The position numbers and the translations under genes are program-made. Under the pieces are notes generated by a model. The model was not told the DNA's origin and did no database searches. It worked only from the letters and a program-made list of their open reading frames with translations. Source: Kineococcus rhizosphaerae (GTDB lineage: Bacteria > Actinomycetota > Actinomycetes > Actinomycetales > Kineococcaceae). From it: a stretch of 64,000 bases of DNA. Location of the stretch: positions 434,001 through 498,000 of the forward strand of contig NZ_PVZF01000002.1 of assembly GCF_003002055.1 (NCBI RefSeq), written 5' to 3'. The stretch's first letter is position 1; every line of letters starts with the position of its first letter. Below are positions 1 through 64,000 of the stretch, one piece after another.

Positions 1-2
1 GG

Positions 3-587
3 GGTTCGGTCGTCGACGTGTCCCGGCGCGAGGACGTCTTCGCCTGGGTCGAGGAGAGCGCCGCCGAACTCGGCGGGATCGACGTCGTCGTCGCCAACGT
101 CAGCGCCATCGCCGCCGCGAACGACGTCGAGTCGTGGCGGTTGTCCCTCGACGTCGACCTGCTCGGCACCGTCTCGCTCGTCGACGCCGCCCTGCCCCAC
201 CTGCGCCGCTCCGGAGCCGGGGCGATCGTCACCATCGGCAGCGTGTCCGGTCGGGAGGTCGACGCCTTCGCCGGGCCCTACGGCACCGTCAAGGCCGCGC
301 TCGTCGCCTACACGCAGGGCCTGGCGCACCAGCTGGCCGCCGAGGGGATCCGCGCCAACACCGTCTCCCCGGGGAACACCTACTTCGACGGTGGCGTGTG
401 GCAGCTCACCGAACGCAACGACCCGGAGTTCTTCGCCGAGGCCCTCGCGCTGAACCCCACCGGGCGGATGGCGACGCCGCAGGAAGTGGCCCGGCCCGTG
501 GTGTTCCTGTCCAGCCCGGCGGCGAGCTTCGTCACGGGCACCAACCTCGTCGTCGACGGCGCCCTGACCCGGGGGATCCAGCTGTGA
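3..587 (+). CDS. SDR-family oxidoreductase, 5'-truncated by window edge
   Basis: This is the C-terminal part of a short-chain dehydrogenase/reductase, an NAD(P)-dependent oxidoreductase with a Rossmann fold. The frame is open to the window edge, so the nucleotide-binding TGxxxGIG motif lies outside and the GTG at 18 is probably internal. Visible family features are the VVANVS segment (the NNAG position), the catalytic serine in IGSVSG, the YGTVK active-site Tyr/Lys, the SPG segment and the C-terminal SSPAASFVTGTNLVVDGA signature. The substrate cannot be told from sequence. It converges directly on the next gene, whose stop codon abuts its own. Confidence 0.85.
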   Translation, partial: GSVVDVSRREDVFAWVEESAAELGGIDVVVANVSAIAAANDVESWRLSLDVDLLGTVSLVDAALPHLRRSGAGAIVTIGSVSGREVDAFAGPYGTVKAALVAYTQGLAHQLAAEGIRANTVSPGNTYFDGGVWQLTERNDPEFFAEALALNPTGRMATPQEVARPVVFLSSPAASFVTGTNLVVDGALTRGIQL

Positions 588-1448
588 TCAGGCGTTCGCG
601 AACGCGACGTCGCTGATCGCGGTGCGGTCGAACCGGCCGCCGGCGCCGGGCGAGGTGACGCCGTCGATCGTCAGGTCCACCGACGTCACCTCGACGGGGG
701 TGACGGTGAGCCGTTGCAGGCCCCGGTCGCCGTCCTGCAGCTGCTGCGTCACCTGCAACGGGCCGGCAGCCGTCCGGAACGTCCACGTCACCGACGTGAT
801 GCGCCGGCCCTGGGCGTAGCGGTCGGTGCCGTCGTACGGGTCGACCTTGGCGAAACCGTTCACCAGTCCCACCTCGGTGAGGCGGACCGTGCCGGCGAAG
901 GAGAACGTCAGCGTCGACCCCGTGGCGTTCCCCTCGGTGCGCCACGCCGTTGCCGGGTCCTGGTCGAGCAGGTTGGCTGCGGCGTAGGAGGTGGTGCGCC
1001 CGCCCGCGTCGGCGCTGTCGGGGGAGGTCCTCGGTGCCTGCACGCCCGACGGGACGACCGGGCCCACGGCGTAGCTCGCCGTGGGGGTGGGGGTGGGGGT
1101 GGGCGTCGGAGCGGGTGAGGCGGGCGCCGGGGTGGTGGCCACGGGGGAGGCGGCCTGCGCACCGGCCCGCGGGGGCGACGGACTCGCGGCCGCCGCGGTC
1201 GTGGCCGTGTCGGACGGTTTCACCAGCCACCACCCGGAGACGCCCACGGCCGCGACCAGCGCCACCGTGAACACCGCGAGCACCGGCCAGGAACGGCGCC
1301 CACCCGGGTGCCCGTCCTGCGCCCCGGGGGCGTGGACGACCTCCAGGCGGTCCGGTGCCGCGTCCCGGGGTTCCCCGCAGGTCCAGCAGAAGCGGTCCGC
1401 CTCGCGCATCCCCGCCCGACACGACGAGCAGGTGGTGGTGGTCGGCAC
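588..1448 (-). CDS. zinc-ribbon, single-TM protein with discoidin-like C-terminal domain
   Basis: I do not recognise a characterised family. From the GTG at 1448 the protein has an N-terminal zinc ribbon (CSSC then CWTC about ten residues on), a basic linker, one membrane helix (about residues 52-75), a Pro/Thr-rich spacer with TPTPTPTP encoded by a GGGGTG-type microsatellite near 1081-1100, and a C-terminal beta-rich domain. That domain has ANLLDQDPATAWRTEG, the pattern typical of F5/8-type discoidin carbohydrate-binding folds. This suggests a cytoplasmic zinc ribbon and an extracytoplasmic ligand-binding domain. An ATG at 1619 is in frame but would place the coding start inside the glnA terminator, so the GTG is preferred. 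Confidence 0.6.
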   Translation of the reverse strand: MPTTTTCSSCRAGMREADRFCWTCGEPRDAAPDRLEVVHAPGAQDGHPGGRRSWPVLAVFTVALVAAVGVSGWWLVKPSDTATTAAAASPSPPRAGAQAASPVATTPAPASPAPTPTPTPTPTASYAVGPVVPSGVQAPRTSPDSADAGGRTTSYAAANLLDQDPATAWRTEGNATGSTLTFSFAGTVRLTEVGLVNGFAKVDPYDGTDRYAQGRRITSVTWTFRTAAGPLQVTQQLQDGDRGLQRLTVTPVEVTSVDLTIDGVTSPGAGGRFDRTAISDVAFANA

Positions 1449-1578
1449 GCGGAGCGCCCCCGTCCTTGGGTTCGTCGATCGGCGACGTCCTGTCACCGGG
1501 AGGTGCACAAGGTACTCCGAGCGGGCGAACGACCGCCAGCGTCCGGACCCGGCGGGCGCCGACCGCGCCGGGGACGAC

Positions 1579-1610
1579 GGAACCCCCGTCCCGACCGGGA
1601 CGGGGGTTCC
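1579..1610 (-). terminator. glnA transcription terminator hairpin
   Basis: A perfect 14-bp inverted repeat (1579-1592 with 1597-1610) has a GACC tetraloop and lies 25 bases beyond the glnA stop. There is no clear U-tract, as is common in GC-rich actinobacteria. Confidence 0.75.
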
Positions 1611-1634
1611 GCAGAGCACGGCGGACGCCGGGAC

Positions 1635-3059
<1,425 letters not shown>

Positions 3060-3128
3060 CCAACCTCCAGAGACGGGTCCGGCCCGGATGTCGAGCCGCC
3101 GCGGACGCGCTGACCGTACGAGCCCGGT

Positions 3129-3166
3129 GTTTCGGACGTGTTACGCCAGCGTTTCCGCAACCTTAC
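3129..3166 (-). promoter_or_regulatory. GlnR-type nitrogen-control box upstream of glnA
   Basis: Read on the minus strand the site is GTAAG-n6-GAAAC-n6-GTAAC-n6-GAAAC, which fits the actinobacterial GlnR pattern GTnAC-n6-GAAAC repeated twice with exact six-base spacers; only the last base of the first element differs. It lies 70-107 bases upstream of the glnA start. A TACGGT hexamer at 3113-3118 (minus strand) lies between the box and the gene and could be the -10 element, with no good -35, as expected for an activated promoter. Confidence 0.7.
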
Positions 3167-3220
3167 CGACGCCGTCCGCGCGACGACAGGGCGCCCGCCC
3201 CGGCCACGTACCCTGGGCCC

Positions 3221-3634
3221 GTGGCCGACCGGACGAGCGCGACCCCCGACCCCGCCCCCGGAGTGCGACTGGGGCTGCCCGCGACGGGACGGGGCGCCGT
3301 GGCCTCCTGGGGCCGGCGCTTCCTGGGCCTGCTCGTCGACTGGGGGATCGCGACGCTCGTCGGGCGGGCCTTCCTCGACGGCCTGGGCCGCGAGACGGCG
3401 CCGCTGGTGGTCTTCTTCGTCATGCAGGTCCTGCTCGTGTCCACGATCGGAACGAGCATCGGCCACGCCGTCACCGGGATCGCCGTGCGCCGCCTCGACG
3501 GGCGCCCCGTCGGCTTCGCCCTCGGGACCGCCCGCGCGATCCTCCTGCTGCTCGTCGTCCCGCCCGTCGTCTACGACCACGACCGCCGCGGCCTGCACGA
3601 CCGCGCCGCCCAGACTGTCGTTGTCCGTCGCTAG
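3221..3634 (+). CDS. RDD family membrane protein
   Basis: This 137-residue protein has an Arg-containing first helix region (ASWGRRFLGLLVDWGIATLV), a second helix around FVMQVLLVSTIGTSIGHAV, a third around ARAILLLLVVPPVV and the DRRGLHDRAAQTVVV tail typical of RDD domains. The molecular function is not established; some RDD proteins are linked to ion transport. The GTG start is supported by a TACCCT hexamer (3209-3214) six bases upstream, with no Shine-Dalgarno sequence, so a leaderless mRNA is likely. It is divergent from glnA. Confidence 0.8.
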   Translation: MADRTSATPDPAPGVRLGLPATGRGAVASWGRRFLGLLVDWGIATLVGRAFLDGLGRETAPLVVFFVMQVLLVSTIGTSIGHAVTGIAVRRLDGRPVGFALGTARAILLLLVVPPVVYDHDRRGLHDRAAQTVVVRR

Positions 3635-3654
3635 GAGCGGGCGGGGCTCCACGT

Positions 3655-3746
3655 GTCCCGCCCCCGGACGCACGAGAGCCTCCAGACCCAGCGAGCCCTG
3701 GCGGGCTCGCGGGGTCCGGAGGCTCTCGCACGTCCGGGAGCGGGAC
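3655..3746. terminator. 44-bp-arm imperfect inverted repeat between convergent genes
   Basis: The left arm 3655-3698 pairs with the right arm 3703-3746 at 39 of 44 positions around a TGGC loop. It separates the convergent RDD and DUF4191 genes and would serve as a terminator in both directions. The arms are much longer than needed for termination. Confidence 0.65.
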
Positions 3747-3769
3747 GTCGCCGCCTGCTCCCAGCGATG

Positions 3770-4510
3770 TCACCTCCCGCGCATGGCCCTGCGGTCGGGG
3801 CGGGCGTTCATCGGGTCGATGCCCTTGGGCACCGGCGGGCGGATCCCGCCGAGGGCCTTGAGGCGCTTCTGCACGGCCGCGACCTCCTGCTTGGTCAGCT
3901 GCGGCTTCAGGCGCTGGACGCGGCCGGCGAGCTTGCGCAGCGGCACCTCGTTCTCCGAGCCGCCGTCGCCCACGGTGAACAGGTGGACGGGGACGTTGGG
4001 GACGATGCGGGTGACCTTGCGGCGCTCGGCCTCGAGGAGCTTCTTGACCCGGGTGGGCGGGCCGTCACCGACGAGGACGACGCCGCCGCGACCGATGGCG
4101 CGGAAGACCATGTCCTGCGAGCGGGCCTCGGCCGCCACGGGCTCCTGCTCGATCGTCCAGCCGCGCCGGATGGACGACAGCGCCGCGCCGGCCGCGCCCT
4201 TCTGGCCCTCGAGGTTCATGTAGGCGGCGCGCTCGGCGCGCCGGCCCAGCAGGAACATGCCCAGCAGGATCCCGACGAGCACGCCGAGGATGGTGAAGTA
4301 GATCGGGTGCCCGGTGAGCAGGCCGATGAGCAGGCCCACCACGATCGGGCCGACGAGGGCGGCCAGCAGGACCCACTTGGCCGACGGGTCCACCCGCACG
4401 GTCATGTCGTAGACCTGCTTCAGCTGACGGGTCCGCGCCCACCGCTGCTTCTTCGGTCTCGGTGCGGCGGTGCTGCCCCCGCGTCCGGCGTCGGATCCAC
4501 GTCGTGCCAT
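3770..4510 (-). CDS. DUF4191 family membrane protein
   Basis: This 246-residue protein belongs to the actinobacterial DUF4191 family, usually encoded just downstream of lipA. It has a basic N-terminus, two closely spaced membrane helices (about 44-66 and 70-88), then a soluble domain beginning RRAERAAYMNLEGQKGAAG and containing GRGGVVLVGDGPP, and a basic tail. Function is unknown. The ATG has a TATCCT hexamer (4518-4523, minus strand) seven bases upstream and no ribosome-binding site, so leaderless expression is probable. It lies 36 bp downstream of the lipA stop. Confidence 0.8.
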   Translation of the reverse strand: MARRGSDAGRGGSTAAPRPKKQRWARTRQLKQVYDMTVRVDPSAKWVLLAALVGPIVVGLLIGLLTGHPIYFTILGVLVGILLGMFLLGRRAERAAYMNLEGQKGAAGAALSSIRRGWTIEQEPVAAEARSQDMVFRAIGRGGVVLVGDGPPTRVKKLLEAERRKVTRIVPNVPVHLFTVGDGGSENEVPLRKLAGRVQRLKPQLTKQEVAAVQKRLKALGGIRPPVPKGIDPMNARPDRRAMRGR

Positions 4511-4546
4511 GCGCGCAAGGATACGTGCCCCGCGCAGGGCGGACGC

Positions 4547-5563
4547 TCAGCGACGGGCGAGCAGGCTGGAGGCCTCCTGGGCCGCGGGGGACTCCTTGTC
4601 CAGGTGCGCGAGCTGCTCGGGGATCGCGACCCCGCGCTTCTTCATCGCCCCGGCCCACAGCCGGCCCGCCCGGTAGGACGAGCGGACCAGCGGCCCCGCC
4701 ATGACGCCGGCGAAGCCGATCTCCTCCGCCGCCCGGCTGAACTCCACGAAGGCCTCGGGCTTGACCCAGCGCTCCACGGGGTGGTGCCGCGGCGTCGGGC
4801 GCAGGTACTGGGTGATCGTGATGATGTCGCAGCCGGCGTCGTGCAGGTCCTGCAGCGCGGCCAGGACCTCCTCGTCGGTCTCGCCCATCCCCAGGATGAG
4901 GTTCGACTTCGTCACCAGGCCCGCGGCGCGGCCCTGCGAGATGACGTCCAGCGACCGCTCGTAGCGGAACGCCGGGCGGATCGACTTGAAGATCCGCGGC
5001 ACGGTCTCGACGTTGTGCGCGAAGACCTCCGGGGCGGCGTCGAAGACCTGCTGCAGCAGCTCCGGGCGGCCGTTGAAGTCCGGCACGAGGATCTCGACGC
5101 CGGTGTGGAAGTCGCCGTCGGAGTTCAGCGCGTGCGTCTGCCGGATGGTCTCGGCGTACAGCCACGCCCCGCCGTCGGCGAGGTCGTCACGTGCGACGCC
5201 GGTGATCGTGGCGTAGCGCAGCCCCATCGTGCGGATGCTCTCGGCCACCCGGCGGGGTTCGTCGCGGTCCAGCGGCGACGGCTTGCCGGTGTCGATCTGG
5301 CAGAAGTCGCAGCGGCGGGTGCACTCGGAACCGCCGATGAGGAACGTCGCCTCGCGGTCCTCCCAGCACTCGTAGATGTTGGGGCAGCCCGCCTCCTCGC
5401 ACACGGTGTGCAGGCCGCCGGACTTCACCAGCCCCTTGAGCTCGGTGTAGTCCGGGCCGGTGCGCGCCTTGGTGCGGATCCAGTCGGGCTTCCGCTCGAT
5501 CGGCGTCTCGGCGTTGCGCGCCTCGATGCGCAGCATCCGACGGCCTTCCGGTGCGATCGTCAC
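4547..5563 (-). CDS. lipA: lipoyl synthase
   Basis: This radical SAM enzyme inserts two sulfurs at C6 and C8 of the octanoyl group on lipoyl domains. The 338-residue protein shows the auxiliary-cluster cysteines [12 protein letters not shown], the radical SAM triad CTRRCDFCQ and the C-terminal RSSYRAG segment. The start is the GTG at 5563, giving [17 protein letters not shown], which matches the usual actinobacterial N-terminus; a TACGCT hexamer (5570-5575, minus strand) lies six bases upstream, consistent with a leaderless mRNA. It acts with LipB (8984-9652) on the E2 protein encoded at 15232-17049. Confidence 0.96.
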
Positions 5564-5583
5564 CGGGCCAGCGTACGTGGGGG

Positions 5584-6957
5584 TCACGACAACGGCGTCC
5601 ACCCCCGGGCGTCGACCCCACCGGGCACGTCCGCCGCGGGGTCGTAGGGCGTGCGCGTGAGCCGGAAGCTGGCCAGGTCGAGGTGGCTCAGGACGCCCTC
5701 CGGCGTCCGCACCGGGCGCAGCAGTTCCCCGGCGTAGTAGTCGTCCAGTCCCCGCCACAGCCCGTCCCCGGCGCGGACGAAGCGCGACCCGCGACCCCTG
5801 CCCTGCATCCCCGCCAGCGTCAGGCCGTCCGGCGTGGCCCGCACGAGCAGGGGAGCCGGACCCCAGTACCAGGGGCCCACGAGCTCGAGGGCGTCGGCGG
5901 GCACGTCGTGCGGCACCCACGGCGTCGGGCGGTGCGGTTCGGCGTCGGTCATCGTCGCCAGCAGCCGGGCGGGCAGGTCGCCGAAACCCGTCGTCGAGTT
6001 CGTCAGGGCGACGACCCCGTCGCCCGTCGCGACGTCCACGCGCAGCATCGCCACGAAGCCCGGCATCGACCCGGAGTGCCCCGCGTGCCGGCGGCCGGCC
6101 GTGTTCCAGACCTGCAGGCCCAGCCCGTACCCGCTCGTCCACGCCCCGTCGCGGGCGTCGTCGACGCTCTGCGGTTCCCACATGCCCTCGACCGTGCTGC
6201 GCCGCAGGACCTCGGAGGTGCCCGCGACGACGGTGGCCCACCGGGCCAGGTCCGCGACCGTCGACCAGATCTGCCCGGCCGGGGCCATCGCCCCGCCGTC
6301 GTGCTCGGGTTCGGCGAGCACGACGTCCGCCCACGGGTGCACGGCCAGCCCGCGGGCGGCGGGCTGCTGCGGGCGCATCGTCGTGCGCGCCATCCCCAGC
6401 GGGTCGAGGAACTGCGCCTGCACGACCGTGCGCCAGTCCTCGCCACGCACCCGGCCCACGAGCTCGCCCAGGACGCCGAACCCGACGTTGGAGTAGTGGA
6501 AGCGGGTCCCGGGCCGGTGCCGCAGCGCCGAGGCCCCCAGCAGCGGGAGCAGCGTCTCCCAGCCGCCGCCGGCGGTCCGCTCCCACCACGGGCCGTCGGT
6601 CTCGGCCTGCACCCCGCCGGCCTGCCCCAGCAGCTGGCCGACCGTGACGCGGCCCACGCCGGCGGCGTCGAGCTCGGTCAGGTGCGCGCGCACGGGGTCC
6701 TCCAGCGCGACCAGACCGTCCTCGACCAGCCGCAGCACCGCGGCCGCCACGAACGTCTTGGTGATCGACCCGACCCGGTACTGGGTCTCGGCGCCGGGCC
6801 CGGCGTCCACCCCCGTCGTCCCCGCGGCCCCCGTCCACACGAGCTCGCCGTCGCGCACCAGGCCCGCGACGACCGACGGCAGTCGCGACGTGCGCTGCTC
6901 GGCGGCCAGCAGGTCGGCCAGCGTCCGGTTCGTCGTGGGCAGCAGAGCGGTCGTCAT
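5584..6957 (-). CDS. serine hydrolase, beta-lactamase/class C PBP-like
   Basis: This 457-residue protein belongs to the serine beta-lactamase-like family (esterases, D-aminopeptidases, class C enzymes). Seen are the SxxK nucleophile motif in VGSITKTF, the Tyr-Ser-Asn motif in FHYSNVGFG and a HSGSMPGF segment equivalent to the KTG box. A C-terminal region of about 120 residues follows the catalytic domain. No signal peptide is visible, so it is probably cytoplasmic and not a true beta-lactamase. The ATG at 6957 was chosen because the frame upstream runs into the divergent gene. Substrate unknown. Confidence 0.8.
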
Positions 6958-7008
6958 GCACCGACCTTGCCAGACGGCCCTGCTCGGGGGTGGGGCAGGA
7001 TGACGGCC

Positions 7009-7929
7009 GTGGATCTGCGCATCTTCACCGAACCCCAGCAGGGCGCCCGCTACGAGACCCTCCGCCGGGTCGCCGTGGCGGCCGAGCAGAACGGGTTCTC
7101 CGGCTTCTTCCGCTCCGACCACTACCTGACGATGGGCGGCGACGGTCTGCCCGGTCCCACGGACGCGTGGACGACCCTGGCGGCCCTCGCCCGGGACACC
7201 ACCACCATCCGGCTCGGGACGATGGTCACCTCGGCCACCTTCCGGTACCCCGGCGTCCTGGCGGTCCAGGTCGCCCAGGTCGACGAGATGTCCGGCGGCC
7301 GCGTCGAGCTCGGCCTCGGCTCGGGCTGGTACGAGGCCGAGCACGCCGCCTACGGCATCCCGTTCCCCTCCGTGGCCGAGCGGTTCGAGCGGTTCGAGGA
7401 GCAGCTCGCCGTCATCACGGGCCTGTGGGCGACGCCGGTGGGGGAGACGTTCTCCTACTCCGGTCAGCACTACGCGCTCGAGGACTCCCCGGCGCTGCCC
7501 AAACCCGTCCAGACCCCCGTCCCGGTCATCGTCGGCGGGGCCGCCAGGAAGCGCGGGGCGGCGCTCGCGGCCCGCTACGCGCACGAGTTCAACGTGCCGT
7601 TCTCCTCCCCGGCCGAGACCGCCGCGCGCATCGAGCGGGTGCGGGCGGCGTGCGCGGCGGCCGGCCGCGGCGACGAGCCCGCGTACAGCGCGGCGCTGAT
7701 CGTGTGCTGCGGCCGCGACGAGGCCGAGGTCGGGCGCCGGGCCGCGGCGATCGGCCGCGAGCCGGCCGAGCTGCGCGAGAACGGCCTCGCGGGGACCGTC
7801 TCCGAGGTCGTCGACGCCATCGGCCGGTACCGCGAGGTCGGGGTGGAGCGCGTGTACCTGCAGGTCATGGACCTCACCGACCTGGACCACCTCGAACTCG
7901 TCGCCGGGCAGGTCGCCCCGCAGCTGTGA
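7009..7929 (+). CDS. LLM-class F420-dependent oxidoreductase
   Basis: The protein is a luciferase-like TIM-barrel enzyme of the F420-dependent group. The N-terminus [17 protein letters not shown], the FFRSDHYL segment, the [19 protein letters not shown] segment and [17 protein letters not shown] are typical. The substrate is unknown. Two starts are possible: ATG at 7000 and GTG at 7009. The GTG gives the usual family N-terminus and has a CAGGAT hexamer (6996-7001) seven bases upstream. The gene is divergent from the serine hydrolase and is followed by a strong hairpin. Confidence 0.82.
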
Positions 7930-7934
7930 CGGCC

Positions 7935-7965
7935 GCGCGACCCTCCCCTCGCGGGAGGGTCGCGC
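7935..7965 (+). terminator. terminator hairpin after the LLM gene
   Basis: A perfect 13-bp stem (7935-7947 with 7953-7965) and five-base loop begins six bases after the stop codon. Confidence 0.75.
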
Positions 7966-8079
7966 AGGGTGTTCAGGTGTCCGAACGTCACCTCTGGTGA
8001 GAGTTGAACGACCGGTGCCGGCAGGGCACCCTCGCTGCACCAGACACCGCCGGGGTGTCGACGGTGACCGGGGGGCCAC

Positions 8080-8970
8080 GTGCACGACCGCGAGCGAGGG
8101 GACGTGCCGCTCGTCAGCGTCGGGGTCCCCGTCTACAACGGCGAGACCTACCTCGAGCAGACCCTCAGCGCCCTGCTCGACCAGACGTTCACCGACTTCG
8201 AGGTCGTCGTGTGCGACAACGCCTCGACGGACCGGACCCCCGAGATCGTCGAGAAGTTCGCCGCCGCCGACCCGCGGATCCGCTCCGTGCGCAACCCCGC
8301 CAACATCGGTCTGGCCCGCAACTTCAACCGGGTCTTCCAGCTCTCGCGGGGTCGGTACTTCCGGTGGGCGATGGCCGACGACCTCGTCGACGCGACGAAC
8401 CTCGAGGACTGCGTGGCTGCGCTGGAGGCCGACCCCGGCGCCGTGCTGGCCGTCCCGTCGTGGGACCTCATCGACGCCGACGGCGAACCCGCCCGGGGTG
8501 GTCGCGAGCTCGCGTCGTTCACGTGGGAGGCCGACGTGGCCGTCCGCATGCAGCAGTTCGTCGACATGGTCAACGGGGCGTCGTCCATCGCCGTCCTGGC
8601 GTACCTGTCCGGCCTGGTGCGCACCGAGGCCGTCTGGACCACCGACCAGCTCGGCAGCTACCCGTCCTCCGACCACGTCCTGCTGGCCCAGCTGCTGCTG
8701 CGCGGCCGGTTCGTCGAGGTTCCCCGCCGCTCCCTGCACGTCCGGCTGCACGAGGCCTCCGCCGGGCACGGCATCGGCACCGGCGACTGGGCCGCCGTCC
8801 ACCGCACGTTCTTCCCCGGCGTCGAACCGGAGAACCTGCTGCGCTGGCGCACGACCCGCTACCGCAGGATGTGGGACGTGCTGGAGCGCGCGGGATCGTC
8901 CCGCTCGCAGCGGGTCGCGCTGCAGGCGCACTACGCCAGGACGTCGGCCCGGGTCCTGCTGCCCTTCTGA
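8080..8970 (+). CDS. family 2 glycosyltransferase
   Basis: This GT-A fold glycosyltransferase transfers a sugar from a nucleotide-sugar to an unknown acceptor. The 296-residue protein shows the VSVGVPVYNGETYLEQTL entry strand, the DNASTDRTPEI motif and the FRWAMADDLVD segment carrying the DxD-like acidic pair, followed by a helical C-terminus with no membrane segment. The GTG at 8080 has a GGGGGG run five bases upstream; a GTG at 8104 is an alternative that would start at PLVSVGVP. It stands alone and converges on lipB. Confidence 0.8.
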   Translation: MHDRERGDVPLVSVGVPVYNGETYLEQTLSALLDQTFTDFEVVVCDNASTDRTPEIVEKFAAADPRIRSVRNPANIGLARNFNRVFQLSRGRYFRWAMADDLVDATNLEDCVAALEADPGAVLAVPSWDLIDADGEPARGGRELASFTWEADVAVRMQQFVDMVNGASSIAVLAYLSGLVRTEAVWTTDQLGSYPSSDHVLLAQLLLRGRFVEVPRRSLHVRLHEASAGHGIGTGDWAAVHRTFFPGVEPENLLRWRTTRYRRMWDVLERAGSSRSQRVALQAHYARTSARVLLPF

Positions 8971-8973
8971 GCG

Positions 8974-8996
8974 CCTGCCCGCGTCAGCCGGGCAGG
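8974..8996. terminator. compact shared hairpin between glycosyltransferase gene and lipB
   Basis: CCTGCCCG (8974-8981) pairs with CGGGCAGG (8989-8996). The lipB stop codon (8984-8986) lies in the seven-base loop, so one hairpin may serve both convergent genes. Confidence 0.5.
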
Positions 8997-9652
8997 TCCG
9001 TCCCGGGCAGCAGCCGCGTCACGACCTCGGCGGCGTCCAGCACCCCGATCCGCCGGCCCGCCCGGGCGCTCAGCGACGTCGCGCCGGCGTCCGGCAGCCC
9101 GCACGGCACGATGTGGCTGAAACCCTGCAGGTCCGTGTCGCAGTTCAGGGCGAAACCGTGCATGGTGACGCCCCGGGCGACGCGCACCCCGATCGCCGCG
9201 AGCTTGTTCTCCGCGCGCCAGCCGGGCACGAGCGGTTCGTCGGCCGTCCAGACGCCCGTGCGGTCCGGCACGCGGTAGCCCTGCACGCCGAACTCGGCGG
9301 CGACGGCGATGAGCAGTTCCTCCAGCCGCCGCACGTACCCCACGACGTCGAGGGAGCCGCGCAGCCTTACGATCGGGTAGCCGACGAGCTGCCCCGGTCC
9401 GTGCCAGGTGATGCGGCCGCCGCGGTCGACGTCGACGACGGGAGTCCCGTCGTCGGGCCGTTCCCACGAGTTCGTGCGGCGGCCGGCGGTGTAGACGGGG
9501 GAGTGCTCCAGGAGCAGGACGGTGTCGGGGACCTCACCCGCGACGACCTGCGCGTGCCGGGTGCGCTGCAGCTCCCACGCCTCGACGTAGTCGACGGGTT
9601 CGACGCCGAGGCGGACCGGTTCGACGAGGAGTTCGCGGGTGCGCACCGTCAC
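8984..9652 (-). CDS. lipB: lipoyl(octanoyl) transferase
   Basis: LipB transfers octanoate from acyl carrier protein to the lysine of lipoyl domains, the step before LipA. The 222-residue length is normal. Visible are the GRRTNSW substrate loop, the [19 protein letters not shown] signature, the KLAAIGVRV catalytic lysine region and [22 protein letters not shown] with the catalytic cysteine. The GTG at 9652 has a TACTCT hexamer (9659-9664, minus strand) six bases upstream, a leaderless arrangement. Confidence 0.96.
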
Positions 9653-9682
9653 GCCAGCAGAGTACGTCCCGCACGCCGCACC

Positions 9683-10150
9683 TCAGGTGGTCGTCCCGTC
9701 CGAGGTCCCTGTGCCCGTGCCCGTGCCCGTGCCACCGTCCTGCTGGCCGAGCTGGGTGCCGTCGGGCAGCTGGCCCCGTCCCTGGTCCGTCGTCCCGTCG
9801 GGGAACCCGCCACCGAACGGTCCGCTGCCGTCCGCGGACCCGGGGAACTGCCCGCTGCCCGGCACGAGCTGGCTCGTGGCCGTCGAGGTCGTCGAGTGAC
9901 CGATCGCGTACCCGGCGCCCCCGCCGCCCAGCAGCAGCACGAGCCCGGCCCCGGCCAGGGCGAACGGCACCCACCGGCGGCGCGGCCGGACGACGGGGAC
10001 GGCGTTCACGCCCGTCACCCAGGCCGCCGGGGGCCAGTTCGGGGCGTGCGCGGCGTACCCGGTGTGCGGGACGGGGGTGGCGCCCGGCGCGGTCGCGCCG
10101 GAGAAGCCGACGACGGTGCCGTCGAGGGGCTGGTTCTCGTTCTGGTCCAT
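9683..10150 (-). CDS. small single-pass membrane protein with Gly-rich exterior tail
   Basis: No family is recognised. The 155-residue protein has a Pro/Ala-rich N-terminus, a basic RPRRRW stretch, one membrane helix (about residues 61-82) and a Gly/Ser/Thr/Asp-rich tail ending in GTGTGTGTGTSDGTTT, encoded by a run of CCCGTG hexamers near 9715-9735. The topology is probably cytoplasmic N-terminus and disordered outer tail. The ATG has a strong AGGAGG site. It lies 30 bp downstream of the lipB start, on the same strand. Confidence 0.6.
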   Translation of the reverse strand: MDQNENQPLDGTVVGFSGATAPGATPVPHTGYAAHAPNWPPAAWVTGVNAVPVVRPRRRWVPFALAGAGLVLLLGGGGAGYAIGHSTTSTATSQLVPGSGQFPGSADGSGPFGGGFPDGTTDQGRGQLPDGTQLGQQDGGTGTGTGTGTSDGTTT

Positions 10151-10350
10151 CAGGTCCTCCTGCGCGCGAGCTGCGGTCGGAGAACACCGTCACAGGCCCC
10201 ACCCAGCGCAGCCGGTGGGCCGGCTGTGCGTCGGCCGTGACGCGCCCGACGACCGGGCCTCGGAGCGCGAGGTGTGCCTCCGGCCGGAGGATCGGGTCCG
10301 GGAGGGCGCGAGGTGTGCCCGGCGCCCCGGGGCGGGTCGGTGAGGACGGG

Positions 10351-11085
10351 TCAGCGGTGCAGCGGACGGGGCTCCACCCGCGTCTCGACGACCCCGCCGC
10401 CCTCGCGGCGCACGATCCAGGCGCCCTTGCCGGGCACCTCCGAGACGGCTTCGACGAGCTCGGTGCCCTGGTACACCAGCCCCACGCCGTCGTCGCTGCA
10501 GTGCGTCTCCCCGAGGACGCCCGAGCCCACGAGCTCGTGCACGAGCGGCCGGCGCCGGGCCTCGGAGTCGTAGTGCACGCCGTTGCCGTAGGGCAGCAGA
10601 CCCAGCCCGTTCGTCACCGGACGCAGCTGCGGACCGAACGAGTCCGTCGTGCCGCCCGCGAACCAGCAGATGGACCCCGCGCTGACCCCGCCGAGCACGA
10701 CCCCGGCCTCCCACGCGGCGCGGAACGCCTCCTCCAGCCCGTGCACGCGCCACACCGCCAGCAGGTTCGCCACCGAACCGCCGCCGACCCACACGACGTC
10801 CGAACCCAGCAGCAGGCCCGCGGGGTCGTCCACGCTCGGCAGGGGGAACAGGTCCAGCACGGTCGTGCGGAACCCCGCGCGCTCACCCGCGGCGTGGACC
10901 TCCGCCGCCCACGACCGCTGGTCGCCGCCGGCCGTCCCCAGGTACGTCAGGCGCGGGGCGCGCCCGGCCGGGACCCGGGCCAGCTCCACCGCCAGGTGCG
11001 CGGTACCGGCCCAGTCGACCCCGCCGAGATCGCGGCGCGTCCAGCCCCCCGACGTCGCGACGATCGTGGGCGCCTCAGCGGGCAC
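10351..11085 (-). CDS. S51-family peptidase E-like protein
   Basis: This 244-residue class I glutamine-amidotransferase-fold protein resembles peptidase E (alpha-aspartyl dipeptidase). The nucleophile elbow is GVSAGS (Ser135), with VVWVGGGSVANLL before it and YGNGVHYD (His171) after it as the likely catalytic histidine region. Substrate specificity is inferred only from the family. The GTG start overlaps the end of the upstream flavoenzyme gene by 11 bp, so the two are probably co-transcribed. Confidence 0.78.
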   Translation of the reverse strand: MPAEAPTIVATSGGWTRRDLGGVDWAGTAHLAVELARVPAGRAPRLTYLGTAGGDQRSWAAEVHAAGERAGFRTTVLDLFPLPSVDDPAGLLLGSDVVWVGGGSVANLLAVWRVHGLEEAFRAAWEAGVVLGGVSAGSICWFAGGTTDSFGPQLRPVTNGLGLLPYGNGVHYDSEARRRPLVHELVGSGVLGETHCSDDGVGLVYQGTELVEAVSEVPGKGAWIVRREGGGVVETRVEPRPLHR

Positions 11086-12403
11086 TGTGGAAACCGTTGC
11101 GGCCGAAGGCCTTCACCAGCACCGCGTCCGCGGCGCGGCGCCCCGAGACCAAGGCACCCTGCAACGAGGCGTTCTCCCGGTGGTCACCCGCCACGAACAC
11201 GTTCTCGCCGGCGTCGACGGGTTTCGGCCCCTCGAAGGGAGGCGCCACGACCGGCAGCGCGTGCGGGATCGCGTGCGCCGCGACCCGCGTCCAGGCCGCC
11301 GCGTTCACGCCGTACACGCGGCCGAGCTGTTCGCGGACCCGCGTCTCGGTGGCCTCGCTCACGTCCGCGCCGAGCACCTGCGCGCTGACCAGCGCCCGGT
11401 GGTCGGAGCCGGCCAGGACGTACCCGGGCGCGACCGCGGAGACGACCGCGGAGTTCACGACGGGACCGGTCCGGTCACCGTCGAGGTGCAGCAGCTTCTC
11501 GCGCGCGGCGGGAGCCGGTGACGTGGCGGCACCGAACCAGAACGTCGAGATGGCGTTGCTCTCGGGGACCTGCAGACCCGGCACGAGGTGGCCGGCCGCG
11601 TGCGCGTCCGTGGCCACGACGATGGCCTCGCAGTTCACGCCACCCTCGGCGGTCTCCACCACCAGGGAACGGGGCGCGTGCCCGATGTGCCGGACCTCCA
11701 CGCCCGTCACGACGCTGCCCGCCGGCAGCCCCGCGGCCAGCTGGTCGGGGACGGCCTGCATGCCGCGTGCGGGGACCCCCGGGGTCCCGCGCAGGAACGT
11801 GCGGACCAGCAGGTCCACGAAGCGGCGCGACGTCGTCCCGTCGACCTCGCCGACGACCCCGGCCAGGAACGGTTCGAGCACCGACCAGCGCAGCTCGCCG
11901 TGGACCTCGGCGGCGTCCAGACCGTCCGACCAGCCCGAGTCCTCGCCCTTGAGGTCCGCGGCCGACGTCACGCGCAGCAGCCACCGGGCCACCGCGGCCT
12001 TCTCCTTCGCGGTCCCCAGCGGGAAGCGCAGCGCCTCCAGCACCGCCGCGGGGTGGCGGCGCGGGTCCCGCACCGCGCTGACGCGGCCCCCGCGGTGCAC
12101 GGCCACCCCCGCGTCGAACGGCTGCAGGTCCAGGGCGTCCAGGTCGAGGACCTTCGCCACCTCCGGGTACGCCGGGTTCAGCAGCTGGAAACCGCGGTCG
12201 ACCCGGAAGCTGCCGATGGTCTCCGAGCGCACCCGCCCCCCCACCGCGTCGGCGGCCTCCACGACGAGCACGTCGATCCCGGCGGCCGCGAGGTGCCTGG
12301 CGCAGACCAGGCCGGCCAGCCCCGCGCCGACGACGACGACCTCGGCCGACGAGCGCAGCGCGGCGGGCGGGTGGGGGGTCTCGAGAGTGGAGCTGACGGT
12401 CAC
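11075..12403 (-). CDS. FAD-dependent amine oxidase/protoporphyrinogen oxidase-like protein
   Basis: This 442-residue flavoprotein begins with an FAD dinucleotide-binding motif VVVVGAGLAGLVCARHLAAAGIDVLVVE and the GGRVRSE segment of the amine oxidase/HemY superfamily. The C-terminal FAD contact region is ENVFVAGDHRENASLQGALVSGRRAAD. The substrate is unknown; similar proteins act on carotenoids, amines or porphyrinogens. The GTG at 12403 was chosen over longer options because a TACGCT hexamer (12411-12416, minus strand) lies seven bases upstream. Confidence 0.82.
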   Translation of the reverse strand: MTVSSTLETPHPPAALRSSAEVVVVGAGLAGLVCARHLAAAGIDVLVVEAADAVGGRVRSETIGSFRVDRGFQLLNPAYPEVAKVLDLDALDLQPFDAGVAVHRGGRVSAVRDPRRHPAAVLEALRFPLGTAKEKAAVARWLLRVTSAADLKGEDSGWSDGLDAAEVHGELRWSVLEPFLAGVVGEVDGTTSRRFVDLLVRTFLRGTPGVPARGMQAVPDQLAAGLPAGSVVTGVEVRHIGHAPRSLVVETAEGGVNCEAIVVATDAHAAGHLVPGLQVPESNAISTFWFGAATSPAPAAREKLLHLDGDRTGPVVNSAVVSAVAPGYVLAGSDHRALVSAQVLGADVSEATETRVREQLGRVYGVNAAAWTRVAAHAIPHALPVVAPPFEGPKPVDAGENVFVAGDHRENASLQGALVSGRRAADAVLVKAFGRNGFHSAR

Positions 12404-12471
12404 ACCCCAGAGCGTATCGACCCTGTGGACAGCGAGCGCGGCAGTCCCCGCCCGTGCGTCACCCTGTCCCC

Positions 12472-14241
12472 GTGACCCTCTCCGAGCCCACCACCGGCCC
12501 CCTCGGCGCGCGTCGTGACGCGCCCGGGGACGGCGGACCCGCGGACCCCGCGAGCCCGGTCCGGCAGTGGCGCCGCGCGACCCTGGCCGCCCTCGCCGAC
12601 GACCCGCGGCGGCAGCCGCCGGTCGTCGACGGGTACGCGGTGGGCGCGCTCCTGGGCGCCGGTGGGTCCAGCGTCGTGTGGTCCGGGACCGGCGTCGACG
12701 GCGTGGAGCGCGCCCTGAAGGTCCTCGCACCCCACACCGACACCGACCTGCTCGCCGAACTGTCGGTGCTGCGCCGGGTGCGTCACCCGCGAGTGGTTGC
12801 CGTGCAGGACATCTCGACGACCTCCGACGGCCGGCCCGTCCTCGTCCTCGACCTCGTCCCCGGCGGGTCGCTGGCCGGGCTGCTCACCCGCCGCCGGCGG
12901 TTGTCGGCCGGTGAGGTCTCCGGGCTGCTCGCCGTGCTGGGGCCCGCTCTGGAGGACCTGCACGCCGCCGGGGTCGTCCACGGCGACATCGCCCCCGGCA
13001 ACGTCCTGCTCGACGCCCGGGGCGAACCCGTGCTGGCCGACCTCGGGGTCGCCCGGGCCCTGGGACGCCGCCACGGCAGCGTCCTGGGCACCCCCGGCTT
13101 CGCCGACCCCGCGGCCGTGGCCGGGGAGGGCGTGGGCGCCGCCTCCGACGTCTACGGCCTCGCGGCGCTGGCCTGGTACGCCCTCACGGGTGAACCTCCC
13201 GCCCCCGGCGGGGCGCTCGCCGCGCGGGCCGCACGGCGTCGCGCGCTCGCGGACCTGCCGCCCGGCAACGGCGCCCCGGTGCTCGAGGCGCTGCGCGAGG
13301 GGCTGCACCGCAAGCCGTCCCGGCGCCCGACCCCGGGGGAGCTGGCGAGCGCGGTGGCCGCCGCCGCCCGGCCCCGGCCCGTGCGGGGGCTCACGGCTCC
13401 CGCGGCCGGTGCGGTCCCCGCTGCGCCCGTGCCGGCGCCTCCGCGGGTCACGCAGCTGGTGGCGGCCCCGGCGGTCGGTCCGGAGGTGGACCCGGCGCCG
13501 GTTCGGACCTCGCACCCTCGCCCGGCGTCGGCTCGCGGATCGGCTCGTGCCTCGACCCGCAGCGACGCGCGTCGCGTCGCACGACCGCAGCGGGGGCGTC
13601 CGTCGCGCCGCCTGGTGGTGGCCGGGACCCTGCCCGTGGTGGCCGCGGTCGCCGTCGTCCTGCTCTGGCGCACCGGGGCGTTCGAGGGCCCGGCCCCCGC
13701 TCCGTCGACCGCTGCCGCCGGCGCGACGCTCGCACCGCGCGCGGCGGCTCCGGTCCCCGCCGAACCCGCCCCCGACGAACCCGCCACCGCCGAGCCGGTC
13801 GCAGCCGAGCCCGTCACCGAGCCCGTCACCGAGCCCGTCACGGAGGTGACGGGGTCGGACGTCCTGCGCGGCGACGACGCCGGGGCGGTCGTCGCCGAGC
13901 TCGCCGACCGGCGGGCCCGGGCGCTGTCCTCCGGACAGACCACGGGCCTCGACCTCGTCGACGTCGCCGGCTCACCGGCGCGCACCACGGACGAGCAGCT
14001 CCTCGCCGAGCTGACGGCGGGCGGCGCGACGGTCGAGGCCCTCGGGTTCGACGTGCGGGCCGTGCGCGAGGTCGACCGCGCGGCGGACCGGTGGGTGCTG
14101 CAGGCCGACGTCACCACCGGTGAGCACGTCGTCGTGTCCGCCTCCGGGACGCGGCGGACGGTCCCGGCGGGCCGGCCGCGCACGTCCACGCTGACCCTGC
14201 AGCGCGTCGCGGGGGAGTGGCGGGTCAGCGACGTCGGCTGA
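12472..14241 (+). CDS. Ser/Thr protein kinase-like membrane protein with HGD and DLG motifs
   Basis: The 589-residue protein has a Hanks-type kinase domain (about 54-300), a Pro/Ala-rich linker, one membrane helix (about 385-405), an extracytoplasmic linker with EPVTEPVTEPVTEV repeats, and a C-terminal domain of about 120 residues. The glycine loop is LLGAGGSSVVW and the ATP lysine is probably Lys83 (ERALKVL). The catalytic loop reads HGDIAPGN (Asp172 kept, Arg replaced by Gly) and the metal motif reads DLG (Asp190). The key acidic residues remain, so activity is possible, but the missing Arg suggests no classical activation-loop phosphorylation. A GTG at 12454 is an alternative start. It is divergent from the flavoenzyme gene. 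Confidence 0.78.
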   Translation: MTLSEPTTGPLGARRDAPGDGGPADPASPVRQWRRATLAALADDPRRQPPVVDGYAVGALLGAGGSSVVWSGTGVDGVERALKVLAPHTDTDLLAELSVLRRVRHPRVVAVQDISTTSDGRPVLVLDLVPGGSLAGLLTRRRRLSAGEVSGLLAVLGPALEDLHAAGVVHGDIAPGNVLLDARGEPVLADLGVARALGRRHGSVLGTPGFADPAAVAGEGVGAASDVYGLAALAWYALTGEPPAPGGALAARAARRRALADLPPGNGAPVLEALREGLHRKPSRRPTPGELASAVAAAARPRPVRGLTAPAAGAVPAAPVPAPPRVTQLVAAPAVGPEVDPAPVRTSHPRPASARGSARASTRSDARRVARPQRGRPSRRLVVAGTLPVVAAVAVVLLWRTGAFEGPAPAPSTAAAGATLAPRAAAPVPAEPAPDEPATAEPVAAEPVTEPVTEPVTEVTGSDVLRGDDAGAVVAELADRRARALSSGQTTGLDLVDVAGSPARTTDEQLLAELTAGGATVEALGFDVRAVREVDRAADRWVLQADVTTGEHVVVSASGTRRTVPAGRPRTSTLTLQRVAGEWRVSDVG

Positions 14242-14253
14242 CCCGCACCCGTC

Positions 14254-15144
14254 TCAGGCCCGGGCGAGCCAGCCGGTGACCGCCGCGACGTCGGGGTGCC
14301 GGAACTCGAAGCCGTTGTCCTGCAGCACCTGCGGGACGACGCGCTGGCTGGCCAGCGTCTGCCCGGCGAACTCGCCGAGGGCCAGGCGCAGGGCGAAGGC
14401 GGGCGCGGGCAGCACCGTCGGGCGGTGCAGCGCGGCCCCCAGCGCCGCGGTGACGGCCAGGTTCGTCGCCGGTTCGGGGCAGACGAGGTTGACCGGGCCG
14501 GAGACGTCGTGCGTCAGCAGGAACTCCAGGGCGGCCAGCTCGTCGGGCATGGAGATGGGGCTCCACCACTGCGTCCCGCTGCCCAGCGGACCGCCCAGGC
14601 CGAGGCGGACGAGCGTCAGCAGCTGCCCGAACGCGCCGCCGACGGGGTTGGCCAGCAGACCCGTGCGGGCCAGGGCGACCCGGAGGCCGGCGTCCGTGGC
14701 CGGGGCCGTGGCCCCCTCCCACTCCTGCACCACGTGGGCCAGGAAGTCGCCGCCGCGGGGGGAGTCCTCGGTCAGGACGGCCGACCCGCCGTCGCCGTAG
14801 GCCCCGATGGCCGAGGCGTTGACCAGCACCTGCGGCTGCTCGGCCAGGGCGAGCAGCGCGCGCACGAGGGTCGAGGTCGACTCGGTGCGCGAGCGCAGGA
14901 TCGTCTCCTTGTACTGCGCGGTCCACCGCTTGTCGCCCACGCCGGCGCCGGACAGGTTCACCGCGCCCTGGACGCCGGTCAGCCGGCGCGGGTCGAGGCG
15001 CCCGGCGGAGGGGTCCCACTGCACCTCGTGCGGCTCGCGCTCGGCGTGCCGGACCAGGGTGAGGACCTCGTGCCCGCCGTTGCGCAGGTGGGCGACGAGG
15101 TGACGGCCGATGAGGCCGCTGGCCCCGCTGACGACGATGCGCAC
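14254..15144 (-). CDS. TIGR01777 family NAD(P)-binding epimerase-like protein
   Basis: This 296-residue extended-SDR protein has the N-terminal Rossmann motif VVSGASGLIGRHLVAHL, the NLSGAGVGDKRWT segment that marks the TIGR01777 (YfcH/SulA-like) group, and a C-terminal DUF1731 portion with QRVVPQVLQDNGFEFRHP. The reaction is not established. The GTG at 15144 has a CGGGAG site and gives a family-length protein; a longer form from 15195 is less likely. Neighbouring the E2 gene is a conserved actinobacterial arrangement. Confidence 0.88.
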   Translation of the reverse strand: MRIVVSGASGLIGRHLVAHLRNGGHEVLTLVRHAEREPHEVQWDPSAGRLDPRRLTGVQGAVNLSGAGVGDKRWTAQYKETILRSRTESTSTLVRALLALAEQPQVLVNASAIGAYGDGGSAVLTEDSPRGGDFLAHVVQEWEGATAPATDAGLRVALARTGLLANPVGGAFGQLLTLVRLGLGGPLGSGTQWWSPISMPDELAALEFLLTHDVSGPVNLVCPEPATNLAVTAALGAALHRPTVLPAPAFALRLALGEFAGQTLASQRVVPQVLQDNGFEFRHPDVAAVTGWLARA

Positions 15145-15180
15145 GAGCTGACTCCCGATCGACGGAGGGTGTGAACGGGA

Positions 15181-15212
15181 CAGCCCCGCCCTCACGAGGA
15201 GGGGCGGGGCTG
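15181..15212 (-). terminator. terminator of the E2 gene
   Basis: A perfect 11-bp stem (15181-15191 with 15202-15212) lies 20 bases beyond the E2 stop and upstream of the epimerase gene. Confidence 0.7.
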
Positions 15213-15231
15213 CCCGGGGTGCTGCGGTGGG

Positions 15232-17049
15232 TCAGAGCCCGAGGTCGCCCTCGAACTCGCCGGCCTCGATGCGCTTCTTCACGGTCTGCAGGAAGCGGGC
15301 CGCGTCGGCACCGTCCACGATCTGGTGGTCGTAGGACAGCGCCAGGTACATCATCGAGCGGATGGCGATGGTCTCCTGGCCGTCGGCGTCGGTGAGGACG
15401 ACGGGCCGCTTGACGATCGCGCCCGTGCCGAGGATGGCGACCTGGGGGGCGTTGAGGATCGGGGTGTCGAACAGGGCCCCGATGCTGCCGGTGTTGGTGA
15501 TGGTGAACGTCCCGCCGGACAGGTCGTCCGGGGTGATCTTGCTGGCGCGGGTGCGGGCCGCCAGGTCGGCGATCTTGCGGGCCAGGCCCCCGAGGTTCAG
15601 GTCGCCCGCGTCCTTGATCACCGGGGTGATGAGGCCCTTGGGGGTGTCGACGGCCATCGAGATGTTCTCGCTGCCGTGGTAGACGATGTTCTCGCCGTCG
15701 ATGCTGGCGTTGAGCGAGGGGTGCTGCTTGAGCGCCTCGACCGTGGCCTTGACGAAGAACGGCAGGAACGTGAGCTTGGCGCCCTCGGTGGCGGCGAAGG
15801 AGTCCTTGGCCCGCGCCCGCAGGCGGGCGACCTTGGTGACGTCGACCTCGATGACCGTCGTCAGCTGGGCCGAGTTCTGCAGGGACTCCTTCATGCGCTG
15901 GGCGATGACCTTGCGCAGGCGCGACATCTTCTCGGTGGTGCCGCGCTTGGCGGAGACCTCCACCGCCGGTGCGCTCTTCGCGGCCGGGGCCGCGGGAGCC
16001 GTGCTCGGGGCGGGAGCGGCGGCGGCCGCGGCGGCCTTCGCCTTGTCCGCCGCCTCCTGGACGTCCTGCTTGCGGATGCGACCCCCGACACCGGTGCCGG
16101 TGAGCGAGCCGAGGTCCACGCCGAGGTCCTTGGCGAGCTTGCGCACCAGCGGGGTCACGTAGGTACTGCCCCCCGTGGGCTGCGGCGCCTCGGCCGGGGC
16201 CGGGGCCGACGGCGCGGCGGGAGCAGCAGTGGCCGGGGTGGCCGGGGCGGCGGCCTGGGCCGGGGCGGCGGCGGGTTCGGCGCTCGGGGCGCTCGAGGGC
16301 TGGGTCGCGGCCTCGGCCTGCGACTGGGCCTCCTCCTGGACCTTCACCTCGTCGGCCAGCGTCTCCTCCTGCTGCGGGGCAGCGGGTGCCGCGGCGGGTG
16401 CGGACTGGGCGGAGGCGTCACCGATGCGGGCCAGGTCGGCGCCCACCTCGGCGGTCTCGTCCTCGCCGACCAGGATCTCCAGCAGCGTGCCCGCGACGGG
16501 GGAGGGGATCTCGGTGTCGACCTTGTCGGTCGAGACCTCCAGCAGCGGTTCGTCCACGTCGACGCTGTCGCCGACGCTCTTGAGCCAGCGGGTGACGGTG
16601 CCCTCGGTGACGGACTCGCCGAGCGCCGGCATCTTGACGGCTTCGCCCCCGCCGGAGCTGGGGGCCGCGGCCGCGGCGGGCGGCTGCTCGGGGTCGGGTT
16701 CCTGCGCCGACTCCGGAGCGGCCTGCGCGTCCTGCGTCGAGGGCGGGGTGGGTGCCTCTGCCTCCTGCGCCGGGGCGGCGGGGGCGTCCCCGCCGCCCCG
16801 GCCCTGCTCGGACTCCTCGCCGATGCGGGCCAGGTCCGCGCCCACCTCGGCAGTCTCGTCCTCGGGGACCAGGATCTCCAGCAGGACACCGGCGACCGGG
16901 GAGGGGATCTCGGTGTCGACCTTGTCGGTGGACACCTCCAGCAGGGGCTCGTCCACGGCGACGGTGTCGCCGACCTGCTTCAGCCACCGCGTGACGGTGC
17001 CCTCGGTCACGCTCTCGCCGAGAGCGGGCATCTGCACCGAGTTCGACAT
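15232..17049 (-). CDS. sucB: dihydrolipoyllysine acyltransferase (E2) with two lipoyl domains
   Basis: This is the E2 core of a 2-oxoacid dehydrogenase complex. In actinobacteria this protein is often annotated SucB but serves as the shared or pyruvate E2 (DlaT). The 605-residue protein has two lipoyl domains with lipoylated Lys43 and Lys176 in identical [15 protein letters not shown] contexts, long Ala/Pro linkers, a peripheral subunit-binding domain (about 296-335, [19 protein letters not shown]) and a catalytic domain ending with SYDHQIVDG (His575, Asp579). The ATG at 17049 follows a GAGGAG site. Lpd (E3) is encoded 69 bp upstream, and LipA/LipB act on it. Confidence 0.94.
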
Positions 17050-17118
17050 CTCTTCGGTTCTCCTCACGGACGTTCTCCGGCGCCCGTGGACGCCGCGGGT
17101 TCAGGGGTTCGGGGACGG

Positions 17119-18498
17119 CTAGGAGTGCGAGTGCAGCGGCTTGCCGGCCAGCGCCAGGAACGCCTCGCCGACGGCCTCGTTCTGCGTCGGGTGCGTGTGG
17201 ACCAGGGCGGCCACGTCCTCGGGGTAGGCCTCCCAGTTCACGATGAGCTGCGCCTCGCCGACCTGCTCGCTCATGCGCGAACCGATCATGTGCACGCCCA
17301 CGACGGGGCCGTCCTTCTGCCGCACCAGCTTCACGAAACCGGTGGTGCCCAGGATCTGGCTCTTGCCGTTGCCGCCCAGGTTGTACTCGACGACCTCGAC
17401 GTCGCCGTGCACCTCGCGCGCCTTGGCCTCGGTCAGCCCCACGGAGGCGATCTCGGGCTCGCAGTACGTGACCTTCGGGATGCCCAGCTCGTCGACCGGC
17501 GTGGGGTCGAGCCCGGCGATCTCCTCGGCGACGAAGATGCCCTGCGCGAAGCCGCGGTGGGCCAGCTGCAGGCCGGGGACGATGTCGCCGACGGCGTAGA
17601 CGCCCGGGACGCTCGTCTGCAGGCGCTCGTTCGTCAGGACGAACCCGCGGTCGGTCGTGACGCCCTGCTCCTCGTAGCCCAGGCCCGCGGTGTTCGGCCC
17701 GCGGCCGACGGCGACCAGCAGCAGGTCGGCCTCGAAGGTCTTGCCGTCCTCGAGGGTGACGACGACGCCGTCGTCGTCCTGCTCCACGCCCTTGAAGCGG
17801 ACGCCCAGGGAGAAGGCGATGCCGCGCTTGCGGAAGGCCCGCTCGAGCGCCTTGCTGACGGCCTCGTCCTCCAGCGGCGCGAGGTGCGGCAGGGCCTCGA
17901 CGATCGTGACCTCGGCCCCGAAGGAGCGCCACACGCTGGCGAACTCGACGCCGATCACCCCGCCGCCGAGGACGACGACCTTCTTCGGCACCGAGTCGAG
18001 CTGCAGGGCCTGCTCGCTCGTGATGACGCGGCCGCCGATCTCCAGGCCGGGCAGGCTGCGGGAGTAGGACCCCGAGGCCAGCACGACGCTCTTGCCGGTG
18101 TACCGGACGCCGTCGACCTCGACGGCGTTCTTCGCGACGAGCTTGCCGGTGCCGGCGACCAGCTCCACCTTGCGGGACTTCACGAGGCCCTGCAGGCCCT
18201 TGTACAGGCGGGCGATGATGCCGTCCTTGTACTTGTTGACACCCGCCATGTCGACCGAGTCGAAGCTGGCGCGCACGCCGAACGCCTCCGACTCCCTGGC
18301 CGTGTCCGCGACCTCGGCCGCGTGCAGCAGGGCCTTGGTGGGGATGCAGCCGCGGTGCAGGCAGGTCCCTCCCAGCTCACCCTTCTCCACGAGGGCCACC
18401 GAGAGGCCCAGCTCGGCGGCGCGCAGGGCGGCTGCGTAGCCCCCACTGCCTCCCCCGAGGATGACGACGTCGTACTCCTGCCCGGCGGCACCTGCCAC
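17119..18498 (-). CDS. lpdA: dihydrolipoyl dehydrogenase (E3)
   Basis: This flavoprotein disulfide reductase re-oxidises the dihydrolipoyl groups of E2 using NAD. The 459-residue protein shows the FAD motif GGGSGGYAAALRAAELG, the redox-active disulfide GGTCLHRGCIPTK, the NAD-binding GGGVIGVEFASVW, the second FAD motif VYAVGDIV and the C-terminal catalytic HTHPTQNEAVGE (His-Glu pair). The GTG at 18498 is preceded by CAGGAG seven bases upstream. It is the first gene of the lpdA-E2 pair. Confidence 0.96.
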   Translation of the reverse strand: MAGAAGQEYDVVILGGGSGGYAAALRAAELGLSVALVEKGELGGTCLHRGCIPTKALLHAAEVADTARESEAFGVRASFDSVDMAGVNKYKDGIIARLYKGLQGLVKSRKVELVAGTGKLVAKNAVEVDGVRYTGKSVVLASGSYSRSLPGLEIGGRVITSEQALQLDSVPKKVVVLGGGVIGVEFASVWRSFGAEVTIVEALPHLAPLEDEAVSKALERAFRKRGIAFSLGVRFKGVEQDDDGVVVTLEDGKTFEADLLLVAVGRGPNTAGLGYEEQGVTTDRGFVLTNERLQTSVPGVYAVGDIVPGLQLAHRGFAQGIFVAEEIAGLDPTPVDELGIPKVTYCEPEIASVGLTEAKAREVHGDVEVVEYNLGGNGKSQILGTTGFVKLVRQKDGPVVGVHMIGSRMSEQVGEAQLIVNWEAYPEDVAALVHTHPTQNEAVGEAFLALAGKPLHSHS

Positions 18499-18641
18499 GA
18501 AATGCTCCTGAAGTCGGCTGTGCTGGCGACTGCTCCTTCGCGATCCTCTCACCACCGCGACCGGGCGCTTCGTCAGGGGGTGTTCGCGCCGCGCGAGCGC
18601 GGCGCCTGCCGTGCCCGGGCGCCGCGACGGGCCCGCAACGC

Positions 18642-18682
18642 CGCGACGGCACCTCTCCCGGGTGGGGAGAGGTGCCGTCGCG
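18642..18682 (-). terminator. 18-bp stem terminator after the heptad-repeat gene
   Basis: 18642-18659 pairs perfectly with 18665-18682 around a five-base loop. It lies about 50 bases beyond the stop of the repeat-protein gene, and would also insulate lpdA. Confidence 0.75.
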
Positions 18683-18731
18683 TCGGGGGGCGTTCGCGGT
18701 GCGGGGTGCTGACGGGGGAGGGGGGAGCCGG

Positions 18732-19208
18732 TCAGCGCTCCTTCTCGGCGGTGCCGGACTCCTTGCGTGCGACCGTGGACTCCTTGCGCGCGACGGTCGA
18801 TTCCTTGCGGGCGATCGTGGACTCCTTGCGCAGGACGGTGGACTCCTTGCGGGCGATCGTGGACTCCTTGCGCTGCACGGTGGATTCCTTGCGCAGGACC
18901 GTCGATTCCTTGCGCAGGACCGTCGATTCCTTGCGGGCGACCGTGGACTCCTTGCGCGCGACGGTCGATTCCTTGCGCGCGACGGTCGATTCCTTGCGCG
19001 CGACCGTGGACTCCTTGCGCGCGGTCGTGGCGGCGCTGCTCGCCGTGGACGAGGTGAGGACGAGGGCCGGCGCGTTCCCGCTGACCGTGGCGGACGCCGA
19101 CGCCGCGGAGGCCGCGCCCAGGCCACCGCCGGCGATCACGGCGGCCGCGGTGAGGGACAGGGCGGCACGACGGGCGATGCGCGAGACGGTGTTCGAACGC
19201 GTGGACAT
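18732..19208 (-). CDS. secreted protein built of thirteen RKEST heptad repeats
   Basis: No known family. From the ATG at 19208 (preceded by CGGAGG) the 158-residue protein has a Sec-type signal peptide (basic MSTRSNTVSRIARRAA, hydrophobic core, AxA sites near ASAASASA), a short Ser/Ala/Thr-rich region, then thirteen tandem heptads of consensus ARKESTV, with Leu or Gln at position 1 and Ile at position 7 in some copies, and a charged end. The repeats would be strongly basic-acidic amphipathic or extended. No Cys and no anchor are seen, so the protein should be exported and soluble or bound to the wall. The coding strand repeat is 21 bp long. Confidence 0.72.
   Translation of the reverse strand: MSTRSNTVSRIARRAALSLTAAAVIAGGGLGAASAASASATVSGNAPALVLTSSTASSAATTARKESTVARKESTVARKESTVARKESTVARKESTVLRKESTVLRKESTVQRKESTIARKESTVLRKESTIARKESTVARKESTVARKESGTAEKER
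18750..19022 (-). repeat. thirteen tandem 21-bp coding repeats
   Basis: Units start every 21 bases from 18750. The plus-strand core GACTCCTTGCG or GATTCCTTGCG is nearly invariant; variation is mostly in the bases encoding repeat positions 7 and 1. The first unit (18750-18770) encodes the degenerate C-terminal heptad. Confidence 0.95.
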
Positions 19209-19513
19209 GTTGCCTCCGTGACGAGTGCCCCGGTGCACACCGGGAGCCTTTTCTGGAACCGAACCGGTCGGAAGTGACGCCCCCGAACAAGGTCGTCACG
19301 GTGAGCATATACATGGTTGCTCAGGGTGTACGAGTCCAGAACGAGGACGATCACCCGAACGGCGGATCGATCGACGATTGATCGGAAAAGCCAGGAATGA
19401 ACGACCTGTGAGGCAACGGGTCCCGTTCCGAGAACGTTACCGGAAGATCATCGGGAAAGGGAGACGCGAGTGGACCGGTGAGGTGGCCCTCCGTCCGAGG
19501 GCCACCCGTGCGG
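19209..19513. other. 305-bp intergenic region, less GC-rich than its surroundings
   Basis: I see no gene. Next to the repeat gene is a 7-bp inverted repeat (19229-19235 with 19238-19244) that would fold in its 5' leader just before the ribosome-binding site. A TATGCT hexamer on the minus strand (19304-19309) is a candidate -10. The segment 19340-19480 has GATCGATCGACGATTGATC-like and AACGTTACC motifs of unknown role, and the pepA terminator closes it. Confidence 0.5.
19482..19506 (-). terminator. pepA terminator hairpin
   Basis: GGTGGCCCT (19482-19490) pairs with AGGGCCACC (19498-19506), eight bases beyond the pepA stop. Confidence 0.65.
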
Positions 19514-21013
19514 TCAGCGCGCGGCGTGGTCCTCGGCGAGCGCCACCAGCGTCCGGACCGCCACACCCGTGCCCCCGCGGTGCGTGTAGCCCCACGGCTC
19601 CCCGGTGACGAAGGCGGGACCGGCGATGTCGAGGTGCGCCCACGGGATCGGGGCACCGGAGGGGCCCGACCCGACGAACTCGCGCAGGAAGACGGCCGCC
19701 ACGAGCATGCCGCCGGCCCGGTCCCCGATGTTCGCCAGGTCCGCGACGGGCGAGTCCAGGGTCGCGCGCAGCTCGTCGGGCAACGGCATGGGCCAGAACG
19801 ACTCCCCGGCGCGCTCGGCCGCCGCCAGCACCGCGGCGCGGAAGTCGTCGTCGTTGCCCATGACCCCCGAGACGCGGTTGCCGAGGGCCACGACCTGCGC
19901 CCCCGTCAGCGTCGCGACGTCGACGACGGCGTCGGGCTGCTCGGCCGAGGCGGCCACCAGGGCGTCGCCCAGCACCAGCCGCCCCTCGGCGTCTGTGTTG
20001 AGCACCTCCACCGTCGTCCCCCCGAACATCGTCAGGACGTCGGAGGGGCGGATCGCGGTGCCCGAGGGCATGTTCTCGGCGACGGCGAGCCAGCCCGTCA
20101 CCTTCACCGGCAGACCCAGCTCGGCCACGGCGCGCACGGCCGCGAGGACGGCGGCGGCGCCGGACATGTCGCTCTTCATGGTCTCCATGCCCGCCGCGGG
20201 CTTGATCGACAGACCGCCGGAGTCGAACGTGATGCCCTTGCCGACGAAGGCGAGGTGGCCCTTGGCCCGCGCCGGGGCGTGCTCGACCACGACGAGGCGC
20301 GGGGGGCGGGAGGACCCCTGCCCGACGCCGAGGATCCCGCCGTAGCCGCCCGCGGCCAGCGCGTCCTCGTCCAGGACCCGCACGGTGAGCGTGGTCTCCG
20401 CCGCGGCGCGCACGGCCGCGGCGGCCAGGTCGGCCGGGGCCAGGTCCGCCGGTGCGGTGTTCACGAGGTCGCGGGCCGAGGCGACGGCCGCCGCGACGAC
20501 GCCGGCGCGCTCGACCGCCGCGCGCAGCGCCTTGTCCCGCGGCTTGTCGACGAGCAGCGTCACCTCGGCGACGGGCTCGCGCGTCGCGGCCCGGTAGCGG
20601 GTGAAGGCGTAGGCGCCGAGCGCGGCGCCCTCGGCCAGCGCGGCCGCCGTGGAGGCGTCCGGCACGGGGAACCCCAGGGCCACCCGCCGCTGACCGCTCA
20701 GCGCGCGCACCGCCGCCCCGGCGCCGCGGCGCAGCGTCTCGTGGTCGGGGTCGGACCCGACCCCCGCCAGCGCCACGAACGAGGTGCCCAGGCCGGCGAT
20801 GCCCGGGACCAGGTGCACCTGACCGGCGGCACCCGTCGCGCCGAGGGAGACGGCCGCCTCGACGAGCGCGCTGCGCGTCGCCCGGGGCAGGTCCTCACCC
20901 CCCAGCAGGACCGGAGCGGTGGACCGGCCGGCCGGGGCGGGGGTCAGCCCCAGCACCAGGGCGTCCACGGACACGCTCTTGACGGACTTGCTGCTGAGGA
21001 GGAGACGCGGCAC
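19514..21013 (-). CDS. pepA: leucyl aminopeptidase (M17)
   Basis: This cytosolic M17 metallo-aminopeptidase removes N-terminal residues during peptide turnover. The 499-residue protein carries the signature NTDAEGRLVLGDAL, the metal-binding lysine/aspartate region FVGKGITFDSGGLSIKP and the MKSDMSGAAAV segment. The GTG at 21013 is preceded at six bases by TAAGGT on the minus strand (21020-21025), so the mRNA is probably leaderless. Its -10 overlaps that of the divergent GNAT gene. Confidence 0.95.
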   Translation of the reverse strand: MPRLLLSSKSVKSVSVDALVLGLTPAPAGRSTAPVLLGGEDLPRATRSALVEAAVSLGATGAAGQVHLVPGIAGLGTSFVALAGVGSDPDHETLRRGAGAAVRALSGQRRVALGFPVPDASTAAALAEGAALGAYAFTRYRAATREPVAEVTLLVDKPRDKALRAAVERAGVVAAAVASARDLVNTAPADLAPADLAAAAVRAAAETTLTVRVLDEDALAAGGYGGILGVGQGSSRPPRLVVVEHAPARAKGHLAFVGKGITFDSGGLSIKPAAGMETMKSDMSGAAAVLAAVRAVAELGLPVKVTGWLAVAENMPSGTAIRPSDVLTMFGGTTVEVLNTDAEGRLVLGDALVAASAEQPDAVVDVATLTGAQVVALGNRVSGVMGNDDDFRAAVLAAAERAGESFWPMPLPDELRATLDSPVADLANIGDRAGGMLVAAVFLREFVGSGPSGAPIPWAHLDIAGPAFVTGEPWGYTHRGGTGVAVRTLVALAEDHAAR

Positions 21014-21019
21014 CCGGGC

Positions 21020-21029
21020 ACCTTAACGT
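21020..21029. promoter_or_regulatory. overlapping divergent -10 hexamers for pepA and the GNAT gene
   Basis: The start codons of pepA (21013, minus) and the GNAT gene (21036, plus) are separated by 22 bp. Minus-strand TAAGGT (21020-21025) and plus-strand TAACGT (21024-21029) share a TA step, and each ends exactly six bases from its start codon. The two promoters should be mutually exclusive. Confidence 0.6.
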
Positions 21030-21035
21030 GACCCC

Positions 21036-21686
21036 GTGGAGGCCAGCAGGAGCAGCGACACCGGAACCGTGGTCCGCGGGGTCAGCGCGCAGGACGTCCC
21101 CGCGCTGCGGGAGATCTGCCGGGTCACCGGGGACTCCGGGGGTGACGCCAGTGCGCTCACCGCGTTCCCCGACCTGCTCGGCGACGTCTACGCCGCGCCG
21201 TACGCCCACCACGAGGCCGCCTTCGGGTCCGTCGTCGTGGACGAGGGCGGACCCGCCGGGTACGTCCTCGGCTGCCTCGACACCGCCGCCTTCGAGCGCT
21301 GGCGGGAAGAGCACTGGTGGCCGGGTCTGCGCCGCCAGCTGCCGGCCGCCGAGGAGTTCGCGGGCCGGTTCGACGAGTGGCTCCTGAGGATCGTCCACAC
21401 CGGCGTGGCGCCCGAACCCGTGTGGTCCACCCACCCCTCGCACCTGCACATCGACCTGCTGCCCCGGGTGCAGGGCCGCGGGATCGGCCGCCGGCTCATC
21501 GAGCGGGTCTGCGCGCAGCTGGCGGCGGCGGGTTCACCGGGGGTGCACCTGGGCGTCTCGGCCCGCAACCCCGGTGCGGTGGAGTTCTACCGCCGCAACG
21601 GGTTCGTCGAACTGTCCCGGACCGCCGCGGCTCACACGTTCGGGCGGGAGCTGTCCTCGACCGGGTCTCCCTCGGACGCCCCCTGA
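21036..21686 (+). CDS. GNAT family N-acetyltransferase
   Basis: This 216-residue protein has the acetyl-CoA binding motif in LLPRVQGRGIGRRLIERV (Q/RxxGxG/A) followed by GVSARNPGAVEFYRRNGFVE, the standard C-terminal half of a GNAT fold. The substrate is unknown; the long insertion before motif A (ERWREEHWWPGLRRQ) is like the GNAT domains attached to some hexosaminidases. The GTG start is set by the TAACGT hexamer six bases upstream. Its last 55 bases overlap the 3' end of cobT on the other strand. Confidence 0.85.
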   Translation: MEASRSSDTGTVVRGVSAQDVPALREICRVTGDSGGDASALTAFPDLLGDVYAAPYAHHEAAFGSVVVDEGGPAGYVLGCLDTAAFERWREEHWWPGLRRQLPAAEEFAGRFDEWLLRIVHTGVAPEPVWSTHPSHLHIDLLPRVQGRGIGRRLIERVCAQLAAAGSPGVHLGVSARNPGAVEFYRRNGFVELSRTAAAHTFGRELSSTGSPSDAP

Positions 21687-22798
21687 GCACTCGGCTCCGA
21701 GGCCGGCTCCGGCTCCGGTTCGGGCTCCGGTTCGGGCTCCGGCTCCGGCAGGGGCGGGAGGTCGGCCTCGTCCGCCGCGGCCAGCGCCTGCGCCGCGCGC
21801 AGGACGCCCAGCGCCGTCAGCGCCCCCGTGCCGCCCCCGCGGCCGGCGCCGAGGTCCAGCACCGGCGTCATCTTCATCCGGTCCGCGGCCAGCGCCTGCG
21901 CCGGCTCGGCGCTCGCGGCCGCGACCTGCCACCACTTCTCCACCCCCGGCACGCCGCGCGAGGCGAGCAGGGCCGCGGCCACCCCCACCACGCCGTCCAG
22001 CAGCACCGGCGTGCGGCGGGCGGCGGCGCGCAGCAGGAAACCCACCGCGGCGGCGACGTCCGCGCTGCCGACCGCGCCCAGCACCGCCGTCGGGCGCGTC
22101 GCGAGCTTGCGGGCCCGGCGGACGGCGTCGCGGATCGCGGCGGTCTTGCGCATCCACGCGTCGTCGTCGATCCCGCTGCCGCGGCCCACCACGTCCACGG
22201 CCCCCTTGCGCAGGCAGGCCGCGACCAGCGTGGCGGCCACGGTGGTCGCGCCCGCCCCGAGGTCACCCAGCAGCAGCAGGTCCACGCCCGCGTCGACCGC
22301 CGCGTCGGCCACGGCCGCCCCGGCGCGCACGGCCCGGTCGACCTCCTCCTCGGTCAGGGCGTCCTCGACCGCGATGTCGCCCGAGGGCCGCACCGCGTCG
22401 GTCACGACGGCGGCCGGGACGTCCACCGGACCCTCGGCCCCCCAGTCGACGCCCAGGGCGTGCACCTGCACCGGGACCCCGACCTGCGCGGCGAGCGCCG
22501 CGTACGGGCCGCGGCCGGCGCTCAGGTCCCGCACGGCCCGCGCCGTCCAGCCCGGCTCCAGCCGCGAGATGCCGCGGGCCGCGATCCCGTGGTCGCCGGC
22601 GAACACGACGAGCCGCACCCGTTCCAGCGGGGCCGCGACGTCGCGGTCCTGGGTGCCGGCCAGCCAGCGCGCCAGCTCGTCGGCCCGCGAGGGGGCCAGC
22701 AACGGGGCCAGGCGGCGCGGTCGGGCCGCGGAGGTGTGCGGCGAGTACAGCCCTTCGGCGATCTCGCGCAGGTTCAACGGCCGCGGGCCGTCGGTCAT
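21632..22798 (-). CDS. cobT: nicotinate-nucleotide--dimethylbenzimidazole phosphoribosyltransferase
   Basis: CobT activates the lower-ligand base for assembly of the cobalamin nucleotide loop. The 388-residue protein shows GDHGIAARGIS, the LLLLGDLGAGATTVAATLVAA segment and the GRGSGIDDDAW segment of the family. After the folded domain there is a 40-residue tail with an unusual EPEPEPEPEPEPEPEP run encoded by alternating CTCCGG/TTCGGG hexamers, ending in acidic and Ser residues. The ATG has a GAGGAG site. No other cobalamin gene is in the window. Confidence 0.92.
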   Translation of the reverse strand: MTDGPRPLNLREIAEGLYSPHTSAARPRRLAPLLAPSRADELARWLAGTQDRDVAAPLERVRLVVFAGDHGIAARGISRLEPGWTARAVRDLSAGRGPYAALAAQVGVPVQVHALGVDWGAEGPVDVPAAVVTDAVRPSGDIAVEDALTEEEVDRAVRAGAAVADAAVDAGVDLLLLGDLGAGATTVAATLVAACLRKGAVDVVGRGSGIDDDAWMRKTAAIRDAVRRARKLATRPTAVLGAVGSADVAAAVGFLLRAAARRTPVLLDGVVGVAAALLASRGVPGVEKWWQVAAASAEPAQALAADRMKMTPVLDLGAGRGGGTGALTALGVLRAAQALAAADEADLPPLPEPEPEPEPEPEPEPASEPSAQGASEGDPVEDSSRPNV

Positions 22799-22959
22799 CG
22801 GGACTCCTCGGGAGGTCGGTGTCGTCCCCGCATGCTCCCACCCGTGGGCGCTCCCGGACGTCGTGCGGGCGGGTGGCGCGCACTTGTGGACGTCCTGCGG
22901 GCCCGCCTACCGTGGCGCCACCCGGGTCCCACGCAGGGGCCCGGCGGGGAGGTCTGCAG

Positions 22960-24213
22960 GTGGCTGGGGAGCTGACGCGCGCCCGGGAGGACTGGCTGGC
23001 CTCCACGGCCGGGGGGGCCGTCGGCACCCCGCTGCCGGGAGCGCGCGAGCTGGTCTCCTCCTCGTGGTGGCGCGCCCGCACGACCGGGCTGGACCCCGAC
23101 CGGGTGCTGCCCCCCGTCCTGGCCGACCCCGGCGACGTGCGCACCCGCCGCGAGGCCCACCCGCTGGCCGCGGTGCTGCCCACCGCCCGGCGACTGCTGC
23201 TGGCCGAACCCCTCGGCGTCCCCGTCCTCATGGCCGTCAGCGACGCCGACGGCACCCTGCTGTGGGTCGAGGGCGACGCGGACCTGCGCCGGGCCGCCGA
23301 GCGGATGGCCTTCACCGAGGGCGCCCGCTGGAGCGAGGACGTCGTCGGGACCAACGCCCCCGGCACCGCCCTGGCGCTCGGGCGTCCGGTGCGGGTGCGC
23401 TCGGCCGAGCACTACGCCACCGCCGTCGCCGGCTGGAGCTGCTCGGCGGCCCCCGTGCGCGACCCGCTCACCGGCGAGGTCCTCGGCGTCCTGGACCTGA
23501 CCGGGGGTGACGACCTCGGGCGCGAACGCGCGCTGGAGTTCGTCCGCGCCGCCGTGGGCGCCGTGGAGGCCGAGCTGCGCGTGGTGGCCCTGCGCCGCCG
23601 GCTCGCCCCGGCCGCGCCGGGACCGACCACCCCGAGGCTGACCGTCCTGGGCCCGGCCCCGGCCCTCGAGGTCAGCGGGGTCGCGCGTCCGCTGTCGTTG
23701 CGGCACAGCGAGATCCTCCTGCTGCTGAGCAAGGGACCCGAAGGGGGGCAGTCCGCCGCCCAGCTCGCGGCCGACCTCGACGACCGCCACCTGGCGCCCG
23801 TCTCCGTGCGCGCCGAGGTGCACCGGCTGCGCGCGGTGCTGGCCGAGCGCACCCACGGGGCGCTCGACCTGTCCGCGGCGCCCTACCGCCTCCTGGGCAC
23901 CCTGCGCTGCGACGTCCTGGAGCTGCGCGACGCCGTCCGGGACGGGCGCGTGCGCGAGGCCGTGCGCGCCGTCACGGGCGCCGTGCTGCCCGGTTCCGAC
24001 GCCCCCGGGGTCCGGGAGCTGCGCGAGGAGCTGCTGCTGGAGCTGCGCGCCTGCGTCCTGGAGGGCGACGACGACCAGGCCCTGCTGGAGTTCTCACGCA
24101 CGCCCGCCGCGCGCGACGACGTCGTCGTCGCCCGCGACCTCCTGGCCCGCCTGGCCCCCGGCGACCCCGGCCGCGCCGAGGCCGTCGCCCGCTGGCAACG
24201 GCTGCGGGGCTGA
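22960..24213 (+). CDS. GAF-domain transcriptional regulator of the adjacent aldehyde dehydrogenase
   Basis: This 417-residue protein resembles actinobacterial AcoR-like GAF regulators that lack the AAA+ domain. It has an N-terminal helical segment with [17 protein letters not shown], a GAF domain (about 70-210) containing [21 protein letters not shown] and [34 protein letters not shown], then a region with [27 protein letters not shown] that looks like a DNA-binding winged helix. The GTG at 22960 follows GGGGAGG at good spacing. It probably senses an aldehyde or alcohol signal and controls the gene 122 bp downstream. Confidence 0.78.
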
Positions 24214-24249
24214 GGGCGGGACCGCCGGTCGGTCGGGGGGTTCGAGGCG

Positions 24250-24271
24250 GGTGCAACGCAGGTGCAACGCA
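24250..24271 (+). repeat. two tandem 11-bp repeats in the aldehyde dehydrogenase promoter region
   Basis: GGTGCAACGCA occurs twice head to tail (24250-24260 and 24261-24271), 65-86 bases before the aldehyde dehydrogenase start. A binding site for the GAF regulator encoded just upstream is a reasonable guess. Confidence 0.5.
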
Positions 24272-24335
24272 CCGGCGCGCACCCTGGGGCCACGGCGACG
24301 GAGCAGTCGCCGGTTCCTCACCGTGGAGGTCCCCC

Positions 24336-25859
24336 ATGACGGTCTACGAGGCACCAGGACGCCCCGGCAGCCTGGTCGAGTACAAGAGCCGCTACGACCA
24401 CTACATCGGCGGCGAGTGGGTCGCCCCCGCCGAGGGGCAGTACTTCGAGAACCCCAGCCCCGTCAACGGCCAGACGTTCACCGAGGTCGCCCGCGGCACC
24501 GCCGCCGACATCGAGCGCGCCCTCGACGCCGCGCACGCCGCCGCCCCCGCCTGGGGCCGCACCTCCGTGGCCGACCGGGCGCTCGTGCTCAACCGCATCG
24601 CCGACCGCGTCGAGGCCAACCTCGAGAAGCTCGCGGTCGCCGAGACGTGGGACAACGGCAAACCCGTCCGCGAGTGCCTGGCGGCCGACCTGCCCCTGGT
24701 CGTCGACCACCTGCGCTACTTCGCCGGCGTCGTCCGCGCCCAGGAGGGCGGGATCTCCCAGATCGACGACGACACCGTCGCCTACCACTTCCACGAACCG
24801 CTCGGCGTCGTCGGGCAGATCATCCCGTGGAACTTCCCGCTGCTCATGGCGATCTGGAAGCTGGCCCCGGCGCTCGCGGCCGGCAACGCCGTCGTCCTCA
24901 AACCCGCCGAGCAGACGCCGGCCTCGATCGTGCTGCTGATGGACCTCATCGGCGACCTGCTGCCGCCGGGGGTCGTCAACGTCGTCAACGGGTTCGGGGC
25001 CGAAGCAGGCAAACCGCTGGCCAGCAACCCGCGCATCCGCAAGATCGCGTTCACGGGGGAGACCACCACGGGCCGGCTGATCATGCAGTACGCCAGCCAG
25101 AACCTCATCCCCGTCACGCTCGAGCTCGGCGGCAAGAGCCCGAACATCTTCTTCGACGACGTCGCCCGGGCCCACGACGAGTTCTACGACAAGGCGCTCG
25201 AGGGTTTCACGATGTTCGCCCTCAACCAGGGCGAGGTCTGCACCTGCCCCTCGCGCGCGCTCATCCAGACCGGGATCTACGACACGTTCCTCGCGGACGC
25301 CTTGCAGCGCACCGAGGCCGTGAAGCAGGGCAACCCGCTGGACACCGAGACGATGATCGGGGCGCAGGCCAGCAACGACCAGCTCGAGAAGATCTTGTCC
25401 TACATCGACATCGGCCAGAAGGAGGGCGCCAAGCTGCTCACCGGTGGTGAGCGCGCCGACCTCGGCGGTGAGCTGTCGGGCGGGTACTACGTCACGCCGA
25501 CGGTGTTCGAGGGGGACAACTCGATGCGCATCTTCCAGGAGGAGATCTTCGGTCCCGTCGTCTCCGTCGCCCGCTTCGACGACCCCGACGACGCCCTGAA
25601 GATCGCCAACGACACGCTGTACGGCCTCGGGGCCGGGGTGTGGTCGCGCGACATCCACCTCGCGTACCGGATGGGCCGCGGGATCCAGGCGGGCCGGGTC
25701 TGGACGAACAACTACCACGCCTACCCGGCGCACGCGGCGTTCGGCGGGTACAAGAGCTCGGGCATCGGCCGGGAGAACCACCGGATGATGCTCGACCACT
25801 ACCAGCAGACGAAGAACCTCCTCGTCAGCTACGCCACGTCCAAGCTCGGGTTCTTCTGA
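24336..25859 (+). CDS. NAD-dependent aldehyde dehydrogenase (ExaC/AldB type)
   Basis: It oxidises aldehydes, probably acetaldehyde or short-chain aldehydes, to carboxylates with NAD. The 507-residue protein shows [22 protein letters not shown], the [11 protein letters not shown] glutamate motif and the catalytic cysteine in [18 protein letters not shown], in the C-x-C form seen in ExaC/AldB enzymes. The ATG follows a strong GGAGG site. The DUF779 gene starts one base after its stop, so the two are co-transcribed. Confidence 0.93.
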
Positions 25860-25860
25860 G

Positions 25861-26217
25861 GTGCCCGTCGGTCTGACCCCGGAGGCCGCGGAGGAGCTCC
25901 GCAGCCTCCGGGCCCGGCACGGGGACCTGATGTTCCACCAGTCCGGGGGGTGCTGCGACGGCAGTTCCCCGATGTGCTTCCCGGACGGGGACTTCATCGT
26001 CTCCGAGGCCGACGAGTTCCTGGGGAACCTCGACGTCCCGACCCGGGAGGGGGCCGAGGGGTTCACGGTGGGGGTGTGGATGTCCAAGGAGCAGTACCGC
26101 CTGTGGGCGCACACCGAGCTCACCATCGACCTCGTGCCCGGCCGGGGGGCGGGGTTCTCGCTGGAGGCGCCCGACGGAGTCCGGTTCATCGTGCGCTCGG
26201 AGGTCTGCCGTGCGTGA
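25861..26217 (+). CDS. DUF779 protein linked to aldehyde dehydrogenase
   Basis: This 118-residue DUF779 protein has the conserved cysteine motif GGCCDGSSPMC (Cys31, Cys32, Cys39) and a fourth cysteine near the end (SEVCRA). The family is repeatedly found next to ExaC-type aldehyde dehydrogenases; its role (metal binding, maturation or redox protection) is not known to me. The GTG lies one base after the aldehyde dehydrogenase stop, implying translational coupling. Confidence 0.85.
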   Translation: MPVGLTPEAAEELRSLRARHGDLMFHQSGGCCDGSSPMCFPDGDFIVSEADEFLGNLDVPTREGAEGFTVGVWMSKEQYRLWAHTELTIDLVPGRGAGFSLEAPDGVRFIVRSEVCRA

Positions 26218-26265
26218 GCGGCGGGTCCGCCGGGGTCACCTGCGCGGGGTCGCTACGGTGCGCGG

Positions 26266-27294
26266 GTGACTGACACCACCTTCGCCCTCGTCGGCTACGG
26301 CGGGGGAGCCCGCTTCTTCCACGCACCGGTCATCGAGGGGGCAGTGGGCGCCCGGCTCGGGTTCGTCGTCACGACGAACCCCGAACGCGCCGCGCAGGCC
26401 CGGGCCGAGCACGAGGGCGTCACCGTGGTGGCGTCCCTGGCTGAGGCCGTGGCCGGCGGCGCGCAGGCCGTGGCGATCTCGACGCCGCTGGCGACCCACA
26501 CCGCCCTGACCGAGGAGGCGATCGGGCTGGGGGTCGCCGTGGTGTGCGACAAGCCCTTCGCGGCCGACGCCGCGACGGCCCGGGACACCGTGCGCCGGGC
26601 CGAGGCCGCGGGGGTCCTGCTCTCGCCGTACCAGAACCGGCGCTGGGACTCGGACCTGCTGACGGTGCGGCGCCTGCTGGCCGACGGCGAGCTCGGGGAC
26701 GTGGTGCGCTTCGAGTCGGCGTTCGAGCGGTGGGCCCCCGGGGACCCGCCCGCGGCCGGCGGGGGTCTGCTGCGCGACTTCGGCGCGCACCTCGTCGACC
26801 AGGTGCTGCACCTGTTCGGGCCCGTGCGGACCGTGGCCGCCCAGACGCGCGGCGGGGCCGGGGCCGAGCACGACCTGCGGGTCCAGCTCGAGCACGTCGG
26901 CGGCGTGCGCAGCGAGCTGTCCGGGTCGTGGAAGCAGCCCGTCCCGGCGCCGCGGTTCCGGGTGAGCGGCACGCGGGGCACGTTCGTCCTGGACTCCCCG
27001 ATGGACGTCCAGGAGGAGACGCTGCTCGCCGGGCGGACGCCGACGTCGGAGGGTGCGGCCTGGGGGGCCGAACCGCCGAGCCGGTGGGGCACCCTCGCGG
27101 TCGGTGGGGGTGGGGTGCACCGCGTCCCGTCGGAGCAGGGCCGCTGGCCCGACTTCTACACCGCCTTCGCGGCCGCCGTGCGCGGTGAGGGTCCGGTGCC
27201 GGTGGACCCGTGGGACGCCGTCGCCACCTGCACCGTGGTCGACGCGGCCCTGGCCTCGGCGGAGAGCGGGGCTACGGTTCGTCTCACTGAGTGA
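26266..27294 (+). CDS. Gfo/Idh/MocA family oxidoreductase
   Basis: This NAD(P)-dependent sugar or polyol dehydrogenase-like protein of 342 residues has an N-terminal Rossmann domain (FALVGYGGGARFFHAPVI), the VVCDKPFA motif bearing the catalytic lysine and a C-terminal alpha/beta domain with GLLRDFGAHLVDQVLHLFG (His/Asp). The gene neighbourhood gives no substrate. The GTG is set by TACGGT (26254-26259) six bases upstream, a leaderless arrangement. Confidence 0.88.
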   Translation: MTDTTFALVGYGGGARFFHAPVIEGAVGARLGFVVTTNPERAAQARAEHEGVTVVASLAEAVAGGAQAVAISTPLATHTALTEEAIGLGVAVVCDKPFAADAATARDTVRRAEAAGVLLSPYQNRRWDSDLLTVRRLLADGELGDVVRFESAFERWAPGDPPAAGGGLLRDFGAHLVDQVLHLFGPVRTVAAQTRGGAGAEHDLRVQLEHVGGVRSELSGSWKQPVPAPRFRVSGTRGTFVLDSPMDVQEETLLAGRTPTSEGAAWGAEPPSRWGTLAVGGGGVHRVPSEQGRWPDFYTAFAAAVRGEGPVPVDPWDAVATCTVVDAALASAESGATVRLTE

Positions 27295-27340
27295 GACGGA
27301 CGTCTCGCTCGTTGGATGTCTCACAGGTGGGGCGTAGGAT
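27281..27340 (+). promoter_or_regulatory. MFS-gene promoter with GTCTC inverted repeats
   Basis: A promoter with TTGGAT (27312-27317), a 17-bp spacer and TAGGAT (27335-27340) lies upstream of the MFS gene. Around it are GTCTCAC/GTGAGAC (27281-27287 and 27291-27297, perfect 7-bp inverted repeat), GAGAC/GTCTC (27293-27297 and 27302-27306) and another GTCTCAC in the spacer (27319-27325). This looks like a repressor operator; the first repeat covers the stop codon of the preceding gene. The roughly 114-base leader that follows can fold (ACACCCGG 27348-27355 with CCGGGTGT 27385-27392). Confidence 0.5.
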
Positions 27341-27460
27341 CTGCGTCACACCCGGAGCGACGACGGTGACCCCGGTGCGCGCCACCGGGTGTCGCCCGCC
27401 CGGCCAGGCCGACCCCTGGGGCGGATCCACCACCGCCGTCCCCGAAGGTCATCCGAAGCA

Positions 27461-28762
27461 ATGGGCCCCACCACCTCGCCGACCCAGGCGCCGGCGCCGA
27501 CGAACCCTGCCAGCAGGGTCGCGGCCGCCAGCCTCATCGGCACCACCATCGAGTTCTACGACTTCTACGTCTACGCGACCGCCGCCGTGCTCGTGTTCCC
27601 GACGCTGTTCTTCCCCTCGGGCAACGCCACGGCCGCCACCCTCGCCTCGCTCGCGACCTTCGCCATCGCGTTCGTCGCCCGCCCCGTCGGCTCGGTGTTC
27701 TTCGGGCACTTCGGCGACCGCATCGGCCGCAAGACGACCCTCGTGGCGGCCCTGCTCGTCATGGGGATCTCCACCGTCCTCATCGGCGTCCTGCCCACCC
27801 ACGCCTCCGCCGGCAACCTCGCGCCCGTCCTGCTGTGCGTGCTGCGCTTCGGGCAGGGTTTCGGCCTCGGCGGGGAGTGGGGCGGTGCGGCGCTGCTGGC
27901 CACCGAGAACGCCCCCGCCCACCGGCGGGCCCTGTACGGCATGTTCCCCCAGCTGGGCGCGCCGATCGGGTTCGTCATCGCCAACACCCTGTTCATCGTG
28001 CTGTCGACGACCATGAGCGACGACGCCTTCCTGTCCTGGGGCTGGCGGATCCCGTTCCTGCTCAGCGCGGTCCTGGTCGTCCTCGGGCTGTGGATCCGGC
28101 TCAGCCTGGCCGAGACGCCGATCTTCGCCAAGGCCCTCGCCGAGAAGAAGCAGGTCCGCGTCCCGGTCGCCGAGACGTTCCGCACCAGCGGCAAGATCGT
28201 CGTGCTGGGCGCGTTCTCCGTCATGCTGACGTACACGCTCTTCTACCTGACGACGACCTGGTCGCTCAGCTACGGCACCAAGGCGCTGGCCTACCCGCGC
28301 CAGCAGTTCCTGCTCATGCTGTGCGTCGCCGTCCTGTTCATGGCCGCCGCGACGCCGCTGTCGGGCTGGCTGTCCGACCGCGTCGGGCGCCGGCCCGTGC
28401 TGGCCACCGCGATGGTCGGCGGGGCTGTCGTCGGGCTGCTCACCGGGCCGCTGCTCGGTTCCGGCAGCACCGCGCTCGTCATGCTCTGGCTGTGCGCCGG
28501 GTTGTTCTTCATGGGCCTGGTGTTCGGGCCCATCGGCGCCTACCTGCCCGAGCTGTTCCCGACGAACGTCCGCTACACGGGCGCCTCGCTGGCCTTCAAC
28601 TCCGGGTCGATCCTGGGGGCCTCGCTCGCGCCCTACACCGCCGTCAAGCTCGCGGCGGCGCACGACGTCAGCTGGGTCGGGTACTACCTGGCCGGGACCG
28701 CCGTCGTGAGCCTGATCGCGCTGGCCCTGCTGCGCGAGACCCGGACGTCGTCCATCGGCTGA
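27461..28762 (+). CDS. MFS metabolite:H+ symporter (MHS/ShiA-like)
   Basis: This 433-residue inner-membrane transporter has twelve predicted helices and the MHS-family opening SLIGTTIEFYDFYVYATAAVLVFP, the GHFGDRIGRKT loop 2-3 motif and the GEWGGAALLATENAP segment. Members import organic acids or osmolytes by proton symport; the substrate is unknown. The ATG at 27461 gives the family-length protein; an upstream GTG at 27389 would add a poorly matched N-terminus. The ribosome-binding site is weak (GAAGG). Confidence 0.88.
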   Translation: MGPTTSPTQAPAPTNPASRVAAASLIGTTIEFYDFYVYATAAVLVFPTLFFPSGNATAATLASLATFAIAFVARPVGSVFFGHFGDRIGRKTTLVAALLVMGISTVLIGVLPTHASAGNLAPVLLCVLRFGQGFGLGGEWGGAALLATENAPAHRRALYGMFPQLGAPIGFVIANTLFIVLSTTMSDDAFLSWGWRIPFLLSAVLVVLGLWIRLSLAETPIFAKALAEKKQVRVPVAETFRTSGKIVVLGAFSVMLTYTLFYLTTTWSLSYGTKALAYPRQQFLLMLCVAVLFMAAATPLSGWLSDRVGRRPVLATAMVGGAVVGLLTGPLLGSGSTALVMLWLCAGLFFMGLVFGPIGAYLPELFPTNVRYTGASLAFNSGSILGASLAPYTAVKLAAAHDVSWVGYYLAGTAVVSLIALALLRETRTSSIG

Positions 28763-28782
28763 GCCCGGTTAGGGTGCAGGGC

Positions 28783-29874
28783 GTGACCGGTGGTGGACGT
28801 GTGTACAAGACCCTCTACCGGCACGTCCTGACCCGCGTCGACCCCGAGGCCGCCCACCACTGGGCCTTCCTCGGGATGCGCCTGTCCAGTCGGGTCCCCG
28901 TCGCCCCGCAGGTCCTGCGCAAGGTGTTCGTCGACACCGACGAACGCCTGCGCACCCGCGTGTTCGGCCTCGACTTCGCCTCCCCCCTGGGCCTGGCGGC
29001 GGGTTTCGACAAGAACGCCACCGGCCTGACGAGCCTGGGCAACTTCGGGTTCTCCTGCGTCGAGGTCGGCACCGTCACCGCCCGCCCCCAGCCCGGCAAC
29101 CCCAAGCCCCGCCTGCACCGGCTCGTGGCCGACCGCGCCGTCGTGAACCGGATGGGGTTCAACAACGACGGCGCCGAGGTCGTCGCCAAGCGGTTGCGGC
29201 AGTTCCGCGCCGTGCCGCCCGCCCACCCGGTCGTCGTCGGCGTCAACATCGGCAAGAGCAAGGTCGTCGCGGAGGCCGACGCCGCGGACGACTACGCGAC
29301 CTCCGCGCGGTTGCTGGCCCCCTACGCCGACTACCTCGTCGTCAACGTCTCCTCCCCGAACACCCCGGGCCTGCGCGACCTGCAGGCCGTCGAGAAGCTG
29401 CGCCCCGTGCTCACCGCCGTCCGCGAGGCCGCCGACACCGCCGCCCACCGGCACGTCCCGCTCCTGGTGAAGATCGCCCCCGACCTGTCCGACGACGACG
29501 TCGACGCGGTCGCCGACCTCGCCCTCGAACTCGGGCTCGACGGCATCGTGGCGACCAACACCACCATCGGCCGGGAGGGTCTGCGCACCCCCGCGGCGGT
29601 CGTCGAGGCCGCCGGCGGCGGCGGGCTGTCCGGGGCGCCCCTGAAGGAACGGTCCCTGCAGGTCCTGCGCCGCCTCGCGGTCCGCACCCACGGGTCCCTC
29701 GTGCTCGTCGGGGTCGGCGGCATCGAGACCGCCGCCGACGTCGCCGAACGGCTCGAGGCCGGCGCCTCGCTCGTGCAGGCCTACACGGCGTTCGTCTACG
29801 AGGGGCCGGGCTGGGCCCGGCGCGTCCTGACCGAGCTCGCCGCCAGCCGCAGCCGGCGGGAGACCGACAAGTAG
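28783..29874 (+). CDS. pyrD: class 2 dihydroorotate dehydrogenase (quinone)
   Basis: This membrane-associated flavoenzyme oxidises dihydroorotate to orotate in pyrimidine synthesis and passes electrons to quinone. The roughly 360-residue protein shows an N-terminal membrane-binding segment, AAGFDKNATGL, NRMGFNNDG, NVSSPNTPGLRDLQ with the catalytic serine, KIAPDL, and GLSGAPLKERSLQVL. The GTG at 28783 has TAGGGT (28770-28775) seven bases upstream; a GTG at 28801 (VYKTLYRH) is the alternative and closer to the usual family start. Confidence 0.93.
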   Translation: MTGGGRVYKTLYRHVLTRVDPEAAHHWAFLGMRLSSRVPVAPQVLRKVFVDTDERLRTRVFGLDFASPLGLAAGFDKNATGLTSLGNFGFSCVEVGTVTARPQPGNPKPRLHRLVADRAVVNRMGFNNDGAEVVAKRLRQFRAVPPAHPVVVGVNIGKSKVVAEADAADDYATSARLLAPYADYLVVNVSSPNTPGLRDLQAVEKLRPVLTAVREAADTAAHRHVPLLVKIAPDLSDDDVDAVADLALELGLDGIVATNTTIGREGLRTPAAVVEAAGGGGLSGAPLKERSLQVLRRLAVRTHGSLVLVGVGGIETAADVAERLEAGASLVQAYTAFVYEGPGWARRVLTELAASRSRRETDK

Positions 29875-29945
29875 CCCCTTCGAGTTGTGCGCGGTGCCCG
29901 GCCGGGTGAAGGTCAGTTGCCCCGCCGAACTCGATAGGGAGACCC

Positions 29946-31475
29946 GTGTCCGACCAGCAAGACCCGAACCGCTGGCGTGCCCTCGCCGTCTGCCTCGCCG
30001 TGGGGTTCATGACCCTCCTGGACGTCTCGATCGTCAACGTCGCCCTGCCCTCCATCGAAGGGTCCCTGGGCGCCGGCTCCAGCGAGGTGCAGTGGATCGT
30101 CGCCGGCTACGCCCTGGCCTTCGGTCTCGTCCTCGTCCCGGCCGGGCGCATCGGCGACCTGTACTCGCGCCGGCTGATGTTCGTCATCGGCCTCGCCGGG
30201 TTCGTCCTGACCAGCGCCGGGGCCGGGCTCGTGCAGTCCGCCACCGCGCTGGCCCTCGTGCGCCTGGCCCAGGGCATCACCGCCGGGCTCGTGAACCCCC
30301 AGGTCCTGGCCGTCATCCAGCAGCTGTTCACCGGTGCCGAACGGGGCCGCGCGTTCGGCGCCTTCGGCACGACCATCGGGTTGTCGACGGCCGTCGGCCC
30401 CCTGCTCGGCGGGGCGATCCTCGCGGTGTTCGGCGAGGAGAACGGCTGGCGCGGTGTGTTCCTCGTCAACGTGCCCATCGGTCTGGTCCTGCTGCCCCTG
30501 GCGTGGCGCTGGCTGCCGCGCGCGGCGAAGGACCGGCCGGCGGGCCGCGTGCACCTCGACGTCGTGGGCCTGGTCCTGCTGGCCGCCGCGACGGTGTTCG
30601 GGATGCTGCCGTTCGTGCTGACCACCGGGCAGGGCGACTCGCCCGCCCGCTGGTTCTTCCTCGTCCCCGGCGCGCTGCTGCTGGTGGCGTTCGTGCTGTG
30701 GGAACGGCGCCAGGGGCGCCAGGGCCGCGAACCCGTCGTCGACGGCGAGCTCGTGCGGACCCCCTCGTTCAGCGTGGGGGCCCTGGTGGGCATCGCCTAC
30801 TTCGCCGGGTTCACCGGCATCTTCCTCGTCGTCACCCTCTACCTGCAGTCCGGACTGGGGTTCGCGCCCTGGCAGGCCGGTCTCGTGCAGACCCCGTTCG
30901 CCGTCCTGTCGGGGCTGTTCGCCCAGATCGGGGGACGGCAGGTCGCCCGCCGGGGACGCGGTGTCGTCGTCGTGGGGCTCGTCGTGGTCGCCGCCGGGCT
31001 GGCCGCGGCCGACCTCGTCGCCGCCTCGGTGCAGGGCACCGGTGGGGCCGTGGCCCTCTCGGCGTGCCTGGCCGTCGCCGGAGCCGGCAGCGGGCTGGTC
31101 ATCTCCCCGAACCAGACGCTCGCGCTGGCCGACGTCCCGCCCCGCGTCGCCGGGGTCGCCGGCGGTGTCCTGCAGACCGGGCAGCGCGTCGGGTCCGCCG
31201 TCGGGGTCGCGGCGACGACGGCGATCTTCTTCTCGACCGTCGTCGGGGCCGGGCTCGGCGGGAAGGCGCGCGCCGCCGGGTCCGGGGACGTCCCCGCCGC
31301 GGTGCAGGAGGTGTTCGGGAAGGCCCTCTCGCACGGCCTGCGGGTCTCGCTCGGTCTGGTCCTGCTCGCGCTCGTCCTGGCCGTCGTCGACCTGCGGCGC
31401 CGGGTCGGGCACCAGCACGGTGCGCACGACGCCTCGGTGGCGAAGCACCGGGTGGAACGGGCCGGGGTCGAGTGA
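29946..31475 (+). CDS. MFS transporter, DHA2 (EmrB/QacA) family
   Basis: This is a 509-residue 14-helix drug:H+ antiporter-type protein. The motif FMTLLDVSIVNVALPSIEGSL in helix 1 and QWIVAGYALAFGLVLVPAGRIGDLYSRRLMF are diagnostic of DHA2. It probably exports a toxic or secreted small molecule. The GTG at 29946 has an AGGGAG site five bases upstream. No regulator gene adjoins it. Confidence 0.9.
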   Translation: MSDQQDPNRWRALAVCLAVGFMTLLDVSIVNVALPSIEGSLGAGSSEVQWIVAGYALAFGLVLVPAGRIGDLYSRRLMFVIGLAGFVLTSAGAGLVQSATALALVRLAQGITAGLVNPQVLAVIQQLFTGAERGRAFGAFGTTIGLSTAVGPLLGGAILAVFGEENGWRGVFLVNVPIGLVLLPLAWRWLPRAAKDRPAGRVHLDVVGLVLLAAATVFGMLPFVLTTGQGDSPARWFFLVPGALLLVAFVLWERRQGRQGREPVVDGELVRTPSFSVGALVGIAYFAGFTGIFLVVTLYLQSGLGFAPWQAGLVQTPFAVLSGLFAQIGGRQVARRGRGVVVVGLVVVAAGLAAADLVAASVQGTGGAVALSACLAVAGAGSGLVISPNQTLALADVPPRVAGVAGGVLQTGQRVGSAVGVAATTAIFFSTVVGAGLGGKARAAGSGDVPAAVQEVFGKALSHGLRVSLGLVLLALVLAVVDLRRRVGHQHGAHDASVAKHRVERAGVE

Positions 31476-31488
31476 GTAGCGTCGCCGG

Positions 31489-31698
31489 ATGAGGCCGACC
31501 GAGTGGACGTGGAAGTACGAGGACGCCGACGGTCGCCCCGTCGACGGTGACGAGGCGGTGTTCCCGACGCAGTCCGACGCCGAGACCTGGATCGGGGAGG
31601 CGTGGCGCGGCCTGCGCCAGCGCGGCGTGGAGAACGCGCACCTGTGGGCCGACGGCGCGAAGGTCTACGGCCCGCTGTCCCTGCGCCCCGCCGACTGA
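31489..31698 (+). CDS. small conserved actinobacterial protein (69 residues)
   Basis: The acidic 69-residue protein begins TEWTWKYEDADGRPV and has QSDAETWIGEAWRGLRQRGVENAHLWADG and the YGPLSLRPAD end. Similar small proteins are common in actinobacteria; no function is known to me. The ATG is set by TAGCGT (31477-31482) six bases upstream, which overlaps the end region of the preceding transporter gene, so it may have its own leaderless promoter. Confidence 0.75.
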   Translation: MRPTEWTWKYEDADGRPVDGDEAVFPTQSDAETWIGEAWRGLRQRGVENAHLWADGAKVYGPLSLRPAD

Positions 31699-31730
31699 AG
31701 CCTTCGCGGCGCACTCCTCACGGCGCCCTG

Positions 31731-31797
31731 GTCGGGGCCCGGCGGGACCCGACGCGCAGCGACTCCGTCGGCGCGTCGGGTCCCGCCGGGCCCCGAC
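31731..31797. terminator. perfect 27-bp inverted repeat between convergent genes
   Basis: 31731-31757 pairs without mismatch with 31771-31797 around a 13-base loop. It separates the small-protein gene from the convergent aldo/keto reductase gene and should act as a bidirectional terminator. Confidence 0.75.
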
Positions 31798-31818
31798 GCG
31801 CCGATCGTCGTGCGCCGG

Positions 31819-32829
31819 TCAGCTGGGGCGTTCGGTGGGGGAGGTGGCCGCGGTGCGGGCCGGGTCGCGCTCGACGACGTCGCCGAGCACCGCGTCGATC
31901 CGCTCCAGCAGCTCCTGCGGGATCTTCACCCCGGACGCCTTGACGTTCTCGTGCACCTGCTCCGGGCGCGACGCGCCGATGATCGCGCTGGCGACGTTGT
32001 CGTTCTGCAGCACCCACGCGACGGCCAGCTGGGCCATCGACAGCTGCAGCTCGCTGGCGACCGACTTCAGCTCCTGGACCCGCGACAGCACGTCGTCGCG
32101 CATCCAGCGGCTGATCATCTGCTTGCCGCCCTTCTCGTCCGTGGCGCGGCTGCCCTCCGGCGGCGCGCCGCCGGGGGTGTACTTGCCGGTCAGGACGCCC
32201 TGGGCGACGGGGGAGAAGACAACCTGCGAGATGCCGAGCTCGCGCGAGGTCGGGACCACCTGCTCCTCGATGACGCGGTACAGCGCCGAGTACTGCGGCT
32301 GGTTGGAGATGAGCTGGAACCCCAGCTCGTCGGCCAGCTCGTGCCCCTGGCGCAGCTGGTCGGCCGTCCACTCGCTGACCCCGATGTACAGCGCCTTGCC
32401 CGCGCGGACGACGTCGGCGAAGGCCTGCATCGTCTCCTCGACCGGCGTCGAGACGTCCCAGCGGTGGGCCTGGTAGACGTCGACGTGGTCGGTGCCCAGC
32501 CGGCGCAGCGAACCGTCGATCGACTCAAGGACGTGCTTGCGCGACAGGCCCGAGTCGTTGTGGCCCTTGGGGCCCGTCGGGAAGTAGACCTTGGTGAGGA
32601 TCTCCAGGCTCTCGCGGCGCTGACCCTTCAACGCGGTGCCCAGGACCGTCTCTGCGGCGGTGTTGGCGTAGACGTCAGCGGTGTCGAACGTCGAGATCCC
32701 TGCGTCCAGAGCCGCGTGCACGCACGCGACGGCTGCCTCGTTCTCGACCTGAGAACCGTGGGTGAGCCAGTTGCCGTAGGTGATCTCGGAGATCTTCAGA
32801 CCGCTGCGACCGAGGTGTCGGAACTCCAT
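31819..32829 (-). CDS. aldo/keto reductase (KCNAB/AKR6-like)
   Basis: This NADPH-dependent (alpha/beta)8 barrel reductase of 336 residues carries the FDTADVYANTAAETVLG motif (catalytic Asp and Tyr), the TKVYFPTG lysine region, VYQAHRWD (His) and the C-terminal SAIIGASRPEQVHENVKA coenzyme motif. It resembles potassium-channel beta-subunit-type AKRs, which act on broad carbonyls. The ATG at 32829 has TAGGTT (32837-32842, minus strand) seven bases upstream. Confidence 0.9.
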   Translation of the reverse strand: MEFRHLGRSGLKISEITYGNWLTHGSQVENEAAVACVHAALDAGISTFDTADVYANTAAETVLGTALKGQRRESLEILTKVYFPTGPKGHNDSGLSRKHVLESIDGSLRRLGTDHVDVYQAHRWDVSTPVEETMQAFADVVRAGKALYIGVSEWTADQLRQGHELADELGFQLISNQPQYSALYRVIEEQVVPTSRELGISQVVFSPVAQGVLTGKYTPGGAPPEGSRATDEKGGKQMISRWMRDDVLSRVQELKSVASELQLSMAQLAVAWVLQNDNVASAIIGASRPEQVHENVKASGVKIPQELLERIDAVLGDVVERDPARTAATSPTERPS

Positions 32830-32854
32830 GGTCGCGAACCTAACGTGCGCTGCC

Positions 32855-33751
32855 TCAGACGGCGAGAGCCGCCTCGCTCGTGCGGTCGACGGTGGAGGTG
32901 CGGGCCGCCAGCAGCACCCGGGTGGCCCCGGCCGCCGTCACCGCGGCCCCGCCCAGGTGCAGCACGACCGCCAGGCCCGGGAGCCCGTCGAGGCTCTGGT
33001 AGACGCCGAGGGCGGCCTGCGCCACGAACAGCACGAGCAGGATCTTCGCGCGCCGGCCGACCAGGTCGTCGCCGGACCGCTTCGCGCTGACCACGACGAC
33101 CGCGGCCAGCAGCAGCGCACCCACCGCGGCGATCCCGTGCACGACGGTGACCACCGTCCAGCTGACCGGGATGCGGTGCACCTCGGCGCTGTCGCCCGGG
33201 TGCGGGCCCGAGCCGGTGACGACCGTGCCCACGACCACCACCACGGCGGTGACCGCGACCAGGGCGCGCGCCAGCCGGCGGGTGCGCTCGGCCGGGGCGG
33301 GCACCACCGCCCGGTGCGCGATGTCGTAGCTGACCGTGGTGGAGATCAACAGGGCGATCGCGGCGAGGAAGTGCGCCGCGACGACGTAGGGGTTCAGCCC
33401 GGTCCAGACGGTGATCCCGCCGACGACGGCGTTCAGCACGACCCCGGCGAACTGGCCCCACGCCGACCACAGCAGGGCGCGGTGGCGCGGCCGCTGCAGC
33501 AGGCAGGCGATGATCACCGCGCCGACCGCGACGCAGATGACCGTCGTCAGCATCCGGTTGCCGAACTCGATGGCTCCGTGGATGCCCGTGGTGGCCGTCG
33601 CCGACGTGAAGGAGTCGTCCGTGCACCGCGGCCAGTCGGGGCAGCCCAGCCCCGAGCCGGTCACGCGGACGACGCCGCCGGTGACGATGATGAGGATGCT
33701 GACGGCCAGGGCCGCCGTCGTCGTCCAGCGGACGGCGCGCGAGTGCGTCAC
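32855..33751 (-). CDS. ctaA: heme A synthase (CtaA/COX15)
   Basis: It oxidises the C8 methyl of heme O to make heme A for the aa3 oxidase encoded at 37181-40292. The 298-residue protein has eight predicted helices, GLGCPDWPRC near the first loop, the heme-ligand regions HGAIEFGNRM and VAAHFLAAIAL, VVHGIAAVGAL and VLHLGGAAVTAA. The GTG at 33751 begins eight bases after the stop of the DUF3043 gene, and no other start fits, so the two form an operon. Confidence 0.93.
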   Translation of the reverse strand: MTHSRAVRWTTTAALAVSILIIVTGGVVRVTGSGLGCPDWPRCTDDSFTSATATTGIHGAIEFGNRMLTTVICVAVGAVIIACLLQRPRHRALLWSAWGQFAGVVLNAVVGGITVWTGLNPYVVAAHFLAAIALLISTTVSYDIAHRAVVPAPAERTRRLARALVAVTAVVVVVGTVVTGSGPHPGDSAEVHRIPVSWTVVTVVHGIAAVGALLLAAVVVVSAKRSGDDLVGRRAKILLVLFVAQAALGVYQSLDGLPGLAVVLHLGGAAVTAAGATRVLLAARTSTVDRTSEAALAV

Positions 33752-33759
33752 GGGTCGGC

Positions 33760-34353
33760 TCAGCTCGGGTGGGCGCCGCGCTCGACCATCGGCACGGGGC
33801 GGCGCATGCGGCGGATCTGCAGGGCGCGGGTGATGCCGTACGACACCAGACCCCGTTCGGGGTCGGGGAAGCGGGCGGCGACGGTGCGCCGGACGCGGCG
33901 CCCGAGCAGGACGCTGTCCACCACGACGACGGCGAGCATCCCGTAGATGAGCAGCGTCGTGGCGAGCACGAGCGAGCGCGAGCCCAGCGGCGAGGCGACC
34001 ATCGACAGGACCAGCGAGATGCCGGCGATGATGAGGAAGTACTCGCCCACGTTGCGGCGGGCGTCGACGACGTCGCGCACGAAGCGCTTCTGCGGACCCC
34101 GGTCGCGCACCGGCAGGTAGCGCTCGTCGCCGGTCATCAGGGCGGCCTGCATCTTGGCGCGCTCCTCGCGCTGGGCCTCGCGGCTCAGCTTCTGCGCGGC
34201 CTTGCGGTCGGCCGGGACCAGCGGCCGGGCGTTGCGCGCCTGGGCGTCGCTGCGCCTGGGCGTGGGCCGCCCCTTGCCGCCGACCTTCGTCAGCTCGACC
34301 GCCGGCGACTCCTGCGCGGCGGGGGCCGACTTCTCCTTCGAGCGTCCGAACAC
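33760..34353 (-). CDS. DUF3043 family membrane protein
   Basis: This 197-residue protein has a basic, Gln/Arg-rich cytoplasmic N-terminus (GGKGRPTPRRSDAQARNARP), the conserved ERYLPVRDRGPQKRFVRDVVDARRN segment, two membrane helices (about 107-125 and 131-150) and a basic tail. It is typical of the actinobacterial DUF3043 family; function unknown. The GTG at 34353 has TACCCT (34361-34366, minus strand) seven bases upstream. It is upstream of ctaA in a probable operon. Confidence 0.85.
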   Translation of the reverse strand: MFGRSKEKSAPAAQESPAVELTKVGGKGRPTPRRSDAQARNARPLVPADRKAAQKLSREAQREERAKMQAALMTGDERYLPVRDRGPQKRFVRDVVDARRNVGEYFLIIAGISLVLSMVASPLGSRSLVLATTLLIYGMLAVVVVDSVLLGRRVRRTVAARFPDPERGLVSYGITRALQIRRMRRPVPMVERGAHPS

Positions 34354-34458
34354 GAGATGAAGGGTACGTCACCGGTCGCGGGCCCGACCGCGTCCCGGAC
34401 CGGGGCCGCCGTGCCGCCGGAGCGCCCGCGCCCGCAGCGCTTGTGTAGCGTCGCCGAC

Positions 34459-35838
34459 GTGAGCGACGACACCCGGATCTCCAGCCTGCGGGCGGCCTCC
34501 GCCGCCCAGGACGCCACCACCCGCGCCGACCTCGAGGCGCTGGTGCGGATCCCCAGCGTCTCGGCGCGCGCCTTCGACGCCGGGCACGTCCACGCCAGCG
34601 CCGCGGCCGTCGCCGACCTGCTGCGCGGCGCGGGGATGCCGCGGGTGGACGTCGTGACGGCCCGCGCGGGCGACCTGGAGTCGCACCCGGCGGTCATCGC
34701 CCGCCGGCCCGCCCCCGCCGGGGCGCCGACCGTCCTGCTCTACGCCCACCACGACGTGCAGCCCCCGGGCCGGGACGGGGACTGGTCGAGCCCGCCCTTC
34801 GAGCCCACCGAGCGCGACGGCCGCCTCTTCGGGCGCGGGGCCGCCGACGACAAGGCCGGCGTCATGGCCCACGTCCACGCGCTGCGCACCCTGCTGCCCA
34901 CCTGGGGGCCCGACGAGGGCGTCGGCGTGACGGTCTTCGTCGAGGGGGAGGAGGAGATCGGCTCGCCCACCTTCGCCGCCTTCCTCACCGAGCACCGCGA
35001 GGCGCTGGCCGCCGACGTCATCGTCGTGGCCGACTCCGGCAACTGGCGCGTGGGCGTGCCGGCGCTGACCACGACCCTGCGCGGGCTCGTCGACTGCGAC
35101 GTGACGGTGGACGTCCTGTCGCACGCCGTGCACTCCGGGGTCAACGGCGGGCCGGTCCTCGACGCCCTCACGAGCCTGGCCCGGCTGCTCGCCACGCTGC
35201 ACGACGAGAACGGCGACGTCGCGGTCGACGGCCTCGTCCGCGGGCACGCTCCGCTCGTCGACCTCGACGAGGCGACGTTCCGCGCCGACGCGGGCGTCCT
35301 GCCGGAGGTCCGGCTCGCGGGGACGGGCACGATCGCCGACCGGTTGTGGACCAAGCCGGCCATCGCCGTCACCGGGCTGGACGCGACCCCGGTGGACCTG
35401 GTGAGCAACACGCTGATCCCCTCGGCCCGGGCCAAGATCAGCATGCGCCTGGCCCCCGGCCAGGACCCCGCCGCCGCCATGACCGCCCTGCGCCGGCACC
35501 TGCTGGCCAACGCCCCCTTCGGCGCCCGCGTGCGGGTCGACGACGGCGACGAGGGCCAGGCGTTCTCGGCCGACACCTCCACCCGGGCCTACGAGGTGGC
35601 CCGGGCCGCGCTCACCGAGGCCTTCGGGGCCGAGACGGTCGAGATGGGCATGGGCGGCTCGATCCCGTTCATCGCCGACCTGTCCGCCGTCTACCCGCGC
35701 GCCGCGATCCTCGTGACCGGCGTCGAGGACCCCGACTCGCGCGCGCACGGCGCCGACGAGTCCCTGCACCTGGCCGACTTCGCCCGGGCCTGCCTCGGCG
35801 AGGTGCTCCTGCTCGACGGGCTCTCCCGCGAGTCGTAA
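34459..35838 (+). CDS. M20 family metallodipeptidase
   Basis: This 459-residue cytosolic M20 peptidase is of the dipeptidase type. Visible zinc-site motifs are LLYAHHDVQPPG (first His), GRGAADDKAG (bridging Asp), EGEEEIGS (catalytic and ligand Glu) and HGADESLHL (late His), with a dimerisation lid domain between. The GTG at 34459 has TAGCGT (34446-34451) seven bases upstream and no ribosome-binding site. It is divergent from the DUF3043-ctaA operon. Confidence 0.92.
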   Translation: MSDDTRISSLRAASAAQDATTRADLEALVRIPSVSARAFDAGHVHASAAAVADLLRGAGMPRVDVVTARAGDLESHPAVIARRPAPAGAPTVLLYAHHDVQPPGRDGDWSSPPFEPTERDGRLFGRGAADDKAGVMAHVHALRTLLPTWGPDEGVGVTVFVEGEEEIGSPTFAAFLTEHREALAADVIVVADSGNWRVGVPALTTTLRGLVDCDVTVDVLSHAVHSGVNGGPVLDALTSLARLLATLHDENGDVAVDGLVRGHAPLVDLDEATFRADAGVLPEVRLAGTGTIADRLWTKPAIAVTGLDATPVDLVSNTLIPSARAKISMRLAPGQDPAAAMTALRRHLLANAPFGARVRVDDGDEGQAFSADTSTRAYEVARAALTEAFGAETVEMGMGGSIPFIADLSAVYPRAAILVTGVEDPDSRAHGADESLHLADFARACLGEVLLLDGLSRES

Positions 35839-35914
35839 CCTCGGGGGAACACACCGCGTCCCGACGCGGTTGTCGTCCACGACAGAACCGCGCGCGCTCC
35901 CGGAGACGATGCTC

Positions 35915-36268
35915 ATGACCACCACCACCGACACGACCCCCACCCACGGGGTCCTGCTCACCGACGTGGCCGCGACCAAGGTCCGCACGCTGCTGGAGCA
36001 GGAGGGTCGCGACGACCTCCGGCTGCGCATCGCGGTCCAGCCCGGCGGCTGCTCGGGCCTCATCTACCAGCTGTACTTCGACGAGCGCACCCTCGACGGG
36101 GACGCGCTGCGCGACTTCGACGGGGTCGAGGTCGTCGTCGACAAGATGAGCACCCCGTACCTCGACGGCGCGACGATCGACTTCGCCGACACCATCGAGA
36201 AGCAGGGCTTCACCATCGACAACCCGAACGCCGGGAGCAGCTGCGCCTGCGGTGACTCCTTCAGCTGA
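35915..36268 (+). CDS. IscA/HesB-type iron-sulfur assembly protein
   Basis: This A-type carrier (117 residues) delivers or holds iron-sulfur clusters for target proteins such as the nearby Rieske and lipoyl synthase enzymes (the pairing is inference). The three ligand cysteines are Cys46 (GGCSG) and Cys110/Cys112 (SSCACG). Of two in-frame ATGs, the one at 35915 lies nine bases after GGAG, while 35909 would be too close. A hairpin follows the stop. Confidence 0.93.
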   Translation: MTTTTDTTPTHGVLLTDVAATKVRTLLEQEGRDDLRLRIAVQPGGCSGLIYQLYFDERTLDGDALRDFDGVEVVVDKMSTPYLDGATIDFADTIEKQGFTIDNPNAGSSCACGDSFS

Positions 36269-36281
36269 CGGTCCGCTCCAC

Positions 36282-36325
36282 CGATCGGCCCCCGCCCCCC
36301 GGACTCCGGGGACGGGGGCCGATCG
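36282..36325 (+). terminator. terminator hairpin between the iscA-like gene and aat
   Basis: CGATCGGCCCCCG (36282-36294) pairs with CGGGGGCCGATCG (36313-36325), with a second GC stem inside. It begins 13 bases after the iron-sulfur gene stop. Confidence 0.65.
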
Positions 36326-36326
36326 C

Positions 36327-37088
36327 GTGTGGGGCGCACCCTTCCCGCGCACCCCCGCCGGCCGCCCCCGCTTCGACGTCGGTCCGGCCGGCTTCGGCTT
36401 CGACGACCTGACCGCCGTCGAGGGCGAGGACCTCGTGGCCTCCGGTGGCGACCTGCGTCCGGCGACCCTGCTGGAGGCCTACCGGCACGGCTTCTTCCCC
36501 ATGGGCCTGGGGGGCGGGGGACGGGGTCCGCTCGGCTGGTGGTCGCCGGACCCGCGCGGCGTCCTGCGGCCCGAGCGGGTGCACGTGTCGCGCTCGCTGC
36601 GCCGCTCGCTGCGCCGCTTCGAGGTCCGCGTGGACACGGCCTTCGACGAGGTGGTCGCCGGCTGCGCCGACCCGTCCCGCTCGGGCGCCTGGATCACCAC
36701 CGAGGTCGCGGCGGCCTACGGCCGGCTGCACCGGCTGGGCTGGGCGCACTCGGTGGAGGTCTGGTGCGGCGGTGAGCTCGCGGGCGGCCTCTACGGCCTG
36801 AGCCTGGGCGGCCTGTTCGCGGCCGAGTCGAAGTTCCACCGCGTCACGGACGCCTCCAAGGCGGCCGTCGTGGCCCTGGCCGACCTGCTCACCGCCGACG
36901 GCGTCCGCGGGCGGCTGGTCGACGTGCAGTGGCGCACCGACCACCTCGCCACGCTGGGGATCGAGGAGGTCCCCCGGCCCGCCTACCGGGTCCTGCTGAG
37001 CACGGCCCTGGCCCGGCCCGTGCCCCCGCTGCTGGAGGCTGCGGGTCCGGCGCGCCCCGAACGGCCGAACGACTACGACGGGGGGTAG
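36327..37088 (+). CDS. aat: leucyl/phenylalanyl-tRNA--protein transferase
   Basis: Aat adds Leu or Phe from tRNA to proteins with N-terminal Lys or Arg, marking them for ClpSA-type degradation. The 253-residue protein shows FPRTP, GLVASGGDL-like EDLVASGGDLRPATLLEAYRHG, FPM, WWSPDPRGVL and the SVEVWCGGELAGGLYG and GLFAAESKFHR motifs. The GTG at 36327 begins just after the hairpin; a GTG at 36252 would overlap the iron-sulfur gene and the terminator, so it is less likely. No clear ribosome-binding site is seen at either. Confidence 0.88.
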   Translation: MWGAPFPRTPAGRPRFDVGPAGFGFDDLTAVEGEDLVASGGDLRPATLLEAYRHGFFPMGLGGGGRGPLGWWSPDPRGVLRPERVHVSRSLRRSLRRFEVRVDTAFDEVVAGCADPSRSGAWITTEVAAAYGRLHRLGWAHSVEVWCGGELAGGLYGLSLGGLFAAESKFHRVTDASKAAVVALADLLTADGVRGRLVDVQWRTDHLATLGIEEVPRPAYRVLLSTALARPVPPLLEAAGPARPERPNDYDGG

Positions 37089-37180
37089 TCTCTCTGGCGA
37101 GGGACCGACTCTGCCCAGGACCAACGCGTCACGGGCACGTTTCGTCCCCGTTCACTGCACGCACCGTGGGAAGGCCGACG

Positions 37181-38119
37181 TTGGGCACGCGAGACTCGGG
37201 CGCGACGCGACGTCGCCGTCCCCCCAAGGCGCTGGTCGCCGGCGCCCTTGCCGGGGGCGCGACTCTTCTGCTGAGTGGCTGCGCGGCCGACTGGCCGAAC
37301 GCCTCGGCGGGCAACTTCTTCCTCCCCGACGACAGCGTCGGGGCCACGAACATGACCGAGCGCATCTCCAAGCTCTGGGACGGTTCGTGGATCGCCGCGC
37401 TCGTCGTCGGCGTCCTCGTCTGGGGGCTGACGATCTGGTGCGTCGTGGCGTACCGCCGGCGCAAGAACGACCCCGCGCTGCCGGCGCAGGTCCGCTACAA
37501 CATGCCGATCGAGATCCTCTACACGATCGTCCCGGTCATGATGGTCGGGGTCCTCTTCTACTACGTGGCCCGGGACCAGCAGGCCATCCTGGACACCTCC
37601 AAGACCCCGGACGTGACGGTCCAGGTCGTGGGCAAGAAGTGGTCCTGGGACTTCAACTACCTCGAGGGCAACGGCGCCTCGGCGCAGCCGGGCGTCTACG
37701 ACACCGGCCGCCAGGCCGACCTGAGCGGGGACACGGGCGTCGAGGACAAGCTCCCCGAGCTCTACCTGCCGGTGGACGAGACCGTCCAGTTCGACCTGTA
37801 CTCCCGCGACGTCATCCACTCCTTCTGGATCCCCGCGTTCCTCATGAAGATGGACATGATCCCGGGCAGCCCGAACAAGTTCCAGGTGACCCCCACCAAG
37901 GAGGGCACCTTCAAGGGCAAGTGCGCCGAGCTCTGCGGCGAGTACCACTCCGAGATGCTCTTCACCGTCAAGGTCGTCTCGGCCGCCGAGTACCAGCAGC
38001 ACCTGGCCGACCTGCAGGCCGCCGGCCAGACCGGGTCCCTGCCGACGACCCTCGCCGGTGACGAGGAGCTCGCCGGCGTCCAGGCCGACTCGGTCCGGTC
38101 GAACGAGGAGGAGAACTGA
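37181..38119 (+). CDS. ctaC: cytochrome c oxidase subunit II
   Basis: CtaC carries the CuA centre that receives electrons from cytochrome c in the aa3 oxidase. The chosen TTG at 37181 lies six bases after GGGAAGG (37168-37174) and gives a 312-residue prelipoprotein with lipobox LLSGC. Two membrane helices follow, and CuA ligands are in the HSFWIP and [12 protein letters not shown] motifs. An upstream GTG (37166) is in frame but overlaps the ribosome-binding site. Its stop overlaps the ctaD start by one base (TGATG). A TAGTCT hexamer at 37086-37091 is a possible -10. Confidence 0.93.
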
Positions 38120-39885
38120 TGGCCGCTGAGAGCTTCGACGTGGCGGGTGTCGCCGCGCGCGTCACCTCCCGCCAGCCGCTGGGAGCGGTCGTCCCGCGCT
38201 CGCGCGGTCGTGTGATCGCCAACTGGATGTCCTCGACCGACCACAAGGTCATCGGCAACCTGTACTTCATCACCTCGTTCATCTGGTTCCTGCTCGCCGG
38301 GATCATGGCGCTGCTCATCCGCGCCGAGCTCTTCGAGCCCGGCATGCAGGTGTTCAACACCAAGAACGAGTACAACCAGGCGTTCACGATGCACGGCACG
38401 ATCATGCTGCTGCTGTTCGCCACCCCGCTGTTCTCCGCGTTCGCGAACGCGATCATGCCGCTGCAGATCGGTGCGCCGGACGTCGCCTTCCCGCGGCTGA
38501 ACATGTTCGCGTACTGGCTGTTCCTCTTCGGCGGCCTCATCGCCGCCTCCGGCTTCCTGACCCCGGGTGGTGCGGCCAGCTTCGGGTGGTTCGCCTACGC
38601 CCCGCTGAGCGACGTCGTCCACTCGCCCGGCCTGGGCGGGAACCTGTGGGTGCTGGGGCTGGCGTTCTCCGGGTTCGGCACGATCCTGGGTGCGGTCAAC
38701 TTCATCACGACGATCATCTGCATGCGCGCTCCCGGCATGACGATGTTCCGGATGCCGATCTTCACCTGGAACACCCTGATCACCAGCGTGCTGATCCTCA
38801 TGGCCTTCCCGGTGCTGGCCGCCGCGCTGCTGGCGCTGGCCGCGGACCGCATCCTCGGGGCCCACGTCTTCGAGGCCGCCAACGGCGGGCCGATCCTGTG
38901 GCAGCACCTCTTCTGGTTCTTCGGCCACCCCGAGGTCTACATCATCGCCCTGCCGTTCTTCGGCATCGTGACCGAGATCTTCCCGGTCTTCAGCCGCAAG
39001 CCGGTCTTCGGCTACAAGGGCCTCGTCTTCGCGACCATCTCCATCGCCGGCCTGTCGGTGACGGTGTGGGCGCACCACATGTACGTGACCGGCAAGGTCC
39101 TGCTGCCGTTCTTCTCGTTCATGACCATGCTCATCGCGGTGCCGACGGGCGTGAAGTTCTTCAACTGGATCGGCACGATGTGGCGCGGGTCGCTGACCTT
39201 CGACACGCCCATGCTGTGGAGCGTCGGGTTCCTCGTGACCTTCCTCTTCGGCGGGCTCACCGGTGTGATCCTGTCCGCGCCGCCGCTGGACTTCCAGCTG
39301 TCGGACTCCTACTTCGTCGTCGCGCACTTCCACTACGTCGTCTTCGGCACCGTCGTGTTCGCGATGTTCGCCGGCTTCTACTTCTGGTGGCCCAAGCTCA
39401 CCGGCAAGATGCTGCACGAGGGCTGGGGCAAGCTGCACTTCTGGCTGCTGTTCGTGGGCTTCCACTCCACGTTCCTCATCCAGCACTGGCTGGGCGCCGC
39501 CGGCATGCCGCGTCGTTACGCGGACTACCTCGCCGGCGAGGGTTTCACCACGATGAACCAGATCTCCACGATCGGGTCCTTCGTCCTGGGGCTGTCCTTC
39601 CTGCCCTTCCTGTGGAACGTCTACCGGACCGCCCGCTTCGGCGAGAAGGTCACCGTGGACGACCCGTGGGGCTACGGCGCCTCCCTGGAGTGGGCGACCT
39701 CCTGCCCGCCGCCGCGGCACAACTTCAACTCCCTGCCGCGAATCCGCTCGGAGCGTCCCGCCTTCGACCTGCACCACCCCGAGGTCGCGGCGCACGACAA
39801 CCACGACGGTGGCGGGAACCTGCTGGATGCGGTCTACGGCGGTTCGGACCGCCGCGGCCGTGAAGACGTTCACGAGGGGCACTGA
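38119..39885 (+). CDS. ctaD: cytochrome c oxidase subunit I
   Basis: This 588-residue, 12-helix subunit binds heme a and the heme a3-CuB site where oxygen is reduced. Seen are [12 protein letters not shown] (heme a His), [19 protein letters not shown] with the His-Tyr cross-link, [10 protein letters not shown] (CuB histidines) and [11 protein letters not shown] (a and a3 ligands). It is translationally coupled to ctaC and followed five bases later by ctaF. Confidence 0.98.
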
Positions 39886-39890
39886 CACCG

Positions 39891-40292
39891 ATGAAGCCTG
39901 AAACCTGGCTGTTCTCCGGCGGGATCCTGTTCTTCATCCCCGTCGCCTTCGTCTACGGGATGCTGACCCGCTGGGACGAGTGGGTGGGCTTCATCGCCCT
40001 GCTGCTCACCGGCGGTCTGGCGCTGCTGGTCGGGACCTACCTGACCATCACCGCCCGCCGCATCGACGAGCGCCCCGAGGACAACCCCCGGGCCGACATC
40101 TCCGAGGGCGCGGGGGAGCAGGGCTTCTTCTCCCCGCACTCCTGGTGGCCGCTGTACCTGGCCTCCGGCGGCGCGATCGTCTTCCTCGGCGTGGCCGTCG
40201 GCTGGTGGCTGTGGCTGATCGGCGTCGCCATCTCCCTGCCGCTCATCGTCGGCTGGGTGTTCGAGTACTACAAGGGCGAGCACGCCCACTGA
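39891..40292 (+). CDS. ctaF: cytochrome c oxidase subunit IV (CtaF)
   Basis: This 133-residue actinobacterial accessory subunit has four predicted helices (two hairpins), starting KPETWLFSGGILFFIPVAFVYG and ending GWVFEYYKGEHAH. It is typical of bcc-aa3 supercomplexes. It is the last gene of the ctaCDF operon and is followed by two terminators. Confidence 0.93.
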   Translation: MKPETWLFSGGILFFIPVAFVYGMLTRWDEWVGFIALLLTGGLALLVGTYLTITARRIDERPEDNPRADISEGAGEQGFFSPHSWWPLYLASGGAIVFLGVAVGWWLWLIGVAISLPLIVGWVFEYYKGEHAH

Positions 40293-40300
40293 GTCCCGCA

Positions 40301-40342
40301 CGAGCAGGGCCCCGCACCGGATCCGGTGCGGGGCCCTGCTCG
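40301..40342 (+). terminator. 20-bp stem terminator after ctaF
   Basis: 40301-40320 pairs perfectly with 40323-40342, with only two unpaired bases in the centre, eight bases after the ctaF stop. Confidence 0.8.
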
Positions 40343-40382
40343 TTCCCCGGGGTGCTCGGCACCCGGGTCCGCCCGGGGACGG

Positions 40383-40417
40383 CCGGAGCCCCACGGTCGA
40401 GGACCGTGGGGCTCCGG
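40383..40417 (-). terminator. 16-bp stem terminator of the rutA-ABC operon
   Basis: 40383-40398 pairs with 40402-40417 around a GAG loop, 11 bases beyond the permease stop. Together with the ctaF hairpin it insulates the two convergent operons. Confidence 0.75.
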
Positions 40418-40428
40418 GGTGGGACGGG

Positions 40429-41442
40429 TCAGCGGGTGGCGCGGTGGCGGACGAAGCGCGACAGGCCCACCGCCACGACCAGGGCGCCGCCGTAGAAGAG
40501 CTGCTGCACGAAGCTCTGGGCTCCCAGCATCTGCAGACCGACGACGCCGGAGGACAGGAAGTACACGGCCACGACGGTCCCCACGGGGTTGAACTGACCG
40601 GGGACGATGGCCGTGGCCCCCAGGTAGGCCGCGGCGAAGGCGGGCAGCAGGAAGGACTGCGCGGAGGACGGGTCCGCGCCGCCGAGCGCACCGGCGTAGA
40701 CGACACCGGCCAGCCCCGCGACGAGGGAGCACGACAGGAACGCCCCGGCGCGCAGCCGGGGCACGTTGAACCCGGACAGCTTCGCCACGGCCGGGGACCG
40801 GCCCACGAAGAGCAGCCGTCGCCCGAGCGGGGTGAACTCCAGGACCAGGGCGAGGACGGCGGCCGCGGCGAGGCCGTAGAAGAACTGCAGCGGGACGCCG
40901 AGGACGCGGCTGCCGACGGTCGCCTGCACGAGGTGGGCGTCGATCCCGGTGACCGTCGACTGGCCGGAGATCCACTGCACGACGCCGAGGGCGAACGTCC
41001 CCGACCCCAGCGTCACGATGAACGACGGGATGCCGAACAGCACGACGCCGAGGGCGTTGACGACCCCGACGGCCAGCGCCGCCCCGACACCGGCCAGCAC
41101 GGCGCTGCCGATGCTCCAGCCGTGCTGGACGTTCAGGACGGCGGTGACCATCGAGCTCAGCCCGAGCGCGGAGGCCACGGACAGGTCGAACTCCCCGGTG
41201 ATGAGCGGCAGCAGGACCCCGAGGGAGGCGATGAGCAGGACGGCCTGCGAGCCCAGGACGCTCTGCAGGTTGCCGGCCGTCGGGTACACGTCGGGTCGGG
41301 CGATCGAGAACACGACGAGCACGACGAGCCAGACGCCGAGGAGGGCGAACCGCTCGGCGTGGGCGCCGAACCCGCGACGTCGCGTCGTGGCGACCTCCCC
41401 GGGGGCGGCGACGGTCGTCGTGGACTGGGTGCTCGTGGTCAC
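40429..41442 (-). CDS. ABC transporter permease (RbsC/BPD_transp_2 type)
   Basis: This 337-residue permease has about nine helices of the branched-chain/ribose group, with the family motif LPLITGEFDLSVASALGLSSM and IVTLGSGTFALGVVQWISG. Its GTG overlaps the ATPase stop by four bases (GTGA), so the proteins are translationally coupled. With the ATPase and binding protein it forms a complete importer. The gene order with rutA and a nitrilase suggests a pyrimidine or nucleobase-like substrate; ribose or nucleosides are other possibilities. Confidence 0.88.
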   Translation of the reverse strand: MTTSTQSTTTVAAPGEVATTRRRGFGAHAERFALLGVWLVVLVVFSIARPDVYPTAGNLQSVLGSQAVLLIASLGVLLPLITGEFDLSVASALGLSSMVTAVLNVQHGWSIGSAVLAGVGAALAVGVVNALGVVLFGIPSFIVTLGSGTFALGVVQWISGQSTVTGIDAHLVQATVGSRVLGVPLQFFYGLAAAAVLALVLEFTPLGRRLLFVGRSPAVAKLSGFNVPRLRAGAFLSCSLVAGLAGVVYAGALGGADPSSAQSFLLPAFAAAYLGATAIVPGQFNPVGTVVAVYFLSSGVVGLQMLGAQSFVQQLFYGGALVVAVGLSRFVRHRATR

Positions 41443-43031
41443 GAGGCCTCCCTCTCGAGCGCGGTGGGGTGCGGACGGGGACCGGGCAGCAGCCTCGTGC
41501 TGGACAGCACCCGGTCGGACAGGACGGCCTGGTTCAGGTCCGCCCCGGACAGTTCGGCGACGACGTGACCGCGGGCCAGGACGAGGACCCGGTCGCAGAC
41601 GGTGGCCAGCTGCTCGTAGTCCGAGCTGGCCAGCAGGATCGAGGCGCCGCGCTCGGCGGTGCGCCGCAGCAGGTCGAAGACGAACGCCTTGGCGCCGACG
41701 TCGATGCCCTGGGTGGGTTCGGCGAGCAGGACGACCCGCGGGTCCGTCTGCAGCCACTTGGCCAGGACGGCCTTCTGCTGGTTCCCGCCCGAGAGCGTCC
41801 CGAACGCCTTGCCGGGGTCGAACGGGCGGACGTCGTAGGCCCGGCACAGTTCGGCGGCGCGCCGGCGCAACGCCGTGCGGTCGAGCCGGAAGCGGGTGCC
41901 CAGCGTCGTCATGACCGGCATGGTCACGTTCCGCTCGACGGACTCCTCGGCGATGCCGCCGTCGCGCCGGCGGTCCGCGGGCACGTGGACGACGCCCGTC
42001 GCCAGGGCTCTCGACGGGGTCAGCGTCGACAGCTGCAGGGCGTCGCGATCCACCAGGAGGTCCCCGGACACCTTGCCGCCCGCCCCGTACAGCGCGGGCA
42101 GCACCTCGGCGTACCCGGACCCGGCGAGCCCGGTCAGCCCCAGGACCTCGCCGCGGGCGACGTCGAAGGAGATCCCCGCCAGGCGCGGGGAGGTCAGGGC
42201 CGCGACCTGGACGCGGCCCCGGCCGGCGACGGGGCGTTCCGGTGCCGCCGGACCGCTGACCGCGTGCCGGCGCACGGCGGCGGCGAGGTCGGCGCCCACG
42301 ATCAGCTCGGTCAGGCCCGCCGGGTCGGTCGTGGCCGACTCGACGGTGCCGGCCACCCGCCCGTCGCGCAGCACGGTCACGGCGTGGGTGTGGTCCAGGA
42401 CCTCGGTGAGGTCGTGCGAGACCAGCAGCACCGACGTGGACCCGTCCGCGACGAGGTCGGCCACGACGCGGAACAGCAGGTCGGTGCCCTCCCGCGGCAG
42501 GAACACCGTGGGTTCGTCGAGGATCAGCAGCGTCCGGTGCTCGCCGAGCTCGTCGACGGCGCGCAGGATCGCCACGAGCGCCCGCTCGGTGTCGCTGAGC
42601 GTCGCCACCGGGGCGGCGGGGTCGATGTCGAGCCCGTGGCGGCGCAGCGTCTGCCCGGCCAGGCGCCGTTCGGTCCGCCAGGAGACCACGGCGCGCCGGG
42701 CGGCGATCCCCTGCGCGATGCGCATGTTCTCCGCGACCGACAGGTCCGGCAGCAGCCCGAGGTCCTGGTGGACGACGCTGATGCCGAGGTCGCGGAACGC
42801 GCCCGGCGGCAGGGGCAGGTCCACCTCGCGGCCCCGGACCTCCAGCCGGGCGCCGGGGTCGGGTTCGTGGACGCCCGTGAGGACCTTGATGAGCGTCGAC
42901 TTGCCCGAGCCGTTCTCCCCGAGGAGCCCGTGGACGGTCCCGGCGGGGATCTCCAGGGTGACGTCGTCGAGGGCGCGCTGGGCGCCGAACGTCTTCGACA
43001 GCCCCGACAACCGGATCGCGGGGGCTGTCAC
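41439..43031 (-). CDS. ABC transporter ATP-binding protein, two fused nucleotide-binding domains
   Basis: This 530-residue ATPase of the RbsA/MglA type drives import. Domain 1 has Walker A GENGSGKST, Walker B LLILDEPT and a degenerate signature LSDTERALV; domain 2 has a degenerate Walker A (TGLAGSGYAEVLPA), a normal LSGGNQQKAVLAKWL signature and Walker B VVLLAEPTQGIDV. Such asymmetry is normal for the family. The GTG overlaps the binding-protein stop by four bases. Confidence 0.9.
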   Translation of the reverse strand: MTAPAIRLSGLSKTFGAQRALDDVTLEIPAGTVHGLLGENGSGKSTLIKVLTGVHEPDPGARLEVRGREVDLPLPPGAFRDLGISVVHQDLGLLPDLSVAENMRIAQGIAARRAVVSWRTERRLAGQTLRRHGLDIDPAAPVATLSDTERALVAILRAVDELGEHRTLLILDEPTVFLPREGTDLLFRVVADLVADGSTSVLLVSHDLTEVLDHTHAVTVLRDGRVAGTVESATTDPAGLTELIVGADLAAAVRRHAVSGPAAPERPVAGRGRVQVAALTSPRLAGISFDVARGEVLGLTGLAGSGYAEVLPALYGAGGKVSGDLLVDRDALQLSTLTPSRALATGVVHVPADRRRDGGIAEESVERNVTMPVMTTLGTRFRLDRTALRRRAAELCRAYDVRPFDPGKAFGTLSGGNQQKAVLAKWLQTDPRVVLLAEPTQGIDVGAKAFVFDLLRRTAERGASILLASSDYEQLATVCDRVLVLARGHVVAELSGADLNQAVLSDRVLSSTRLLPGPRPHPTALEREAS

Positions 43032-44203
43032 GGCTGGCCCCACAGCGCCTCGTACCCGGCGACGTAGGCGTCGCCGTAGCCCGTGCCGGCCTGCGGCGGC
43101 TCGCCGGTGGCGTCGATGTTGTCGTCGGTGAACACCTTCAGCGGGGTGCCCTCGTTCCCGTCGGCGACGATCGGGGAGCCGGTCAGGATCCGGCCGGCCT
43201 GGTCGAGGGTGGACCACGCCAGCCAGGAGATGTTCTCGCCGACGTCCATGCCCATGACGTCGCCGTCCTGGATGAGCTTGAGCACGTCCGGGGTCCCGTT
43301 GAACGACGCCATCTGCACCTGCCCGGTCTTACCCGCGGCGGTGATGCCCTGCTGGGCGTACAGCGACATCGAGTCGTAGACGGGCAGGACGTAGTTCGCG
43401 CCCGGGTTCGACTGCAGCGCCGTCTGGACCTCACCGGAGATCTTGGTCGCCCAGTCGGTCGTGGGGACGTTCACGACCTTGCTCGTGCAGCTCGGGCAGT
43501 TCTGCTTCAGCGTCGCCTGCATCGACTCGACCATCCCGTTGGAGGGCGGGACCTCCTGGGAGGTGATGATGATCGCGTTCACCTTCCCGCCGGAGTCGGC
43601 GATGGCCCAGTTCGCGATGAGCGCGGCGGCCTCGTTGAACGGGGCCGTCACCTGCGCGGCGATGAGCGGGGCGGTGCCGGGGCTGAACGTCGTGCCGGTC
43701 TGCTGGGTGTGGGTCACCAGCACGGGGATCCCGGCGGCCTCGGCCCGCTGCAGCGCCGGGGTGAGCAGGTCGGCGTTGATGCCCTGGGCCAGGACGATGA
43801 GGTCGGCCCCCTGGCTGATGGCCTGGTCGATGCCGGCGCTGTGCTCGGTGGGGGAGCCCTGGTTCGTGTACTCCACCCACGTCGCGCCGTACTTCTGAGC
43901 GATGGCCGCGCTCTCGGTGTCGACGGCCTGGATGTACGGGATGGCGCTGGAGTTGGGGATGTTGAAGATCTTCTTGCCCGCGATGCCGGACATCGCGAAC
44001 GCGGGCGCCTCGAGGGTGAACGCCGGGTCACCGGTCGCGGCGGCGACGGCCGCCTTCGCGGCACTGACCCCCGCCTCGTCGGTGGCGCCACCCCCGGTGG
44101 AGGCCTGCCCGCTGCTGCAGGCGGCGGTCGCGGCGGTCAGCCCGAGGGTGAGGAACAGCGCGGCGGAGCGCAGCAGGGGACGGCGCGGCACGGCGAGGGG
44201 CAC
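43028..44203 (-). CDS. sugar-type ABC transporter substrate-binding lipoprotein
   Basis: This 391-residue lipoprotein has a signal peptide ending ATAACSS (lipobox) and two lobes of the ribose-binding (PBP1) fold, with QAISQGADLIVLAQGINADLLTPALQRAEAAGIPVLVTHT and MESQ-free lobe boundaries typical of the fold. It lies on the outer face of the membrane and delivers ligand to the permease. The GTG has AGGAG at good spacing. It follows the nitrilase gene by 66 bp and is coupled to the ATPase gene. Confidence 0.88.
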   Translation of the reverse strand: MPLAVPRRPLLRSAALFLTLGLTAATAACSSGQASTGGGATDEAGVSAAKAAVAAATGDPAFTLEAPAFAMSGIAGKKIFNIPNSSAIPYIQAVDTESAAIAQKYGATWVEYTNQGSPTEHSAGIDQAISQGADLIVLAQGINADLLTPALQRAEAAGIPVLVTHTQQTGTTFSPGTAPLIAAQVTAPFNEAAALIANWAIADSGGKVNAIIITSQEVPPSNGMVESMQATLKQNCPSCTSKVVNVPTTDWATKISGEVQTALQSNPGANYVLPVYDSMSLYAQQGITAAGKTGQVQMASFNGTPDVLKLIQDGDVMGMDVGENISWLAWSTLDQAGRILTGSPIVADGNEGTPLKVFTDDNIDATGEPPQAGTGYGDAYVAGYEALWGQP

Positions 44204-44269
44204 GGAGTTCTCCTGGGTTTCGGGGGCTGTTGCTCGGGGCTCGTGCGGGGGTTCGTGCAGGGGAGGGGC

Positions 44270-45175
44270 TCAGGAACGGGCGGTGAGGCGGGCGAGCAGG
44301 TCGACGACGTCGGGACGCCGGTCGCGCAGCAGGGGGAAGCGGGCGCGGGTGCTGCGCACGAGGTCGAGGTCGAGGTCCACCTGCAGGACGTGCCCGGCCT
44401 CGTGCGCGGGGGCCTGCGCGAGGACGGCACCCGTGGGGTCCACGGCGCACGAGCGGCCGAAGTAGCTGACCGAGGTGCCGTTGAGGTGCTCGACCCCGGC
44501 GCGGTTGGCGGCCAGGACGAACACCTGCGACTCCATGGCCCGGACCTGCAGTTCGGTGGTGAACAGCTCTTCGCGGTTGCCGAGGGAACTGACGACGGCC
44601 AGCACGACGTCGGCGCCCATGGCCCGGGCCAGGGCCCAGTGTTCGGGGAACGAGCGGTCGTAGCAGATGACGGCGGCGAACCGGACGCCGAGCAGGTCCA
44701 GGACGACGGGGGACTGCCCGGGGGTGAAGAAGAACTTCTCGTCGACGTCCACCCCGCCCACGTGGTTGGCCGGCAGAGACAGCTTCCGGTACGCGGGCCG
44801 GGGGTTCCCGTCCGCGTCGGTCCAGGCCAGCAGCCGCCCGCTCGCGTCGACGGCCACGGCGGAGTTGTGCAGGACGTCGGCAGCCGTGCGTTCGTACATG
44901 CCCCAGACGATCGCGACGCCGAGTTCGGCGGCCAGCGCCGAGAACCGTTCGGTCGTCGGGCCGGGCAGTTCCTGGGCCCACCCGCTGCGGTCGGCGGCGC
45001 GGGAGGTGCAGAAGTACGGCGTCGTGATGAGTTCGGGCAGCAGCACGAGGTCGGGGGCCGGGGCGTCGGCGGGACGGGCGGCGGCCCGGACCAGACCCTC
45101 CAGGACGTCGAGGTTCTTGCCGCGGTCCTCGGTGCACTCACCGGCCTGGACGACCGCGGCGCGCAACCGGCTCAC
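44270..45175 (-). CDS. nitrilase-superfamily carbon-nitrogen hydrolase
   Basis: This 301-residue alpha-beta-beta-alpha hydrolase has the catalytic triad Glu in [13 protein letters not shown], Lys in PAYRKLSLP and Cys in [17 protein letters not shown]. It resembles beta-ureidopropionase, N-carbamoylputrescine and N-carbamoyl amino acid amidases, which cut ureido (N-carbamoyl) groups. Its GTG overlaps the rutA stop by four bases. In this place it may do the work of RutB (ureidoacrylate hydrolysis); this is inference from context. Confidence 0.88.
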
Positions 45176-46254
45176 GCCGGGACCCCCGCCGCGACGTGCG
45201 CGCGGCTGGTCATGAGCGGCTGGATCCGTTCCCCGAACGCGTCGACGCCCGCGACGAAGTCGTCGAACGTCAGCATGACGCCCGCCAAGCCGGGGACGGT
45301 GGCGAGCTCGTCGAGCATCCGGGCCACGTTCTCGTAGGACCCGATGAGGGTGCCCATGTTGAAGTTCACGGCGCCCTCGGGCAGCGAGATGGTGCGGGCC
45401 GTGGAGTTCTCGTCCGCGGCGGTGTCGGCGGCGGCCTCGTTCCCGCGGTAGTCCAGGGCCTCGACGTCGGCGTTGTCGTGGTAGTCCTGCCACTTCGCGA
45501 AGGCGAGCTCGTCGGTCTCGTCGGCGATCACCATGAACAGGGCCAGGGCCCCGACGTCGCGCCCGCTGGCCCGGCTCGCGGCCAGCAGGCGTTCACCGTG
45601 CGGGGCCATCGCCGTGGGGGTGTTGATGCCGACGCCGTTGAGGAAGTCGTACTCGACGTTCTCGGCGGCGAAGCGGATCCCCGTCTCGGACTGTCCCGCG
45701 GCGACGATGTCCACGTGCCCGGGGCGCGGGGACAGGACGCAGTCGTCCATGGCGTAGAACTCCCCGGCCAGGTCGCTGCGGCCGGTCTCGGTGAGGTCGC
45801 GCAGGACCTTGACGTACTCCGTCGCCCGGGCGTACCGGTTCGAGAAGTGCTCGTCACCGGGCCACAGGCCCATCTGGGTGTACTCCCCGGGGGCCCAGCC
45901 CGTGACGATGTTCACGCCGATGCGGCCGGGGGCGATGGAGTCGATGGTCGAGACCATGCGGGCCACCATCGCCGGGGGCAGGGTGAGGATGGCCGTCGAG
46001 GCGTACAGCTTGATGCGCTCGGTGACGGCGGCCAGCCCCGCCATGAGGGTGAAGGACTCCAGGTTGTGGTCCCAGAACTCGGTCGCCCCGCCGAAACCGC
46101 GCAGTTTGATCATCGACAGGGCGAAGTCGAAACCGTGCTGCTCGGCCTTCTGCACGATCGTCTTGTTGAGCTCGAAGCTGGGCATGTACTGCGGGGCCGA
46201 CTTCGAGATCAGCCACCCGTTGTTGCCGATCGGGATGAACACTCCGACGTCCAC
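45172..46254 (-). CDS. rutA: RutA-type pyrimidine oxygenase (flavin-dependent)
   Basis: RutA opens the uracil or thymine ring between N3 and C4 using reduced FMN and oxygen. The 360-residue LLM-fold protein closely follows my memory of E. coli Rut[96 protein letters not shown]-like and [14 protein letters not shown]. The GTG follows GGAGGAG. No rutC-F gene is in the window. It heads a five-gene operon. Confidence 0.9.
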
Positions 46255-46289
46255 GACGCTCCTCCACGGTGCGGTCCGGTCCGTGCGGC

Positions 46290-46336
46290 TGACTTCGAAT
46301 GCACATGACTTCGAATGCCGCAGCAGCTCGAAACTA
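46290..46336 (-). promoter_or_regulatory. candidate rutA promoter and direct-repeat operator
   Basis: TGACTTCGAATGC occurs twice on the plus strand (46290-46302 and 46306-46318), 16 bases apart and each holding a TTCGAA palindrome. On the minus strand TAGTTT (46331-46336) is a possible -10, which would put the repeats just downstream of the transcription start. This position suits a repressor; the LacI-type protein encoded just upstream is the natural candidate. Confidence 0.55.
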
Positions 46337-46387
46337 GGGGTGTCCCGTTGCCTGCGCGTCTCGGGCCTGTGAACAGGGTGTTTCGCC

Positions 46388-47425
46388 TCAGCGGGCGGGG
46401 ACCGGTCCGCTCGTCGAGGACCGCACCAGCAGTTCGGCGGGGAACTGCCGGTGCACCACCGGGGCCTGCGGGTCACCCAGGCGCGCCACCAGGAGCCGGG
46501 CGGCCTCCGCACCCATCTCGTCGAACGGCTGGCGCACCGTCGTGAGGTCGAACATCGACCACCCCGCGAAGAGCGAGTCGTTGTAGCCGACCACGTGCAG
46601 GTCGGCCGGTACGCGCAGACCCGCACCGTGGGCCGCGTCGAGGGCGCCCAGGGCGATCCAGTCGGTGATGCAGAAGACGGCCGTCGGGACGTGGCGGTGG
46701 GTCAGGAACCCCCGCATCGCGGCGTGACCCGTCGCCGGGTCCACCGGCCCGTGGGTGAACAGCGAGCGGGGCAGCGCCACCCCGGCCGCCGCGAGCTCCT
46801 CCCGGAACCCCTGCTCGCGGTCGCGGCTGCTGGCGTTGTCCCGGGGCCCGCCCACCAGGGCGATCCGCCGGTGCCCGATGCCCAGCAGGTGCCGCGCCAC
46901 CAACCGGCCCCCCGCGCGGTTGTCCGACGTCACCCGGTCCGTGCGGCGCGTCTGCGCGTCGGCGTGGTCGCGGGCCAGCAGGACCACCGGCAGCCCCCGC
47001 GCCCGCAGGGCCGCCACCAGCTCCAGGTCCGGGCGCATCGAGTTGAAGACCACGCCGTCGACCGCCCCGCCGTGCAGCGCCTCCACGTCCCGGCTGTGCG
47101 CCCCCTCGGTCTGGTCGCTCATGAGGACGACCCGGTAGCCGTGCGCGGAGAACTCCCGCTGCAGCGCCGTCACCAGCGTCGGGGTGCTCGGGTTGTGCAG
47201 GTCGCCGCTGATGACGGCGATGGTGTGGGTGCGCTGGGTGATGAGGTTGCGGGCCCCGACGTGCACGACGTAGCCCAGCTCGGCCGCCCGCGCCTTGACC
47301 AGCTCCCGGGTGGCCGGCACGACCCGGGGATCGTCGCGCAGCGCCCGCGAGACCGTCGACTGCGACAGCTTCAGGTCGCGCGCCAGGTCGTACCCGGTGA
47401 CGCGGCGCACGGGGAGGGAGGTCAC
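46388..47425 (-). CDS. LacI-family transcriptional regulator
   Basis: This 345-residue repressor has an N-terminal helix-turn-helix ([23 protein letters not shown]), hinge helix region and a periplasmic-binding-protein-like effector domain ending with [16 protein letters not shown]. It is encoded 133 bp upstream of rutA on the same strand and probably controls it in response to the imported ligand. The GTG at 47425 has TACGCT (47432-47437, minus strand) six bases upstream, consistent with leaderless expression. Confidence 0.92.
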
Positions 47426-47579
47426 GCCGCCAGCGTAGGACGGGCGTCACCGGATCGTGACCTGCGTGGGTGCAACGGATCGGATCTGCGCGGCGTCCTG
47501 TGGATGGACCGTCGGAGGTGCGAGGATCGCCTCCGGGGGAAGCACGAGGGAGCGTCCGCGCTCCGGGGGAGAACGAAAC

Positions 47580-48818
47580 GTGGTCATGAGCTCTGGTCCG
47601 TCGTCCGCGCTGCGTCGGCGGACGCTCGTCGGCGCGCTGCTGGCGGCCGCCGCCGTCCCGGTCGTCGCCGGCTGCCAGTCGAAGTCGGGGGCCGCGGGGC
47701 CCGGGGCCGGGACGGGGAGCCCGTCGGCCTCGCCGTCGGCCACCCCCGCCACGATCACCGTCAGCCCGGCGAACGCCGCCGTCGACGTGCGGCCCGACGC
47801 CCCCGTCACCGTCAGCGCCGCCGACGGCACGCTCACCGACGTGAAGGTCACCGCCGCCGACGGCACCGTCCTGGACGGCGCCCTCGACGCCGCGGGCACG
47901 ACGTGGACCTCCTCGGCCACCCTCAGCACGGCCACTGCCTACACGGTGCACGCCGTCGCCGCGAACGTGGCGGGGACGGCCACCACCCAGGACTCCACGC
48001 TCACGACGCTGACGCCGGCGGCGACCGCGTTCCCGTCCGTCTCGCCGCTGACCGGCAAGGAGGTGGGCGTCGGGATGCCGGTCATCGTCACCTTCGACAG
48101 CCCGGTGGCGAAGGACCGGCGCGCCGTCGTCGAGCAGCACCTGGTGGTGACGGCGTCCCCGAACCCCGTCGAGGGGTCGTGGAGCTGGCAGTCCGACAGC
48201 AAGGTCGAGTTCCGCCCCGCCCAGTACTGGCCGGCGCACTCCGCCGTCCACGTCGACGTCGACCTCGGGGGCGTCGAGGTCGCTCCCGGCGTCTGGGGCA
48301 AGACCCGCGACATCGACTTCACCATCGGCTCGGCCATGGTCAGCACCGTCGACATCGCCGCCCACACCCTCACCGTCACCCGCGACGGGGAGGTGCTCAA
48401 GACCATCCCCGTCACCCTGGGGCAGTCCGGCAGCGGCGGGAAGTTCGTCACGCGCAGCGGGACGAAGGTCATCATGAGCCTCGAGGCCTCGCGGCAGATG
48501 AACTCCGAGACCACCGGGATCGGGCAGAACGACCCCAACTACTACAACGTCAACGTCAAGTACGCGATGCGCGTCACCAACTCGGGCGAGTTCCTGCACG
48601 CCGCCCCCTGGTCGGTCGGCTCGCAGGGCCGGGCCAACGTGAGCCACGGCTGCACGGGGATGAGCACCGAGAACGCGAAGTGGATGTTCGACCACTCCAA
48701 GATGGGCGACGTCGTCGTCTACACCGGCAGCGACCGGACCATCGAGCCGGGCAACGGGTTCAACGTCTGGAACCAGACCTACCAGCAGTGGCAGCAGGGT
48801 TCCGCGCTGACCGCCTGA
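47580..48818 (+). CDS. L,D-transpeptidase lipoprotein with Ig-like domains
   Basis: It forms 3-3 cross-links in peptidoglycan outside the membrane. The 412-residue precursor has a signal peptide with lipobox VVAGC, a Ser/Pro linker, two bacterial Ig-like domains (about 60-260) and a YkuD domain with HAAPWSVGSQGRANVSHGCTGM (catalytic Cys358 and its histidines), as in mycobacterial LdtA/LdtB. GTG at 47580 is preferred over the ATG at 47586 because GGGGGAG lies about ten bases before it. Confidence 0.92.
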   Translation: MVMSSGPSSALRRRTLVGALLAAAAVPVVAGCQSKSGAAGPGAGTGSPSASPSATPATITVSPANAAVDVRPDAPVTVSAADGTLTDVKVTAADGTVLDGALDAAGTTWTSSATLSTATAYTVHAVAANVAGTATTQDSTLTTLTPAATAFPSVSPLTGKEVGVGMPVIVTFDSPVAKDRRAVVEQHLVVTASPNPVEGSWSWQSDSKVEFRPAQYWPAHSAVHVDVDLGGVEVAPGVWGKTRDIDFTIGSAMVSTVDIAAHTLTVTRDGEVLKTIPVTLGQSGSGGKFVTRSGTKVIMSLEASRQMNSETTGIGQNDPNYYNVNVKYAMRVTNSGEFLHAAPWSVGSQGRANVSHGCTGMSTENAKWMFDHSKMGDVVVYTGSDRTIEPGNGFNVWNQTYQQWQQGSALTA

Positions 48819-48841
48819 GGCGGCCCCGCCTCGCCCGCCGG

Positions 48842-49756
48842 GTGTGGCGGGTCGCGCTCCTGGTCGCCACCGTCGTCGCCGTCGTCGTGCTCGCGCGCCG
48901 GCTCGAGGCGGCCGACCTGGCGCAGCGACTGCGCACGGCCGAGCCCGCGTGGCTGCTCGCCGCGGCGGCGTGCTCGCTGCTGCCGCTGTACGGCAACGTG
49001 GCGTCCATGACGGCGCTGTCGCCCGTGCGGATCCCCGTGGGGCGCACGACGGTGCTGTGGCTGGCCACCTCCTTCGTGAACCTGGTGACCCCCTCCAGCA
49101 CGGGCGGGGTGGCCCTGACCGTGCGGTACCTGCAGCAGCGCGGTCTGCCGCTGGTGGTGGCGGCGACCACCATCGGCATCGTCCAGTCCACCTCGTTCGT
49201 CGTGACGGGCCTGCTGGTCGCCGGCTGCCTCGTCGTGGCCGGCCGCGACCCCGACACCGCCGTGACGTTGCCCTGGCCCGTCCTCGGCGGCGCCGTCGTG
49301 GTCGCAGGGGTGGCGTTCCTCGTGGTGCGCTGGTGGCCCCGGGCGCGCCGGTTCGTCGCCACCGCCGTCGTCGACCCCGTGCGCGCGGAGTGGCCCGCGC
49401 TGCGGCGGGTCCTGACCCACCCGCTGCGGGTGCTCGTCGCCCTGCTCGGCCACCTCGCCGTCCCGCTGGGCTTCGCGGCGACGCTGGCGTGCTGCGCCCG
49501 GGCCGTCGGGGGAGACCCCCCGCTCGCCCTGCTCGTGCTCGTCGTCGTGGGCAGCTCGGCGGTGACCGCCGCCGTCCCCGTGCCCGGGGGCATCGGGGCC
49601 TCCGAGGCGGCGCTGGCGGCCGGTCTGGCCGCCGCGGGCCTGCCGGGGGAGGCGGCGCTGTCGGCGGCTCTGCTGCACCGGGCGCTGACGTTCTGGGTGC
49701 GCGTGCCGTTCGCGTGGGTGGCGCTGCTGCGGCTCCGGCGCCAGGGGGCGGTCTGA
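48842..49756 (+). CDS. UPF0104/LPG-synthase-like transmembrane protein
   Basis: This 304-residue polytopic protein of the lysylphosphatidylglycerol synthase TM family (also called UPF0104, related to flippases) has about eight helices and the typical segments FVNLVTPSSTGGVALTVRYLQ and AVPVPGGIGASEAALAAGL. The role is unproven: lipid or glycolipid flipping is likely from relatives. GTG at 48842 starts 24 bases after the transpeptidase stop, suggesting an operon tied to the cell envelope. Confidence 0.8.
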   Translation: MWRVALLVATVVAVVVLARRLEAADLAQRLRTAEPAWLLAAAACSLLPLYGNVASMTALSPVRIPVGRTTVLWLATSFVNLVTPSSTGGVALTVRYLQQRGLPLVVAATTIGIVQSTSFVVTGLLVAGCLVVAGRDPDTAVTLPWPVLGGAVVVAGVAFLVVRWWPRARRFVATAVVDPVRAEWPALRRVLTHPLRVLVALLGHLAVPLGFAATLACCARAVGGDPPLALLVLVVVGSSAVTAAVPVPGGIGASEAALAAGLAAAGLPGEAALSAALLHRALTFWVRVPFAWVALLRLRRQGAV

Positions 49757-49771
49757 CGCCGGAACCCGGGG

Positions 49772-50533
49772 TCAGCCCGTGAAGCTGGAGATGTCCCCGA
49801 CGTAGCGGGTGTGGTCGGCCGGGACCGGCTCGACGGCCGCGAGCGCGACCTCGGCGGCGAACCCGGCGACGTCGTACAGCTTGCCGGCGGCCTCCTTGCG
49901 GGTGGCCAGGGCCCCGGGGTTGGAACGCTCGAGCAGGGTCGCGGTGATGGTGCCCTCGATCATGTCGCCGGAGACGACGACGAACTCGACGCCGGCGGCC
50001 TCGATCGTGGGGATGAGCTCGCGCAGCGCGTCCTCGCCGGCGCGCTTGCTGCGGGCCACCTGCTCGTACTCGGGCATCGTCTCGACGGTCTCGATGAAGT
50101 GCGCCTGGTGGCTCGTCACGAAGACGATGCGCGACCCGGGGGCCAGCAGGGGCAGCGCCGTCGTCAGCGCGTTGACCTGGGCGTCGCGGTTGAGCTGCAT
50201 CGCGTAGTCCTCGGCCATGCCCTGCTCCATGCCGCCGGAGGCGTTGAGGAACAGCAGGTCCAGGCCGCCGAACTCCTCGCGGACGCGCTCGAACATGGCC
50301 GTGACCGACGCCGGGTCCGTGAGGTCGGCCCCCACGGCGATCGCGGTCGCGCCGGACGCGGTGAGGGAGGAGACGAGCTTGTCGGCGCGGGGCGCCTTGC
50401 TGCGGTAGTTGACGACCACGGAGGCGCCGGCCTCGGCGACGTAGGTCGCGGTCTGGGCGCCGATGCCGCGGGAGGAACCGGTGATGAGGGCGCGCTTGCC
50501 GGCGAGGCTGCCGGGGCTGAGGGGGTTGGTCAC
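49772..50533 (-). CDS. SDR-family protein lacking the usual active-site tyrosine
   Basis: The 253-residue Rossmann protein keeps the ITGSSRGIGAQTA cofactor motif and a LNASGG segment, but the position equivalent to YxxxK reads VARSK, with Val instead of Tyr. A Tyr lies seven residues before the Lys (EYEQVARSK). The set may have a different mechanism or bind substrate without oxidoreductase activity. The GTG at 50533 has TAGGCT (50542-50547, minus strand) eight bases upstream. It converges on the membrane protein gene. Confidence 0.8.
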   Translation of the reverse strand: MTNPLSPGSLAGKRALITGSSRGIGAQTATYVAEAGASVVVNYRSKAPRADKLVSSLTASGATAIAVGADLTDPASVTAMFERVREEFGGLDLLFLNASGGMEQGMAEDYAMQLNRDAQVNALTTALPLLAPGSRIVFVTSHQAHFIETVETMPEYEQVARSKRAGEDALRELIPTIEAAGVEFVVVSGDMIEGTITATLLERSNPGALATRKEAAGKLYDVAGFAAEVALAAVEPVPADHTRYVGDISSFTG

Positions 50534-50570
50534 GGGGCAGGAGCCTAACCGTTCGCCGGGGGAGGACCGG

Positions 50571-50615
50571 GACGACGAAGGGCCCCGAGCCGGTGGCTCG
50601 GGGCCCTTCGTCGTC
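50571..50615 (-). terminator. 21-bp stem terminator of the qcr operon
   Basis: 50571-50591 pairs perfectly with 50595-50615 around a GGT loop, six bases beyond the qcrB stop. Confidence 0.85.
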
Positions 50616-50620
50616 GACGG

Positions 50621-52291
50621 TCAGCCGTGCAGGGTCTGCGACGTCCCGATGGCGGGGTTGTCGGCCCGGTCGAGCTCGTCGGCGTGGGCGCTCTCGAGCT
50701 CACTGTGGTGGTCGTGGTGCGAGGCGGCCAGCTCGGCCGGGGTCACCGGCTCGACGCGGTCCTCGAAGTAGAACTTCGAGAGCCGGCGCTGGACCTTGCC
50801 GAACAGCGTGTCCGGGTTCCCGGCGTCGACGCGGTCCTCGATCTCCATGGGCCGCAGGCTGTCGTGCTGGACGAGGGTCCAGCGCTCCAGGTCCGTGAGC
50901 GGCGCGTGGACCTCGATGAACTCCCCGTGGGGCAGGCGGACGATGCGGCCGGTCTCGCGACCGTGCAGCGCCTTCTCGCGGTCCTTGCGCTGCAGGCCCA
51001 GGCAGATGCGCTTGGTGATGACGAAGGCCAGCGCCGGGAAGGCGAAGATGCCGACGCGCAGCAGGCGGGTGATGTCGTTGATCGACAGCCCCAGCATGTG
51101 GGCGATGATGTCGTTCCCGCCCGAGATCCACAGCAGGCCGTACAGGGTGAGCGCCATGACGCCCAGGCCGGTGCGGGTCGGCTGGTTGCGGGGACGGTCG
51201 AGCAGGTGGTGCTCACGACGGTCGCCCGTCGCGGCCTGCTCGATCCACGGGTAGACGATGCCCGCCACCACCATGACGCCGCAGATGATGAGCGCCGTGA
51301 GGATGTTGAACGAGAACGTGTACCCGAAGGCCTCGAACTCCAGCCAGCCCGGCATCAGGCGCACCGCGCCGTCGGCCCAGCCCATGTACCAGTCGGGCTG
51401 CGAACCCGCGGTGACCGGGGAGGGGTCGTAGGCGCCGTAGGCCCAGATCGCGTTGATCTGCACCAGGGCCCCGAGGGCGGCGATGACGCCGAAGACGATG
51501 AAGAAGAACCCGCCGGCCTTGGCCATGTACACCGGGAAGAGCGGGAACCCGACGACGTTGTCCTCGGTCCTGCCCGGGCCGGGGTACTGCGTGTGCTTGT
51601 GCACGACGACCAGCATCAGGTGGACGGCGACCAGCGCGAGGATGATCGCCGGCAGCAGCAGGATGTGGATCGTGAAGAAGCGCGGGATGAAGTCCGTGCC
51701 GGGGAACTCGCCGCCGAAGAGGAAGAAGCTGATGTAGCTGCCGACCACGGGCACGGCCAGGATGATCGCGTCCGCGATGCGGATCCCGGTGCCGGACAGC
51801 AGGTCGTCGGGCAGGGAGTACCCGGTGAAGCCCTCGACGACCGCCAGGATGGCCAGGATCGAACCGATGACCCAGTTGACCTCGCGCGGCTTGCGGAAGG
51901 CGCCGGTGAAGAACACGCGGGCCATGTGGACGACCGTCGCGGCGACGAAGACCAGGGCCGCCCAGTGGTGGATCTGCCGCATGAGCAGACCGCCGCGGAT
52001 GTCGAACGAGAGCCGCAGGGTCGACTCGTAGGCCTCGGACACGTGCTGGCCGACCAGGGGGACGTAGTTCCCCTGGTAGACCGTCTCGGCCGCGCTCGGC
52101 TCGTAGAAGAACGTCAGGAACGTCCCGGTGAGCAGGAGGATCACGAAGCTGTAGAGCGTGACCTCACCGAGCATGAACGACCAGTGGTCCGGGAAGATCT
52201 TGCGGGCGAAGCCGTTGACGACCTTGCTCGCCCCGACGGTGTCGTCGGCGAAGTTCGCGACGCCCGCCGCCGTCTTGTCGATGGTGCTCAT
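50621..52291 (-). CDS. qcrB: cytochrome bc1 complex cytochrome b subunit
   Basis: QcrB is the quinol-oxidising diheme cytochrome b of the actinobacterial bcc complex. The 556-residue protein has eight core helices with heme-ligand regions LLMRQIHHWAALVFVAATVVHMARV and FFTIHILLLPAIILALVAVHLMLVVVHKH, plus a long C-terminal extension typical of actinobacteria. The ATG overlaps the qcrA stop by four bases. It is the target type of inhibitors such as Q203 in mycobacteria. Confidence 0.97.
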   Translation of the reverse strand: MSTIDKTAAGVANFADDTVGASKVVNGFARKIFPDHWSFMLGEVTLYSFVILLLTGTFLTFFYEPSAAETVYQGNYVPLVGQHVSEAYESTLRLSFDIRGGLLMRQIHHWAALVFVAATVVHMARVFFTGAFRKPREVNWVIGSILAILAVVEGFTGYSLPDDLLSGTGIRIADAIILAVPVVGSYISFFLFGGEFPGTDFIPRFFTIHILLLPAIILALVAVHLMLVVVHKHTQYPGPGRTEDNVVGFPLFPVYMAKAGGFFFIVFGVIAALGALVQINAIWAYGAYDPSPVTAGSQPDWYMGWADGAVRLMPGWLEFEAFGYTFSFNILTALIICGVMVVAGIVYPWIEQAATGDRREHHLLDRPRNQPTRTGLGVMALTLYGLLWISGGNDIIAHMLGLSINDITRLLRVGIFAFPALAFVITKRICLGLQRKDREKALHGRETGRIVRLPHGEFIEVHAPLTDLERWTLVQHDSLRPMEIEDRVDAGNPDTLFGKVQRRLSKFYFEDRVEPVTPAELAASHHDHHSELESAHADELDRADNPAIGTSQTLHG

Positions 52292-53319
52292 CCGCGCTCC
52301 CAGAAGCTCGGGCCCACGGCCTCGTCGAAGCCGTTCGTCGCGTACAGGTACCCCTCGTCGTCAACTGCGATCGGCAGCTGGGGGAGAGGACGCTTCGCGG
52401 GGCCGAAGATCACCTTGCAGTCCTGCGTCAGGTCGAAGGTCGACTGGTGGCAGGGGCACAGCAGGTGGTGGGTCTGCTGTTCGTACAGGGCCACGGGGCA
52501 GCCCATGTGGGTGCAGATCTTGGAGTAGGCGACGGTCCCGTCGACACCCCAGTCGTTCTGCTTCTCGGTCAGCAGGCTCTGGTCCAGCCGCATGATCAGC
52601 ACGGCGGACTTGGCCTTCTCGTTCAGCGTGTGGTCGACCTCCTCGATGCCCTCGGGCAGGACGTGGACGACCGAGCCGAGGCTCACGTCGGCGGCCCGGA
52701 TGCGGCCACCCTCCGGGTCCTTGACGAGGTGGGTCCCCGCCTTCCACATCGTCACCGAGAGCTGGTTGCCGGGCAGCGGACCCGTGTCCCGGAAGAAGAA
52801 CACCGCGGGGATCGGGAACAGCGCCAAGGCACCGACGAGGGTGTTGCGGATCAGCGGACGGCGACCCAGACCGGCCTCGCCGGCGCCCTCCTTGAGGATG
52901 GCGACCGCTTCCTCGCGCTCGGCCGTGGTGCCGCGCTGACGGTGACGCATGTCGATGCGCTCGTCGTCGGGCATGAGCGTCTTGGCCCAGTGCACGGCGC
53001 CGACGCCGAGGGCGAACAGGGACAGGAACATCGACAGGCCGATGGCCTTCGTCGACAGGCTGATCCGCTCGAAGCTGCCGTCGTACTTGACCGCGATGAT
53101 CGAGACGATGATCCCGATCGAGCCGATGATCGACAGCAGCAGGAAGAACGCGACCTGACGCTCGGCGCGCTTGGCGGCCTTGGGGTCGGTGTCGCCCATG
53201 CGGTGCTTGTGGGGCGGAAGGCCCGGGTTCTCGAAGCGGTCGGGAACGCCGCCCTCGGGCCTGGCCAGGGTCGTCCCCGGCTGCCCGTGCGCCTCCTCGG
53301 CGCGTTCGATGTCGCTCAT
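52288..53319 (-). CDS. qcrA: ubiquinol/menaquinol-cytochrome c reductase Rieske subunit
   Basis: This 343-residue actinobacterial Rieske protein has three N-terminal helices and a cluster domain with CTHMGC and CPCHQS, which bind the 2Fe-2S centre. It takes electrons from quinol and passes them to the diheme cytochrome c QcrC. It is coupled to qcrB by a four-base overlap, and 61 bases separate it from the upstream qcrC stop. Confidence 0.96.
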   Translation of the reverse strand: MSDIERAEEAHGQPGTTLARPEGGVPDRFENPGLPPHKHRMGDTDPKAAKRAERQVAFFLLLSIIGSIGIIVSIIAVKYDGSFERISLSTKAIGLSMFLSLFALGVGAVHWAKTLMPDDERIDMRHRQRGTTAEREEAVAILKEGAGEAGLGRRPLIRNTLVGALALFPIPAVFFFRDTGPLPGNQLSVTMWKAGTHLVKDPEGGRIRAADVSLGSVVHVLPEGIEEVDHTLNEKAKSAVLIMRLDQSLLTEKQNDWGVDGTVAYSKICTHMGCPVALYEQQTHHLLCPCHQSTFDLTQDCKVIFGPAKRPLPQLPIAVDDEGYLYATNGFDEAVGPSFWERG

Positions 53320-53380
53320 GCTCCCTGCCCGTCCGGTTCCTTCGCGTGCGTCACGGTGATGCGGTGTGTCGAGGTGGTCA

Positions 53381-54223
53381 TCAGGACGACTTCATCCCCA
53401 GCCAGATCGAGACGCCGATGAGAGCGCCGATGCCGGCGATCCAGGCGACCAGGCCCTCGGAGACGGGGCCGAGCGAACCCAGCGTGAGGCCACCCGGGTC
53501 GGCCCGCACGTCCTCGGTGCCGCTGCGGTTGGTCAGCCAGGCGATGATCGCCGTCTTGTCCTCGGCGCTGATGTTGTTGTCGTTGAAGACCGGCATGGAC
53601 TGCGGGCCGGTCTGCATGGCCTCGTAGATGTGCTTGGCCGAGGTGTTGGTCAGGTCCGGTGCGTACTTGCCGGCCGTGAGCGCCCCGCCCTTGCCCTGCG
53701 AGTTGTGGCACATCGCGCAGTTGGTGCGGAAGATGGCCGCGCCCTCGGCGAGCTGCTCGTCCGTGACGCCGCTGGTGTCCAGCTGCTCGGCGGTCGGGAT
53801 GGCGGGCCCCGGGGCCAGGGAGGCGATGTAGGCCGCCATCTGGTCGATCTGCTCCTGCGAGAAGCGGACCTTCATGGACTCGGGGGCCTGGGCGCCGGAC
53901 TGGGCCAGCGGCATGCGCCCGGTGCCGACCTGGAAGTCGACCGAGGAGGCGCCGACGCCGATGAGGGAGGGGCCGGGGTTCTTGCCGTCCACGACGCCCC
54001 CGCCCTCGGCGTTGATGCCGTGGCAGGTCGCGCAGTTGGCCAGGAACAGCTTCTTGCCGGCTTCGATGTCGTCGGCCGAGGCCGTCGCGGTGGTCGCCTG
54101 CGCCTCCCGGGGGGCCAGGGCCGCGTAGAGGCCGCCGACGAGGAGGAGCGCCAGCGCGATCAGGACGACGACGGCCAGGGGGTGGCGCCGCCGGGCGCTG
54201 AGTGCGGTGAGGGTCCTGGTCAC
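53381..54223 (-). CDS. qcrC: diheme cytochrome c of the bcc complex
   Basis: This 280-residue membrane-anchored cytochrome c has an N-terminal helix, two heme c motifs (CATCHG and CAMCHN) and a C-terminal helix (GLVAWIAGIGALIGVSIWLG). It links QcrA to CtaC without a soluble cytochrome c, as in other actinobacteria. GTG at 54223. It is the second gene of the ctaE-qcrCAB operon. Confidence 0.96.
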   Translation of the reverse strand: MTRTLTALSARRRHPLAVVVLIALALLLVGGLYAALAPREAQATTATASADDIEAGKKLFLANCATCHGINAEGGGVVDGKNPGPSLIGVGASSVDFQVGTGRMPLAQSGAQAPESMKVRFSQEQIDQMAAYIASLAPGPAIPTAEQLDTSGVTDEQLAEGAAIFRTNCAMCHNSQGKGGALTAGKYAPDLTNTSAKHIYEAMQTGPQSMPVFNDNNISAEDKTAIIAWLTNRSGTEDVRADPGGLTLGSLGPVSEGLVAWIAGIGALIGVSIWLGMKSS

Positions 54224-54280
54224 GGTGCTGGTGCTCGCTTCCTACGGGGCTTTCGGGAACTGCGCTGGCGGGGGGGTGCG

Positions 54281-54928
54281 TTACTTCAGGACGTAGATGA
54301 CGGTGAACAGACCGATCCAGACGACGTCGACGAAGTGCCAGTAGTACGAGACGACGATGGCGCTGGTCGCCTCCTGGTGGCCGAAGCGCTTGGAGACGAA
54401 GGACCGGCCGATGACCATCAAGAAGGCGATGAGCCCGCCGAAGACGTGGATGCCGTGGAAGCCGGTGGCGAGGATGAACACCGAGCCGTAGGCGTTCGTG
54501 GCGATCGTCAGGCCCTTGTGCGCCAGCTCGGCGTACTCGAAGACCTGACCGATGACGAAGATGCCGCCGAAGACGTACGTGAGGGTGAACCACTCCTGCA
54601 TGCCCCACTTGGAGAACTGCAGGAGGCCCCCCGTGCGGCGCGGCTGGAAGCGCTCGGCGGCGAAGACCCCGAACTGGCACCAGAACGACGAGATCACCAG
54701 GACGATCGTGTTCACGGTGGAGAACGGGACGTTCAGCTGCGCCGGGCCCGACTCCCACAGCGCGGGGGCCACGGAGCGGATCGTGAAGTACATGGCGAAC
54801 AGCCCGGCGAAGAACATCAGCTCGCTGGACAGCCACACGATCACGCCGACCGACACCATGTTCGGCCGGTTCACGGACCCGTGAGCGGGACTCGGGGTAC
54901 TGCTCTGGACAGCCTGTGCACTCGCCAC
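54281..54928 (-). CDS. ctaE: cytochrome c oxidase subunit III
   Basis: This 215-residue five-helix form of subunit III stabilises the oxidase. Visible are the conserved [25 protein letters not shown] opening and the [10 protein letters not shown] and [14 protein letters not shown] segments. Two starts are possible: ATG at 54940 and GTG at 54928. The GTG has CATGAT seven bases upstream, matching the leaderless pattern elsewhere. First gene of the qcr operon; its transcript probably runs on to qcrB. Confidence 0.95.
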
Positions 54929-55247
54929 GGCGCCAATCATGCCCCACCCCCCCGGGGGTTCGCTGCCCGGGCCACCGACAACGTGTCGTAGATCTCCGTT
55001 CGGCCGGTCGGGGGAGGTTCGGCACGGGGTGTGCAGGGCTCGTGGCGGGGGTGCGAAAACCGCGCGGACGTGCGTGGACGCCCCGCGGCTGAGGGTCTCC
55101 TCATCCGCTCTGGTCACGGAATGGTCTCGATCTGCGACACCGTGTCGTACAGCCGCGCGTCACCGCCCGCGCGGGCGGTCAGTAGGGTTCGCAACGCTGC
55201 GCCCGGCGCAGCCGCCACGTCCGCCGACCCGGGGAGCCCAGGACGCC
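54929..55247. other. 319-bp divergent promoter region between ctaE and trpD
   Basis: No gene is convincing. A TAGGGT hexamer (55183-55188, plus strand) may be the -10 of trpD, with a leader of about 55 bases and no good -35. The rest (54941-55150) is GC-rich with short G and C runs, and no repeats or operators stand out. Confidence 0.4.
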
Positions 55248-56315
55248 ATGACCACCGCCGCACCCACGTGGCCCGGGCTGCTGACCGAGCTCATGGCCGG
55301 TCGCGACCTCGCCGCGGAGCAGGCCGGCTGGGCCATGGACCGGGTCATGCGGGGGGAGGCCAGCGACGTGCAGCTGGCCGGGTTCCTCGTCGCCCTGCGG
55401 GCCAAGGGGGAGACAGCGGCCGAGCTGTCCGGGCTGGCCGAGGCGATGCTGGCGCACGCCGTGCCGCTGGAGGTGCCCGGCCCGATCGTCGACCTCGTGG
55501 GCACCGGGGGCGACCGCGCGCACACCGTGAACATCTCCACCATGGGCTCGCTGGTCCTGGCCGGGGCGGGGCACCGCGTCGTCAAGCACGGCAACCGGGC
55601 CGCGACGTCCTCCTCGGGGTCGGCCGACGTCCTGGAGGCGCTGGGGGTGCGGCTGGACCTGCCGCCGGCCCGCGTCGGCCGCCTCGCCGTCGAGGTCGGC
55701 ATCACCTTCTGCTTCGCGCAGGTCTTCCACCCGGCCATGCGCTACGCCGCGGGCGCCCGCGGCGGGCTCGGGGTCCCCACGGCCTTCAACGTGCTGGGCC
55801 CCCTGACCAACCCGGCCCGGGCCGGGGCCGCCGCCATCGGCGTGGCCGACCGGCGCGTGGCCCCGCTCGTCGCGCAGGTGCTGGCCGGCCGCGGCACGCA
55901 GGCGCTCGTCTTCCGCGGGGCCGGCGGTCTCGACGAGCTCACCACCACCGAGCCGGCGCTGGTGTGGGTCGTCGACGGCGGCGCGGTGACCGAGGTGGCG
56001 CTGGACCCCGTGGCCGAGCTGGGGCTGGCCCCCGCGACGCTGGCCGACCTGCGGGGGGCCGACGCGGCGTTCAACGCGCGGGTGGCCCGGGACGTGCTCG
56101 CCGGCCGACGCGGCCCCGTGCGCGACGCGGTCGTGCTCAACGCGGCCGCGGCCCTGGTCGCCGCGGGGGTCCGCGCGCCGGGGGCCGGGGGCAGCGCCGA
56201 CGTCGCCGGCTCGCTGGCGGCGCACCTGGCGGAGGGTCTGCGCCTGGCGTCGGCCTCGCTGGACTCCGGCGCGGCCGCCGACGTCCTCGACCGCTGGGTC
56301 GCCGCGTCGGCCTGA
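55248..56315 (+). CDS. trpD: anthranilate phosphoribosyltransferase
   Basis: TrpD joins anthranilate to PRPP in tryptophan synthesis. The 355-residue protein has the PRPP motif [42 protein letters not shown], and [18 protein letters not shown] followed by [26 protein letters not shown] at 55248 follows GGGGAG. It stands alone, as in mycobacteria, apart from other trp genes. Confidence 0.96.
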
Positions 56316-56336
56316 GGGCGTGGCGCGGCGGACGGC

Positions 56337-56615
56337 TCAGTCGACGCCGAGGGCGAACGCCGACTCCAGGTCGTGCCTGGAGTAGGCGCGGAAGGCGATG
56401 TTCGTCGTCGTCGACACGACACCCTCGACGCGGCTGATGCCGCCGGCGATGACGTCGGCGAGGTGCTCGTGCTCGCGCACGCGCACCATGACGACCAGGT
56501 CGACGTCGCCGGTCACCGAGTAGACCTCGCTGACCCCGTCGAGCTCGGCGAGGCTCTGGGCGACCTCGGGGATGCGCCGGCCGTCGCAGGCCACGTTGAC
56601 GATGGCGGTGATCAC
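56337..56615 (-). CDS. stand-alone Lrp/AsnC ligand-binding (RAM) domain protein
   Basis: The 92-residue protein is only the RAM sensor domain of Lrp/AsnC regulators, with VACDGRRIPEVAQSLAELDGVSEVYSVTGDVDLVVMVRV; there is no helix-turn-helix. Such proteins bind amino acids and may act as modulators. The GTG overlaps the upstream nuclease stop (GTGA) and also has TAGCCT (56623-56628, minus strand) seven bases upstream, so it may have both read-through and a leaderless promoter. Confidence 0.85.
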   Translation of the reverse strand: MITAIVNVACDGRRIPEVAQSLAELDGVSEVYSVTGDVDLVVMVRVREHEHLADVIAGGISRVEGVVSTTTNIAFRAYSRHDLESAFALGVD

Positions 56616-58384
56616 GCGGGTGAGGCTACCGGGAGCGCGGTCAGCCGGCTCCTCGCCCAGCCCGCCCCGCGCACGGGGCACGCCCACGGCGAGACGTCCG
56701 GGTCCTGCAGCGAGACGAGCCGCACCCCGGGCTGCTCCAGCCACCCCAGCAGCACGTCGGTCTCCTCGACGAGCAGGCCGGGACGGCCGGGGGCCGGGGC
56801 GGGGACGACCTCGCCCGTGGCGCGCAGCGCCTCGATGTGCGGCACCGGGTCCGACCCCGGCGGGGTCAGGCACGTCCCGGCGAGCCGGCCGTAGCGGACG
56901 AGCACGACCTCCCAGCCGCCCGTGGGCCAGCCCGGGGCGGGCACGCAGCGCCGGGCGGCGACCAGCTCGGGCAGGTCGGCGACCGGGGCGCGGCGCTGGG
57001 CGCGGTCGGCCGCCGTCAGGAACGCCTCCAGCCGGTCCCGCACGGCGGCGGCCTCCTCGTAGCGCTCCTGCGCGGCCAGGGCCCGCATCCGCTCGCGGCC
57101 CAGGGTCAGCTCCTGCGTGGCGTCGGTGCCCAGGGCCGCGCGGACCGCCTCGACCACCTGCGCGTAGGACGCGGCGTCCTGCCCGCCGCGCTCGGTGCCC
57201 AGGCACGGCGCACCGCAGCGGCCGATGTCGGCCAGCACGCAGGCCCCCTCGCCGTCGGCCCGCGGCCGCTTGGGGATCTTGCGCGTGCACCGGCGCAGGG
57301 GGTGCACGTCGTGCAGCGCCTCGACCGCGAGCTCGGCGGTGCGCGCCGACCGGAAGGGCCCCAGGTAGCGCGCGCCCGCGGCGGCGTCGTCGCGCACCTG
57401 CTTGACCAGCGACAGCCGGGGCCACGCCTCAGCCGTCAGCTTCACCCACGTCACCTTCTCGGGGGCCTTGGAGCGCCGGTTGTAGGGCGGGGCGTGCTCG
57501 GCGATGAGCCGCAGCTCGCGCACCCGCGCCTCCAGGGGCGTCGCGCAGACCACGGGGACGACCGTGGTGGCCGCGCGGACCATCTCCGTCATCCGCGGCC
57601 GGGTCTCCGAGGCCGTGAAGTACGAGCGCACCCTGCGGTGCACGTCCACGGACGTCCCGACGTACAGGACCCGCCCGGAGGCGTCCTGGAACTGGTAGAC
57701 GCCCGGCGCCGACGGCAGCCCCACGGCCAGGTGCTTCTTGGCCCGCCGGGCCGGGTTGACGGCCGTGGCGGCGAAGGCGCTCAGGTCCTCCAGGGAATGC
57801 ACCCCGCGGTTGCCCACGCGGCCCAGCAGCGCGTGCAGGACGTCGACGGTCGCGCGGGCGTCGTGCAGGGCGCGGTGGTCGGGCGTCGTCGTCGTCGAGA
57901 AGAGCCGGGCCAGGGTGCCCAGCTTGCGGTCCGGGGCCTCGTCGCGGTCCACGAGCTGGCGGGCCAGCACCACCGTGTCCACGACCCGGGGCTTGGGCCA
58001 GGGCCGCTCGGACAGCTCGCAGGCGGCCTTGAGGAACGAGACGTCGTAGGGGGCGTTGTGCGCGACCAGGACCGCGCCGCGGTCGAAGCCGGCGAACTCC
58101 AGGAAGCTCGGCAGCACCTCCCGGGTGCTGGGGGCCGAGGCGACCATCCGGTTCGTGATGCCCGTCAGGACCTGCACGAAGGCGGGGATCGCCGAGGCGG
58201 GGCGCACGAGCGTCTGGAACTCGCCGAGCACCTGCCCGCCGCGGACCTTCACGGCGCCGATCTCGGTGATCTCGGCGCCCGAGGGCGGCCCGCCCGTCGT
58301 CTCCAGGTCCAGCACGACGAACGTGACCTCGGACAGCGGCTGGCCCAGGTCCTCGAAGCTGGTCTGGATCGCGCTGCCGGGCAT
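56612..58384 (-). CDS. DEDDh 3'-5' exonuclease fused to UvrC-like GIY-YIG region
   Basis: The 590-residue protein joins a DnaQ/PolC-epsilon type exonuclease (about 20-185: DLETTGG with Asp26/Glu28, VLVAHNAPYDVSFL, and HRALHDARATVDVLHALL) to a GIY-YIG domain (about 225-310: PGVYQFQDASGRVLYVGTS) and a C-terminal UvrC-like region with clustered cysteines (ACVLADIGRCGAPCLG). It probably acts in DNA repair, as the actinobacterial fusion is widespread (Rv2191-like). The ATG at 58384 has TACGGT (58392-58397, minus strand) seven bases upstream. Confidence 0.88.
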   Translation of the reverse strand: MPGSAIQTSFEDLGQPLSEVTFVVLDLETTGGPPSGAEITEIGAVKVRGGQVLGEFQTLVRPASAIPAFVQVLTGITNRMVASAPSTREVLPSFLEFAGFDRGAVLVAHNAPYDVSFLKAACELSERPWPKPRVVDTVVLARQLVDRDEAPDRKLGTLARLFSTTTTPDHRALHDARATVDVLHALLGRVGNRGVHSLEDLSAFAATAVNPARRAKKHLAVGLPSAPGVYQFQDASGRVLYVGTSVDVHRRVRSYFTASETRPRMTEMVRAATTVVPVVCATPLEARVRELRLIAEHAPPYNRRSKAPEKVTWVKLTAEAWPRLSLVKQVRDDAAAGARYLGPFRSARTAELAVEALHDVHPLRRCTRKIPKRPRADGEGACVLADIGRCGAPCLGTERGGQDAASYAQVVEAVRAALGTDATQELTLGRERMRALAAQERYEEAAAVRDRLEAFLTAADRAQRRAPVADLPELVAARRCVPAPGWPTGGWEVVLVRYGRLAGTCLTPPGSDPVPHIEALRATGEVVPAPAPGRPGLLVEETDVLLGWLEQPGVRLVSLQDPDVSPWACPVRGAGWARSRLTALPVASPA

Positions 58385-58549
58385 GGGCGCGACCGTAGGA
58401 CACGGGTGCGACACGACCGGCACCGACACGCTCGGCCCGCGCGGCGCACGCCCCTCGGCCGGCCGTCCCGCGGGTCGTGTCGGAGGTGGCTGCTTGAGTG
58501 CGCAGCACCGGTCGGGACGGCCGGTCCCGACGAGTTGGAGGTCCCTGCG

Positions 58550-58819
58550 ATGCCCCTCGACCAGCCCTTCGGTCAGTCCCTCGACCCGTCCTGCCACCCG
58601 GGCTCCGACCTGGGCTCCGACCGGCCGGTGGACTCGGTGCTCATCGACTGCGACAGCTGCACCGTCCGCCCGCACGCCTGCTCCGAGTGCGTGGTCTCCG
58701 TCCTGCTCGGGATGCCGGGCAGGCCGACGCTGGACGCCGAGGAGGTCGGTGCGGTGGAGGTGCTCGCCGCGTCCGGGCTCGTGCCGCCGCTGCGGCTGGC
58801 GACGCGGCGGGTGGGCTGA
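58550..58819 (+). CDS. small Cys-rich protein
   Basis: The 89-residue protein has the motif IDCDSCTVRPHACSECVVSVLLG with four cysteines in a CxxC-like arrangement, suggesting metal binding, and a short helical C-terminus. Similar proteins occur next to the exonuclease/trpD region in other actinobacteria; function unknown. The ATG follows TTGGAGG at about ten bases. Confidence 0.72.
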   Translation: MPLDQPFGQSLDPSCHPGSDLGSDRPVDSVLIDCDSCTVRPHACSECVVSVLLGMPGRPTLDAEEVGAVEVLAASGLVPPLRLATRRVG

Positions 58820-58839
58820 GGGGACGCGATGATGGGCCC

Positions 58840-59994
58840 GTGCGCGCCGGCCCGTCCCTGCCGCGGCGGCCGTTCCTCCTGGCCCCGCTGGCCCTGGCGG
58901 CGTGCTCCCAGGCCCGTCCCGCGGCCGACGCCCCCGCGACCGACGCCCCCGCAGCGGGCGACGTCCTGGCGCGCCGCGCCCGCGCGCTGCTGGCGGGCGA
59001 CCTCGACGCGGCGGGGGCCGGCTACGCGAGCGCGGACCGCGACGGCCTGCGCCGCGACGACGCGCGGGCCGTGGCGGCCGGTCTGGACGACTGGGCCGTC
59101 GAGGGCCTCCAGGTCGACGGGGCCCGGGTGCGCGGGGTGCTGCGCGAACGGGTGGCGGGGGAGGGCCGGCCGGTCGCCGGGCTCTTCCGCGCCGGGTGGG
59201 ACGGCTCGCTGCACCGCGGCGGGGGCACGCCCCAGCCGTGGGAGCTCGGCGACGTCACCGCCCAGCGCGCGATCGGCGGCGTCGTCCTGCACGTCGGCGG
59301 CACCGGTGACGTCGGACGGCAGGCGGCGGCCGACCTGGCCGACGCGACCGCCCGGGTCGACGCGGCCTGGGGCACCGACTGGCCCCGCGGCACGGCCGTC
59401 GTCGTCGTGCCGACCGCCGCGGACGTGTCCCGGCTGGCCGGGGGACCGGCGGCGGACGTGGACGCCGTGGCCGTCGGCCTGGACGCCGACCTCGCCGACG
59501 GCCGCCCCGCCGGGGTCCGCGTCGTCCTGTCCACCGAGCGCTTCGCCGCCCTCAGCCCGCTGGGGCGCACCGTCACCCTCACCCACGAACTGGTCCACGT
59601 CGCGACCCGCGCCACCGCCCGCGCCCCGGGGGCGGTGGTGCCGCGCTGGCTGACCGAGGGGTACGCCGACCACGTGGCCCGGCGGGACCGGCCGGTCGCC
59701 GCGAGCGCCCTGGCCGCGGCGCTGCTGGCCGCCCCCGGCGAACCGCAGGTGCCCGCCGACGCCGACTTCACCGACCCCGCGCGGGTGCAGGTCGCGTACG
59801 CGGCGGGCTGGACGCTGGTGACCTCGGCCGCCCGCGTCGCCGGGACCCCGGCCGTGACGGCGTTCGTCCGGGCCACCTGGACGGGCACCGGCGTGGAGCG
59901 GGCCTGCCGCCAGAGCCTCGGGCGGTCCCTGGCCGACGTGGTGAGGACCTGGCGCGCCGACGTCGCGAGCGACCTGGTGGGGTGGGGCCCGTGA
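58840..59994 (+). CDS. lipoprotein metallopeptidase with HELVH motif
   Basis: The 384-residue protein has a signal sequence with lipobox LAAC (Cys22), a ~200-residue N-terminal region and a gluzincin-type active site: HELVH (His249, Glu250, His253) with WLTEGYADHVA bearing Glu273 as third zinc ligand. It resembles the peptidase MA-like clan. Location is the outer face of the membrane. The GTG at 58840 has GATGAT six bases upstream. Its stop overlaps the pimB-like start by four bases. Confidence 0.75.
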   Translation: MRAGPSLPRRPFLLAPLALAACSQARPAADAPATDAPAAGDVLARRARALLAGDLDAAGAGYASADRDGLRRDDARAVAAGLDDWAVEGLQVDGARVRGVLRERVAGEGRPVAGLFRAGWDGSLHRGGGTPQPWELGDVTAQRAIGGVVLHVGGTGDVGRQAAADLADATARVDAAWGTDWPRGTAVVVVPTAADVSRLAGGPAADVDAVAVGLDADLADGRPAGVRVVLSTERFAALSPLGRTVTLTHELVHVATRATARAPGAVVPRWLTEGYADHVARRDRPVAASALAAALLAAPGEPQVPADADFTDPARVQVAYAAGWTLVTSAARVAGTPAVTAFVRATWTGTGVERACRQSLGRSLADVVRTWRADVASDLVGWGP

Positions 59995-61172
59995 GCACGC
60001 TCGTCGTCACCAACGACTTCCCGCCCCGGACCGGGGGCATCGAGTCCTTCGTGCACGCCGTCGTCCGGCGGCTGCCCGCGATCGGCGGTGGGCGCGTCGT
60101 CGTGCACACCGCCCGCCAGCGCGGCGACGCGGCGACCGACGCGGCCCTGGCCGCGGCCGGGGTCAGCGTCGTGCGCGACCCCTCGCCCCTGATGGTCCCG
60201 ACCCCCGGCGTCGTCCGGCGCGTGCAGCGCACCGCGCGCGAGCACGGCGCCGACCGCGTCTGGTTCGGGGCGGCGGCCCCGCTGGGGCTGATGGCTCCCG
60301 CCCTGCGGGCCTCGGGGGTCGGGCGGACCGTCGCGACGACCCACGGGCACGAGGTGTGGTGGTCGAGCCTGCCCGGCTCCCGCGACGCCCTGCGGCGCAT
60401 CGGGGAGCGCAACGACACCGTCACGTACCTGGGGGACTGGTGCCGCTCGCGGATCGAGCGGCCGCTGAGCCCGGCGGCGCGGGCCCGGATGCGCCGGCTC
60501 ACCCCGGGCGTGGACGCCGGGGTCTTCCGGCCGGACCCGCAGGCCCGGGCGCGGGTGCGCGCCGAGCTCGGCCTGGGGCAGCGGCCCGTCGTCGTGTGCG
60601 TCTCGCGGATCGTGGCCCGCAAGGGCCAGGACGTCCTGGTCCGGGCCCTGCCGGAGATCCGCCGCCGGGTCCCCGGCGCCGCGCTGCTCGTCGTCGGGGA
60701 CGGCCCGCACCGCGCGGCCGTCGAGCGCCTGGCCGCCGCCACCGGGGTCGCCGACGACGTCGTCCTCACCGGGTCGGTCCCGTGGGAACGGGCCCCGGAG
60801 CTCTACGCGGCCGGGGACGTCTTCTGCATGCCCACCCGCACCCGCCTGGGCGGGCTCGAACCCGAGGCGCTGGGGATCTGCTACCTCGAGGCCGCGGCCT
60901 GCGGGCTGCCCGTCGTCGCGGGCGACTCCGGGGGCGCTCCCGACGCCGTCCTGCCCGGGGTCAACGGCACCGTCGTCGACGGCCGCGACGTCGAGCAGGT
61001 TGCGGCGCAGGTCAGCGACCTGCTGCTGGACCGCGAGAAGGCGCGGCGCTTCGGTGAGGCGGGCCGGGCGTGGGTCAGCCGGCGCTGGGGCTGGGAGGAG
61101 CAGACGCGTCGGCTCGCGGACCTGCTGGCCGGGCGCGACGTCCCGGACGACCCGGCCGCTCCGCTGGCCTGA
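59991..61172 (+). CDS. pimB: PimB-like phosphatidylinositol mannosyltransferase
   Basis: This 393-residue GT-B fold (GT4) enzyme probably adds a mannose to phosphatidyl-myo-inositol mannoside. It shows LLVVTNDFPPRTGG-like N-terminus (TLVVTNDFPPRTGGIESF), ATTHGHEVWW, VVCVSRIVARKGQDVLVRALPEI, and LEPEALGICYLEAAACGLPVVAG with the catalytic E-x7-E region. Its order with trpD and fadD matches mycobacterial Rv2188c. GTG at 59991 overlaps the metallopeptidase stop (GTGA). Confidence 0.87.
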   Translation: MSTLVVTNDFPPRTGGIESFVHAVVRRLPAIGGGRVVVHTARQRGDAATDAALAAAGVSVVRDPSPLMVPTPGVVRRVQRTAREHGADRVWFGAAAPLGLMAPALRASGVGRTVATTHGHEVWWSSLPGSRDALRRIGERNDTVTYLGDWCRSRIERPLSPAARARMRRLTPGVDAGVFRPDPQARARVRAELGLGQRPVVVCVSRIVARKGQDVLVRALPEIRRRVPGAALLVVGDGPHRAAVERLAAATGVADDVVLTGSVPWERAPELYAAGDVFCMPTRTRLGGLEPEALGICYLEAAACGLPVVAGDSGGAPDAVLPGVNGTVVDGRDVEQVAAQVSDLLLDREKARRFGEAGRAWVSRRWGWEEQTRRLADLLAGRDVPDDPAAPLA

Positions 61173-62448
61173 GCGACCCGGCGGAGGCGGCCACGGCCAG
61201 CAGCAGCAGCGCGCCGACGAGCCAGAACTGGTTGTAGAACGCCTGCTTGTTCACGAGGTTCGCGGCGAGCAGGACGGCCGCGCACCACGTGAGCAGCCCC
61301 GCCAGCCCCACCGACCGCCGGCGCAGGGTCACGACCGCGGCACCCAGGACGGCGAGCACGGCCAGACCCACCACGGGCAGGGGCAGCCGCACCCCCGTCT
61401 CGTTGAGGACGAGCGTGTACAGGGTGTCGGCGAACCGCAGCGGCGGCAGGCCCAGCATGGTCCGCACCGTGTCGTGCCAGAAGGCCGCGAACCCCGTGAC
61501 GACCCACGGGGCCACGAGCACGCCGGCGCCCCCGACCGCCGCGAGCGTGCGCCGCCAGCCGAACCGCGGCCACACCACCAGCAGCGGCAGCAGCGCCACG
61601 ACGTGCTGCTTGCTGGCCAGCGCGACGGCCAGCGGCAGCACCGACCACCACGCCCGGTCGGCGCGGACCAGCCACGCCCACAGCGCCAGCCCCACGAGCA
61701 CGGTCGGCTCGGTCCAGGCCTGCTCGATCAGCGTGCTCGACCCGGGGGCGAGCAGCAGCAGCGCGGCCGCCGCCACCCCCGCCCGCCGCCAGCGGCCCAC
61801 CGCGGCCACGGCCACGGCGCTGACCAGGACGAGCACGAGCATCGCCCAGCGCACGTCGCCGGCGAGCCAGCGGCCCGGTGCGGACAACACCGCCGTCCAC
61901 GGCAGGTACGCGAAGGCGTCGGAGATGCCCGGGGAGCCCACCCAGCGGTGCCCGTAGAACGACTCGCCGTCGGCCATCGCGTCCGCGGCCTGCTGCAGGA
62001 TCACCCACACGTCGATCCGCGGCGCCGGGTCGCCCGTGACGACCAGCGCACCCGTGGCGCAGGCCCCCAGCCCGGCCGCCGCCAGCGCCAGGACCCGTGA
62101 GCCGCCGCGGCCGGGCAGCAGCAGGCCCGCGGCCGCGAACGAGGCCACGGCGAGCACCACCTGGACCGTGGTGGCGGCGCCGGGGGACAGGTACGTGAAC
62201 GGCGCCAGGCCCAGGTGCACGAGCCCGACGACCGCCAGGGCGGCCGAGGGCACCCACCCGCCCGTGCGCGGGACGGGCGCGTCCCGCTCGCCCCGCGCGG
62301 TGAGGGCCAGGGCCACCACCGCGGCGGCGACCACGACGTACCCGGCGACGATCCACCACCGGTACCGGACGACGCTGTGGGTGGCCAGGGCCAGCAGCGC
62401 CGTCCACGCCACCAGCGCCAGCGCGTCCCGGCGCGCCACCCCGCTCAC
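61075..62448 (-). CDS. polytopic membrane protein, GT87/DUF2029-like
   Basis: The 457-residue protein has about ten to twelve helices and looks like a polyprenyl-phosphate-sugar-dependent glycosyltransferase (GT-C, DUF2029), with the loop GDPAPRIDVWVILQQAADAMADGESFYG and WTEPTVLVGLALWAWLVRADRAWW. The acceptor is unknown. Its last 98 bases overlap the end of the pimB-like gene on the opposite strand. GTG at 62448 begins ten bases after the fadD stop, so it is in an operon with that gene. Confidence 0.72.
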   Translation of the reverse strand: MSGVARRDALALVAWTALLALATHSVVRYRWWIVAGYVVVAAAVVALALTARGERDAPVPRTGGWVPSAALAVVGLVHLGLAPFTYLSPGAATTVQVVLAVASFAAAGLLLPGRGGSRVLALAAAGLGACATGALVVTGDPAPRIDVWVILQQAADAMADGESFYGHRWVGSPGISDAFAYLPWTAVLSAPGRWLAGDVRWAMLVLVLVSAVAVAAVGRWRRAGVAAAALLLLAPGSSTLIEQAWTEPTVLVGLALWAWLVRADRAWWSVLPLAVALASKQHVVALLPLLVVWPRFGWRRTLAAVGGAGVLVAPWVVTGFAAFWHDTVRTMLGLPPLRFADTLYTLVLNETGVRLPLPVVGLAVLAVLGAAVVTLRRRSVGLAGLLTWCAAVLLAANLVNKQAFYNQFWLVGALLLLAVAASAGSLRPAERPGRPGRRARPAGPRADASAPPSPSAG

Positions 62449-62458
62449 CCCGGCCGGT

Positions 62459-64000
62459 TCACGCGTAGAGGGCGTCGATCCGGTCGGCGAAGTCCTTCAG
62501 GACCTCGCCGCGCTTCACCTTCTGCGACGGCGTCAGGTACCCGTTCTCGATCGTGAAGTCCTCGGCGAGGACCTCGAACTTGCGGATCGACTCCGCGCGG
62601 CTGACCGAGGCGTTGGCCGCGTCCACCGCGGACTGCACCGCGGCCAGCACGTCAGCGTCCCGGCGAGCGGTGGCCAGGTCCAGGCCGGGCTTGCCGTGGT
62701 TGGCGCCCCAGGACGGCAGCGCCTCCTCGTCGAGGGTGACCAGGCAGGCCACGAAGTGCCGGCCGTCGCCCACGACGACGGCCTGGGAGACCAGCGGGTG
62801 CGCCCGCAACCGGTCCTCCAGCGCCGCCGGCACGACGTTCTTGCCGTTGGCCGTGACGATGATCTCCTTCTTGCGGCCCGTGATCGTCAGGTGCCCGAAC
62901 TCGTCGATCGAGCCCAGGTCGCCCGTGCGGAACCAGCCGTCGACGAAGGCGTCCTGCGTCTCCTGCGCGCGCCCGCGGTACTGCGTGAAGACCCCGACGC
63001 CGCGGGCCAGGACCTCCCCGTCCTCGGCGATCGCGATGTCGGTGCCCGGCAGCGGCGGCCCGACGGTGCCGATGCGGATCCGCGAGGGGCGGTTGACCGC
63101 CAGCGGCGCCGTCGTCTCGGTCAGGCCGTAGCCCTCCAGGACGACCAGGCCGGCGCCGCGGAAGAAGTGCGCGAGGTGCTCGCCCATGGGGGCACCGCCG
63201 GAGACGGCGTGCTCCACGCGCCCGCCCATCAGGGTCCGCAGCTTGGAGTAGACCAGCCGGTCGAACAGCAGGTGGCGCAGCCGCAGCGCCGGGGAGGGAC
63301 CCCCGGTGTCCAGGGAGCGCGACCACGCGTCGGCCGTCGCGGAGGCCTGCGCGAAGATCCGCGCGCGCAGCTTCCCGCCGGCGGCGGCCTTCTGCTCCGC
63401 GCCGTTGTAGACCTTCTGGAACACCCGGGGGACCGCGAGGATGAACGTGGGCCGGAACCCGGCGAGGTCGGTCAGCAGGTCCTTGGCGTCGGGGGTGTGC
63501 CCGACGCGGATCCGGCACACCAGGCACAGGGCCTGGATGAAGCGCGCGAAGACGTGCGCCAGCGGGATGAACAGCAGCGTCGCCGCCTCGGGCCGGCGCA
63601 GGACCTCGGGGATGGCGGCCTCGGCGTTGCGGGCCAGGTCGAGGAAGTTGCCGTGCGAGAGCACGCAGCCCTTGGGCCGCCCGGTCGTGCCGGAGGTGTA
63701 GATGACCGTCATCGGGTCGCCGGGGCCGGCCACGGCCCGGGCGCGGTCGACGTCGGCGTCGGGGACCTCCCGCCCGGCGGCGCGCAGCTCCTCCAGCGAC
63801 CCCGCCTCCAGCGTCCACACGTCGCGCAGCCCCGGCAGCCGGTCCCGGACGCTCGCGATCCGGGCCGCGCCGGCACCGGTCTCCACGACGCAGGCCACCG
63901 CCCCGGAGTCGGACAGGATCCACTCGATCTGCTCGGGGGAGCTGGTCTCGTAGACGGGGACCGTCACGGCGCCGGCGAACCAGCCGGCGACGTCGACGAC
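62459..64000 (-). CDS. AMP-dependent long-chain acyl-CoA synthetase, 5' end outside window
   Basis: The visible 513 residues hold adenylation motifs TVIYTSGTTGRPKGCVLSHGN, VLEGYGLTETTAPLAVN, and DLGSIDEFGHLTITGRKKEIIVTANGKNV. This is the FadD15-like group of acyl-CoA synthetases, which activate long-chain fatty acids. The frame is open to the window edge, so the N-terminus is missing and the GTG near 63967 is internal. It is encoded upstream of the GT87-like gene. Confidence 0.92.
   Translation of the reverse strand, partial: VVDVAGWFAGAVTVPVYETSSPEQIEWILSDSGAVACVVETGAGAARIASVRDRLPGLRDVWTLEAGSLEELRAAGREVPDADVDRARAVAGPGDPMTVIYTSGTTGRPKGCVLSHGNFLDLARNAEAAIPEVLRRPEAATLLFIPLAHVFARFIQALCLVCRIRVGHTPDAKDLLTDLAGFRPTFILAVPRVFQKVYNGAEQKAAAGGKLRARIFAQASATADAWSRSLDTGGPSPALRLRHLLFDRLVYSKLRTLMGGRVEHAVSGGAPMGEHLAHFFRGAGLVVLEGYGLTETTAPLAVNRPSRIRIGTVGPPLPGTDIAIAEDGEVLARGVGVFTQYRGRAQETQDAFVDGWFRTGDLGSIDEFGHLTITGRKKEIIVTANGKNVVPAALEDRLRAHPLVSQAVVVGDGRHFVACLVTLDEEALPSWGANHGKPGLDLATARRDADVLAAVQSAVDAANASVSRAESIRKFEVLAEDFTIENGYLTPSQKVKRGEVLKDFADRIDALYA

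Follow-up and report, generated by a model that had tools for sequence, protein, structure and literature searches.

A RutA–nitrilase–importer gene cluster of Kineococcus rhizosphaerae as part of a proposed actinobacterial variant of the Rut pathway

In a window of 64,000 nucleotides from the genome of Kineococcus rhizosphaerae (the whole stretch of DNA that was analyzed), six genes stand together that encode a LacI-family regulator, the monooxygenase RutA, a nitrilase-superfamily hydrolase and the binding protein, ATPase and permease of an ABC importer. The presence of this cluster in the window is confirmed, and it is one half of a larger cluster whose other half lies on contig C3 of the same genome. 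We think, with moderate confidence, that the genes make up one module in a variant Rut pathway of actinobacteria, used for scavenging nitrogen from pyrimidines, with uracil or thymine as the most likely substrate predicted. The gene families, the promoter elements with their conservation and the division of the cluster are shown by sequence comparison. The first-pass annotation of this DNA had presented the arrangement as one operon; its genes are as claimed, but it is just one of two halves, and an array and an operator at the promoter had been missed.

The features of the window are collected in Table 1. The gene names proposed at first pass agree with NCBIfam and Pfam. GTGA overlaps are present at three junctions (RutA/nitrilase, binding protein/ATPase and ATPase/permease) as had been stated, but the chain is interrupted between the nitrilase and the binding protein, which are 66 bp apart. 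The LacI and RutA genes are separated by 133 bp containing a promoter-like region.

Table 1. Genes and promoter elements of the cluster in the window
Feature	Position	Strand	Basis
LacI-family regulator	46388..47425	-	Pfam LacI + Peripla_BP_3; 57% identity to the second-half LacI
RutA, flavin-dependent pyrimidine monooxygenase	45172..46254	-	TIGR03612, 610 bits (cut-off 498.3)
Nitrilase-superfamily hydrolase, proposed ureido-acid amidohydrolase	44270..45175	-	PF00795; triad; AlphaFold model and structural neighbours
Substrate-binding protein, Peripla_BP_4	43028..44203	-	Pfam
ABC importer ATPase, sugar (CUT2) type	41439..43031	-	NCBIfam and Pfam
ABC importer permease, BPD_transp_2	40429..41442	-	NCBIfam and Pfam
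GlnR-box-like array GAAAC-n6-TTCAC-n6-GAGAC-n6-GCAAC	46347..46384	-	single exact match in the window; same register in 13 promoters
TAGTTT, candidate -10 element, 10 bp past the array	46331..46336	-	position common to 13 promoters; anchor chosen by the analyst
Operator copy 1, CATTCGAAGTCA	46306..46317	-	motif scan
Operator copy 2, CATTCGAAGTCA	46290..46301	-	motif scan

The window RutA is about 62% identical to E. coli RutA and, since it scores above the TIGR03612 equivalog cut-off for pyrimidine utilization, it can be taken as RutA proper. Residues L65, T105, N134, V136, W139, F224 and E292 were compared following the consulted parts of PMC7662398 and PMC10005588. Five of these seven O2-pocket/flavin-side residues are identical in the window protein (L65, N134, V136, W139 and F224, under an inferred numbering offset of 19), while, with the offset likewise inferred, T105 of the E. 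coli enzyme is serine in all 18 aligned RutA rows and E292 is replaced by asparagine in the window RutA. In the part of PMC7662398 consulted, ureidoacrylate is given as the RutA product.

The hydrolase that overlaps RutA conserves a Glu-Lys-Cys triad (E48, K131, C171) together with R174, all of them invariant in the 12 aligned nitrilases. The NCBIfam scan places it in CN_hydrolase, far under every equivalog cut-off; against the N-carbamoylputrescine amidase AguB (TIGR03381) it reaches 134.2 bits, under the curated cut-off of 410.25. The best matches of its profile are, in this order, N-carbamoylputrescine amidase, a Pyrococcus nitrilase and D-carbamoylase; its nearest relatives are N-carbamoyl hydrolases, and beta-ureidopropionases are among the matches. 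With D-carbamoylase it has in common the stretch C-x-D-R-x-x-P-E-x-W, whose arginine in that enzyme we take to hold the substrate carboxylate; the N-carbamoylputrescine enzyme has Gln. An AlphaFold model (mean pLDDT 84.6) finds structural neighbours that agree with the profile neighbours; solved carbamoyl hydrolases in this search are about 20–30% identical to the window nitrilase. These features fit a ureido acid as substrate, ureidoacrylate for example. The proposal that RutA is coupled to a carbamoyl-type nitrilase is supported; the two genes overlap, and RutA is present in every genome of the class in which the nitrilase was found.

The importer has the complete CUT2 domain set in the window (Peripla_BP_4, ABC ATPase and BPD_transp_2 by Pfam), in line with the claim that an ABC importer is used instead of RutG. 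Its nearest named families are sugar carriers, and its proteins score under all the curated cut-offs of sugar equivalogs listed by NCBIfam. The model of the binding protein was uninformative about the ligand (mean pLDDT 75.5, with TM of about 0.45–0.57 to many sugar binders).

The genome (G000; 5.6 Mb in 63 contigs) has a second RutA on contig C3, 81% identical to that of the window. The gene order there is LacI, RutA, an AtzE-like amidase, an MFS protein and an isochorismatase-family hydrolase, and the contig stops about 245 bp past the LacI gene, cutting off a flavin reductase of which 56 N-terminal residues are left. The genome has other homologues of this reductase on C1 (87%), at C3:164982 (79%, reported with one TGA), on C8 (38%) and, partial, on C14. 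It belongs to PF01613, yet its RutF score is just 42.4 bits against a cut-off of 254.75. The absence of RutC–F proposed for the window stands for this half, in which RutG and RutR were not seen either, but the genome as a whole contains these weakly RutF-like reductases. An intact SsuE-like FMN reductase was not found in the genome, where the search gave one weak match and a pair of fragments situated at contig ends, nor was any RutB above the cut-off (best 148.9 bits against 377.95). A more distant RutA homologue on contig C15 lies beside a riboflavin kinase, NtaA-family monooxygenases and a related ABC trio.

Two relatives of the same genus help in understanding the split. The sister genome G001 has a single joined cluster in the order LacI, binding protein, ATPase, permease, RutA, nitrilase, amidase, MFS, isochorismatase-like and riboflavin-kinase-like genes, so that LacI is positioned ahead of the binding-protein gene. 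G009 is divided into two halves like the window's genome, with no LacI gene adjoining rutA1. In a tree of 18 RutA sequences, both copies of G000 and G009 form one group of four (support 98/98), and therefore RutA was duplicated inside this genus.

The search in other actinobacteria shows that RutA, nitrilase and importer are conserved together in several genera. At the family level RutA (E 1e-100) occurs in three of 12 genomes, the window's own counted. Among 394 genomes of the class it was found in 10 and the nitrilase (E 1e-60) in seven, all of them with RutA, an association beyond chance (Fisher p ~4e-13; 1e-6 with genera collapsed). The two genes overlap in the window's genome and are 3.8–4.4 kb apart in the other six with the nitrilase. 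A plasmid origin was considered and discarded: among 72,556 plasmid records none matches the nitrilase at E 1e-30, and RutA has 66 matches there, with Pantoea (23) and Escherichia (12) in the lead.

When genome contigs were scanned with the nitrilase, 12 loci came out. Nine of them, called the named loci here, belong to Rhodococcus (five), Nocardia (one), Gordonia (two) and Amycolatopsis (one), and in all nine the nitrilase is accompanied by the amidase and by a hydrolase of the isochorismatase family. RutA and LacI can be seen in eight, L027 being cut by the contig edge, and the MFS gene with the ABC trio also in eight, the exception being Amycolatopsis. An FMN reductase and a flavin reductase come next in six; two loci end too early, and L028 has an NtaA-family monooxygenase in their place. 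The remaining three loci (two of Cellulosimicrobium and one of Puerhibacterium) have a nitrilase (47–53%) and an MFS gene without RutA. As side observations, the surroundings of L036 include an amidase, an Oxidored_FMN gene and two genes of the polysaccharide-deacetylase family, and those of L035 an IclR regulator.

The complete cluster has two hydrolases beyond the needs of uracil, so it may act on a larger substrate or on more than one. The three hydrolase families found together in all nine named loci could then serve a compound that has a uracil ring but is neither uracil nor thymine (a substituted pyrimidine, xanthine, pteridine or alloxazine) that needs several amide and ureido hydrolases. 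We regard this as possible rather than probable: the C15 homologue has a riboflavin kinase and NtaA-family monooxygenases beside it, and the consulted part of PMC12746152 describes both ring opening and urea hydrolysis for 7-carboxylumichrome, by other enzymes, but the window RutA is well over the equivalog cut-off for pyrimidine utilization, and one hydrolase suffices in the six small-genome loci described below. Riboflavin or lumichrome breakdown was also considered as the role of the cluster and rejected, as the ring opener named in that part of PMC12746152 is LumH and RutA is not named in it. The lumichrome pathway is kept as a lead for the C15 RutA homologue alone.

Eight of the nine other RutA genomes of the class were examined at the locus level, G235 (49% identity) being left out. 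In six of them, small-genome relatives, RutA, the nitrilase (42–46%) and the CUT2 trio lie inside about 10 kb, with no match to the LacI, amidase, MFS or isochorismatase-like queries. Two of these loci (L055 and L057) were read gene by gene, with families scanned in L055 alone and GntR assigned by reading; a GntR-like regulator, two flavodoxin-fold reductases, a CoA transferase and an HMG-CoA-lyase-like gene lie in between, and a hydrolase weakly RutD-like (83.2 against 238.5 bits) is on the other side of RutA. In G312, RutA is directly followed by an isochorismatase-like gene and the nitrilase is absent, whereas G219 has RutA without any of the partner genes searched. Since RutA is found with the nitrilase in the six loci and with an isochorismatase-like gene in G312, it can pair with either hydrolase.

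The six relatives retain RutA, nitrilase and importer but show no match for the other hydrolases, which favours the reading of the nitrilase as a substitute for RutB, and in our opinion this is the best one that the sequences suggest. The placing of the nitrilase in RutB's position, as first proposed, is supported by the comparison of these loci, and G312 goes against it. The isochorismatase-family enzyme of the second half might instead replace RutB, with the nitrilase and the AtzE-like amidase cleaving different amide or ureido bonds, either in a substituted pyrimidine or in a second substrate. RutB itself has the isochorismatase fold, PDB matches of the C3 enzyme include 8bkd and others named RutB, and, besides G312, the presence of this family in all nine named loci would agree with such a role. 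The C3 enzyme, though, scores just 47.7 bits for RutB (cut-off 377.95), is closer to a putative isochorismatase and to N-carbamoylsarcosine amidohydrolase than to RutB, is encoded outside the window operon and has no counterpart in the six small-genome loci, so we consider this alternative rather unlikely.

The regulation of the cluster can be approached from the rutA promoter. The array has one exact match in the window, where 0.02 would be expected with up to 3 mismatches allowed, and carries GlnR-box repeats with 6-bp spacers, as in the GlnR-regulon consensus, the site being given as gTnAc-n6-GaAAc repeats in the consulted part of PMC10704036. The rutA promoters of eleven genomes, thirteen in all (five from the window's genus and those of eight named loci), align without gaps over four half-sites of 5 bp separated by 6-bp spacers, followed by 10 bp and then TAnnnT. 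The register is fixed and was anchored by the analyst on TAnnnT, and the rows are related; half-site positions carry 1.43 bits of information on average and spacer positions 0.56, with no correction for relatedness, and the third half-site is weak outside the window's genus. The operator TTCG[AC]AGTCA comes directly after TAnnnT in 11 of the 13, and the two rutA1 promoters have perfect copies further downstream. Counting half-sites gave uneven results: in the five promoters of the genus no shuffle out of 500 comes up to the observed value, in the eight named loci between 6 (L033) and 500 of 500 do, and in two promoters without LacI 354 and 499 of 500. We think that the fixed-register alignment is better evidence for the array than these counts. 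The six small-genome rutA promoters have neither array nor operator.

A degenerate form of the array has seven sites in the window's genome and none in the control. They belong to the two rutA promoters, glutamine synthetase, an amino acid permease, the C15-cluster monooxygenase, BtpA and one gene without Pfam match, which reads like a membrane protein. The motif CATTCGMAGTCA has three matches in the 5.6-Mb genome, only at both rutA promoters, and none in the control. Over 27 sources the operator is present in 15, all with the cluster, and absent from the 12 without it; it is also found ahead of the importer (binding-protein) gene in all eight Rhodococcus, Nocardia and Gordonia loci. The proposal that a LacI protein takes the place of RutR is thus matched by a conserved operator. 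A sugar operon with the enzyme genes adjacent by chance would account for the ribose-system-like regulator and importer; considering that the association is held across several genera, that rutA and the importer come under one common operator motif and that a GlnR-like array is at the promoter, it is very improbable.

For the pyrimidine-scavenging variant that we prefer, the following course can be proposed. Under nitrogen shortage, GlnR would bind and activate the promoter, and LacI would leave its predicted TTCGAAGTCA operator once substrate or product is present. The ABC importer would take up the pyrimidine, its presumed ligand, and a flavin reductase encoded elsewhere in the genome would supply reduced FMN to RutA, which would open the ring at the amide to give a ureido acid (ureidoacrylate from uracil). 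The nitrilase, with the specificity suggested above, would strip the carbamoyl group to yield ammonia, CO2 and aminoacrylate, which would then decay or be deaminated. More tentatively, in several genera one RutA-type oxygenase might open a range of uracil-ring compounds beyond free pyrimidines, with dedicated CUT2-type import and with the nitrilase, the AtzE-like amidase and the isochorismatase-like enzyme as exchangeable modules acting on the products; duplication of RutA and LacI would have split this system, in the window's genus, into two operons sharing operator and nitrogen box.

The Rut pathway is usually described with a fixed set of enzymes. If our reading is true, an unrelated enzyme family has taken over the step after RutA, an importer of the sugar type serves a nitrogen heterocycle, pyrimidine use in actinobacteria is under the joint control of GlnR and a LacI repressor, and the window's genus gives an example of a catabolic cluster split via duplication of its first enzyme and regulator. 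Two enzymes, one binding protein and one operator are available for direct testing.

No description of this arrangement was among the matches listed from the open-licence PMC literature (titles and abstract starts), and the cluster appears to be a real and conserved new variant of the Rut pathway. With the E. coli system (rutR, rutA–G; the annotated copy gives rutR, rutA, rutC, rutD, a malonic semialdehyde reductase and rutF in an incomplete gene table) it has in common RutA and, in the wider cluster, flavin reductases. In contrast, here a nitrilase adjoins RutA in a genome without RutB above the cut-off, LacI and a GlnR-like box stand in place of RutR, and an ABC importer in place of RutG. 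The proposed action of a nitrilase-superfamily enzyme on a ureido acid recalls the beta-ureidopropionase of the reductive uracil pathway, but here the ring would be opened by RutA. The importer resembles CUT2 sugar importers in its binding protein, two-domain ATPase and permease, and differs from them in sharing one operon with RutA and in scoring below the cut-offs of the sugar equivalogs listed.

A distant homologue of RutA is also encoded on another contig (C15) of the window's genome, with about 40% identity and a score of 284.9 bits, which lies under the RutA cut-off. Its neighbours are a riboflavin kinase gene, genes for NtaA-family monooxygenases and genes for the binding protein, ATPase and permease of an ABC importer related to that of the window, and the first monooxygenase gene is preceded by an array of spaced 5-bp half-sites resembling the GlnR box. 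Elsewhere in the same genome, an additional riboflavin-kinase-like gene (72%) adjoins a flavin reductase gene (86%).

Coordinates of the features, by locus
Feature	Locus	Position	Remark
RutA-homologue cluster	L010 (G000:C15:50000-66000)	5482-13825	window's genome
Riboflavin-kinase-like and flavin reductase genes	L064	645-2022	window's genome
RutA gene	L053 (G219)	8064-9125	
LacI, two open frames	L034	6638-7696	Rhodococcus ruber locus
NtaA-family monooxygenase	L028	11460-12479	Rhodococcus sp. HM1, 3' of permease gene

RutA is found in other gene settings as well. On a Thioclava plasmid (NZ_CP149933.1, L083), a RutA with 69.6% identity has two amidases in its vicinity, along with a flavin reductase and a GntR regulator; the displayed stretch carries no RutB annotation. 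None of the cluster's partners adjoins the RutA gene of genome G219.

Nitrilase homologues also occur with an MFS gene and no RutA, at two Cellulosimicrobium loci and one Puerhibacterium locus (L035-L037). An IclR gene in L035 and, in L036, polysaccharide-deacetylase-family genes together with an amidase and an Oxidored_FMN gene suggest a different ring-opening route.

Among the Rhodococcus loci, the LacI of Rhodococcus ruber appears to be divided between two open frames, as though a stop codon broke it up. L026 is a Rhodococcus MAG according to its record title, whereas the tree label places it in Cyanobacteriota; the label or the binning may be wrong. Finally, the NtaA-family monooxygenase of Rhodococcus sp. 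HM1 is 81% identical to a monooxygenase of the C15 cluster.
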